A stretch of 64,000 nt of DNA from contig CAJONZ010000095.1 of NCBI GenBank assembly GCA_905236065.1, positions 1-64,000 of the forward strand. Reading direction: 5' to 3'. This DNA is from an uncultured Bacteroidaceae bacterium. GTDB taxonomy: Bacteria; Bacteroidota; Bacteroidia; Bacteroidales; Bacteroidaceae. The notes under the pieces were generated by a model. That model made no database searches, was not told the origin of the DNA, and saw only the letters and a program-made list of their open reading frames with translations. Positions 1 through 64,000 of the stretch are shown here, one piece after another (positions within the stretch are counted from its first letter, which is position 1; each line of letters begins with the position of its first letter). A program made the position numbers and the translations under genes.

Positions 1-9754: not shown

Positions 9755-12712
9755 ATGGCTAAAATGGCAAATGTGGGTTTCCTGCAACGGGTCGCAGAAG
9801 ATTTGAGGGAGGTCTTTGGCGGCGATTACTCGGACTTGACGGTGGTGTTCCCGAACAAGCGGGCCAGCCTGTTTATGAATGACTGCTTGGCAGCGTCGGG
9901 CGATGGCAGGCCGATGTGGACGCCAGAGTATGTAACCATCAGCGACATTTTCAGTCGGTTGAGCGATCTCATGGTGGCCGACCCGCTGTATCTGGTCTGC
10001 CGTCTGCATGAGGTGTATTGCCAAGTGACGGGAAGCCGAGAGACGCTGGACCGTTTCTATGCCTGGGGCGAACTACTGCTGAGTGATTTCGATGACATTG
10101 ACAACAATCTGGTTGATGCGGAGAAGTTGTTTGCCAACATCGCCGACCTTGACGACCTGACGGGCTATGACTATATGACGGAGGAACAGCGCAGGGCTAT
10201 CCATCAGTTTTTCACCTCGTTCCGCCGTGATGAGAAAACGGAGTTGAAGGAGCGTTTCCAGTCGGTGTGGAAATGTCTGTTCTCGGTCTATACGGAGTTT
10301 CGCCGTGTGTTGCTGTGTGAGCGGAAGGCATACGGCGGCATGTTGAAGCGCCAGGTGACGGAGCAACTCAAGCAGTGTCCGGAGGAGTGTGCCCGGCGGT
10401 TGGACACCCGTTGTTTCGCAATTGTGGGTTTCAACGTACTGAACGAGACGGAGAAGCAGCTTTTCCGCTTCCTTGGTATGGAGCGGGAAACCCTGTTCTA
10501 CTGGGACTACGACGATGCCTACATCGACTACGAAGCCGGTACGTTCATCAACGAGAACAAACGCCTGTTTCCCAACCGTTTTGCTGGACGTGGGTATTAC
10601 GACAATTTCCGTACCGACAAGGAGAAGCACATAACTTTTGTGTCTTCTCCCACGGAAGATGCACAAAGCCGCTATATTGCCCAATGGTTGCAGTCGGCAG
10701 ATGTTTCCATCGATAACCGAACGGCCATCGTACTTTGTAACGAGAAAATCCTGAATTCCGTCCTGCACTCTATTCCTCCGATGGTGGAGGGGGAGTCCGT
10801 GTTGTTGAACGTGACGATGGGATTCCCCTTGACCGACACACCTGTTTTCAGTTTCTTGTCGGTTTTGCTTGATTTGCAAACGCACGGACGAACCACGTCG
10901 GGCCGTTGGCGCTACAGCCATGTAGCTGCCGTCCTTCGCCATCCCTACACAGAGTGGCTCTCAGAGGGGGCTTCCACGGAGTTGTTGGCATTGCTCAACA
11001 AAAAATCCATCCTTTTCCCTGATGACGAATTACTGCGTGAAAACGAGACGCTTGCCGATATTTTTATACCTTGCGGGGAGGCTGCCGAGCTGCCAGCCTA
11101 CCTGACGAAATTGATAGAGCGTTTGGGAACGATGGCTTCCGACCATCCGCTTTTTGCCGAATCGGTCTATCAGGCCCATGCCCTTGTCTGCCGCATCCGT
11201 TCCATTCAGGAGACGTTGCCAGGTTTCAAGGTCAGCAAGGACACGTTCTGCCGTTTGCTCAAACAGCTATTGCGTAGCAAGACCATCCCCTTCCATGGTG
11301 AGCCCGCCGTGGGGCTACAGATTATGGGACTGCTGGAGACTCGCAACCTGGATTTCGACAATGTGTTGATGCTTTCCGTCAACGAGGGGCAGTTGCCACG
11401 AGTATCGATGAACAACACGTTCATTCCCTATACACTCCGCAGTCTGCACGGCATGACCACCATTGAAAAGCAGACGAGCCTCTATGCCTATTATTTCTAC
11501 CGCTTGTTACAGCGTGCCCGGAATATCACGCTGATGTACAACAGTTCGACCGAAGGATTGAACCGAGGCGAGATGTCCCGCTTCATGATGCAGTTGCAAA
11601 TTGAGGCCGACCGTCTGTTTGCTCCCAACGTGCAAATCGAACTGAAAACGCTGGTAGCCGGCAGTGGTATTTTGCCGAACGTGCCGCTTGACGTGGCCAA
11701 GGGACCAGATGTTTTGGAAAGACTGCACCGACGTTTCGACCTTGCCTACGAAGCTGCCTACAGTGCGGCACACAACGGGGCAAAGATGACGCTCAGTCCA
11801 TCGGCCATCAACGATTATCTGGATTGTCGTCGTCGGTTTTATCTGAAATATGTGATGGGGCTGAAGGTCGATGACGAACTGACAGACGACGTGGACGATG
11901 CCATGTTCGGTACCTTGCTGCACGATTGCATGGAAAGAATCTATCGTCCCTGTGTGGGAAGGCAGGTACAAAGCCAATACTTGCTCAACCTGGCAGACGA
12001 TCCAGAGAAAATCGCTGCCCTGGTCGATGAAGCATTTGCCGTGAACGTCTTCAAGACTGTCCCCCAAGCCCGGAACCTCCCCTACAATGGACACCAATTG
12101 CTCAACCGACACGTCCTGATTACATACGTCAGGAGACAGTTGCGGTTCGATGCCCTGTCGTGTCCTTTCACTCTTTTGGGCGTGGAGCGGCCAGCCTATT
12201 CGGTGCTGAAGGTTCCTTCTGCCGAGGGCGATTTCTCTGTACGTATCGGTGGCATCATCGACCGCTATGAGCAAATTAACGATGCCGTCCAGACGGGGCT
12301 TCCCGGCCAAGACCGCATTCGGGTCGTTGACTATAAGACCAGCAGCACGGCTCAGACGGCAACCTCCCTACAGCAGCTTTTCGATCCCGATGCCAAGAAA
12401 CGTTCCCACCACTGGCTACAGGCTTATTACTATTGTGACGTGTTGACCGACACGGCCACTTTGCCCGTCTATCCCCTGTTGATGTATGTGAAGAATGCGC
12501 CTTCCAAGCGGACGTTTGCCTGTCTGATGGACAAAGAAGTCATTACGGATTTCAAGTCACAGCTGAAGGCTGAATACCATGAGCGGTTGCAGACGGTCAT
12601 TCAGGAGATTTTCACTGCGGAAAACACGTTCTTGCCCACGGAGAATCGAGACCAATGCCTCTTCTGCGACTTTAAAAATGTTTGTCCCACTCAAAATGTT
12701 GGAAGTCTTTGA
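9755..12712 (+). CDS. PD-(D/E)XK nuclease family protein (AddB-like)
   Basis: VVFPNKRASLFMND, LMLSVNEGQLPR, C-terminal nuclease IRVVDYKTSS and CLFCDFKNVCP cysteine cluster. Confidence 0.85.
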   Translation: MAKMANVGFLQRVAEDLREVFGGDYSDLTVVFPNKRASLFMNDCLAASGDGRPMWTPEYVTISDIFSRLSDLMVADPLYLVCRLHEVYCQVTGSRETLDRFYAWGELLLSDFDDIDNNLVDAEKLFANIADLDDLTGYDYMTEEQRRAIHQFFTSFRRDEKTELKERFQSVWKCLFSVYTEFRRVLLCERKAYGGMLKRQVTEQLKQCPEECARRLDTRCFAIVGFNVLNETEKQLFRFLGMERETLFYWDYDDAYIDYEAGTFINENKRLFPNRFAGRGYYDNFRTDKEKHITFVSSPTEDAQSRYIAQWLQSADVSIDNRTAIVLCNEKILNSVLHSIPPMVEGESVLLNVTMGFPLTDTPVFSFLSVLLDLQTHGRTTSGRWRYSHVAAVLRHPYTEWLSEGASTELLALLNKKSILFPDDELLRENETLADIFIPCGEAAELPAYLTKLIERLGTMASDHPLFAESVYQAHALVCRIRSIQETLPGFKVSKDTFCRLLKQLLRSKTIPFHGEPAVGLQIMGLLETRNLDFDNVLMLSVNEGQLPRVSMNNTFIPYTLRSLHGMTTIEKQTSLYAYYFYRLLQRARNITLMYNSSTEGLNRGEMSRFMMQLQIEADRLFAPNVQIELKTLVAGSGILPNVPLDVAKGPDVLERLHRRFDLAYEAAYSAAHNGAKMTLSPSAINDYLDCRRRFYLKYVMGLKVDDELTDDVDDAMFGTLLHDCMERIYRPCVGRQVQSQYLLNLADDPEKIAALVDEAFAVNVFKTVPQARNLPYNGHQLLNRHVLITYVRRQLRFDALSCPFTLLGVERPAYSVLKVPSAEGDFSVRIGGIIDRYEQINDAVQTGLPGQDRIRVVDYKTSSTAQTATSLQQLFDPDAKKRSHHWLQAYYYCDVLTDTATLPVYPLLMYVKNAPSKRTFACLMDKEVITDFKSQLKAEYHERLQTVIQEIFTAENTFLPTENRDQCLFCDFKNVCPTQNVGSL

Positions 12713-13430
12713 CTGTTTTCCAACGCCCGCCCCAGGTGAAGCCTGCCTCGGTGAATAGCTTGTAGGCCAAATCCTTGTCGTCAATTTTGTAGGGAAAATC
12801 CTTGCTGCGGTTGCAGTATTCAGCGGCGTTTCCCGGCTGTACATACAACTGGCCGTTTTTCTGTTTTTTATAATAAGGATTGTAGAGCGGATTAAGGTCA
12901 ACCGCCAGTCCGAGGGCATGTTTCGAGAGTTTCTTTCCACCGGAAATGCCCCGGAAACAAAAGCATGAGGTGTTGTTGTCCCGCATCTGTCGCTCGTCGT
13001 CTGCATCATACACATCGGGGAGTACCATGCGCTGAATGGGGTAGTGGTTGTCGTACAGAACCCTGAATATCTCTGTCAGCTGTTTTGCAATTCGTCGGTT
13101 GCAAACCATTTCGCCCAAATGAACCTTCTGGTCATAGTCCCAATGCAATACCCGGAGTAGCCGCAGGTCGTCCCTTCCGATGTACGGATTCTCCCTGTAA
13201 GTTTTTCCCTGCATTCCCGCCCAGACAGCATCGGGTACAGGCATTGCAGTGAAACACTTTTCCAGCCCATATTCCTCCACGGCCTCCTGCGACACCGTCC
13301 CTCCTGCTTTCCACATTTGCAGGATGGCCACTTCCGTCATGGCTTTTGCCGTATGTCGGGATTGGGCTGTCATGTTGCCGACGTGGCAGGAAAGCAGGAA
13401 CAATAAAAGAAGAATGTATTTAATTCTCAT
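12672..13430 (-). CDS. M15-family (D-Ala-D-Ala carboxypeptidase-like) secreted protein
   Basis: Signal peptide; SKHALGLAVDLNPLYNPYY and TWGGRWKTVKDFQHFEW motifs. Confidence 0.85.
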   Translation of the reverse strand: MRIKYILLLLFLLSCHVGNMTAQSRHTAKAMTEVAILQMWKAGGTVSQEAVEEYGLEKCFTAMPVPDAVWAGMQGKTYRENPYIGRDDLRLLRVLHWDYDQKVHLGEMVCNRRIAKQLTEIFRVLYDNHYPIQRMVLPDVYDADDERQMRDNNTSCFCFRGISGGKKLSKHALGLAVDLNPLYNPYYKKQKNGQLYVQPGNAAEYCNRSKDFPYKIDDKDLAYKLFTEAGFTWGGRWKTVKDFQHFEWDKHF

Positions 13431-13456
13431 GTTGCAAAGTTACGATAGTTCGGTCA

Positions 13457-13540
13457 TTTTAACTTTCAGCTTTTAACTTTTAACTTGAAAAATCTTCTTT
13501 TTGTTCAACTTTTAACTTTTAACTTTTAATTTTTAACTTG
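13457..13540. repeat. Two 7-bp-period TTTTAAC arrays, each ending in AACTTGAAAA
   Basis: TTTTAAC/T starts at 13457, 13471, 13478 and 13510, 13517, 13524, 13531. Confidence 0.85.
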
Positions 13541-13573
13541 AAAAGCTGTATTTTTGCGGCAAAGTCTGACACT

Positions 13574-15871
13574 ATGATGAGGAAATACTTCGTATCGTTG
13601 CTGTCCCTTTGTCTTTGGGGACTTTCGCAGACCGTTTCTGCCGAGGGCGAAACCTTCACCGTCTGTGCGCTGAATGTAGATGGACTTCCCAAGAAAATCT
13701 TGACCATCGACGTGAACCCCGATGGACCGGGCTCTGAGGGCACAAGGCTCATCAGCAGCTATCTCGCGGGAAAGAACTACGACCTGATAGGTCTGAGTGA
13801 GGATTTCAACTATCATAGTTCCCTGCTATCCTGCCTGGAGAATTACAATTCCGGCACGTGGCGTGGGGCTATTGATTTTGGCTCCATCGCACCCGGCCTG
13901 TTCGACAATCAGCAGTTGGACACCGACGGCCTGGGATTCCTTTGGAAAGAAGGCTATACCGTTGGCCAGGAGCGTTGGGTAGCCTGGGAACACACCCACG
14001 GCAAGTTTGCCGACGGATTCGACGAAAACGTGAAGAAGGGCTACCGCTACTACTCCGTGACCCTGCCGGGTGGTTCGCAGATTGATGTCTATGTCCTTCA
14101 CATGGATGCCGAGACCGGCGCTGAGGACAATTCTGCCCGCGAGACGCAGATTGTCCAGCTGGCCGACGAGATTATCAGTAACAAAAACGGGCGTCCGAAG
14201 TTGGTGATTGGCGACACGAATTGCCGTTACACACGCGACCCGCTGAAGACGAAGTTCATTGATGCCATTAACACTCAGTCCCTCTATTCTATTAAAGATG
14301 TGTGGGTGGAGTACATGCGTAATGGCAGCTATCCCACCTATGGCGGCGCTGCCTTGACTAACACCTCTCAGGGGCACAACAGCCCGAACAACGAGGTCGT
14401 TGACAAAATATTCGTCCTCAATCCTGCCTATGGCATCCAGCTTTCGCTCAAGGAAATGCGCCTTGATGAGGACTATGTCAACGAAGCCGGTGAAATGCTG
14501 GGCGACCACTATCCCCTTGTGGCCACTTTTGAAGTCAAAGGCAGTGACACCCGTCCCACCGAGGCGAAGGACTTCTGGCTGGGTGAAAACGAACTGCCCA
14601 GCGGAGCCCGCCGCTATCTTTACAATGTGGGTTCGGGCCTCTTCCTTCATCAGGACGGCACCCTCGTTGCTTCTGCCGACAATGCCAGCGTCTGGAGCCT
14701 TTGGGGCGATGGCGACCAACGAACCATCTCCACTGATGACGGCTACCGTTTGGTGCTCGACTACAACTTGAAGCGCTTCACCTACCGCTGCTACACACAG
14801 ACGGGTTCTGGCGCAACCACGTTCGGTCTCACCGCCGGATGGTCACGCGGCGATGCCTACAAATTCAAGGCCAGCAGCCATTATGTAAACGTGGAGTGGA
14901 ACGACAACTACTCGCTCGATGCCGGTGCAGGCTATGAATCCGACCTGAGCGACTGGCTCCTGATTTCAGAACAGCAGAAACTGACATACGAAAACTATGT
15001 CAACGCCTTCAACGATGCCAGCATCTATGCTGATTGGGTATTGCCTATTCAATACACCGACCGACTGAAGACAGCCATTTCCACGCCCGTCAACTATTCC
15101 AATGCACAGACCGTGACCAACGAGATTCGCTCCGTCATTACTTCCATCCGGGAGTTCCTTGCCAGTTGCGGAAAAGAGAAGGAGGTCACAGGGCGTATCA
15201 AGAATCCTTCGTTCGAAAACATTTCCATCGTGAAGAAATTGGGTGAGACCGAAAACGGAGAGAACTACAACGTCTATGGCTGGACGGTTTCCCAGCCCGG
15301 TGAGGCCGACGAGGCTTTCACGCCTTGGGAGAATGAGCAGAATGGCAATGGCCGCTATTTCACGGGCATGGATGGCTCACACATCTTCAATGCCTGGTCG
15401 GGTGGTGGCTATGGCACATTCTATTGCAAGCAGGAAATCACCATTCAGCAGGATGGTTGTTACGTCCTTTCTGCTGTTGTGGCTTCTGGCGGTGACCCCG
15501 AGGGTGACACGCAGGTACGCCTTTTCTTCGGCGGCGTCAGCCAGCGCTCAGGCACTTTGACCGATCGCACACAGGGCGTTCCCCTTCAGCTCTACACCTA
15601 TTGCAAGAAGGGCAAATACGTCATAGGCATTGAGTCCAATCAGTGGTTCAAGGCTGACAATTTCCAGCTCTTCCAGCTCACCGAGCCACGTGCCGTCAAA
15701 GGCGACATCAATGGTGACGGCATCGTCACTCTCGCCGACGTCACCCTCCTCCTCGATGTCTATCTTGGCAAGGTGGCCCCGCTTTCAAACATCGATGTCA
15801 CGGGTAACGGCATTTTCGACCTCTCCGACATTATCGCCGCAGTGAACCTCTACCTGAAAGCTAATAAATGA
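13574..15871 (+). CDS. Secreted endonuclease/exonuclease/phosphatase-family protein with C-terminal dockerin-like domain
   Basis: Signal peptide; FTVCALNVDGLP, LVIGDTNCRYT, GDHYPLVATFE; C-terminus GDINGDGIVTLADVTLLLDVYLG...IDVTGNGIFDLSDIIAAVNLYL. Confidence 0.85.
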   Translation: MMRKYFVSLLSLCLWGLSQTVSAEGETFTVCALNVDGLPKKILTIDVNPDGPGSEGTRLISSYLAGKNYDLIGLSEDFNYHSSLLSCLENYNSGTWRGAIDFGSIAPGLFDNQQLDTDGLGFLWKEGYTVGQERWVAWEHTHGKFADGFDENVKKGYRYYSVTLPGGSQIDVYVLHMDAETGAEDNSARETQIVQLADEIISNKNGRPKLVIGDTNCRYTRDPLKTKFIDAINTQSLYSIKDVWVEYMRNGSYPTYGGAALTNTSQGHNSPNNEVVDKIFVLNPAYGIQLSLKEMRLDEDYVNEAGEMLGDHYPLVATFEVKGSDTRPTEAKDFWLGENELPSGARRYLYNVGSGLFLHQDGTLVASADNASVWSLWGDGDQRTISTDDGYRLVLDYNLKRFTYRCYTQTGSGATTFGLTAGWSRGDAYKFKASSHYVNVEWNDNYSLDAGAGYESDLSDWLLISEQQKLTYENYVNAFNDASIYADWVLPIQYTDRLKTAISTPVNYSNAQTVTNEIRSVITSIREFLASCGKEKEVTGRIKNPSFENISIVKKLGETENGENYNVYGWTVSQPGEADEAFTPWENEQNGNGRYFTGMDGSHIFNAWSGGGYGTFYCKQEITIQQDGCYVLSAVVASGGDPEGDTQVRLFFGGVSQRSGTLTDRTQGVPLQLYTYCKKGKYVIGIESNQWFKADNFQLFQLTEPRAVKGDINGDGIVTLADVTLLLDVYLGKVAPLSNIDVTGNGIFDLSDIIAAVNLYLKANK

Positions 15872-15887
15872 AGCCTGAAGAAGTCCT

Positions 15888-16370
15888 TTAATCTTTCACG
15901 AGCAGGACGACGGCGTAGGCGCTGATGCCCTCTTCACGGCCTGTGAAGCCGAGGTGTTCGGTGGTAGTGGCTTTGATGGAGACGGCATCGGGGTCGAGAT
16001 TCATGACCTGGGCCAAGGTGGCTTGCATTTGGGGAATGTGCGGGTTCATCTTGGGACGCTCGGCGCAAATGGTGGCATCGATGTTGTTGATGCGGTAGCC
16101 TTTCTGGGCAACGATTTCTACAGTTTTACGCAGGAGAATCTTGGAGTCGATGTTCTCATACTCATTGCCTTTCTTGGGCGGAAAATGGTAGCCGATATCA
16201 CGCATGTTGGCAGCACCGAGGATGGCGTCGCAGATGGCGTGGATGAGTACGTCGGCATCGCTGTGGCCGAGAAGCCCCAGGGTGTGTTCAAGTTTGATGC
16301 CGCCAATCCAGAGTTCGCGGCCTGGTGTGAGTTGATGGACGTCGTAGCCCATCCCAATACGTAGGGTCAA
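15888..16370 (-). CDS. ispF: 2-C-methyl-D-erythritol 2,4-cyclodiphosphate synthase
   Basis: MTLRIGMGYDVHQL...LLGHSDADVLIHAICDAILGAA...DIGYHFPP. Confidence 0.97.
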   Translation of the reverse strand: MTLRIGMGYDVHQLTPGRELWIGGIKLEHTLGLLGHSDADVLIHAICDAILGAANMRDIGYHFPPKKGNEYENIDSKILLRKTVEIVAQKGYRINNIDATICAERPKMNPHIPQMQATLAQVMNLDPDAVSIKATTTEHLGFTGREEGISAYAVVLLVKD

Positions 16371-16453
16371 AGGAGTAGAATGTTAAAAGTGAAAAATGGA
16401 ATCTTGCTCAGCAGGCATCCTCTCTCGCCCTAAAAAGGGAAGAGGGGTTGTTT

Positions 16454-17632
16454 TTATCTTCTTTTTCCTAACAGGTCCTTGATGCCGTCCATGTCGAAGG
16501 AGAGGGAGAGACGGACGGTCTGGTCGAGTGGGTTTGACTGTGCGGTGGAAATGACGTAGCTGGCATCGATAGCGAAGACGGACATCTTGAAGCCGGCACC
16601 GACGGTGAAGTATTTACGGTTACCTTTGTTGGGGTGTTCGTAGTGGTAGCCGCCACGCACGAAGAATTGGTTGTTGTAGGAGTATTCCAAGCCGGCTGAC
16701 CACTGGATTTCCTGAAGCTCTTCCTTGAATCCGTTCGGTGCGTCGCTGAAGGACTTGAAAATGCCGGTGATGGATGAAACGTTGTAGTAACCTTCGCCTT
16801 CAAGCCATGCGCGATAGCCAGAGTAGTCCTCACTGCCTGCGCCAGTGGCTTCGATGTATTGTTCGAAGGTGGGGCGGGTGGGAACGAGCAGTTTGTTTGC
16901 GTCGGCTGCGATGGTGAGGGTGTTATACTCGTCGAAGGGAATGAGGAAGGAGAGTCCGAGACGGAGGTTGGTGGGCAGGAATTCGCTGGTGTTTCCTTCG
17001 TCATAGGATATTTTACTGCCGATGTTGCTGATGTTGAGTCCCCAACCGAGCTGACATTCGCGGCTGCCGAGGTTGAGGTAGCCGTTGTGGTAGATAGAGA
17101 TGTCGGCGGAGAAGGCGTTGGCGGGTGTGATGCCATCGTCGTTCCATCCGAGGTCGCTGCGGATGTAGCGGAGGGCTACGCCTGCGGAGAAGGTCTCACT
17201 GAGCATACGGGAGTAGGCTATGTCGAAGGCCATTTCGTAGGGCTTGATGGTGAGGTCGTCGGTGGCAATGACTTCGCCGAGCGAGAAGTAGCGGAGGGAT
17301 GCGGAGAGGGCATCGTATTCACCCAGGCGGTAGTAACCGTTGATGTTGGCGAGGGCGATGTCGTTGACCAGTCGGCGCAACCACGGTGTGTAGTTGAAGG
17401 AGATACCCGCACGGCTGATGCAGAAAGGATATTTTGCGGGGTTCCAGTATTGTGAGTTGACGTCGGGGTCGGTGGCTCCACCCACGTCGCCCAGTCCACC
17501 GCCTCGTGCGTCGGGGGCGATGGCAAGTGAGGTGACTCCGTAGTTTACGGGGTTGAGCTGGTTCTTTGTGTCTTGGGCTTTTGCCGTGGTGAGTGTGAGC
17601 AGCAAGACTGCTATTAAAATGAGTTTTTTCAT
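16454..17632 (-). CDS. porV: T9SS outer-membrane protein PorV
   Basis: NPVNYGVTSLAIAPDARGGGLGDVGGATDPDVNSQYWNPAKYPF...; directly downstream of porU. Confidence 0.92.
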   Translation of the reverse strand: MKKLILIAVLLLTLTTAKAQDTKNQLNPVNYGVTSLAIAPDARGGGLGDVGGATDPDVNSQYWNPAKYPFCISRAGISFNYTPWLRRLVNDIALANINGYYRLGEYDALSASLRYFSLGEVIATDDLTIKPYEMAFDIAYSRMLSETFSAGVALRYIRSDLGWNDDGITPANAFSADISIYHNGYLNLGSRECQLGWGLNISNIGSKISYDEGNTSEFLPTNLRLGLSFLIPFDEYNTLTIAADANKLLVPTRPTFEQYIEATGAGSEDYSGYRAWLEGEGYYNVSSITGIFKSFSDAPNGFKEELQEIQWSAGLEYSYNNQFFVRGGYHYEHPNKGNRKYFTVGAGFKMSVFAIDASYVISTAQSNPLDQTVRLSLSFDMDGIKDLLGKRR

Positions 17633-17653
17633 ATATTGCGTTATTTGTTCCTT

Positions 17654-20600
17654 TTATTTTTCCCTTCCGAACACGATGAATTTCTTGGCGATGCGGTCTT
17701 CGTCGCCGTCGGCAGTGGAGAGGCCCACGCGGGCTATGTAGATGCCGGGCGGAACGAGGCCGAGGCTGTTGGTAATGTTCCAGTCGAACTCGTAGTAGTC
17801 GTCAATGTTCTCTTCGCCCTTGAGAGAGTAGGTGTAGTGTTGCTTTCCGTTCGTGTCGAAGATGTTGAGGCTGACGTTGATGATGGAGCCTTTGCGGTTG
17901 CTATATACACGGAAGGTGGCTTTCTCGCGGACGGGGCCGCAGATTTGCAGGTGAGCGACCTCGGGTTTGAGTCCGGGAACGACGTTAAAGGTGAGGGTGA
18001 TGCACCCCATGTTGTTGAGTACGTCGAAGGCGCGGATGAGCATGGTGTGCTGTCCTTCCTCCAATTCGGGGATGCTGAAGCCCACGGTGCCGTCGGCATA
18101 GCCGCCTGTGGTGGGCTTGAAGTAGCCGTTGAGGATATATGTTTTCTGTTCGTCGTTGTCGATGATGATTTCGATGTCATGTCCCAGTCCGTTGCCGGTG
18201 GTGTTGATGCCGTCGTCGTCGTGGAGGGTCATGAAGAGGTAGGGGGTCTCGTTGACGTCGTCGCCGTCGTAAAAGTCTTCTTGATTGAGCCAGGCCGTGA
18301 TGGTTGGGCCGTTGCCGTTTTGCACGTAGTTGCCTGTGCCGCCGACGAGAAAGTCAGTGCTGTAGCCCTGTGCCTCATGGATGCCGTTGTTGGCATAAAG
18401 GCTGATGAGGCCGTTCTCGTTGCTATAATTGATGTCGAGCGGCACGGGGAAAGAGAAGGAGAATTGGCCGCCTGTGACGTTTTCGGAGCCTATGAAGAGG
18501 GTGCGGGTGCGGTCTTTATAGACCATCGCCGTGTCGGTGCTGGTGGTGTTTCGGTTGCACTTGATGGTTTCGATATTGTCATAGACGATAGGTTCCACGG
18601 TGCCGGTGTAGTCGTTGACAGGGTTTCCGTTCTCATCCTCAATGTGTCCGCTGACGGTGACGACGCTGCCGGCACTCAGGAGCGGCTGGTTGTTGGCATC
18701 GATGGTTGCTCCGTTGATTTTATCGACCTTTACGTTGTAGGTTGGCGCAGCCAGTGTGATGGCAGGGTCGCCAATGAGGATGTAGTGTGTCTTGTTCAGT
18801 GCGTCGCGGTTGCTGATGTTGGTGTTGCTGGCGATTTCGGCCTTTGCCAGGGTCAGTGCCTCGCCGATGGTGTTGCGTCGCCCCTTTGCGTCACGTCCCA
18901 AGAGATATTTCATGAAGTGGCGGTTGAGGATGCGGTTTTGGGTGGAATAGACTGTGCGGGCAGTGCCGACGAAGCCCATGGCTGCACCTCGTTTGTTGAA
19001 GACGGCTTCCGTGCCCAGCGATTCTTTGTTCATGTCGAAGGGGATGACGTCGCAGGCTGCGGTGAACCACAGCGGAAGGTTTTGCGACGACCATTTCTGG
19101 AAGTTTTCGGTCTTCAGCACGGCCTCGTGTGAAAGCAGGGAGGCAGCGCCGTGGCCGGTGTAGTTCATGACCAACGCACCGTCGTGCATGGTCTTGTTGA
19201 CTTCTTCAAGCACGGCGGGGTAGGAACTACCGGTGGAGGTCTTTTCGAGGGGGTAGTGGTCCCAGTAGATTTTCTTGTAGCGGTATTTGGGATAGCGCTG
19301 TTGGACCTCGTTGATGACGATTTCCGCATCGTTCATGTGGATGTTCTGGTCGCCGTCGTCTCCCAGGAAGCAGATGGTGTTCTTCCACGCCCCTGTTTTT
19401 TCATTATTAATATATTTGATGAGTTTGTTGACCACGTTAGTGGCTGTGCTGCTATTGGTGACGGGCAGACGGCCCACGCCTATCTGTGCGCCCTCCTTGA
19501 TGGGGTTGCTGCCTTTGCCATCGGCCAACAGACCGAAATACTCTTCACAAATGTAGCTTTCGGTCGTGGAAACGGAGTTGTCAGACTCATAGGCAAGCAG
19601 ATAGTCAGCTTGTGACTTTCGTTTCATGTTGGGTGTGATAAGGCGGTTGTCCCAGTAGCAGGCACCGAAAAGGAGCAGGTTGCGGGGTGCAACGCCGCCT
19701 TCCGCGTTTGCACGGTCATAGAGCATTTTCATGAAGCGGCGGTAGGCCGTGGCGTCGGGGGTGCCGGATGAAAACTCGTTGTAAATCTGGTCGGCACGAA
19801 CGACGAGGCAACTCATTCCTTCCTTGGCGGCATGGGCATCTGCCAGCTGTTGTGCCTGTGTCGTGTAGCTGTTGCTTTCGGGCACGATGATGACAAACTC
19901 GATGTTTCGGTAGCGATGGAGGTCTTGGTTGGGAATCTCCGCTACGTATTCAGGTTCAGGGAAAGAGGAATTGATGTTGACCGCAACGTATTCGTCGCTG
20001 CCAGCGTTGACGAGATGGGCCACATAGTTGGAGCCGGAGAGTGAACCTGCCTGTTCGCAAGTGAGTGCGGGCGAGGTGACTTTCCATACTTTCGTGTCGC
20101 TTTGTGCGCCTGCAATCGTCGCCGTGTAATTATAGTTGTTCTGTGTGCGGAATGCCAGATAGGAAAGGCCGCTGAGGTTGAGGTTGCGGGTATAGCAGCC
20201 ACGGATGTAGTCCAGGTGTCCCACGGTGGTGGTCGATGATGCCCGGTGGGTCAGGGTGACATTGGCCGTGCTGCCGTAGTTGTTGGACACGTTGACATTT
20301 GTGCTGTTTACCCGTGCGCTGTTGTAACTGGCGGGTTCCGTGTAGGTCTTGGTAGCCAGGCTGTTGCCGTTGACAGCCACGTTCAGGGTCGAGACTCCTG
20401 TCGAGGCGTATTGCACGTAGAGGTAGAGGGAACCGTCGGTAATGCCCGGCGTGTTCAGTGTGTAGGTGCGGTTGCTGTTGGCCGCAAAGGCGTATTCCTC
20501 AAAGAAGGTGCGTCCGGCATTGATGAATGAGAACTCGTCGTTGTCAATCAGCGTATGTTCCGGGAAGGTGGTTGTCTGGTGCGTGGGTGTCGTCGTGGGA

Positions 20601-21037
20601 CTCTCCGTCTGGAATGTGGCGGGTGTGCCTTCGGTAAGGAAATAGTAAACGTAATTGGAGTAGGGGTTGTTTTTGTGGGTAAACCTGGCAAGCACGGTGC
20701 TGATGCGTGTCCACTGTGTGGTGCCGTGTGAATAGAAAAGCAGGCTGCCGTCGCCTCTACGCCAAAGGGGAATCTCGGTCAGGTCGTCGCTGATATTCTC
20801 AATGTTTGCCTCTGGCAAGATGGGCAGGTTATAGCCGAACAGCCTGACCGTGGCGGGGTTACTGAAACCCATGTCGGAGAGCTGTGAAGGTGTGAGCTGA
20901 TATACTCCGGCGTTGCTGACACGTATTTTCACCCAACGGCCAGAAGACAGCACGGAGTGTTCGGCATAGGTGCCCGCTGCATGGCCTGAGAGGGTCAGGA
21001 TAAGGAGCGTCAGTAGTATGTAGAGTCGTTTTGCCAT
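17654..21037 (-). CDS. porU: T9SS sortase PorU (C25-type)
   Basis: ~1127 aa; VIVPESNSYTTQAQQLADAHAAKEGMSCLVVRADQIYNEFSSGTPDATAYRRFMKMLYDRA...; adjacent porV. Confidence 0.93.
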   Translation of the reverse strand: MAKRLYILLTLLILTLSGHAAGTYAEHSVLSSGRWVKIRVSNAGVYQLTPSQLSDMGFSNPATVRLFGYNLPILPEANIENISDDLTEIPLWRRGDGSLLFYSHGTTQWTRISTVLARFTHKNNPYSNYVYYFLTEGTPATFQTESPTTTPTHQTTTFPEHTLIDNDEFSFINAGRTFFEEYAFAANSNRTYTLNTPGITDGSLYLYVQYASTGVSTLNVAVNGNSLATKTYTEPASYNSARVNSTNVNVSNNYGSTANVTLTHRASSTTTVGHLDYIRGCYTRNLNLSGLSYLAFRTQNNYNYTATIAGAQSDTKVWKVTSPALTCEQAGSLSGSNYVAHLVNAGSDEYVAVNINSSFPEPEYVAEIPNQDLHRYRNIEFVIIVPESNSYTTQAQQLADAHAAKEGMSCLVVRADQIYNEFSSGTPDATAYRRFMKMLYDRANAEGGVAPRNLLLFGACYWDNRLITPNMKRKSQADYLLAYESDNSVSTTESYICEEYFGLLADGKGSNPIKEGAQIGVGRLPVTNSSTATNVVNKLIKYINNEKTGAWKNTICFLGDDGDQNIHMNDAEIVINEVQQRYPKYRYKKIYWDHYPLEKTSTGSSYPAVLEEVNKTMHDGALVMNYTGHGAASLLSHEAVLKTENFQKWSSQNLPLWFTAACDVIPFDMNKESLGTEAVFNKRGAAMGFVGTARTVYSTQNRILNRHFMKYLLGRDAKGRRNTIGEALTLAKAEIASNTNISNRDALNKTHYILIGDPAITLAAPTYNVKVDKINGATIDANNQPLLSAGSVVTVSGHIEDENGNPVNDYTGTVEPIVYDNIETIKCNRNTTSTDTAMVYKDRTRTLFIGSENVTGGQFSFSFPVPLDINYSNENGLISLYANNGIHEAQGYSTDFLVGGTGNYVQNGNGPTITAWLNQEDFYDGDDVNETPYLFMTLHDDDGINTTGNGLGHDIEIIIDNDEQKTYILNGYFKPTTGGYADGTVGFSIPELEEGQHTMLIRAFDVLNNMGCITLTFNVVPGLKPEVAHLQICGPVREKATFRVYSNRKGSIINVSLNIFDTNGKQHYTYSLKGEENIDDYYEFDWNITNSLGLVPPGIYIARVGLSTADGDEDRIAKKFIVFGREK

Positions 21038-21066
21038 TGCTTGTCTGTTTGTTGAGAAGTCCGGGT

Positions 21067-21699
21067 TTATTTGATTCGGAGGTGTAGCACTTGCTGTTCG
21101 CCGATGAAGCCGTCCAGCACATCCCCTTCCTGCACAGGTCCCACGCCTGGTGGCGTTCCCGTGAAAATCAGGTCGCCCGTTTTCAGCATGAAGAATCGGC
21201 TGGCGTATGCAATAATGCGGTCGATGGAGAATAACATGTCTTTGGTGTTGCCTGTCTGGACGGTTCCACCGTTCTTCAGTAGGTGAAAGCCGATGTTTTT
21301 CACATCAATACCGTTTTCTGCAATCTTGATGAACTTGCCGATGCCTGCACTGCCGTCGAAGCCTTTGCATATTTCCCAGGGCATTCCTTTGGCACGCAAC
21401 TTTTGTTGAAGGTCGCGTGCGGTAAAGTCGATGCCAACCGTCACCTCGTCGTAATACCTGTGGGCAAAGCGTTCGCTGATGTCTCGGCCTGCCCGGTTGA
21501 TGCGGACGACGATTTCTGCCTCATAGTCAAAGCGCTCGGCAAAGTCCGGAACGAAGAAGGGCTTGCCTGGCTGTATGATGGCAGAGTCGGGCTTTGAGAA
21601 AATGACTGGCTCTATGGGTAATAACGCTTCCTGCCCGTTTTTATTGTGCAGTTCGTCAATATGCTCGGCATAGTTCATGCCTACGGCAAGTATTTTCAT
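21067..21699 (-). CDS. Fumarylacetoacetate hydrolase family protein
   Basis: DYEAEIVVRINRAGRDI...GIDFTARDLQQKLRAKGMPWEICKGFDGSAGIG...TGDLIFTGTPPGVGPV. Confidence 0.92.
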   Translation of the reverse strand: MKILAVGMNYAEHIDELHNKNGQEALLPIEPVIFSKPDSAIIQPGKPFFVPDFAERFDYEAEIVVRINRAGRDISERFAHRYYDEVTVGIDFTARDLQQKLRAKGMPWEICKGFDGSAGIGKFIKIAENGIDVKNIGFHLLKNGGTVQTGNTKDMLFSIDRIIAYASRFFMLKTGDLIFTGTPPGVGPVQEGDVLDGFIGEQQVLHLRIK

Positions 21700-21727
21700 C
21701 CTGTTTCGCTGATTCTGTGAGTGAATG

Positions 21728-23161
21728 TTATAGGCCGAAAAGCCGTAAGATGTCGTTGGCATTGGCCAATATCATCAGACCGATGAGGAGGAACATGCCG
21801 ACATATTGTGCTTTTTCAAGCACTGTGTCGCTGGGCTGACGACCTGTGACAATTTCGTAGATGGCAAACACGGCATGTCCGCCGTCGAGGGCTGGAATCG
21901 GAAGCACGTTCATAAAGCCGAGTGCCACCGACAGGAAAGCAGTCAGCATCCAGAAGCGTTGCCAGTCCCAAACGTCCGGGAAAATGTTGCCAATGCCGAT
22001 AAAGCCGCCCACACTGCGGGCACCTTTGGCCGTGAAAAGGTATTTCATTTGGTCAACATAGCTGACCAGCGTTTCGTAGCCCAGTTTTACGCCTGCGGGA
22101 AAAGCCTCGAAGAAACCGTATTCCCGGGTCGTGATTTTGTCCATGTAAGGTGTCTTGTTGGTGAATCCCAGCGTGAAATCTTCCGTCAGTGTGACGCTTA
22201 CCGTGTCCGTGCCGTTAATGACCAACGTGACGTTGCGTTGTCTCAGACTGTCCGCATGGGTGGATTCCTCAGTGAGTACGTCCTGCAAAGCCATTAATTG
22301 TATGTGGAAATCGTTGAAGTCGGCGACAGGCTCTCCGTTCATGGCAGTGATCTTGTCGCCCTTCTTCAAGCCAGCTTTCTGTGCAGGCATGTTGGGCAAC
22401 ACACTGTCCACCTCCATGGGGAGCAGGAGGCTGGCATAGCGTGGCTCCTGTTGTAACATGTCAATCAGATTCATCTTTTCAGGCAAGTCAATGACAACTT
22501 CCTTACCAGCACGTAACACGGTGACCGTCTGTGCGTTGGAAATATCCTGCAACTTTCCGGCTGACCACGATTCCACCTTGTCGTCGTCTATCCTGATGAT
22601 GATGTCGCCGTCTTGGAAACCGTCTTGCTTGGCGGCCTCCGAAAACTTCATACCATAGACCATGTCCTCGCTCTTTACATATTGTTCGCCCCAATAGAAG
22701 AGCACCATTGAGTAAATGAAGAACGCCGTGAGGAAGTTGACGATGATGCCGCCCAGCATGATGAGCAGGCGTTGCCAAGCAGGTTTGGTGCGGAACTCCC
22801 ATGGCTTTGGCGGCAGTTCCATTTGCTCTTTGTCCAGGGACTCGTCAATCATGCCGCTGATTTTCACGTAGCCACCCAGAGGAATCCAGCCGATGCCATA
22901 TTCCGTGCCTTTATACTCGTATTCGCTGGTCTCGTTCCCGTCCGCATCCTTCCTGTGGGGCACGGGCTTTTTCCCGATGAGTTTACGGAACCAATTGGAA
23001 TAGGTGCTGAACAAGTGGAACTTATAGTCGAAAAAGAGATAGAACTTCTCCACCCGTGTCTTGAACAGTTTGGCGAAGAGGAAGTGGCCGCCTTCGTGAA
23101 GCACGATGAGCAGCGAGAGGGCAATAATCAGTTGTAGGGCTTTTATGAGTACTGTTTCCAT
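21728..23161 (-). CDS. rseP: RIP metalloprotease RseP (site-2 protease)
   Basis: VLHEGGHFLFAKLFKTRVEKF, PDZ-like region, NVLPIPALDGGHAVF. Confidence 0.95.
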   Translation of the reverse strand: METVLIKALQLIIALSLLIVLHEGGHFLFAKLFKTRVEKFYLFFDYKFHLFSTYSNWFRKLIGKKPVPHRKDADGNETSEYEYKGTEYGIGWIPLGGYVKISGMIDESLDKEQMELPPKPWEFRTKPAWQRLLIMLGGIIVNFLTAFFIYSMVLFYWGEQYVKSEDMVYGMKFSEAAKQDGFQDGDIIIRIDDDKVESWSAGKLQDISNAQTVTVLRAGKEVVIDLPEKMNLIDMLQQEPRYASLLLPMEVDSVLPNMPAQKAGLKKGDKITAMNGEPVADFNDFHIQLMALQDVLTEESTHADSLRQRNVTLVINGTDTVSVTLTEDFTLGFTNKTPYMDKITTREYGFFEAFPAGVKLGYETLVSYVDQMKYLFTAKGARSVGGFIGIGNIFPDVWDWQRFWMLTAFLSVALGFMNVLPIPALDGGHAVFAIYEIVTGRQPSDTVLEKAQYVGMFLLIGLMILANANDILRLFGL

Positions 23162-23195
23162 TCCTGTTTCTATATTAATATATGTGTAAGATGAT

Positions 23196-24335
23196 TTATA
23201 GCAGGGAGGCGGCGTAGTTCCGTGCCTGCTTGTCTGTGTCTAAATAGGTCTCAAGGCTCGATGTCGCTGAGAACGGAATCTTCTCCATCGTCTTCTCAAT
23301 GATTTCGGCAATGCGGGGATAGGCAATGCGGTCGTCAATGAAGGCACGGTTCACGATTTCGTTCGCTGCATTCACGATGCAGGGCATGTTGCCACCTTGC
23401 CGCAAAGCCTCGTAGGCCAGTCGCAGACAAGGGAAGCGGTCGGTGTCGGGCGCTTCGAACGTCAGGTCCTTGGTGGCGAAAAGATCCAGGCGGTTTCCCG
23501 ACAGCGTAAGGCGTTTCGGGTACGAGAAGGCATACTGGATGGGCAGGCGCATGTCGGGTACGCCGAGCTGTGCCTTCACGGCACCGTCCTCAAACTGCAC
23601 GGCGGAGTGAATCACGCTCTGCGGATGCACCACCACCTGTATCTGCTCAGGCTTTACGCCGAAAAGCCATTTGGCCTCAATCACCTCGAAGCCTTTGTTC
23701 ATCAGTGTGGCCGAGTCAATCGTGATTTTCGCCCCCATGTTCCAGGTGGGGTGAGCCAGTGCGTCGCTTTTCGTCACGTGCTGAATCTGCTCTTGCGTAA
23801 ACTTGCGGAAGGGGCCCCCTGAGCAAGTCAGCAGGATTTTGTCAATCCGATTGCCCGGTTCCAGACATTGGAAAATGGCCGAGTGCTCCGAATCCACGGG
23901 TAGGATAGGCACCTGATACTCATTGGCCAGCTTCGTAATGAGGTCGCCGGCCACCACCAGGGTCTCCTTGTTGGCCAGGGCAATGGTTTTCCGTGCCTTG
24001 ATGGCGGCAATGGTTGGCTCCAGGCCTGCGAATCCCACCATGCTGGCCAGCACGATATCTACGTTTTCGTTCTGTACTACCTCACACAGTGCCTGCGCAC
24101 CCGCATAGACCTTTATCGGCAGGTCGGCCAGGGCCTCACGCACCTTCTCGTAGTGGGTTTCGTTGGCGATGACGACGGCCTCCGGCTTGAACTTCCGTGC
24201 CTGCTCAATCACCAGGTCTGCGTTGTTGTAGGCTGTCAGCACGTATGCCTCGTACAGGTCGCTATGTTCCTCTATCACCTCCAAGGCTTGTGTACCGATG
24301 GAGCCTGTGGAGCCTAATATGCAAATTCGTTTCAT
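23196..24335 (-). CDS. dxr: 1-deoxy-D-xylulose-5-phosphate reductoisomerase
   Basis: MKRICILGSTGSIGTQALEVI...LANKETLVVAGDLI...DSEHSAIFQCL. Confidence 0.97.
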   Translation of the reverse strand: MKRICILGSTGSIGTQALEVIEEHSDLYEAYVLTAYNNADLVIEQARKFKPEAVVIANETHYEKVREALADLPIKVYAGAQALCEVVQNENVDIVLASMVGFAGLEPTIAAIKARKTIALANKETLVVAGDLITKLANEYQVPILPVDSEHSAIFQCLEPGNRIDKILLTCSGGPFRKFTQEQIQHVTKSDALAHPTWNMGAKITIDSATLMNKGFEVIEAKWLFGVKPEQIQVVVHPQSVIHSAVQFEDGAVKAQLGVPDMRLPIQYAFSYPKRLTLSGNRLDLFATKDLTFEAPDTDRFPCLRLAYEALRQGGNMPCIVNAANEIVNRAFIDDRIAYPRIAEIIEKTMEKIPFSATSSLETYLDTDKQARNYAASLL

Positions 24336-24347
24336 AAACAACATTTT

Positions 24348-24875
24348 TTAACTTAAATCCAACAATCCAAGGGGCAGGTCCATTACCAGCACCCGCTCTT
24401 CCTGCTTAATTTCTGCGATGAACTCCTCGTGGGCCGGTATCATAATTTCCTTGCCCTCGGCATTTTCCACGATGAAAAGCCAGTTCTCCGTGTCGTCATC
24501 CACCGCCACGACGGTTCCGATTTCAGTCTCATCTTCACCATCAATCATCTTGAAACCAATGAAATAGTTCAGCGAGACCTCGTCCTCTCCGCTTTCCTCC
24601 ATGTATTTCTTTTCGATATAGACGTCGTTATTGACCAGAAACTGCACGTCATCGGCAGTGTTCAAGTCCTCAAACTTTACCAGGGCCACCGAATTGCTGC
24701 GGAAACGGTATTCCTCCATGTAGAACGGCACCAGGATGCCATCCACCTCGCAAATCAGGTGGTCAGCCTCCACACGATCCCAAATGTCGTCGGTGAACAT
24801 GAAGTTCACCTCTCCCTTCAGGCCGTGTGCCTTGGTGATTCGTCCTATCAGACAGCAGTCTTCCTTCCTAATCAT
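24348..24875 (-). CDS. rimM: Ribosome maturation factor RimM
   Basis: CCLIGRITKAHGLKGEVNFMF...IMIPAHEEFI. Confidence 0.93.
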   Translation of the reverse strand: MIRKEDCCLIGRITKAHGLKGEVNFMFTDDIWDRVEADHLICEVDGILVPFYMEEYRFRSNSVALVKFEDLNTADDVQFLVNNDVYIEKKYMEESGEDEVSLNYFIGFKMIDGEDETEIGTVVAVDDDTENWLFIVENAEGKEIMIPAHEEFIAEIKQEERVLVMDLPLGLLDLS

Positions 24876-24877
24876 GT

Positions 24878-26182
24878 CTATACACGTTTGATGTTTGCAC
24901 CCAGTGCCGCCAGTCGGCCCTCAATGTCCTCATAGCCTCGGTCAATCTGCTCAATGTTGCTGATGACACTCGTTCCCTTTGCGCTCATGGCAGCAATCAA
25001 CAGGGCGATACCCGCACGGATGTCAGGACTCGACAGGCGTGCGCAGCGCAGTTGCATCTGCTTGTCGTGGCCCACCACGACGGCCCGGTGTGGGTCGCAA
25101 AGTATAATCTGGGCACCCATGTCGATGAGCTTGTCCACGAAGAACAGGCGGCTCTCAAACATCTTCTGATGAATCAACACACTGCCCTTGGCCTGTGTGG
25201 CCACCACCAGCATCACGCTCAACAGGTCAGGTGTCAATCCCGGCCACGGTGCGTCGCTGATGTTCAGGATGCTGCCGTCCATGAACGACTGCACCTCGTA
25301 GTGCGACTGTTGGGGGATGTGTATGTCGTCTCCCTTCAGCTCTATTTTGATGCCCAAACGGTTGAACATCATCGGAATGATGCCTAAGTTCTCGTAGGAT
25401 ACGTTCTTGATGGTCAGTTCACTGCCCGTCATGGCGGCCATGCCGATGAACGAGCCTACCTCAATCATGTCCGGCAAAATCGTGTGTTCCGTGCCGTGCA
25501 GCCGTTCCACGCCCTCGATGGTCAGCAGGTTCGAGCTCACGCCCGAAATCTTGGCTCCCATGCGGTTCAGCATCTTGCAGAGTTGCTGGATGTAGGGCTC
25601 GCAGGCCGCATTGTAGATGGTGGTAGTTCCCTTTGCCAGCACGGCGGTCATGATGATGTTGGCCGTTCCTGTCACACTGGCCTCGTCCAGCAGCATGTAC
25701 TTTCCCTGCAACTCCTGTGCGTCGATGTCATACACGCCCAGCGTCTGGTCGTAGTTGAACTTTGCACCCAACTCCTGGATGCCGATGAAGTGGGTGTCCA
25801 GGCGTCGGCGGCCAATCTGGTCGCCTCCGGGCTTTGCCACACAGGCATGATGGTAGCGTCCGAGCAATGGGCCAAGGGTCAGAATCGAGCCTCGCAGACC
25901 GGCGCACCGCTGCACGAACTCCTGGCTGCCTAAGTATTCGCGGTCAAGGCTCTTGGCCACGAACGTCCATTCGTGGTCGCCCGTCTTTCTCACGCTTACG
26001 CCCATCTTGCTCAACAGCTCAATCAAGTTGTTCACGTCCAGAATGTCGGGCACGTTTCTGATGACAACCGGCTCTTCCGTGAGCAGAATGGCACTGATAA
26101 CTTCCAGCGCCTCATTCTTTGCCCCTTGTGGGGTAATCTCTCCGTGAAGCTGATGTCCCCCTTCGATGATAAACTGTCCCAT
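24878..26182 (-). CDS. murA: UDP-N-acetylglucosamine 1-carboxyvinyltransferase
   Basis: FIIEGGHQLHGEITPQGAKNEALEVISAILLTEEPVVIRNVPDILDVNNLIELL. Confidence 0.96.
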   Translation of the reverse strand: MGQFIIEGGHQLHGEITPQGAKNEALEVISAILLTEEPVVIRNVPDILDVNNLIELLSKMGVSVRKTGDHEWTFVAKSLDREYLGSQEFVQRCAGLRGSILTLGPLLGRYHHACVAKPGGDQIGRRRLDTHFIGIQELGAKFNYDQTLGVYDIDAQELQGKYMLLDEASVTGTANIIMTAVLAKGTTTIYNAACEPYIQQLCKMLNRMGAKISGVSSNLLTIEGVERLHGTEHTILPDMIEVGSFIGMAAMTGSELTIKNVSYENLGIIPMMFNRLGIKIELKGDDIHIPQQSHYEVQSFMDGSILNISDAPWPGLTPDLLSVMLVVATQAKGSVLIHQKMFESRLFFVDKLIDMGAQIILCDPHRAVVVGHDKQMQLRCARLSSPDIRAGIALLIAAMSAKGTSVISNIEQIDRGYEDIEGRLAALGANIKRV

Positions 26183-26186
26183 TTCC

Positions 26187-26783
26187 CTATTTTTTCTTCT
26201 TTTTCTTTACCGTCGTGGAAATCAGGCTGCTCAACAATTCGCCGTCCGAGACGAACTGGAATTTGTCTGGGGTCAGCACCACCTTCCCCTCGGTATATTG
26301 TTCCAGGTCGTCCGCCACTTTTGCATCGCTCATCACGTCCACGTTCCAGTTCGACAGGTCGCGCTTCATGTGGTTGGCAATCAGCTTGGCCAACTCAAAC
26401 CGCTTCTTCTCGTCCTGTTCCTCCTTCAGTGCCTGGGTGAATTTCTCCACGATGGCCCCATAGTGGCGACGTTCAATCTTCTTCTGCGGATAGGGCACCC
26501 GCTCGCGCTGGTTTTGGCTATCCTCCTCGTGCTCAATCTTTACGGGGTATTCAATGTCAAGCTCATAGTGCGAGATGGCGGCCAAGTGGTTCCAAAGCTT
26601 TGCCTTGAAGTCCGCATCGTCACCGTTCTTCTCCGTCATGTTCGCCATGATGGCAATGATGGATTTTGCGCACCTTTTCCGTTCCTCGGCATCCTCAATG
26701 CCTTTGCAATAGTCCACCATTTCTTGGATATACCGTCCATACTCCGGCATTACAAGCTGGGGTCTCTGTGTGTTGTAGTCCAT
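26187..26783 (-). CDS. DUF4290-like protein
   Basis: MDYNTQRPQLVMPEYGRYIQEMVDYCKGIEDAEERKRCAKSIIAIMANM. Confidence 0.85.
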   Translation of the reverse strand: MDYNTQRPQLVMPEYGRYIQEMVDYCKGIEDAEERKRCAKSIIAIMANMTEKNGDDADFKAKLWNHLAAISHYELDIEYPVKIEHEEDSQNQRERVPYPQKKIERRHYGAIVEKFTQALKEEQDEKKRFELAKLIANHMKRDLSNWNVDVMSDAKVADDLEQYTEGKVVLTPDKFQFVSDGELLSSLISTTVKKKKKK

Positions 26784-27490
26784 TCTTTTAAATAGTTTGG
26801 TTCAAAATATGCCACATCCTCAAACTCCTCGCGCAGGAACTTCCGCTCGGCCAGCGGCGACATGTATTTGGCCTCTAACCGCACGTTGTCAACGAAGTGT
26901 GCATTGGGATGCTGGATGACTTGCTTGCATTTCTCTGCGCCGTTGCCCAGAAAGTAGATGGGGTGGGCATCCAGTTCCTCGCGGAAAGCCTGCTCGTCGA
27001 TGACCTTTGCGCAGATGTCCGCCACGGGGCGGAGCGCACGGTTGTAGAGTGCCGTATAAACCTCCATGCGCCGTGCATCCAGCATCGGGCAGATGAGCGA
27101 GTCCTCCGGGATTTCGTCGTGCGTCAGCAAAAACGGCACACACTGTATCTCTAACGTGGGCAGGGCGATGAGCTTCAGTTCCCGTCCGTAGCAGATGCCC
27201 TTGGCCATGCTCACCCCGATGCGCAGTCCCGTGTAGCTTCCGGGGCCGGCGCTCACGGCCACGGCATCGAACGGGATGGCGTGGTTGTCGGTGAACGACA
27301 GGGCACCATCCACCAAGGTGCCCAAGGTGCCGGCGTGTCCGCTCAACGATTTCTTTCCCTTCTGTTCCTCGTCCGCTGCCTGTTCTTCCTCCAGTTCTTT
27401 GCTGTTTGCCGCATAGATGACGGCGGTGTCCTGGCTCACGGCCACGCTACAGCCCTCCGTCGCAGTCTCTATATGTAAAATACAAGCCAT
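26750..27490 (-). CDS. tsaB: tRNA threonylcarbamoyladenosine biosynthesis protein TsaB
   Basis: ILHIETATEGCSVAVSQD...AVSAGPGSYTGLRIGVSMAKGICYG. Confidence 0.95.
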   Translation of the reverse strand: MACILHIETATEGCSVAVSQDTAVIYAANSKELEEEQAADEEQKGKKSLSGHAGTLGTLVDGALSFTDNHAIPFDAVAVSAGPGSYTGLRIGVSMAKGICYGRELKLIALPTLEIQCVPFLLTHDEIPEDSLICPMLDARRMEVYTALYNRALRPVADICAKVIDEQAFREELDAHPIYFLGNGAEKCKQVIQHPNAHFVDNVRLEAKYMSPLAERKFLREEFEDVAYFEPNYLKEWTTTHRDPSL

Positions 27491-27713
27491 TCCTTACTAA
27501 ATAATCTCCGTGCGTACATAATTATCTAAATTAGCTGCAAAGTTACTACAACTCCAACGACTGGCCAACTTTTCTTCGTCAAAAAAAACTAAACGTCCCA
27601 TCTTTTCATTTTTCTTTGCCCTGCGCTTGGGTGTTTTTCGCATTTGTCGTACCTTTGCACCAGTTTTGTTTTTAAGGAAGGTTAAAAATTAGGATAAATA
27701 AAAAAAATTCCCT

Positions 27714-28607
27714 ATGATACAATCAATGACAGGCTACGGCAAGAGCGTAGCCGAGTTTAACGGTAAAAAGATTCATGCCGAAATCAAGTCGCTCAATTCA
27801 AAGGCATTAGACCTCTCCACCCGCATCGCACCCCTCTATCGTGAGAAGGAGATGGAAATCAGACAGATTATCCAGACGGCCCTGGAGCGTGGAAAGGTCG
27901 ATTTTTCCATCTGGATTGAAAAGGACGAATCTACCGTCTCGGCACCCGTCAACACCGCCTTGGTGAAGGAGTATTACCAGCAGTTGCTGGCCGTTTCCAA
28001 GGAGTTGGGACTCAACACGTCCGCCGAGGCCAACAGTGCCAGCGACTGGATGCGCGTCCTTGTACGGATGCCCGATGTCACCGTGCGCACCGAAGTGGAG
28101 GAACTCACTGAGGACGAGTGGGCTGTGGCCCGCGGGGTTGTCGAACAGGCCGTTCAGAACCTGGTGGATTTCCGCAAGCAGGAAGGTCGTGCGCTGACCA
28201 AGAAATTTTTGGAGAAAATCGACAACATTGCCTCCCTCTTGGCCAGCATCGAGCCTTACGAGCAGGGACGTACCGAGAAAATCCGCCAGCGCATCATCGA
28301 ATCGCTCGAACAGCACATCGGCTCTGACTACGACAAGAACCGCCTGGAGCAGGAGTTGATTTACTACGTGGAGAAACTTGACATCTCCGAGGAGAAGCAA
28401 CGCCTCAGCAACCACCTCCGCTATTTTGTTGAAACCATGAACGAAGGTCACGGACAGGGCAAGAAACTAGGCTTCATCGCCCAGGAAATGGGACGCGAAA
28501 TCAACACTACCGGCAGTAAGTCGAATCAAGCTGAGATGCAGAACATTGTCGTCAAGATGAAGGACGAATTGGAACAAATCAAGGAGCAGGTGCTCAACGT
28601 CATGTAA
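27714..28607 (+). CDS. YicC/YloC family endoribonuclease
   Basis: MIQSMTGYGKSVAEFNGKKIHAEIKSLNSKALDLS...GKKLGFIAQEMGREINTTGSKSNQAEMQ. Confidence 0.96.
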   Translation: MIQSMTGYGKSVAEFNGKKIHAEIKSLNSKALDLSTRIAPLYREKEMEIRQIIQTALERGKVDFSIWIEKDESTVSAPVNTALVKEYYQQLLAVSKELGLNTSAEANSASDWMRVLVRMPDVTVRTEVEELTEDEWAVARGVVEQAVQNLVDFRKQEGRALTKKFLEKIDNIASLLASIEPYEQGRTEKIRQRIIESLEQHIGSDYDKNRLEQELIYYVEKLDISEEKQRLSNHLRYFVETMNEGHGQGKKLGFIAQEMGREINTTGSKSNQAEMQNIVVKMKDELEQIKEQVLNVM

Positions 28608-28621
28608 ACACATTTTGGATT

Positions 28622-29191
28622 ATGGAAGGAAAACTGATTATTTGTGCCGCTCCCTCCGGCAGTGGCAAGACAACCATCGTAAAATACCTACGTGCCAATA
28701 AGGACTTGGACCTTGTCTTTTCCGTTTCCGCCACCACACGTGCGCCACGCCCTGGCGAGGAGGACGGAAAGGACTATTTTTTCATCACCGACGAGGCTTT
28801 TCGTGCCCACATCGCAGCCGGTGATTTCGTGGAGTACCAGGAAGTCTATCAAGGCAGTCTCTACGGCACGCTCAAGTCGCAGGTTGACAAACAGTTGGCT
28901 GAGGGTCAGAACATCATCTTCGACGTGGATGTGAAGGGCGCGGTCAACATCAAGAAACTCTACGGCAAGCGGGCGCTCTCCATCTTCATCCAGCCCCCTT
29001 CCATCGAGGAGTTGCGCCGCCGTCTTGAAGGCCGTGGAACCGACACGCAGGAGGTCATCGAGAACCGCCTTCAGAAGGCGCAGGAGGAACTGGACTATGC
29101 CGACCAGTTCGACGAAGTGATTATCAACGACAATCTTCAAGTGGCACAGGTCGAGGCGGAGTCCCTTGTTGAGGACTTCCTCGACGAATGA
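28622..29191 (+). CDS. gmk: Guanylate kinase
   Basis: LIICAAPSGSGKTTIVKYL...SVSATTRAPRPGEEDGKDYFF. Confidence 0.97.
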   Translation: MEGKLIICAAPSGSGKTTIVKYLRANKDLDLVFSVSATTRAPRPGEEDGKDYFFITDEAFRAHIAAGDFVEYQEVYQGSLYGTLKSQVDKQLAEGQNIIFDVDVKGAVNIKKLYGKRALSIFIQPPSIEELRRRLEGRGTDTQEVIENRLQKAQEELDYADQFDEVIINDNLQVAQVEAESLVEDFLDE

Positions 29192-29208
29192 TGGCCTGAC
29201 AATTTTCC

Positions 29209-29985
29209 TTGTATCTTATGACAAAGGATGCTATCTGTGATGCCATAGCCCGGTATGGCACCATTCAGTTGTGTGCCGCCATGTTCGACATGGACGGTGT
29301 GCTTTTCGACTCGATGAAGAACCATGCCTACAGCTGGCACAAGACCATGCTCCATTTCGGCTTTCGCAACTTCCCCGTGGAGGAGGCTTACATGCACGAA
29401 GGGCGCACGGGGGCGGGCACCATCAACATTGTCTCCCAGCGTGAGCGTGGCCATGATGCCACGCCCGAGGAGGTGGAGCAGATTTACCGCTACAAGGCGG
29501 ATCTATTTAACCGTTGCCCCGTGGCTGAACCCATGCCCGGTGCCTACGACTTGCTCCTGAAAGTGAAGGCGTCGGGGGTGACCCCGATGGTCGTCACCGG
29601 CTCTGGGCAGAAGACCTTGTTAGGTCGTCTGAATACACACTTTCCTGGCGTGTTCCGTCCGGAGTTGATGGTCACGGCCTTCGACGTGAAGAAAGGCAAG
29701 CCTAACCCCGAACCGTACCTCATGGGAATGCAGAAGTTTGCGGCCTTCCAGGCGCAAAATGCCGCTGCTCCCTGTGTGGAGCCACTCACTCCCAACCATT
29801 TCATTGTCATTGAGAACGCACCCCTCGGCGTACAGGCCGCCGTCGCTGCAGGTGTCTTCACCATCGCCGTCAACACGGGCCCTCTGCCCGACGAGGCCCT
29901 TCTTTCGCAGGGCGCAAACCTCCTCTTCCCCTCCATGCAGTCCCTCTGCGACCACTGGGAACTGCTGCTTTCCTGTCTGTCGTGA
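29209..29985 (+). CDS. HAD-superfamily phosphatase (beta-phosphoglucomutase-like)
   Basis: AAMFDMDGVLFDSMKNH...VVTGSGQKTLLGRL...VIENAPLGVQAAVAAGVFTIAVNTG. Confidence 0.92.
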   Translation: MYLMTKDAICDAIARYGTIQLCAAMFDMDGVLFDSMKNHAYSWHKTMLHFGFRNFPVEEAYMHEGRTGAGTINIVSQRERGHDATPEEVEQIYRYKADLFNRCPVAEPMPGAYDLLLKVKASGVTPMVVTGSGQKTLLGRLNTHFPGVFRPELMVTAFDVKKGKPNPEPYLMGMQKFAAFQAQNAAAPCVEPLTPNHFIVIENAPLGVQAAVAAGVFTIAVNTGPLPDEALLSQGANLLFPSMQSLCDHWELLLSCLS

Positions 29986-30025
29986 TAAAATGTTTTAAAT
30001 CCCCTCTTAAACTCTTTCAAAAATC

Positions 30026-30103
30026 ACGCAGAACTCTATCGGAGATGACGCAGAACTCTACAAAAGATGACGCAGAACTCTTTTCGTTTGTAGAGTTCTG
30101 CGT
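30026..30103 (+). repeat. 78-bp four-unit element, copy 2 (degenerate fifth unit to 30125)
   Basis: ACGCAGAACTCT x3 at 22-bp spacing then AGAGTTCTGCGT; downstream GCTGTTCAGCGT at the next 22-bp step. Confidence 0.92.
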
Positions 30104-30146
30104 CATTTTTCATGCTGTTCAGCGTCGTTTTTCAAACAGTGGGGCA

Positions 30147-32261
30147 TCAGAATTTGAAGCGTAGCATCAGCTGCAAATCCTCCTTGTGGTTGGCGGCAAT
30201 GAGTTCGGTGCCTGTGCCGATGCTGCTTTGGTTCAGGTAGTGCGTGTAGGCCAGCTTGCCCGTCAGGGTGAGGTTGCGCAGGGGAGTCCACTTCACGAGC
30301 AGAAGGCTTCGGAAACCGTGGTAGTAGTAGGCGGTGAGGCCGAACGAATAGGGCAGGGAAGGCTCGTAGGCATAGACGCGGTTGTTGTAATCGTCTGTGT
30401 TGAAATAGGTTACTCCGAGCGTGAAAGACAGTTTTTGCTGTAGGGGAGTCCAAAGGATGTTCTCGCTCACGGCGAATCCCTTTTGGGCGGGAACGGGGCC
30501 GAATTTGGTGAGGCAGAGGTTGAACTGTGTGCGGAATCCCCATCGTTCCGAAGGCTGGAAATGGTTTTGCAGTTTGAGGTTGTGACGGATGTCGTATTGC
30601 AGGGCGGTTGCCGTTTCAAGCGATTCGTCGTCAACGGAATAGCTGTAGTCGTAGTCCTTCTGCTTGGCCTTGGCCCGGTAGCAGAGCGTCCAAGTGTTGC
30701 TTTTGTTTGCGGTGTAGCTGGCCTGCAACATGCCGTCGATGCCGTAGGAACGGTCGCTGACCCCGGATTTCAGCCAGGGGAAATAGAGCAAATCCACGTA
30801 GGTATCGAAGGTGAAGCTGGGCAGTAGTTGGGACTTCCAGGCGAGGTAGATGCCGCCTTCGTTCTGGGGGCGGCTGTTCTCGCTGAATGAGCGTCCGTTG
30901 AGGCTGGTGAAGCGGGCGCTGTAGTAGCGGACGGAGAGCGTGAGGCGATGGTTGGCGGAGGCGGTGTATTGCAGGGTGTTCAGCGTGGCAAATCCCTGTT
31001 GGCGGCCCGTGCCGTCGGGCAGTCCCTGGGCGTGACTGAAAGCCGTCTCGCCCGTGAAGCGGAGGCGGTCGTAGCTGTAGCCGTAGGCCAGACTGTAGGT
31101 TTGGAAGTGTTGCCCTTGGGCGTTGTATTTTCTGTATAAGGTAGATGGCGTTGTCCATCCGGGAGCGAGCGGGACGGAAAGGCGGGTGAAGACCGCGGTG
31201 GCCGACAGTTGGAAGGCACCCACGTCCCAGTGGAGGTTCCCACCTAAGTTCAAGATGTTGAGGTTGTGGCGTTTGGAGTGTTCCAGCGGTGTGCGGTGCA
31301 GACCGTCGGTCTTGAGGGACGAGAGCCCGAAAGAGTCTGGACGGAAGGTGCCGTCGGCAGGGGTGTAGCCGCAGAACACGGAGGAGGTGACGTGGCGGTA
31401 TTGGTAGCGCAGGGCTGCGCCGGTCAGGTAGCCCGACTCCATCGTGGAGGAATGGCGACTGAAGCCCTGGTCCATTCGGCCCAGGCTGCCCGTCATCATG
31501 TCCTTGCCCATGCTCACGCCCGTATTGAGAACAAGGCCCAGGCCGAAGCTGGCGCGGTAGTTGCCGACGACGGCCTCTCGAATCTTGCTGTTACGGCCTA
31601 CGTTGATGTCTTTCAGCAGGATGTAGGCAGAGTAGTAGTCGATGCCCCGCTCGCCGGCATCTTTCTCAAATTGAAACCCAGCGAAGAGGTTTTTGTGGCA
31701 GTCCAGCGTGTAGCGGAGGTAGGTGTAGAAAGGGTCGCCCCGATAGGTCTGTTGGGACGAGTTCGTTGATCCATCGTCGTCAGAGTTCCGGAAGCCAGCT
31801 TTTCGGTAGAAGGGGATGTCGCCCCGCAACATGACTTCGTGGTGGCTGTTGCTCAACAGGTTGCGGGTGGATGAGGAAAATGGGTCGGCCACTTTCCCGG
31901 CATGGCAAAACAGTTGCAGGTAGTTCCTGTCCTGCTTGCTGAGACTGCCGACGAACATCAGCTCGCCAGTGCTTTGGATGGGCAGGTGGGTGTCCCGGTA
32001 GGCGATGATGTCGCGGATTTGGTCTTCGGCCAGAAAGGGGAGTTGCCGCAGGTCGTCCTCCGTCGCCTGATTGAGGTTGATGGGGTGGCGATGGATTTCC
32101 TCCAAAAGTTCGTAGAGGTATGTCTCGTCCTGCGTATCGTCTTCATCCTCAGTGAAGAACTGCTCGACGAAATCCGCCCATGTGAGGGGTGTCTGTGCCC
32201 GTACACTGAAGGAGCAAAGACACAGGAGCAGGAAGAGGAACTGTGAGCGGAGTGTGTTCAT
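30147..32261 (-). CDS. Helix-hairpin-helix domain outer-membrane protein
   Basis: Signal peptide; HPINLNQATEDDLRQLPFLAEDQIRDIIAYRDTH (ComEA-like HhH) followed by beta-barrel-like sequence. Confidence 0.8.
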   Translation of the reverse strand: MNTLRSQFLFLLLCLCSFSVRAQTPLTWADFVEQFFTEDEDDTQDETYLYELLEEIHRHPINLNQATEDDLRQLPFLAEDQIRDIIAYRDTHLPIQSTGELMFVGSLSKQDRNYLQLFCHAGKVADPFSSSTRNLLSNSHHEVMLRGDIPFYRKAGFRNSDDDGSTNSSQQTYRGDPFYTYLRYTLDCHKNLFAGFQFEKDAGERGIDYYSAYILLKDINVGRNSKIREAVVGNYRASFGLGLVLNTGVSMGKDMMTGSLGRMDQGFSRHSSTMESGYLTGAALRYQYRHVTSSVFCGYTPADGTFRPDSFGLSSLKTDGLHRTPLEHSKRHNLNILNLGGNLHWDVGAFQLSATAVFTRLSVPLAPGWTTPSTLYRKYNAQGQHFQTYSLAYGYSYDRLRFTGETAFSHAQGLPDGTGRQQGFATLNTLQYTASANHRLTLSVRYYSARFTSLNGRSFSENSRPQNEGGIYLAWKSQLLPSFTFDTYVDLLYFPWLKSGVSDRSYGIDGMLQASYTANKSNTWTLCYRAKAKQKDYDYSYSVDDESLETATALQYDIRHNLKLQNHFQPSERWGFRTQFNLCLTKFGPVPAQKGFAVSENILWTPLQQKLSFTLGVTYFNTDDYNNRVYAYEPSLPYSFGLTAYYYHGFRSLLLVKWTPLRNLTLTGKLAYTHYLNQSSIGTGTELIAANHKEDLQLMLRFKF

Positions 32262-32656
32262 GGGGATAGACCTGTTTGTCAGTGGTACAAAGGTAGAGAA
32301 TAAAGCCGAAACATGCAGAATTTCTGGCAGATTTTTTCAGTATCACGGCGAAAAAGTGAATTTTTGTATAACTAAAATGACTGGCCTGTCGGCCTCATAA
32401 TTAGAGGAATTTTTAATTTATTGGGCTATTTATCTCGCTGATTTGCGCGTTATGCCCGCCTTAAATGTGAAATTTTCTTAAAAAAGAGGTGCTTTCTTGT
32501 TAAAAGTGAGCCACGATTTGTTTTTTATTATTAATTTTGTCCCGATTTTTGTGTCGTGTACTATAACCTGTCGTCAGGTTTGAAAAATGTTGCGAAAACA
32601 AGAGAGAAAATAGTATTATCATAATTAATTATCAAAAACTTTCAAATTATTCAAAC

Positions 32657-35600
32657 ATGAAAAGAAAATTTACAAATTTGCTCGTCCTTGCGCTGGCGTT
32701 TACCAGCTTGGGCTTTGTAAGTTCATGTAAGGACACTGAGGAAGATAGTCTTGCTCAATTGAATCAGAGTGTGGCTGACCGATTTGCAGCACTGCAGACG
32801 CAGTACAATACTGCTGTAAGCAACTATGTGCAGAATTTGTTTGCTACAGGTGCTATGGATCAGGCTATTACCTCCGCTGTAATGAACGCTTTGGCCAGTG
32901 GCGGTATCGGCACACAGGGCCCTGCCGGTCCTGCCGGACACACTCCCGTTATTACGATTGACGCAACGACTGGCAACTGGTTTGTTGACGGTGTAGATAC
33001 AGGCGTAAAGGCTCAGGGTCCTCAGGGTGCTCAGGGTGCCCAGGGTCCTCAGGGTGCTCAGGGTCCTCAGGGAACAGCTACAGTTTCTGTTATTACCATC
33101 GGTGACAATGGCAACTGGTATATTGACGGTGTTGACACAGGCAAGCCTTCAAAAGGTGCAGATGGAAGTAATGGAGCAAATGGAAACGATGGAGCAGATG
33201 GAAACGATGGCCACTCTCCTGTTATTACCATCGGCAGCAATGGCAACTGGGTCATCGATGGAGTTGACACAGGTAAATCTTCATTAGGTAATATTGCAAC
33301 CGTTGTTTCTATTGATCCTGTGACTGGTAATTGGCTTCTGAATGGTGTTGACACAGGCCAGACTTCAAGAGGTGAAAGAGGTGAGACGGGTGCCAACGGT
33401 GCCAACGGTCTGACTCCTCATATTGGTGACAATGGCAACTGGTATCTTGGTGACAATGACCTTGGCGTGAAGGCTGCCGGAACTGATGGTGCAGCTGGTG
33501 CAACTGGTGCAGCTGGTGCAGATGGTGTAACTCCTCACATTGGTGACAACGGCAACTGGTATATCGGCACAACTGACACGGGCGTGAAGGCTGCAGGAAC
33601 TGATGGCGCAGCTGGTGCAGATGGCGCAGATGGCGCAGATGGCGCAGATGGCGCAGATGGTGTAACTCCTCACATTGGTGACAACGGTAACTGGTACATC
33701 GGCACAACTGACACGGGCGTGAAGGCTGCCGGTACTGATGGTGCTGCTGGTAAGGATGGTGTTGTTGACTCTGCCCTCGTTGCTCGTTATGTCGATGCTT
33801 ACATCCAACTCGAAAAGTGGGCAGAGCTGATGAGCCAGCTTCCATTCGTTACAGAGGATTCTCTTGATGCCAAGATTGCTCAGATTGAGCAGTGCAAGTG
33901 TGACTACGATAAGATCATGGACGAAATCGGCAAGCTCAAGACTTCTCTTGCCAACCTGATTACAGGTGTAATCGTTCAGGGTACTTACAATCCGATGTAT
34001 GGTACATTCGCTCTGCCAGTAGGCGTGAACTCAAATGTTCTCGTTGCTTACTATGGCAACTACAACGGCTCTGCTCCACTTGGATTCCCGACAGACGACG
34101 CTACACATTATTTATTTAAGAGCCAAGTACTCACCGACGCTGACTGGAACATGATTGGCAACGACACCTACGAGCAGTTCGTGATTCGTGGTGGTGAGAC
34201 CATGATTAGCGAGGCTCCGGACAATGCCGGTACTATCTATGTAACCGTGAACCCGAATACGGTTGACTTCTCTGGTGAGAAACTGACCCTCGTGAACAGC
34301 CAGGACGAAGAGTCTGGTGTTAAGCTCAGTGCCCTCAAGGCTTCTGACAAGGTGCTGACCTTCGGCTACACCAAGGCTACCAACAATGGTTTCTATGAGG
34401 CAAACGCTCACCTGGATGCAGCTGACGTTCCTAAGGTGAAGATTAATATCGAGCCAGGTCTGAAGACTGCCATCAAGGAAGCTTTCAGCGCAACCAAGGG
34501 TGTTGTTAGCACAGCATACAACCGGAAGGGTCGTGAAGCCCTCAAAGACACTATCGTAGGAAGTGTTCCAAAGCTTGTCACGTTGGCTGCTAAGCTCTAC
34601 AGCCAGTTCAATGGCATTCTGCCTGCTGAGGCTGTAAAGGCTTCTTATGTGGACGGTGAGGGTGCAACCCACAGCGTATATTCTAACTACGGCGTTGCCG
34701 CTACCGCTATCAAGCCACTCAGCTTCGCATTCGGTAAGGACTTCGACTATAAGACTGTTCCGGGCTATGAGAAGGCTATCAAGTTGGTTGACAAGATAGA
34801 CAAGAAGCTGAAGGATGAGGTTCATGTTGTCTTCAAGGAAGTGAATGGTCAGCCTATCGTAAAGGATATCCAGTCTCTGAAGATTCACGCTATCGAGATG
34901 AAGGATTTGAGCCCTGAACTGAAGGCTAAGTTCTCTGTTGCTATCGATACAATCATCAAGATTGAGGGTCTGGAGTACCATCTTGATTTGAACGAGACGG
35001 TAAATGTTCCTGTGAAGTTCACTCAGGACGTAACGATTCCTATCAATATTGACAAGGATATAGAGGTTGACCTCTCTCAGGCTAATATCAGTACTCCGAC
35101 CGTTGTCATCACTACCAGCCTGACAACAGGTGAGGGTGAAGCTGTATTGGTTGTTCCTGTAACTGACAATTTTGGTACTACCATCGGTAACGCAAAAGTT
35201 CCATTGGATGATGTTAATGTGGAGGCTAATGCAGAAGTCGGTGAAATCACAGTTGACGGTACCGTTGTAGCACACATTGAAATGAGCGAGAATCAAACGG
35301 TTAGCATCACTGTTGACCAGACTGTTCCTGCAACCATTAAGATGGACAAGTGGCTCTACTTTGGTGACAATGGTACATCCACGAAGAGCCTTCACCTTTG
35401 GGTAACCAAGGACTTCTCTGATGCCGTTGACGAGCTTTGGGATGTTGTGAAGGAGCAGATTGAAGGCGTAAACGACATGTTGGATCAAATGAACAAGCTT
35501 GTCGATGACGCAAACGACCTGATTGATAAGTTTAACGAATACGAGCAGCGTATCGACGACCGTATCGACGACTATGCAAACCGTCTGAAGAATTACATCG

Positions 35601-36040
35601 ACAAGGTGAACTCTCTTGCTGTAAGAGGCATCAACTCACTGAACAACTACATCCAGCCAGTGATGATTGTAAATGCTGATAAGTTGAGACTGGTAAGCAT
35701 GATCAAGTCACAGGCAACCTTCGTGAAGGATAACGCTGTTACCCTGCACCCGACTACTTACACAGCTGAGATTATCACTCCGTGTCTGAAGAAGCACTTG
35801 GCCGTAACCAATGTTTACAAGACTGGTACTGAACTCAGTGCAAAGGGTGGCGACGCTACCTGTCTGAGCGCATTGAGAGCTGCAAACCAGGGCGAGAACA
35901 TGAACAAGGTTCTGAACGGCGGTCTCAAGACCAAGGTGACTCTGTCTGGTCTGAAGGAAGGCTATACTTACGAGATAGCTTACTCTGCACTTGACTACTC
36001 TGGAAACATCGTAACACGCAGATACTTCATCTCTCACTAA
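32657..36040 (+). CDS. Lipoprotein with collagen-like G-X-Y repeats and GNWxxDGVDTG modules
   Basis: Lipobox FVSSC; GPQGAQGAQGPQGAQGPQG, GADGADGADGADGADG; seven GNW..G.DTG-type modules; C-terminal coiled coil. Confidence 0.85.
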   Translation: MKRKFTNLLVLALAFTSLGFVSSCKDTEEDSLAQLNQSVADRFAALQTQYNTAVSNYVQNLFATGAMDQAITSAVMNALASGGIGTQGPAGPAGHTPVITIDATTGNWFVDGVDTGVKAQGPQGAQGAQGPQGAQGPQGTATVSVITIGDNGNWYIDGVDTGKPSKGADGSNGANGNDGADGNDGHSPVITIGSNGNWVIDGVDTGKSSLGNIATVVSIDPVTGNWLLNGVDTGQTSRGERGETGANGANGLTPHIGDNGNWYLGDNDLGVKAAGTDGAAGATGAAGADGVTPHIGDNGNWYIGTTDTGVKAAGTDGAAGADGADGADGADGADGVTPHIGDNGNWYIGTTDTGVKAAGTDGAAGKDGVVDSALVARYVDAYIQLEKWAELMSQLPFVTEDSLDAKIAQIEQCKCDYDKIMDEIGKLKTSLANLITGVIVQGTYNPMYGTFALPVGVNSNVLVAYYGNYNGSAPLGFPTDDATHYLFKSQVLTDADWNMIGNDTYEQFVIRGGETMISEAPDNAGTIYVTVNPNTVDFSGEKLTLVNSQDEESGVKLSALKASDKVLTFGYTKATNNGFYEANAHLDAADVPKVKINIEPGLKTAIKEAFSATKGVVSTAYNRKGREALKDTIVGSVPKLVTLAAKLYSQFNGILPAEAVKASYVDGEGATHSVYSNYGVAATAIKPLSFAFGKDFDYKTVPGYEKAIKLVDKIDKKLKDEVHVVFKEVNGQPIVKDIQSLKIHAIEMKDLSPELKAKFSVAIDTIIKIEGLEYHLDLNETVNVPVKFTQDVTIPINIDKDIEVDLSQANISTPTVVITTSLTTGEGEAVLVVPVTDNFGTTIGNAKVPLDDVNVEANAEVGEITVDGTVVAHIEMSENQTVSITVDQTVPATIKMDKWLYFGDNGTSTKSLHLWVTKDFSDAVDELWDVVKEQIEGVNDMLDQMNKLVDDANDLIDKFNEYEQRIDDRIDDYANRLKNYIDKVNSLAVRGINSLNNYIQPVMIVNADKLRLVSMIKSQATFVKDNAVTLHPTTYTAEIITPCLKKHLAVTNVYKTGTELSAKGGDATCLSALRAANQGENMNKVLNGGLKTKVTLSGLKEGYTYEIAYSALDYSGNIVTRRYFISH
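33011..33073 (+). repeat. 9-bp coding tandem repeat (seven units of [gct/gcc/cct]CAGGG[t/a])
   Basis: gctcagggt cctcagggt gctcagggt gcccagggt cctcagggt gctcagggt cctcaggga. Confidence 0.9.
33617..33661 (+). repeat. 9-bp coding tandem repeat GCAGATGGC x5
   Basis: Four identical GCAGATGGC units plus one GCAGATGGT. Confidence 0.92.
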
Positions 36041-36078
36041 TTCCAGAGAACCCAGCGATCTTTTAAATAATTAATAAG

Positions 36079-36693
36079 GTGAATAGAAAGCACTTTTATA
36101 TCCTCTTTTCGACGATTCTTGTCCTCTGCGCCTGCGGGGGCAGAGGCAAGAATCCGAAAATCAACCCGATGGTTGAGGAGCTTGACAATACGCCCGACAA
36201 TGCGGAACTGGTCACGCTCATGGAGATAGATGGTGACTCAATATTGGTTCAACCCGACAACGACCTTGAGAATCCGAAGGTTTTCTCTTACAGGGAGGCC
36301 GAGGCCGCAGGGCAGTTGAAGGGAACCTTTGAGACGGGCGAGCTCTATTCCATTCTTCCCGACAAGAAGCATCACAGCATTTCCATTTGCGTGAACGTTT
36401 CGGAACTGCGCGGACAATGGTTTTACGACTCCCTGCAACACAGAGGACTGCAGTTTGAGGAACGGGGTGCTCTCTCCAGCATCAATGCTGAACGCTACAG
36501 CTACAAGGAATGGAAGCTGCTGAATGGAAAGTTGTATCTCTATTATGTGGATATGCAGCAGGTGTCGGAAGACCGGCATGAGTTTCTGGTGGATGAGGCG
36601 GAGATTCTGAAACTGAACGCCGAGGAGCTTGAGTTTCGTTTTCTCGACAGCGTGTATGTCTGCAGACGCCAGCATGGACTGATTATGTTTTGA
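36079..36693 (+). CDS. Putative lipoprotein (GTG start), lipocalin-like
   Basis: MNRKHFYILFSTILVLCACGG lipobox; 204 aa. Confidence 0.65.
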   Translation: MNRKHFYILFSTILVLCACGGRGKNPKINPMVEELDNTPDNAELVTLMEIDGDSILVQPDNDLENPKVFSYREAEAAGQLKGTFETGELYSILPDKKHHSISICVNVSELRGQWFYDSLQHRGLQFEERGALSSINAERYSYKEWKLLNGKLYLYYVDMQQVSEDRHEFLVDEAEILKLNAEELEFRFLDSVYVCRRQHGLIMF

Positions 36694-36730
36694 TGACGAT
36701 TCACCCGATAAATGATAATAATAAATTTAA

Positions 36731-37915
36731 ATGGCTATGAATATTAAAAATCTATTTATGGGTACGCTTGTTGCACTGATGAGTGTATCTGCATCTGCTC
36801 AAGAGCAGACGGTAAAGACCGTGGAAGAGTTTAATCCACATTGGTACATCCAGGGTCAGGTGGGTGCTCAGTACACCCTTGGTGAGCTTGATTTCGGCAA
36901 ACTGATCTCTCCCAATGCCCAGATTGCTTTCGGACGTCAGTTCTCTCCTATTTTCGGCGCTCGTCTTGCCGTGAACGCATGGCAGTCAAAAGGCGGCTCT
37001 GAGATTTTTGGCAAAGACTATAAGTGGAAGTGGAACTATGTGGCTCCTACTGCCGACTTCATGATTAATGTGACAAACTTGTGCCTCGGCTACAAGTACG
37101 ACCGTGTGTTCAACTTCGGCGTGTTCGCAGGTATCGGTGCAAACTTCGCATGGAACAACGGCGAGGCTAACGATGTTCGCGCCCAGATTGTGAATGGTGT
37201 TTACGATGCCAACAACAAGCTGGTGGCTGAGCCCATCATGCCCGAAAGCCCTGAGTACATGGAATACTGCGAAAATTGGAAGACTGTGCGCTGTGTGGGC
37301 CGTCTGGGTCTCACCGCTGACTTCCGTCTGAGCAGTGCTGTCAGTCTGGGTCTTGAAGTTGCTGCCAACTTCCTCCCTGATACTTACAACAGCAAGCGTG
37401 CCGGCAATGCAGACTGGTACTTCAACGCTTTGCTGGGTGTACGCTACAACTTCGGCGCTACTCACAAGACAAAGACCATCACTGAGACTCCTTGCGAGCC
37501 CAGAATTATCGAGCGCATCATCGAGCGTCGTCCCGACAATGAGTTTGAGAAGAAGGCTGCTCCTCCAGCACCTGTTGTGAAAGAGCCGCTTCGTCGTGAC
37601 GTATTCTTCCTGATTGCCAGCTCAAAGATTTCTACTCAGGAAATGGTGAAGGTTCAGGAAATCGCTGAATACCTCAAGAAGAATCCTTCTGCCAAGGTTA
37701 GCGTAACCGGTTATGCAGATAAGGGCACTGGCTATCCACGCATCAACATGAAGTATTCTGAGCAGCGTGCAAAATCTGTTGCCAAGGCTCTCACAGAGAA
37801 GTTCGGTATTCCTGCAGACCGCATCACTGTTGCGTTCAAGGGTGACACAGACCAGCCTTATCCAGCACAGAAGGATCAGGTGTTGAACCGTGTATCTATC
37901 TGTATTGCTGAGTAA
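36731..37915 (+). CDS. OmpA family protein
   Basis: N-terminal barrel-like region; C-terminus IAEYLKKNPSAKVSVTGYADKGTGYPRINMKYSEQRAKSVAKAL. Confidence 0.9.
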   Translation: MAMNIKNLFMGTLVALMSVSASAQEQTVKTVEEFNPHWYIQGQVGAQYTLGELDFGKLISPNAQIAFGRQFSPIFGARLAVNAWQSKGGSEIFGKDYKWKWNYVAPTADFMINVTNLCLGYKYDRVFNFGVFAGIGANFAWNNGEANDVRAQIVNGVYDANNKLVAEPIMPESPEYMEYCENWKTVRCVGRLGLTADFRLSSAVSLGLEVAANFLPDTYNSKRAGNADWYFNALLGVRYNFGATHKTKTITETPCEPRIIERIIERRPDNEFEKKAAPPAPVVKEPLRRDVFFLIASSKISTQEMVKVQEIAEYLKKNPSAKVSVTGYADKGTGYPRINMKYSEQRAKSVAKALTEKFGIPADRITVAFKGDTDQPYPAQKDQVLNRVSICIAE

Positions 37916-37940
37916 TCTGTTTTTACTCCGATAAATGATA

Positions 37941-37982
37941 AAACTGGTTCATCCTGTTTTCATAAATAGGATGAACCAGTTT
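37941..37982 (+). terminator. Stem-loop terminator after the OmpA-like gene
   Basis: AAACTGGTTCATCCT-12-AGGATGAACCAGTTT, perfect 15-bp stem. Confidence 0.75.
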
Positions 37983-38024
37983 AATATTGAAGCCTATTAG
38001 GTATTAGCTTTAATATGATTGCCT

Positions 38025-39203
38025 ATGACAAAAAGATTTGTATTATTTTTTTCTTTGATTGCCTTCGTGGCCTTGGCTTCTGCCCAGATTAGTGGCAACG
38101 GCTTCTACCGCGTGAAAAATGCAGCCACCAGCCGCTATGTGTATGTCTGTGACAACACGGGATCCTTGGACTATGCGAACATGAGCGCCGACATGGGTGC
38201 CATCCAGCTGTGGCGTGATTGTGCCACGACGAACCATCTGACAAACCCTGCTGCTGTCATCTATTATAAATGTGCGCAGGTGGTATCTGCAACGGAGGAG
38301 GTAGGTAACTTGCAGGCACAGGGTACGTCGGTGTATGACATCATCGGTCATTATGTGAGTATCAAGGGCAACGCCTCCACGAACAAATATCAGGTGTATG
38401 CCACCAGTGAGGGCATCGTCAAATATTTGGACGACGAGACGACTTCAACCCGCAAGGATCAGGGCGTGGTGGGCACCGACAACACTGGCACATACAGAAT
38501 GTGGAATGTCCACCCCATGAACCAGACGGACAATTATCTGGGCGTGGAGCCGACCATTTCCGCCAACGGGAAATTCTATGCGCCTTACTACATCGCCTTC
38601 CCGTTCTCGTTTTATTCCTCGGGCATGAAGGCTTATTACGTAAGCACCGTGGATAAGAAACGTGCGCTGGCCGTGATGAAAGAGGTGACGGGCACGATTC
38701 CCGGAGCGCTTCCCGTTATCATCGAATGTGCCTCGGCAGCTCCCGTCAACAACAAACTGACGCTGACGATGGGCACGTTTACGGCTCCTACCGACAACAA
38801 GTTGCTGGGTGTCTATTTCAGTAACCCCGACCGTGCGAAGAGCGCAAGTGCCAAGCGGAAATATTATCCTGAGGTGATGCGTGTCCTGGGCCTTACAGCG
38901 GAGGGCAAGCTGGGCTATATCACGGCCACCAACGACATGCTGAACCTATGCAACGGCAATTATTGTCTGTTGGCCAACCAGTCCTACCTTATGGTGGATT
39001 CCAATGCGCCCGCCGAGCTGACGCTGATTACCGAAGCCGAGTACAGGAATATTTTGGCAGACATCGTCGATGTTGACGGCTCTTCCGACAAAGCTGTTGA
39101 TGCCTATTACACCCTCAACGGTCAGGAGCTTTCTGCACCTGTCAAAGGAGTCAACATCGTGAAGTACAAGGACGGAACTACTGAGAAACGCTACATTCGT
39201 TGA
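38025..39203 (+). CDS. Secreted protein with short C-terminal sorting-like motif
   Basis: Signal peptide; C-terminus DAYYTLNGQELSAPVKGVNIVKYKDGTTEKRYIR. Confidence 0.65.
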   Translation: MTKRFVLFFSLIAFVALASAQISGNGFYRVKNAATSRYVYVCDNTGSLDYANMSADMGAIQLWRDCATTNHLTNPAAVIYYKCAQVVSATEEVGNLQAQGTSVYDIIGHYVSIKGNASTNKYQVYATSEGIVKYLDDETTSTRKDQGVVGTDNTGTYRMWNVHPMNQTDNYLGVEPTISANGKFYAPYYIAFPFSFYSSGMKAYYVSTVDKKRALAVMKEVTGTIPGALPVIIECASAAPVNNKLTLTMGTFTAPTDNKLLGVYFSNPDRAKSASAKRKYYPEVMRVLGLTAEGKLGYITATNDMLNLCNGNYCLLANQSYLMVDSNAPAELTLITEAEYRNILADIVDVDGSSDKAVDAYYTLNGQELSAPVKGVNIVKYKDGTTEKRYIR

Positions 39204-39217
39204 CGTTTTTCCCTTGA

Positions 39218-39279
39218 CATAAGGACGCGAAAAAAGGTGGATAGCCATTGGGCCGTCCACCTTTTTTCGCGTCCTTATG
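39218..39279. terminator. Bidirectional terminator, perfect 24-bp stem
   Basis: CATAAGGACGCGAAAAAAGGTGGA-14-TCCACCTTTTTTCGCGTCCTTATG between convergent genes. Confidence 0.85.
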
Positions 39280-39288
39280 AGTTCCCTC

Positions 39289-40380
39289 TTAGAAAAGCTT
39301 CTGCGTGATGCGCAGGCTGATGACGGGATAAACCTTAAACGCCTTTACCAGCTTGATGTAGTTGCCGACCTTGCCGGGAATGTCCTCCACGTCGTTGATG
39401 AGGTCGGTGCCGTCGTGGGTGGTGAAGCTGGGCGTTCCTCCCCAGAACATCAAGCCCGCGTCGAACGAAATGCTGGTGTTCTTGTTCTTGGAGATGGGGC
39501 CGCCGTAACCAAAGCCCAGGTAAGGCTTGAATCGGTTCACCTTTGCCGTGGCCTTCACCATGCCGTTCTCGTCGGGCGTCATGCGATAAGCGTCCCCTTT
39601 TCGGTGGATGATGCTGCCCTTTGCAATCTTCACGTCTCCCTTTGCATGAATGACCTCTCCCCAGGTCTCTGACTCCATGTCGTTGTCAATCACGTCGTGG
39701 TCGTACAAGATGTCTGCCTCTGCATACACGTCGTGTGCATACTTTCCCTCGGGAATGCTCATGCGTCCGTAGGAAAGGATTTTGTTCTGCATTTTTTCCG
39801 GCAGGTTGAATCCCAATCCCTCGATGCTTCCCCCCGACTCGTAGGCCGCTTCGATTCTGTCATACAGCGAGTTGAAGACCTGTACGCCCAACAGCGTCGA
39901 GGCATCTTCCGTGGCGTTGCAAGCCGTTCCCAGCGTTGAGCCTCCGAGATAGAAGCCCGCCGTCACGTGCCAGTGCTTGTTCTTGAAGGGGAACACATCC
40001 ACAAGTAATTTAAAGTTGTTGAACGAGGGCGTGGCCGTCATCGTCACGTTATTTCGCACGTCCAGACCGAAGTAGTTGCTCAGTTTGTTGGAAATGTTGC
40101 TCAGGTCTTTCTTGCTTCCTTTCTCGGTCTCCACTTCAAAGTCCGTGCTGTAACGGAAGTGCGGCATAAACGTGCCTCCCGTCCGTATCTGGACGTAATT
40201 GCCGACAGGCATTGCCAGGTCGAAGCCAATACCCGTCGTACCCACCGTGACCGACAGGTCAAGATGGTTCAGGATGTTCTTGTCGAGTTTGGGCGTCTCT
40301 ATCTTTGCCAGCTCTGTGTATTGTGCTTGTACACTTACCACACCGGCCAACAACATCGAGGCAATCATTATTTTTCTCAT
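39289..40380 (-). CDS. Outer-membrane beta-barrel-like hypothetical protein
   Basis: Signal peptide; GFDLAMPVGNYVQIRTGGTFMPHF...KPYLGFGYGGPISKNKNTSISFDAGLMFWG. Confidence 0.65.
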   Translation of the reverse strand: MRKIMIASMLLAGVVSVQAQYTELAKIETPKLDKNILNHLDLSVTVGTTGIGFDLAMPVGNYVQIRTGGTFMPHFRYSTDFEVETEKGSKKDLSNISNKLSNYFGLDVRNNVTMTATPSFNNFKLLVDVFPFKNKHWHVTAGFYLGGSTLGTACNATEDASTLLGVQVFNSLYDRIEAAYESGGSIEGLGFNLPEKMQNKILSYGRMSIPEGKYAHDVYAEADILYDHDVIDNDMESETWGEVIHAKGDVKIAKGSIIHRKGDAYRMTPDENGMVKATAKVNRFKPYLGFGYGGPISKNKNTSISFDAGLMFWGGTPSFTTHDGTDLINDVEDIPGKVGNYIKLVKAFKVYPVISLRITQKLF

Positions 40381-40419
40381 ACTCTTTTTTTCTTTAGATA
40401 TAATATATGTGTATAAACG

Positions 40420-41529
40420 TTACTTGCTCTCCAACGGGTTCCAGCCCTGTGCCTTGAGTTCAAACTCATTGCCGTCGCGTGTAATCAGCATCTGTCCCAG
40501 TTCCGCCTTCGTGATGTAGCCAATCTCCTTCACACCCTCCATCTGTTCAATCTTCTCATGGTCGGCAATGGGCACCGTGAACAGCAACTCATAGTCCTCG
40601 CCGCCGTTCAGGGCCGCCGTGCTCAGGTTCATGTTCATTTCCTCGCTCATCACTGCCGTCTGGTAGTCGATAGGAATGCGCTCCTCGTACACCCTGCAGC
40701 CCACTTTGCTTTGCTTGCAGATGTGCATCAGTTCGCTCGACAGCCCGTCGCTGATGTCCATCATGGCCGTTGGCTGAATGCCCAGTTCGCGTAGCTTCAG
40801 CACGATGTCCCTCCGTGCCTCTGGCTTCATTTGTCGCTCAATCAGGTACTCCTTGCCCGAGAAATCCGGCTGCGACACTTGCGCCAGTTCCTGCTCCAGC
40901 TGTGCCTTGACCTTGGCGTCGGTTGTGGCGTTCCGTTTTCGCTCAATCTCCTCGATTTGCTTGTAATAGACCTGCTTCTCGCGCTCCAGCAGCTGGAAAC
41001 CCATGTAGGCAGCGCCCAGGTCGCCGCTCACGCAAATGATGTCGGTCTCTTTCGCACCGTTCCGATAAATCGCCTTTCCTTTCTCCACCTCGCCGATAGC
41101 CGTAATGCTGATGGTCAGGCCGGTCATGCTGCTCGTGGTGTCTCCGCCTACGATGTCAACCCCGTGACGGTCGCAGGCCAGTCGCAGTCCCTCGTAGAAG
41201 TCCTCCATGTCCTCCACGCAGAAACGCTTGCTCAGGCCCAGGCTCACGGTGATTTGCTTCGGCATTCCGCCCATGGCATAGATGTCGCTCAGGTTCACCA
41301 TCGCGCTCTTATATCCCAAATGCTTCAAGGGGATGTACGTCAGGTCGAAATGCACCCCCTCCAACAGCAGGTCGGTCGTCACCAGCACCTCTTTCCCGGC
41401 AGGGTAGGAGAGCACGGCGCAGTCGTCGCCCACGCCGTACTTTGTTTCCTCGTTCTTTATCTCAATCGTCTGGGTCAGATGGTCAATCAGGCCAAACTCG
41501 CCCAGCACACTGATTTCTGTCCTTGCCAT
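40420..41529 (-). CDS. thiL: Thiamine-phosphate kinase
   Basis: EFGLIDHLTQ...GVGDDCAVL...TTDLLLEGVHFDL...KSAMVNLSDIYAMGG...DISDGLSSEL. Confidence 0.93.
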   Translation of the reverse strand: MARTEISVLGEFGLIDHLTQTIEIKNEETKYGVGDDCAVLSYPAGKEVLVTTDLLLEGVHFDLTYIPLKHLGYKSAMVNLSDIYAMGGMPKQITVSLGLSKRFCVEDMEDFYEGLRLACDRHGVDIVGGDTTSSMTGLTISITAIGEVEKGKAIYRNGAKETDIICVSGDLGAAYMGFQLLEREKQVYYKQIEEIERKRNATTDAKVKAQLEQELAQVSQPDFSGKEYLIERQMKPEARRDIVLKLRELGIQPTAMMDISDGLSSELMHICKQSKVGCRVYEERIPIDYQTAVMSEEMNMNLSTAALNGGEDYELLFTVPIADHEKIEQMEGVKEIGYITKAELGQMLITRDGNEFELKAQGWNPLESK

Positions 41530-42339
41530 TTAAATCTCTTTAATAAGTTCTTTCATCAGGGCCGTCATCTTTGGCTGCGCATTGTTTGCTGCCTCCTGCA
41601 CCTCTTCATGGCTGACTTTCATGGGTACCTCAAAGCCGCCCAGGTCGGTGATGACGCTCATGCCAAACACTCGGATGCCGCAATGCACGGCCACGATGAC
41701 CTCCGGCACTGTGCTCATGCCTACGGCGTCGCCGCCCCACTGCTTAAACATGCGGTACTCCGCAGGGGTCTCGAACGTCGGCCCAGCCGTTCCTACGTAC
41801 ACGCCCTTCTGCACCTTGATGCCCAGGCGCTTGGCCGCTGCTTCCACAATGCGGACAAACTCCTTGTCGTAAGCCTCGTGCATCGACGGGAAGCGTGGCC
41901 CTGTCGGGAAATTCTTGCCCCGCAGTGGATTCTCCGGGAAGCTGTTGATGTGGTCTGTGATAATCATCAGGTCGCCCACGGAGAAAGCCTCGTTCATGCC
42001 GCCGGCAGCGTTGCTCACAATCAGGTTCTTGATGCCCAGTTCATACATCACGCGAACCGGGAACGTCACCTCCTTCATGGTGTAGCCCTCATAGTAGTGG
42101 AAGCGTCCGTCCATCGCAATGATGTCCTTGCCGCCCAACTTTCCGAAAAGCAACTTGCTTGCGTGTCCCTCCACGGTCGATACCGGCATGTTCGGTATCT
42201 CGGCATACGGGATTTCCTTCTCTACATTTATGTCGTCAACCAACTTTCCAAGCCCCGAGCCCAGGATGATGGCCGTTTCAGGCTTCGTGTCCATTCTTGC
42301 TTTCAAGAACGACGCTGTTTCTTGAATTTTCTCGTACAT
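41530..42339 (-). CDS. Purine-nucleoside phosphorylase
   Basis: AIILGSGLGKLVDDI...GRFHYYEGYTMKEVTFPVRVM...VSNAAGGMN...GPTFETPAEYRMF. Confidence 0.95.
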   Translation of the reverse strand: MYEKIQETASFLKARMDTKPETAIILGSGLGKLVDDINVEKEIPYAEIPNMPVSTVEGHASKLLFGKLGGKDIIAMDGRFHYYEGYTMKEVTFPVRVMYELGIKNLIVSNAAGGMNEAFSVGDLMIITDHINSFPENPLRGKNFPTGPRFPSMHEAYDKEFVRIVEAAAKRLGIKVQKGVYVGTAGPTFETPAEYRMFKQWGGDAVGMSTVPEVIVAVHCGIRVFGMSVITDLGGFEVPMKVSHEEVQEAANNAQPKMTALMKELIKEI

Positions 42340-43327
42340 AGTTTAAAATAATGTTGTTAAACTCTTCTTGTTTATCTTTGCCCATGAAGGTCACTTCAAT
42401 GGGGATCACTTTCGTCTCAACGTCCCGTAACCGCGTGGCATCCTTTTCCGTGGTCAGGATGGTTCGGCCCTTGCCCCTTTCCCGAATGCGCTCCATGTCC
42501 TTCTTCGTGAACAGGTGGTGGTCGGGGAACGTCATCATCTCAAACCGGGGCAGGATTTTTCGGAGGTCGTATTCCATTTGCCGGGGCGACGCAATGCCCG
42601 TCACAATCAGCGGGTTCTCTCCGGCTTCCTCTCCCAACGTCTTCGGATAGTCGTAGCGGGTGAAGAACACCTTCTGTCCAGGGTGCAACCTCAACCGCTC
42701 CGTGATGTCCTGCATTTCCTCGTGGGCCATGCGTTTCGGACATTTCGTCACTACCAGTATGTCTGCCCGCTTCTTGCCGCCTGCTGGCTCGCGCAACCGT
42801 CCTTCCGGCAGCACCTTGTCGAAGTAAATCAGCCGGTGATAGTCTATCAGCAGGATATTGAGGCCGGGCTTCACATATCGGTGCTGGTAGGCATCGTCCA
42901 ATACCACCACGTCCGTCGCCGGTTCGATGTTCGGACTGCACAGCCTTTCTATGCCCTGCCGCCTATCCCTGTCCACCGCCATGTGGATGTGCGGAAACTT
43001 CCGCTTCATCTGGAACGGCTCGTCGCCAATCTGCTCCATCGGCGTGTCCGCTTCGGCCAGCACAAAGCCTTTCGACTTCCGCTTGTAGCCTCTCGACAGC
43101 ACCGCCACCTGCCATTCCTTGCTCAGTAGCCTGATCAGGTACTCCGTGTGCGGGGTCTTGCCCGTACCGCCCACGGTGATGTTGCCCACGCAGATGACCG
43201 GCACGTCAAACGTCCGCTCCTCCAGGATGCCACGGTCGAACAGCCAGTTCCTCACCGTCACTCCCGCACCGTACAGCCAGGCCAACGGTGCCAGCAGCGG
43301 ATACGTCCTGATGTGGTTGCCCTCCAT
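42278..43327 (-). CDS. lpxK: Tetraacyldisaccharide 4'-kinase
   Basis: PVICVGNITVGGTGKTPHTEYLIRLL...VLDDAYQHRYVKPGLNILLIDYHRLIYFDKVLPEGRLREP. Confidence 0.95.
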   Translation of the reverse strand: MEGNHIRTYPLLAPLAWLYGAGVTVRNWLFDRGILEERTFDVPVICVGNITVGGTGKTPHTEYLIRLLSKEWQVAVLSRGYKRKSKGFVLAEADTPMEQIGDEPFQMKRKFPHIHMAVDRDRRQGIERLCSPNIEPATDVVVLDDAYQHRYVKPGLNILLIDYHRLIYFDKVLPEGRLREPAGGKKRADILVVTKCPKRMAHEEMQDITERLRLHPGQKVFFTRYDYPKTLGEEAGENPLIVTGIASPRQMEYDLRKILPRFEMMTFPDHHLFTKKDMERIRERGKGRTILTTEKDATRLRDVETKVIPIEVTFMGKDKQEEFNNIILNYVRENSRNSVVLESKNGHEA

Positions 43328-43343
43328 GCTCCCTCTCGTTCGT

Positions 43344-45140
43344 TTACAGGTTAAACCTCAGGTAATAGGGGAGGCTTGCCTGTATGCCTGTCTTCTGTTG
43401 TATGTTCCTCAGTTGGCCGAACAGTTCGTGGTATTCGCCCAGTGCGGCCTTCATCTGCGCATCCGCATAGCTCTTTTTCTGTATCTCGTTCAGCAGGTTG
43501 TCCAGGAAACTGCCTCCTGCCGGGTACTCCATGACGCTGTAGTCCTTCACCTTGGCCCGCTTCTCAGCCACGGCAATGGCATCTTTCAGGCTGCCTAACT
43601 GGTCAACCAGGCCCAGCTGCTTGGCATGTACGCCCGTCCACACCCGTCCTTCGGCCACGGCCTTGATGACGTCCTGGCTCTGCTTTCTGCCGTCGGCACA
43701 GCGTTTGGTGAACAGCTCGTAGCCGTTGTTGATGTATCGCTGGATGATGGCACTCTCGCTCTCATTGAACGGACGGGCCATGCTCAGGCCCAGGTCGGCA
43801 TGTTCGTTCGTCTTCACCGTCGATACATGCAGGCCCAACTTCTTGTTCATCAGTTCGCTTGCTTCGGGAATCATGCCGAAGATGCCGATGCTGCCTGTCA
43901 GCGTCGTCGGCTCGGCCACAATCCAGTCTGCCGCACAGCTGATGTAATAGCCGCCGCTGGCCGCATAGCCGCCCATGCTCACGATGATGGGTTTCTTCGC
44001 CTTGATGTTCATCACCTCGTACCAAATCTGCTCGCTGGCGTATGCACTGCCGCCGCCCGAATTCACGCGCAGCACCACGGCCTTCACGTCGTCGTCGTCC
44101 GCCAGTTTCTGCAAATCCCGCACCACTTGCTTGCCCACAATCTCGTGGTTGCCGTTCAGGCCGCCGAACCCGCTTGATGCCTCCTGCACGATGTCACCGT
44201 AGGCGTAATACACGGCGATGATGTTTCCGCTCGTGCTTTTCGGCTCGTTTTGTGCGATGGAAACCAAGTCGTTGACCATGACAGTCTGGTAGTCGTCGGG
44301 GCTTTCCACGTCCTTCATCATTTCGCAGATGTGCTTCGGCACGTCGTTGCTGTACGCCACCTTATCGACCAGTTTAGCCTTTTGGTATTCCTCCACCGTC
44401 GCAAACAGCATGAACGAGTCGGCCAATTGGTTCAGTGCCTGGGGCGATATTTTGCGGCTCTTGCTCACGTCCGCCACCATGTTCTCCCAGATTTCCTTGG
44501 CCACCACCGACAGCTGCTCACGGTTCGCCTCGCTCATCTCCGACAGCAGGTAAGGCTCTACGGCACTCTTGTACGTGCCCACCTTATACACCTGCATCTT
44601 CACGCCGATTTTATCGAGCAAATCCTTGTAGTACATCGTCTGCAGGGCCATGCCGTGCCAGTCAATCATGCCTTGCGGGTTGATAATCACGCGGTCAGCC
44701 ACACTGCTCAGGTAGTAGGTGCCCTGTGTATAGACATCCCCGTAGCTCACGATAAACTTCTTCGTCTTCTTGAAATCCACCAGTGCGTTTCTGATTTCCT
44801 GCAACATGGCGGGAGCCGCCCCGGTGAACGTGCCTGCCTCTAAGTAGATGCCCTTGATTTTCTCCTCCTTCTTGGCTCGTTCAATGGCGTTCAGGATGTT
44901 CCTCAGGCTCTGCTGCTCGATGACCGAGTTACCCAGGAGCGAGGCAAACGGATTCTCCTCCGCCTTCTCCTCGATGCTTCCTTCCAGCTTGATGACCAGC
45001 ACCGAGTTGTCGCTCAACGTCGTCGTCGATTCCATGCTTGCCATGCCTATCAGCGTGGAAATCATCAGGAACGTCCACACCACACCGACAATCATCATAC
45101 CCACCACCGTGGCCAGGACATATTTCAAAAACTGTTTCAT
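43344..45140 (-). CDS. sppA: Signal peptide peptidase SppA (S49, 67K type)
   Basis: AVVLRVNSGGGSAYASEQIW...VSMGGYAASGGYYISCAADWIVAEPTTLTGSIG. Confidence 0.95.
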   Translation of the reverse strand: MKQFLKYVLATVVGMMIVGVVWTFLMISTLIGMASMESTTTLSDNSVLVIKLEGSIEEKAEENPFASLLGNSVIEQQSLRNILNAIERAKKEEKIKGIYLEAGTFTGAAPAMLQEIRNALVDFKKTKKFIVSYGDVYTQGTYYLSSVADRVIINPQGMIDWHGMALQTMYYKDLLDKIGVKMQVYKVGTYKSAVEPYLLSEMSEANREQLSVVAKEIWENMVADVSKSRKISPQALNQLADSFMLFATVEEYQKAKLVDKVAYSNDVPKHICEMMKDVESPDDYQTVMVNDLVSIAQNEPKSTSGNIIAVYYAYGDIVQEASSGFGGLNGNHEIVGKQVVRDLQKLADDDDVKAVVLRVNSGGGSAYASEQIWYEVMNIKAKKPIIVSMGGYAASGGYYISCAADWIVAEPTTLTGSIGIFGMIPEASELMNKKLGLHVSTVKTNEHADLGLSMARPFNESESAIIQRYINNGYELFTKRCADGRKQSQDVIKAVAEGRVWTGVHAKQLGLVDQLGSLKDAIAVAEKRAKVKDYSVMEYPAGGSFLDNLLNEIQKKSYADAQMKAALGEYHELFGQLRNIQQKTGIQASLPYYLRFNL

Positions 45141-45166
45141 CGCGTTTTTTGTTTTTTCCAGATTTC

Positions 45167-45224
45167 CTAGAATTTCTAGATTGGCTAGAATGGCTAGTCT
45201 GGCTAGAAAGACTAGAAACTCTAG
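45167..45224. repeat. Array of seven CTAG tetramers at exact 9-bp spacing
   Basis: CTAG at 45167, 45176, 45185, 45194, 45203, 45212, 45221. Confidence 0.95.
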
Positions 45225-45228
45225 ATTT

Positions 45229-46344
45229 TTACTTCAAATACCTGCTATACTCACATGCTGCCAACAGCCAGGCACCTGTGCCGAATGGGGCCTGCGAGCG
45301 GGCATCCACTGTGCGGGTGGGGTCTGGCTTCTCGCCGATGGGCTGCACGAAGCCGATGCTGCCGTCCGGCTGCAAAGCCTTTGTATAGAGATAGTTCCAC
45401 GCCTTGTCAATGCACGGCTTGTAGTCCTTGGCGGGCAGGATGCCATTGTTCACACCCCACAGGATGCCGTAGGTGAAGAACGCCGTACCGCTGGTCTCGT
45501 AGCCCGGAGCGTCGTTCTCGCAGAGCATTGAGCGGCTCCAGTAGCCCCCCTCCTGCTGACATGCCTTCACGCCGGCGGCCAGCTTCTTGAAGCGATCTAC
45601 GTAGAAGGCCCTGTACTTGCAGTCCTTGGGCATGTCCTGCAATACCCTGGCTAGTCCGGCCAGCACCCAGCCGGCACCACGGGCCCAGAAGCTCTTGCCC
45701 TCGTTGCAGGCCGTCTTCACCTTCGGATACACGTACTTGCCATCGCGGTAGTACAGCTGGGTCTCCGTGTCGAAGAGCAGGCTGTCCGTCCAGTGGTAGC
45801 ATTCATACTGCTTATCAAGCAGTTTCTGGTCGTGGGTCACGGTGTAGAGCTTGGTGAAGATGGGCATACCCATGTACAGGGCGTCGGCCCACCACCAGTA
45901 GTCCTTCTCCTTGGTGGAGGCCTGATAGCACATCACCTCCAAACAACGCTCCAGCCGCTCCGCACGATGCTCCAGTTTGTACAGGTCAATATACACCTGG
46001 AAACAAATCTGCCAGTCGGCAAACAGCACGAAGTCCATCCCCTCGCCGTAGGTCGCATAGCGCCACTTCGACTTGTCGCGCTGTGTGGCACCCTTCCAGT
46101 GGTTATATTCCGCCCATTCGATGGCATAGTCCAGGTATTCCTGCTTGCCCGTCAGCTCATACACAGCCTGATTACCTGTGAAGTAGGCCGCATTGTCCCA
46201 GAAGCCCCGGCACTTTGCACTGTTGTGTGCTTGCCAATAGTTGTTTACTTTCTCAATGGCAGAGACAACCTCCTGCCTGGTCTGTGCCACGGCGGCCTGT
46301 GCGAAGAGCCCAACGCCCATGACGAATGTGAATAGTGCTTTCAT
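45229..46344 (-). CDS. Glycoside hydrolase family 88/105 (unsaturated glycuronyl hydrolase-like)
   Basis: WWWADALYMGMPIFTKLYTVT...FWARGAGWVLAGLARVLQDMPKD...SRSMLCENDAPGYETSGTAFFTYGILWGVN. Confidence 0.88.
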   Translation of the reverse strand: MKALFTFVMGVGLFAQAAVAQTRQEVVSAIEKVNNYWQAHNSAKCRGFWDNAAYFTGNQAVYELTGKQEYLDYAIEWAEYNHWKGATQRDKSKWRYATYGEGMDFVLFADWQICFQVYIDLYKLEHRAERLERCLEVMCYQASTKEKDYWWWADALYMGMPIFTKLYTVTHDQKLLDKQYECYHWTDSLLFDTETQLYYRDGKYVYPKVKTACNEGKSFWARGAGWVLAGLARVLQDMPKDCKYRAFYVDRFKKLAAGVKACQQEGGYWSRSMLCENDAPGYETSGTAFFTYGILWGVNNGILPAKDYKPCIDKAWNYLYTKALQPDGSIGFVQPIGEKPDPTRTVDARSQAPFGTGAWLLAACEYSRYLK

Positions 46345-46386
46345 GCGTAAAGAGTATTTAGTTTTATACGTTTTTTCCTGTTTTTT

Positions 46387-46428
46387 CTATGGTTTCTATA
46401 GCCTCTATAGCTCCTATAGCCCCTTAAG
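46387..46428. repeat. 9-bp-period array with CTATAG-type core
   Basis: Phased cores CTATGG 46387, CTATAG 46396, 46405, 46414, CTTAAG 46423. Confidence 0.85.
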
Positions 46429-46482
46429 TCTCTCTTAATCCCCGCAAAGATAACAGAGATTTATGAATTACGAGCGATGAAA

Positions 46483-47985
46483 TCAGGATTTTTTTACCTG
46501 AAGCCCCAGTTTTTTCGCTTCTTCTATTAATAACGCATGGGCAGGCGCGTACTCGTTGGGTATTTTTCCGTCCAAAATGGCGTCTTTGATGGCCGCCTTC
46601 AGGATGCCCACCTGGCGGCACGGATTCAGGCCGAACAGGGCCATGATGTCCTCGCCGCTCACGGGCGGCTGGAAGTTTCGGATGCGGTCTTTCTCCTCAA
46701 TCTCAACCAGTTTTTCCCTCACCAACTCAAAGTTCTGCTTGAACCGACGCCGTTTCTCCGCATTCTTCGAGGTGACGTCTGCCGTGCAGAGCAACATCAG
46801 GTCGTCGATGTCGTCACCGGCCTCAAACAGCAGTCGCCGCACCGCACTGTCGGTCACCTCCTCGTCGGCAATCACGATGGGGCGCATGTGCAATTCTACC
46901 AGCTTTTGCACGTATTTCATCTTCTCGTTCATCGGCAGCTTCATCCGTCGGAAGATGTTGGGAATCAGCTTTGCACCGATGTTGTTGTGGTTGTGGAACG
47001 TCCAGCCCGCCAAGTTGTCCCAGCGCTTCGACTTCGGCTTGCCAATGTCATGCAGCAGGGCTGCCCAGCGCAGCCACAGGCCGCCGTCCTCCTGTCCCAT
47101 GCCTTCGGTCTTCTGCCCCTCTTCCTTCGCCTGATACCGTTGCATCTTTGCCACATTGTCAAGCACTTCCAGCGTGTGGTAGAAATTGTCCTTGTGCGCC
47201 TTTCCGTTCCGCGTCTCTACGCCTTGCAAGGCTGTCAGCTCTGGGAAAATCAGCGCCAGCAGACCACACCGCTCCAGGTCGATGAACCCCTTCGACGGGG
47301 CGGGGGAGAGGATAATCTTGTTCAGTTCGTCGGCAATGCGCTCCGCGCTCACAATCTTGATGCGCTCCTTGTTGCGTTCCAGCGCCTCAAACGTCTCATC
47401 CTCAATGTAGAAGTTCAGCTGTGTAGCAAACCGTATGCAGCGCATCATGCGCAACGGGTCATCGCTGAACGTCACGTCTGGGTCCAGTGGCGTGGCGATG
47501 ATGCCGTCCTCCAAGTCGTACAGCCCATTGAACGGATCGACCAGTTCCCCGAACCGTTCGCGGTTCAGGCACAGTGCCATGGCGTTGATGGTGAAATCCC
47601 TGCGGTTCTGGTCCTCTTCCAGGGTGCCGTCCTCCGTGATGGGCTTCCGTGAATTGTGGTCGTAGCTCTCCCTTCGGGCACCCACGAACTCCACCTCCAT
47701 CTGCTTGTATTTCAGTTGAGCCGTGCCGAAATTGCGGTAGATGGCAATGTTCGCCTTGCCCAACCGCTGCTTCAGTGCCTCGGCAATGACGATGCCTGGT
47801 CGCTCGATGCCCTTCCCCACAACCACCACGTCAATATCCTTCGACGGGCGTTCCAGGAACAGGTCGCGCACCCATCCGCCAATCACATAGCACTCCAGCC
47901 CCAGCTCATCCGCCGTCTCACCAATCAATTTGAAAATCGGATGCTCCAAAGCTTTCAGTATATCCTCTTCTGTCAAATGTCTCAT
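46483..47985 (-). CDS. cca: tRNA nucleotidyltransferase / poly(A) polymerase family with HD domain
   Basis: CYVIGGWVRDLFLERPSKDIDVVVVGKG...RRDFTINAMALCLN...LLHDIGKPKSKRW. Confidence 0.92.
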   Translation of the reverse strand: MRHLTEEDILKALEHPIFKLIGETADELGLECYVIGGWVRDLFLERPSKDIDVVVVGKGIERPGIVIAEALKQRLGKANIAIYRNFGTAQLKYKQMEVEFVGARRESYDHNSRKPITEDGTLEEDQNRRDFTINAMALCLNRERFGELVDPFNGLYDLEDGIIATPLDPDVTFSDDPLRMMRCIRFATQLNFYIEDETFEALERNKERIKIVSAERIADELNKIILSPAPSKGFIDLERCGLLALIFPELTALQGVETRNGKAHKDNFYHTLEVLDNVAKMQRYQAKEEGQKTEGMGQEDGGLWLRWAALLHDIGKPKSKRWDNLAGWTFHNHNNIGAKLIPNIFRRMKLPMNEKMKYVQKLVELHMRPIVIADEEVTDSAVRRLLFEAGDDIDDLMLLCTADVTSKNAEKRRRFKQNFELVREKLVEIEEKDRIRNFQPPVSGEDIMALFGLNPCRQVGILKAAIKDAILDGKIPNEYAPAHALLIEEAKKLGLQVKKS

Positions 47986-48121
47986 GTCTGTCTTTTCATT
48001 CTTTTCCGTGCAAAGGTAACACAAAATCATGAGAAATCCCCCTTAAAACCTTTAACTTTTCATCTACGACGTTCATTTTTCCCTTTTCCCTTTTCGATTA
48101 CCCCTTTTCCTTTGTTTTTTC

Positions 48122-48199
48122 ACGCAGAACTCTATCCGAGACAACGCAGAACTCTATTCGATTTCACGCAGTACTCTACTGACGAAAAGAGTTAAGCGT
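48122..48199 (+). repeat. 78-bp four-unit element, copy 3
   Basis: ACGCAGAACTCT, ACGCAGAACTCT, ACGCAGTACTCT at 22-bp spacing, then inverted AGAGTTAAGCGT. Confidence 0.9.
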
Positions 48200-48248
48200 T
48201 GTAATCGATTGAGAACAAGCAGGTCACAGACCCAGAAAACTTCTTTTG

Positions 48249-48604
48249 CTACGGAGCCAAGGACCCAAAGGAATTCTCGTTTGGGGGCTTCATGAATCAT
48301 GGGCCTCGGAGAGGCCGCACTATGAGTAACCCATGGTAAGGCGCGAGCCTCACCGTGGGTGTGCGGATAGGTCGCAACTGTCTGGCACTTCGACAGATGT
48401 GCCACACGCCGAGGCGTAGATTGAGGCCATGGCGGGCATCTACCATCCATGATGGTGTGGCACATCTGCCGAAGTGCCCTGTCCCTCCCTCTGCATACAC
48501 TTACCCACGGTGAGTCAGCCTGACAGCAGCCTTACCGTGGGTTATTCATAGTGCGACCTCTGTTGAGGTCATGCAGGGTCTCCTTTTCCTCCCGTTCTCC
48601 TTAG
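48249..48604. repeat. Large nested palindromic element
   Basis: Arms 48317-48341/48530-48554 (23/25), 48349-48360/48503-48514 (12/12), 48384-48407/48455-48478 (23/24), with local hairpins 48302-48316 and 48555-48570. Confidence 0.9.
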
Positions 48605-48872
48605 AAATCAGAAAATATTTGCATTTTTTTTCAGAAATTTTTGGAGGCTTCGGGAATAAGTTGTAAATTTGCGAATTAAAAATATTGTGAACGTAACTAT
48701 TCAGCATTAATTGCAAGTAGGCTGCTTCTATAATGATAGGATGGTTGCAATGGCGTTAAGCTACGACGGGTTGTTCAGGCTCAGGCCGTGTCAGCTAAGG
48801 AGTGTATGATGACGATATATCTATGTAACAGACATATTTTTTATTTTTTTACTAATCAAATATTTTAATTTT

Positions 48873-51800
48873 ATGTTCAAAAAAACAAAACATTTAATGG
48901 CGTTCTTTGCACTCGTTATGTGTGGAGGAACGATTAACGCTGCTGATGAGGATTACACAGGTCGCATCACAAATGCGAACTTGGCTTCAACAGAGGGTTG
49001 GACGCTTTCGGCAACAGGAGGTAATTGGAGCTCTATTCAAGGTTCTGCTCCTTCTTTTTGTATTGAGACTTATGCAGGATGGGGTAGTCTTGATTTGACT
49101 GTCTATTCTATGAAACAGAACGTTACATTGCCTTCTGGTAAGTATCGTGCTGAAGGTTATGCATTCTATCGTTATGGCCTGAATCACGACACTGATCCTA
49201 CAAAATCCTATGCAAAGTTTGTTGCTGGTGATTTTAGCGCTCCTGTGGTGACACTTGGAGGCGAAACGCTTGACGCAACTCTTACTGCCTATCCTAACAC
49301 TATGGGTGAGGCTTCTACGGCTTTCACAAACGGATATTATAAGAGTCAGGTTGAGTTTGCCATTGAGTCAGAAAGCACCATTGAATTCGGATACGAGGGA
49401 ACTCATGTCCTGAAGCAGTCTTGGTTCATTGCCGGACCTATCAAACTCTATCGTACTGGTGACTTCGATTACTCGCTTTACCAGGCTCAATTAGAGGGGC
49501 TGGTAAGCGATGCCAAAGCACTTCAGGGAGGGATTATGAATGGTGATGTTTCGTCTGCCCTTGATGACGTTGTCACTAAGTACGATGGAAAATCTTGCAA
49601 CAGTGTAGCAAACTACAATGCTGCATACACCGAATTGAATTCGGCTATTTCTAATGCCAGTTCCAGTATTGCCACCTATGCAGAGGCAAAGGTAATTCTT
49701 GATGCGGCTAATGCTTATGATTCATATGGTCAGGCCAGTTATGCTGGCAATGAGACTATCTCTGCCATCCAGTCTGCCTATGACGCAAGAAGCCTGACGG
49801 AAGTGACAGCCACTCAGAAGACTGCTGCAACCGCTGCACTCGCTACTGCATGTAAGGCCCAGAAACAGCCTGCTGATGGTTGCGACATGACTCCCTATAT
49901 CACTAACTCTGACTTTGATAGTGGAAATTATGACGGATGGACACGGGTAATACCTTACGGTGGCAACTGCGCTATTCAAGGTGGCTCACGCATGGAGTAT
50001 TGGGCAGGTAATGCTACTGATCGTGCTGCAGCTTCTTTCAATATTTATCAGGAACTGAACAATCTTCCGGCAGGTGCTTACACTGTTAGTGCAGATATGT
50101 ATAATTCTCTTAATGGCGAAGGTGGAGATTATACTGTTTTCTCACCCACTTGCGGTGTCTATGGCTCTTCCAGCAATGAGGAAGTGGCATTGGTAACCGA
50201 AGAAGGCACTACGCTGAAGACCTATACAACGGATGAGGTTCTTGTATTCCGTGGCAAGATGACTATCGGTACAAAGAACCCTGTTACTCCAATAGCAGCA
50301 CGTTGGTTCCTCTTTGACAATGTAAAACTGACATACGTTCGTCAGCTTACACCAGAAGAAATAGCTGCTAATATAGTTCCGGAAAGCATCAGCCTTGACC
50401 AGGAATCTGTCAACCTGAAAATTTATGGAACAGTTACACTTAATCCAACGATTCTTCCTGAGGATGCAAATGATAAGAGTGTGACATGGACTTCAAGCAA
50501 TGAGGCTGTTGCAACGGTTTCCAATGTCGGCGTTGTTAATGCTGTAGGTGTCGGCAGTGCAACTATTACAGCTACTGCTAATGGTGCTGACGGTGTAACT
50601 GCTACGGCGACAATTACCGTTACTGATGTGGATGCTGTAGCTGCACCTGCTTTCTATAGCGAAATTGCTGCTGGTGATTTCTATATTGTAAATGCTGCAA
50701 CAGGCAAATACCTCGGTGGTGCCAATGACTGGGGTACACATGCTTCAATGATTGAGCATGGTATTCCTTTCACTGTAGCTCTGAGTAACGGCAAATACAC
50801 GCTTGACTCGCATACATATAATAGTGGGACCGCTCACTTCTTGAATGGTGCGTATATTGATGGTGGAAGTGTAGAGCTTTACGTGACTCCTGTTGCTGAT
50901 GGCAAATATACTATTTCTACAGGCTCAACAAGTGGTTACTACTCAGCATACGAGAATTCTACTTATGTGGATATTCAGTCTGTTAACCCCAATAGTGTAC
51001 TTGCACAGTGGTACTTTGTTTCAAAGGCTGACCGCGACAAGTTGCTTGTTGACGCAACTGCTGAGAATCATGTAGATGCCACCTATTATATTAAGGAGGC
51101 AAACTTCAGCCGCAACTGGGGCACGACGGGCCAGAATGTCAGTGCTTGGACTGGTGATCATCAGAAGGGTGGTGACAATACCAACATGAACTCTATGGTT
51201 CAGAACGCCGCAGCCGATGTATATCAGATTATTGAGAACATTCCTAACGGTATATATACTGCAAAGGTGCAGGCCGTCACATCTGGTACTGCAAAGTTCT
51301 ATGCCAATGAGGTTGAAGCAGATATCGAAAGCAAGGACGACGTCACCAGCCAGCAGATTGCCTCTAACGCCTTTGGCGCAGGTTTCTTCACTACAACACT
51401 CCAAGTGACCGTGACCGACTGCACCCTGAAGATTGGCGTGAAGAGCGACGATACCGACAAGGTGCTCTACTTTGACAATTTTGAACTTTACATGACCGAA
51501 TACTTCGATGCATCTGCAACAATGGTAATCTCTGATGCAAAATGGGCTACATTCTGTGCTCCATTTGACGTGGTTATTCCTAAGGAAGAGGGCGTAGAAG
51601 CTTATACGATTGATCGTATAGAAGAAAATGGCTACACACTGCATAGGGAGGAAGTTGAGAATACTATTCCTGCAAATACTCCTGTTGTTTTGTATAGTGA
51701 AACTCCTGTAAACAAACCTGTTGCTGGTAAGAAGGTTGCTTATGTCGACCTTGTAGAAGGCTTACTGACAGGTGTTTATGCTGACACTCCCGCAAAGGTT

Positions 51801-52103
51801 GGTACACATGTTCTTCAGCATCGGACGGATTTGAATGGTGCCGTGGGTTTCTACGAAGTTAAGACCGAGGGTGTAACCACTGTTCCTGCTTACCGTGCAT
51901 ATCTCACTGTTCCTGCTGGTGCTAAGGCTCGTGCCTTCTTCTTCGACGGTGATGCTACCGCAATCGAAGCCGTATCAACTATCGCAGCTGATGAGATTGA
52001 GGCAATCTACACGACTGCTGGCGCACAGGTAGAGAGCCTGCAGAAGGGTTTGAACATCGTCGTACTGAAGAATGGCCAGACTCAGAAGGTATTCGTAAAG
52101 TAA
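48873..52103 (+). CDS. Large secreted/surface protein with Ig-like (BIG2-type) domain and short C-terminal sorting-like motif
   Basis: Signal peptide; ESISLDQESVNLKIYGTVTLNPTILPEDANDKSVTWTSSNEAVATVSNVGVVNAVGVGSATITATA; C-terminus EAIYTTAGAQVESLQKGLNIVVLKNGQTQKVFVK. Confidence 0.8.
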   Translation: MFKKTKHLMAFFALVMCGGTINAADEDYTGRITNANLASTEGWTLSATGGNWSSIQGSAPSFCIETYAGWGSLDLTVYSMKQNVTLPSGKYRAEGYAFYRYGLNHDTDPTKSYAKFVAGDFSAPVVTLGGETLDATLTAYPNTMGEASTAFTNGYYKSQVEFAIESESTIEFGYEGTHVLKQSWFIAGPIKLYRTGDFDYSLYQAQLEGLVSDAKALQGGIMNGDVSSALDDVVTKYDGKSCNSVANYNAAYTELNSAISNASSSIATYAEAKVILDAANAYDSYGQASYAGNETISAIQSAYDARSLTEVTATQKTAATAALATACKAQKQPADGCDMTPYITNSDFDSGNYDGWTRVIPYGGNCAIQGGSRMEYWAGNATDRAAASFNIYQELNNLPAGAYTVSADMYNSLNGEGGDYTVFSPTCGVYGSSSNEEVALVTEEGTTLKTYTTDEVLVFRGKMTIGTKNPVTPIAARWFLFDNVKLTYVRQLTPEEIAANIVPESISLDQESVNLKIYGTVTLNPTILPEDANDKSVTWTSSNEAVATVSNVGVVNAVGVGSATITATANGADGVTATATITVTDVDAVAAPAFYSEIAAGDFYIVNAATGKYLGGANDWGTHASMIEHGIPFTVALSNGKYTLDSHTYNSGTAHFLNGAYIDGGSVELYVTPVADGKYTISTGSTSGYYSAYENSTYVDIQSVNPNSVLAQWYFVSKADRDKLLVDATAENHVDATYYIKEANFSRNWGTTGQNVSAWTGDHQKGGDNTNMNSMVQNAAADVYQIIENIPNGIYTAKVQAVTSGTAKFYANEVEADIESKDDVTSQQIASNAFGAGFFTTTLQVTVTDCTLKIGVKSDDTDKVLYFDNFELYMTEYFDASATMVISDAKWATFCAPFDVVIPKEEGVEAYTIDRIEENGYTLHREEVENTIPANTPVVLYSETPVNKPVAGKKVAYVDLVEGLLTGVYADTPAKVGTHVLQHRTDLNGAVGFYEVKTEGVTTVPAYRAYLTVPAGAKARAFFFDGDATAIEAVSTIAADEIEAIYTTAGAQVESLQKGLNIVVLKNGQTQKVFVK

Positions 52104-52137
52104 TTAATTAACCATTAAAACTCAGAATTTGAAAATT

Positions 52138-52341
52138 ATGAAAAAAATGTATGTAAAGCCTGAGATGATGGCTAATGAAATCACGATGGAGTCTCTTATC
52201 TGTCTTTCACTCCAGAGTGCCGCCGCCGACGACAGCGCTGCACTGGTGAAGGAGCGCGGTACCCGCACAGAGGTAGAGGCTGAGGATCCCGAGGAGATTC
52301 TCTCTATCGAGAACGAACCCAACTACGGTTCTATTTGGTAA
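52138..52341 (+). CDS. Short acidic protein ending in Trp
   Basis: MKKMYVKPEMMANEITMESLICLSLQSAAADDSAALVKERGTRTEVEAEDPEEILSIENEPNYGSIW; good spacing after the preceding gene. Confidence 0.65.
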   Translation: MKKMYVKPEMMANEITMESLICLSLQSAAADDSAALVKERGTRTEVEAEDPEEILSIENEPNYGSIW

Positions 52342-52428
52342 TAACGCACTGAAATACATTTGGACAGGCAGACAGGGAACTTTTCCTTGTCTGCCTGTTT
52401 TTGATGCCAGCCCCTCCTTTTATTATTT

Positions 52429-52501
52429 CTACGGAGCCAAGGAGCCGGAGGAGTAGCGCCTTCGGCACTAAGGAGACTCCTTTTCCTCCTTGGCTCCGTA
52501 G
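52429..52501. repeat. Hairpin element A
   Basis: CTACGGAGCCAAGGAG (52429-52444) and CTCCTTGGCTCCGTAG (52486-52501), perfect 16-bp arms. Confidence 0.9.
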
Positions 52502-52519
52502 CCTTTTGTTGTTTCTACC

Positions 52520-52574
52520 GAGGAGCCTGAGGAGGACTTCGCATGGCGAAGTGTGAAATTCCTCCTCAGGCCTC
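52520..52574. repeat. Hairpin element B, overlapping the 3' end of the radical SAM gene
   Basis: GAGGAGCCTGAGGAGGA ... TTCCTCCTCAGGCCTC (one bulge), inner CTTCGC-ATG-GCGAAG. Confidence 0.88.
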
Positions 52575-53537
52575 AGTGTTGCTGTAGGCCATGCCTTGGC
52601 GGATGTTGCGTTCGTCCATACGTTTGCGGAGGCGTTCGGTGAATTCGTAGTTCTTGAGGCCCCAGCCGGGGGTTGCGAGGAGGGAGGCGGGGGACTGGGA
52701 GACGAAGCGTTCGAGGACGAGGTTGGGACGCAGGTGGGCAATGAAGTCGCAGAGGAGGTCGATGTATGCCTCTACGGTGTAGAGGTGGAAGTCGCTGGGG
52801 TGGGCGGCGTATTCTTCGGCCATGCGGGTGCCCTTGATGAGTTGGAGCTGGTGGAGCTTGAGGGTGGTGACGGGCAGGGAGGAGAGGATGCGGGCCTCGT
52901 CGATGATTTGTTGACGGGTCTCGCCTGGTAGGCCGAGGATGAGGTGGATGCCGACGGGGATGCCGCTGGCGGCGGTGCGACGGATGGCGTCAACGGTCTG
53001 TGCATGGGTGTGGCCCCGGTTGATGCGTCGCAGGGTGGTGTCATAGACGGATTCCACGCCGTACTCGATGAGGACGGGGTGGGTTTGGTGGAGCTGGGAA
53101 AAGTAACGGAGCAGGGGCTGGGGCATACAGTCGGGCCGTGTGCCGATGACGAGGCCGATGACGTCGGGGACGGCGAGGGCCTCCTCGTAGCGGGCCTGGA
53201 GTGTGGGGAGGTCGGCATAGGTGTTGGTGTATGCCTGGAAGTAGGCGAGGTATTTCATGGCGGGATATTTGCGGGCGAAGAATTGCTTGCCTTCCTCCAG
53301 TTGCTGGGTGATGGTCTTGGTAGTGGCGCAGTAGGCGGGGTTGAAGGTCTGGTTGTTGCAGTAGGTGCAGCCGCCCGTGCCTACCGTGCCGTCGCGGTTG
53401 GGGCAGGTGAAGCCTGCGTTGATGGATATTTTCTGGGTCTTGCAGCCCAGGAGGCCGGTGAGCCAGGGGCCATATTCGTTGTAGCGGGGTGAGGACTGCT
53501 CAGAGGTGAAATTTGTATTTTCCGATGGAGTTTTCAT
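52566..53537 (-). CDS. TIGR01212-type (YhcC-like) radical SAM protein
   Basis: ISINAGFTCPNRDGTVGTGGCTYCNNQTFNPAY...PVLIEYGVESVYDTTLRRINRGHT. Confidence 0.92.
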   Translation of the reverse strand: MKTPSENTNFTSEQSSPRYNEYGPWLTGLLGCKTQKISINAGFTCPNRDGTVGTGGCTYCNNQTFNPAYCATTKTITQQLEEGKQFFARKYPAMKYLAYFQAYTNTYADLPTLQARYEEALAVPDVIGLVIGTRPDCMPQPLLRYFSQLHQTHPVLIEYGVESVYDTTLRRINRGHTHAQTVDAIRRTAASGIPVGIHLILGLPGETRQQIIDEARILSSLPVTTLKLHQLQLIKGTRMAEEYAAHPSDFHLYTVEAYIDLLCDFIAHLRPNLVLERFVSQSPASLLATPGWGLKNYEFTERLRKRMDERNIRQGMAYSNTEA

Positions 53538-53611
53538 GCGTCTTTCTGTCAAGTTTGGGTTGCAAAGATAGAGATTTTTCGGAAAAATCGTCAAAAAGAG
53601 CACGGAAATCA

Positions 53612-53641
53612 TTGTCGGGAATGAAAAAAATCGTATCTTTG
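53612..53641 (+). promoter_or_regulatory. Promoter for rplM-rpsI: TTG-N19-TATCTTTG
   Basis: TTG at 53612 and TATCTTTG at 53634-53641. Confidence 0.65.
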
Positions 53642-53649
53642 CAAGCCGA

Positions 53650-53858
53650 TTATTATCGAGGGTCCATTTTATGGGCCTAAATCTGTGTGTGGATAGCGCA
53701 TTCTATTAGCCGGAATGGCAGTCCGTGAATCATGGGTTACAAAACCATCGGGGTGGATGCAAGCGCTCCGGTGGCACAAATCACTGCGACAAGCGTCGGG
53801 TGCTCGGTGAAAGAGAAGCCGAGATTTTACAAACTATTATTACACATTATTAAATTAA
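53650..53858 (+). promoter_or_regulatory. Candidate structured leader of rplM-rpsI
   Basis: ~200-nt 5' region with several hairpins, e.g. GGTCCAT-TTT-ATGGGCC and CTCGG-11-CCGAG (53803-53823). Confidence 0.45.
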
Positions 53859-54326
53859 ATGAACACATTAAGTTTCAAGACTGACTACGTCAACACCGAG
53901 GCTGCGAACAAGCAGTGGGTTGTTGTGGATGCAGAGGGACAGACCCTGGGTCGCCTCGCGTCTAAGGTCGCAAAGGTACTTCGTGGTAAGTACAAGCCAT
54001 GTTTTACTCCAAACATGGACTGCGGTGACAATGTTATCATTATCAATGCCGACAAGATCGTTGTATCAGGTGCAAAGGAGGCTCAGAAACTTTACATCTC
54101 TTTCTCCGGCTACGCTGGTGGCCAGAAGAGGGTTCCTTACGCAGAGATGATTAAGCGTAAGAATGGTTATGAGAAGGTTCTCCGTCACGCTGTGAAGGGT
54201 ATGCTACCAAAGGGTATTCTTGGCAGACATCTTTCCGACCCCAAACACCTCAAGATTTATGAGGGTGCGGAGCATCAGCAGGAGGCTCAGAAGCCTGTTT
54301 CACTTGATATTAACCTTTTAAAATAA
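53859..54326 (+). CDS. rplM: 50S ribosomal protein L13
   Basis: WVVVDAEGQTLGRLASKVAKVLRGKYKPCFTPNMDCGDNVIIINADKI. Confidence 0.98.
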   Translation: MNTLSFKTDYVNTEAANKQWVVVDAEGQTLGRLASKVAKVLRGKYKPCFTPNMDCGDNVIIINADKIVVSGAKEAQKLYISFSGYAGGQKRVPYAEMIKRKNGYEKVLRHAVKGMLPKGILGRHLSDPKHLKIYEGAEHQQEAQKPVSLDINLLK

Positions 54327-54338
54327 GCAATAAGGTAT

Positions 54339-54728
54339 ATGGCAGAAATGATTAATGCACTCGGTCGTCGTAAGGCCGCAGTTGCCCGCGTTTACCTTAC
54401 AGAAGGTAGTGGCAAGATTACAATCAACAAGCGCGATCTCGTAGAATATTTCCCCTCAGAACTCATCCAGTTTGTCGTAAAGCAGCCGCTCAATCTTCTT
54501 GGCGTGGCTGATAAGTATGACATCAAGGTGAATGTATATGGTGGTGGCTACACTGGTCAGAGCCAGGCCCTGCGCCTTGCTATTGCCCGTGCGCTCGTGA
54601 AGATTAACGCTGAAGACAAGAAGGCACTTCGTGCTGAAGGCTTCATCACTCGCGATGCACGTGTTGTTGAACGTAAGAAGCCAGGTCGTCCAAAGGCACG
54701 CCGTCGCTTCCAGTTCTCTAAACGATAA
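54339..54728 (+). CDS. rpsI: 30S ribosomal protein S9
   Basis: ALGRRKAAVARVYLTEGSGKITINKRDL...KKPGRPKARRRFQFSKR. Confidence 0.98.
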   Translation: MAEMINALGRRKAAVARVYLTEGSGKITINKRDLVEYFPSELIQFVVKQPLNLLGVADKYDIKVNVYGGGYTGQSQALRLAIARALVKINAEDKKALRAEGFITRDARVVERKKPGRPKARRRFQFSKR

Positions 54729-54843
54729 TCTTTATCATAGAGGTTTAGCATCTAAATTGCAGGGACTCGCGGCATAGCGGCTACTCTGCGATTGGTTAAC
54801 AAACAAAATTCTTAACTGAAAAGAAAGTAAACAAAAAGAAATT

Positions 54844-55644
54844 ATGGCAAGAATAGATTTTGACACCCTGCTTTCCGCAGGCGCACATTTTGGTCACCTC
54901 AAGCGTAAGTGGAATCCGGCAATGGCTCCTTACATCTTTATGGAGCGTAACGGCATCCACATCATCGACCTTCATAAGACGGTTGCCAAGACCGAGTTGG
55001 CAGCTGAGGCTCTGAAGCAGATTGCAAAGAGCGGCAAGCGCATCCTTTTCGTTGCAACCAAGAAGCAGGCCAAGGACATCGTTGCCGAGAAGGCACAGGC
55101 TGTTGGCATGCCCTACGTGATTGAGCGTTGGCCAGGCGGTATGCTCACCAACTTCCCAACCATCCGCAAGGCTGTGAAGAAGATGTCGAACATCGACAAG
55201 CTGTTGGCAGACGGTACTTACGAGAAGCTTTCAAAGCGTGAGAACCTCCAGATTCAGCGCAAGCGTGCAAAGTTGGAGAAGAACCTCGGTTCTATTGCCG
55301 ACCTGACTCGTCTTCCTTCGGCTCTCTTCGTCGTTGACGTGACAAAGGAGCACATCGCTGTGGCTGAGGCTAACCGTCTGGGTATTCCTGTATTTGCTAT
55401 CGTGGATACAAACTCTAATCCTAACGATATCGATTTCGTAATCCCTGCAAACGACGACTCAAGCAAGTCTGTAGAGGTTATCCTCAACGCTGTTTGCGGT
55501 GCTATCCAGGAAGGTATCGACGAGCGTAAGGCTGAGAAGGTTGACATGGAAGCTGCCGGCGAGAAGCAGGTTGAGGCAGAGGCTGAAACTGCTGTAGAGG
55601 AGGCTCCTGCAACAGAGGCTCCCGCAGAGGCAGAGGCTGAATAA
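54844..55644 (+). CDS. rpsB: 30S ribosomal protein S2
   Basis: FDTLLSAGAHFGHLKRKWNPAMAPYIFMERNGIHIIDLHKT. Confidence 0.98.
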   Translation: MARIDFDTLLSAGAHFGHLKRKWNPAMAPYIFMERNGIHIIDLHKTVAKTELAAEALKQIAKSGKRILFVATKKQAKDIVAEKAQAVGMPYVIERWPGGMLTNFPTIRKAVKKMSNIDKLLADGTYEKLSKRENLQIQRKRAKLEKNLGSIADLTRLPSALFVVDVTKEHIAVAEANRLGIPVFAIVDTNSNPNDIDFVIPANDDSSKSVEVILNAVCGAIQEGIDERKAEKVDMEAAGEKQVEAEAETAVEEAPATEAPAEAEAE

Positions 55645-55675
55645 ATAGATTTTTAATTATTAATAGTAAGAATAT

Positions 55676-56668
55676 ATGGCTATTACATTAGCAGATATCA
55701 ATAAACTCCGTCAGAAGACTCAGGCTGGTCTTATGGACTGCAAGAAAGCACTCACTGAGGCTAATGGCGATATGGAGGCAGCAATGGAGATTCTTCGCAA
55801 GAAGGGTCAGCTTGTGGCTGCAAAACGTTCTGACCGCGAGGCAGCTGAAGGCTGTGTGCTTGCAAAGGTTGATGGTAAATTCGGTGCAATGATTGCACTC
55901 AAGTGCGAGACTGACTTCGTTGCCAAGAATGCCGATTTCGTTGCGCTTGCAAACGCTGTCATCGATGCAGCCGTTGCAGCAAAGGCTAAGACACTCGACG
56001 AGGTGAAGGCTCTGACTATCAACGGTGAGACTGTGGCTGATGCCGTAACGAACCGTTCAGGTGTGACTGGCGAGAAAATGGAACTTGACGGCTACGTAAC
56101 TGTTGAGGGCGAGAACATCGTCGCTTACAACCACATGGCTGGAAACTTCCTTTGCACACTCGTGGCACTGAACAAGCCGGCTGACGAGCAGGTGGGCAAG
56201 AACATTGCCATGCAGGTTGCTGCCATGAATCCTGTTGCCCTTGACGAGGCTTCCGTTCCTCAGGCTACCAAGGATGCAGAGCTCAAGGCTGACATTGAGA
56301 AAGCAAAGGAGAACCAGATTGCCAAGGCAGTTGAGGTTGCCCTGAAGAAGGCAGGCATCAACCCTGCCCATGTTGACAGCGAAGACCACATCGAGTCTAA
56401 CCAGGCTAAGGGTTGGATTACGGCTGAGGATGCTGCCAAGGCTCGTGAAATCAAGAAGACCGTTGCCGAGGAGAAGGCTGCAAGCCTGCCAGAGCAGATG
56501 ATTCAGAACATTGCTCAGGGTATGCTCAACAAGTTCTTCAAGGAGAACTGCCTCCTCGACCAGGCTTACATCGACGACAGCAAGATTTCTGTGAAGCAGT
56601 ATCTCCAGTCTGTTGACAAGGAGCTTACCATCACTGACTTCAAGCGTTACACACTTCGCGCTGAGTAA
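55676..56668 (+). CDS. tsf: Elongation factor Ts
   Basis: LADINKLRQKTQAGLMDCKKALTEANGDMEAAMEILRKKG. Confidence 0.98.
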   Translation: MAITLADINKLRQKTQAGLMDCKKALTEANGDMEAAMEILRKKGQLVAAKRSDREAAEGCVLAKVDGKFGAMIALKCETDFVAKNADFVALANAVIDAAVAAKAKTLDEVKALTINGETVADAVTNRSGVTGEKMELDGYVTVEGENIVAYNHMAGNFLCTLVALNKPADEQVGKNIAMQVAAMNPVALDEASVPQATKDAELKADIEKAKENQIAKAVEVALKKAGINPAHVDSEDHIESNQAKGWITAEDAAKAREIKKTVAEEKAASLPEQMIQNIAQGMLNKFFKENCLLDQAYIDDSKISVKQYLQSVDKELTITDFKRYTLRAE

Positions 56669-56697
56669 TCAGTTCTCAACGTCATATTACAAAGAAA

Positions 56698-56728
56698 AGG
56701 GATGCATCGGTAAAACGGTGCATCCTTT
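56698..56728 (+). terminator. Stem-loop terminator after tsf
   Basis: GGATGCATCG-GTAAAA-CGGTGCATCC followed by TTTCATTT. Confidence 0.8.
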
Positions 56729-56821
56729 CATTTATCCCCCTCCTAAACCTCCCGAAGCCTCCTTTGGGGTTGGGCTAAATTTGCGTAATCTTTGTTCTAA
56801 AAAATTGGTGGTATTGTTCGC

Positions 56822-57481
56822 TTATTCTTTCTGGGTGCGTTCTATTTTTGTTTCAAAGAAACGTACCTTCATCATTTGTTTTTCCACTTCCTTTTGTTGC
56901 TCCTTTACGTCGGCAAAAAGTTTTGCCAGTTGATAGCATTGTTCAACGGCAAGGGCATCCTCGCCTGTGGCATCGGGCGGAAGCAAGGCTGAACTGCCTC
57001 GTGCGTCTCCGATGGCAATCTGTGTGAAGTGGTATTTGCGGTTGGCATCAATGCTCACAATCTGCATGGTGCCCTCCTCGTTGACCTCTGCAAAAAATTT
57101 CAGGTGCGTCTTGCTGCCAGCCTGTGACGCTACCACATAATTGCCCACACTTTGATATTTCTCATCCTTTTCAAGCACGAATTTCTTTTTCATATCCTCC
57201 AGGTCGAGACGTTTGAAAGTCAATGCGCTGTCTGCTTTGGCAAAGGCAAATTTCGCCTCTTGCAGTTGTAGTGAGTCAGAGAAAATCAGTGCCGCTTTTC
57301 TGCATTCAATCTCTTTCGGGTATGTCCGTCGCAAGGAGTCAATCAGCTGGTAGGCATCCTCGTAACGGTTTTGGTTCATGGCGGTACGTGCCTCATTAAG
57401 CAGGTCGTTAGCTTTTTCTGTGCTGCTGGGACCGCAACTGAGCAGGGCGGCAGAAAACACTGTCAATAGAAATTTCTTCAT
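56822..57481 (-). CDS. Putative lipoprotein with TPR-like N-terminus
   Basis: MKKFLLTVFSAALLSCGPSSTEKANDLLNEARTAMNQNRYEDAYQLIDSLRRTYP. Confidence 0.7.
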   Translation of the reverse strand: MKKFLLTVFSAALLSCGPSSTEKANDLLNEARTAMNQNRYEDAYQLIDSLRRTYPKEIECRKAALIFSDSLQLQEAKFAFAKADSALTFKRLDLEDMKKKFVLEKDEKYQSVGNYVVASQAGSKTHLKFFAEVNEEGTMQIVSIDANRKYHFTQIAIGDARGSSALLPPDATGEDALAVEQCYQLAKLFADVKEQQKEVEKQMMKVRFFETKIERTQKE

Positions 57482-57645
57482 GGTTATGTTGGTTTGTGTA
57501 TATGGGTAGGGTAGGCGGAATGCTCCGCAGACCTGTTTTCGTTTATAATGGGCAAATTTACATCTTTTTTCTTTATTTTTTCACTGATTTCGACGAAAGT
57601 TGCAGATTTTAGCTAACTTTGCAGAAAAATAGCATAATATTGAAC

Positions 57646-64000: not shown

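Follow-up and report, generated by a model that had tools for sequence, protein, structure and literature searches.

An intergenic palindrome in the genome of an uncultured Bacteroidaceae bacterium, contained in the 64,000-nucleotide stretch analysed here (the window), is most probably a non-autonomous, REPIN-like mobile repeat of single-stranded DNA (ssDNA), i.e. a gene-less pair of inverted REP-like units belonging to a 'REPtron' of Y1 transposase subclass 1.2. The element is built of two inverted multi-hairpin units, it is dispersed in its genome, and the same unit is found in the flanks of subclass-1.2 Y1 transposase genes. It also appears reasonably likely that subclass 1.2 constitutes a widespread REPtron class, present in at least eight phyla, with a code of its own (two hairpins and a linker whose ATGARTARCC core keeps a fixed distance of 15-16 nt to the first loop), and that its mobile two-unit repeats include the window element.

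The element is a palindrome built of palindromes

An earlier note on this DNA had described a single symmetric array of about 350 bp (48249-48604). Symmetric palindromes are indeed present; however, the element proper covers only about 48302-48570 and the outer arms belong to another repeat family. These 269 bp form a near-perfect palindrome built of palindromes and, as the note had claimed, hold no credible ORF. The nested long-range arms which it had reported were recovered by an inverted-repeat search as an outer pair (48310-48342/48529-48561; 33 nt, 91%), a middle pair (48349-48360/48503-48514; 12 nt, 100%) and an inner pair (48384-48407/48455-48478; 24 nt, 96%). Local palindromes within the arms were likewise found (GGCCTCGGAGAGGCC, ACCCATGG..CCGTGGGT, ACCCACGGTGAG..CTTACCGTGGGT, GACCTCTGTTGAGGTC and GGCAC..GTGCC). 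Local and long-range pairings had correctly been called mutually exclusive, because the element consists of two inverted copies of a multi-hairpin unit. In each half-unit hairpin H1 is followed by a 12-nt linker (...ATGARTA), hairpin H2, a spacer and hairpin H3 (Table 1). Both halves carry the modal linker (GCACTATGAGTAACC and GCACTATGAATAACC) with an H1 loop-to-core distance of 16; the marker sequence of the window family is GGCACTTCGRYAGATGTGCC. On the window, the covariance model scored 105 bits at 48301-48407 (+) and 117 bits at 48455-48571 (-). When one stem mismatch was allowed, three units were detected in the 64-kb window, two of which are the halves of the element while the third fits poorly; shuffled windows contained 0-4.

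Folded as RNA, the + strand of the element reached -188.7 kcal/mol (z -10.8) and the - strand a z of -10.7; with DNA parameters z was -11.3. In each case none of 100 shuffles was as low. The Rfam 15 covariance models gave no match to the element at the gathering threshold and at E 5. An integron attC site, a CRISPR-associated RNA, a terminator and a coding ORF were considered for the element and rejected, as was a ribosomal leader. An ordinary L13-Bacteroidia ribosomal leader (Rfam RF03127, 41.3 bits) is located elsewhere in the window, at 53661-53731, upstream of two small ORFs (53859-54728).

Table 1. Features of the window element and its immediate surroundings.
Feature	Position	Strand	Sequence, basis or remark
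Left arm, surrounding CTACGGAG palindrome (separate repeat family)	48249-48272	none	starts CTACGGAGCCAAGGA
Whole element	48302-48570	none	two inverted half-units around a 47-nt centre; inverted repeats, covariance model, copies elsewhere
H1, left half-unit	48302-48316	+	GGCCTC-GGA-GAGGCC
Left linker	48317-48328	+	GCACTATGAGTA; consensus ATGARTA ahead of ACC; linker table
H2, left half-unit	48329-48360	+	ACCCATGGTAAGG..CCTCACCGTGGGT; one G-T wobble, one A-C mismatch
H3, left half-unit	48384-48403	+	GGCACTTCGACAGATGTGCC; almost unchanged across copies and two species
Centre	48408-48454	none	small variable hairpins, GCC-GA-GGC; ACCATC-CAT-GATGGT type; by inspection
H3, right half-unit	48459-48478	-	inverted repeats, half-unit alignment
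H2, right half-unit	48503-48542	-	ACCCACGGTGAG..CTTACCGTGGGT when read on +
Right linker	48543-48554	-	GCACTATGAATA on - strand
H1, right half-unit	48555-48570	-	GACCTC-TGTT-GAGGTC
Right arm, surrounding CTACGGAG palindrome	48580-48604	none	ends CTCCTTTTCCTCCCGTTCTCCTTAG
Predicted promoter of 1076-aa gene	48640-48671	+	TTTG-N-TAAATTTG; outside element; consensus match only

Genomic setting of the window copy

The element is located between two divergent genes, one for a poly(A) polymerase/CCA-type enzyme at left (46483-48030, -) and one for a 1076-aa Big_2-domain protein at right (48873-52103, +). The gene start at 48873 confirmed the previously noted distance of about 270 bp to the large gene. 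For the left neighbour a Bacteroidetes-type promoter (TTTG...TAnnTTTG) was matched at 48018 on the - strand. Because the predicted promoter of each neighbour lies beyond the element, the element is outside both predicted transcripts.

The outer palindrome CTACGGAG...CTCCTTAG is a member of a different intergenic family that is more numerous than the element. It is present without the element at 52429-52501 of the window, and similar arms were found at L011, L012 and L021. Since the outer palindrome occurs alone elsewhere, it appears to be older than the element, which seems to have been inserted in its loop. Members of this palindrome family, also recorded as CTACGGAGCCAAGGAG...CTCCTTGGCTCCGTAG, measure 65-96 bp and are present in the window at 48249-48604 (outer arms) and 52429-52501 and at L010-L012 and L021.

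The window also contains intergenic arrays of ACGCAGWACTCT at an exact 22-bp spacing, in which a few units are followed by units on the opposite strand (760-837, 30026-30103, 48122-48187 and 62210-62243). Genome-wide, about 360 matches were counted with one mismatch allowed (174 +, 186 -), compared with 6/10 for a reversed-pattern control. Possibly such an array is a set of protein-binding sites. Four element copies are within about 100 bp of an array. A related species, G014, has a 22-bp array of its own, CACAGTTCTCCC... (L265, about 1259-1400), with AGTTCT in common with the host arrays.

Copies in the host genome and the genus

A search for further genomic copies had been proposed in the earlier note, and a DNA search of the host did find them. 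The host assembly (G000; 2.73 Mb, 130 contigs) is 88% complete, which limits statements of absence. Besides the window copy there are two near-full copies, C99:3845-4138 and C17:917-1208, which are 88-89% identical and have unrelated surroundings. Partial copies are a short form at C120, which lacks H3, and fragments at C103, C52, C40 and C98. Among the host halves, left compared with left was 87-92% identical and right with right 89-92%, whereas left compared with right was only 71-73% identical. This indicated that the pair spread as one unit.

Related DNA was detected in two of 45 genomes of the genus, i.e. in the host and in G014, another species whose assembly is 84% complete, with the same limit on statements of absence. 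About eight related copies were found in G014, among them two-sided elements at C66 and C61 as well as several solo half-units; the centre of the C61 element is longer and unrelated. With a G014 copy as query, a DNA search of 400 genomes of the family returned the host only; G014 itself was not in the draw. Exact scans for the most conserved 24 nt had no match in genome_contigs (GGCACTTCGRCAGATGTGCCACAC) or viral_contigs (GGCACTTCGRYAGATGTGCCACAC). The window sequence family is therefore narrow. Alignment of 13 half-units yielded GRCCTC-NNN-GAGGYC for H1, GCAC..TGAATA for the linker and ACCCAYGG...CCRTGGGT for H2, followed by about 25 variable nt and the nearly invariant H3 region GGCACTTCGRYAGATGTGCCACAC. 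Unlike the DNA search, a covariance model of the half-unit reached other genera and retrieved elements of the same plan and divergent sequence in G217, G138, G124, G137, G242 and G325.

Units of the same plan flank subclass-1.2 Y1 transposase genes

In G325, G217 and G138 a PF01797 search located a Y1 gene of roughly 150 aa within arrays of same-plan palindromes, with copies on both sides. The proteins have DH[IV]H and Y...Q..HH in common (protein alignment). By their signature (DH[IV]H, YIxNQxEHH), their length of about 150 aa and their low copy number, the bracketed genes are predicted members of TnpA_Y1 subclass 1.2. A profile search returned the TnpA proteins of ISDra2 and IS608 as the closest solved structures.

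The host has a single subclass-1.2 gene (C10:12640-12987). It is flanked by a sister family, i.e. dispersed foldback elements of about 215 bp which have the same plan (H1 GACGCTGAAGGCGTC, linker ...CGCTCCGTAACC, H2, H3 and an inverted second half) and of which many are at contig ends. A subclass-1.2 gene bracketed by the exact window family was not found, the host assembly being 88% complete. Because its only subclass-1.2 gene is flanked by the sister family, the window family may be an orphan. G014, G137 and G242 contain elements and had no PF01797 match, a pattern which, by analogy, would be expected of orphan REP-type repeats.

The association was examined at loci from many genomes; 79 loci were taken from named genomes as best-scoring relatives, not as a random sample, and are mostly from Bacteroidota, with Planctomycetota, Verrucomicrobiota, Spirochaetota, Pasteurellaceae and others also represented. 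At the 65 loci with enough flanking sequence, the density of perfect hairpins within 700 bp of the gene was 7 times that at a distance of 1.8-3.8 kb (Wilcoxon p 1.5e-11). A long exact repeat was present on both sides of the gene at 44 of 65 loci. The near flanks (131 kb) contained 71 units of the form H1 - linker - TA[AG]CC - H2 and the far flanks (232 kb) 11, an 11-fold enrichment over the distal flanks; the TARCC core had been picked after inspection of examples, which does not apply to the hairpin-density test. Controls gave 0 units in shuffles and 0-6 with alternative cores. Strict units were present at 43 of 86 subclass-1.2 loci in at least eight phyla, yet at none of the 19 PF01797 loci outside subclass 1.2 (p 1e-5), several of which are weak matches.

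Outside the search core, 57 of 66 distinct linkers had T at position -4, and in 47 of 62 units a distance of 15 or 16 nt separated the H1 loop from the core. In the commonest orientation H2 faced the gene and H1 was on the far side (24 upstream +, 23 downstream -, versus 27 units in other orientations). The halves of the window element are arranged around its centre as the flanking units are around the gene; thus, the element resembles a gene locus minus the gene.

In the subclass-1.2 protein tree the presence of units was clustered but scattered (22 changes compared with a shuffled mean of 29). The scatter implies that the strict-unit label depends in part on how stringent the detection was. 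G000 and G325 scored 'none' under the strict rule, yet units appeared as soon as one stem mismatch was allowed. Four subclass-1.2 genes of Pasteurellaceae (L186-L189) are nested among Bacteroidales in this tree, suggesting a transfer between phyla; hairpin units are present at two of the four loci.

Alternative explanations

The earlier note had put an RNA role beside a foldback or MITE element. Its foldback reading is right, i.e. the element is mobile DNA, although on the present evidence not an inactive MITE of the ordinary DDE type, and an RNA role is unlikely. Both strands fold very stably and some changes are compensatory, as would suit a 5' leader or structured non-coding RNA that controls the downstream surface-protein gene by alternative folds. 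In the aligned half-units, double changes were present at 3 of 22 pairs and 99% of the cells were paired; these changes fit ssDNA hairpins as well as RNA. An RNA is highly improbable since the element precedes the promoters predicted for its two divergent neighbours, has no Rfam match, and had a copy beside the homologous poly(A) polymerase/CCA-type enzyme gene in 0 of 19 relatives. Further, dispersed copies and solo halves adjoin unrelated genes, and the unit follows a Y1 transposase gene.

An ordinary MITE would derive by deletion from a DDE transposon that has long terminal inverted repeats. It would share with the element its inverted symmetry, the lack of an ORF and the occurrence in several copies; the outer inverted repeats of the sister family measure about 25 bp. 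We regard this origin as very unlikely because each arm itself consists of successive hairpins with a fixed linker, and this plan recurs in the flanks of Y1 genes. In addition, inspection of the flanks of the copies revealed no target-site duplications, a weak test as the ends are not sharply defined. E. coli REPs have roles in chromosome structure or act as insulators or terminators, and an immobile, domesticated palindrome of any origin might serve in this way between genes. The intergenic location between divergent promoters and those G014 copies which are directly downstream of genes agree with such a role; however, the patchy occurrence (2 of 45 species by DNA search), the absence at homologous loci and the fragmentation of copies render it unlikely.

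Proposed mechanism and significance

For a REPIN-like repeat, a mechanism can be proposed because the biochemistry of IS608, ISDra2 and TnpA_REP provides a basis for ssDNA folding, hairpin binding and cutting. The palindrome would be exposed single-stranded at replication and its units would fold. A subclass-1.2 Y1 transposase would then, by analogy, bind the units via hairpins and linker and presumably cut at or near the linker. The unit has the geometry H1-...ATGARTARCC-H2, then H3 inward, with the TA core of the linker 15-16 nt from the H1 loop. The element could be excised or copied as ssDNA and inserted, without duplicating its target, at a new intergenic site, which would often be palindromic. 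Long-range and local folds would be two states of one DNA, the whole-element foldback and the separate hairpins. The element may be moved in trans by the subclass-1.2 protein that the genome encodes, or by a cognate protein that was lost or is unassembled.

REP/REPIN systems are a leading case of domesticated bacterial transposases. Here, subclass-1.2 genes often lie between copies of a conserved two-hairpin unit of defined sequence, and gene-less copies are found across the genome. The H1-linker-H2 unit is a candidate substrate for subclass-1.2 proteins, directly testable in vitro. The proposal also explains a class of intergenic palindromes of gut Bacteroidales which are located at assembly breaks and resemble RNAs.

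Comparison with known systems

As in the REPIN-RAYT system, i.e. the REP doublets and TnpA_REP of Pseudomonas (Bertels and Rainey, 2011; PMC3116915), a gene-less inverted hairpin pair is dispersed in intergenic regions, and in the same genome or in related ones a single-copy Y1 transposase gene has units of the same plan on its flanks. In the broad sense of a REPIN or REPtron, the window element has no gene, its two hairpin units are inverted around a spacer and copies of it are dispersed; same-plan units flank a Y1 gene in relatives and across phyla. A REPIN unit has one hairpin with a 5' GTAG/GTGG foot, whereas here a unit comprises two or three hairpins and the ATGARTARCC linker. The canonical REP tag GT[AG]G, 0-2 nt 5' of a hairpin, is absent at the feet of the element, which read CATG|GGCCTC, AGTGC|GACCTC, ACACTT|ACCCACGG and GAGTA|ACCCATGG. 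The protein is of subclass 1.2 (Y...Q..HH) and not a RAYT of subclasses 2.x, and the window sequence family has only few copies per genome.

With IS200/IS605 (IS608, ISDra2) the system has in common the closest solved proteins and hairpin ends that are presumably processed as ssDNA. In contrast to these, the window element is gene-less, with no transposase gene between its ends in 269 bp; its units are doubled and inverted, and the associated transposase is low-copy rather than a multicopy IS.

Subclass 1.2 has been described as closely related to IS200/IS605, without IS properties and with 'no' REP (Quentin et al., 2018; PMC6006769). The signature of the bracketed Y1 genes, their low copy number and their mainly Bacteroidetes distribution agree with this subclass, yet here flanking palindromes and dispersed gene-less copies are present. 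An earlier description of such repeats for subclass 1.2 was not found in open-licence papers. For subclass 2.6 (RAYT group 5), made up of Y1 genes of Bacteroidetes, 'atypical secondary structures' that recur in the genome have been described (PMC6006769); by description, its Y motif YIH[QN]NP and longer protein set it apart from the present proteins. In kind, the element is already known from REP/REPIN-RAYT; its sequence code differs.
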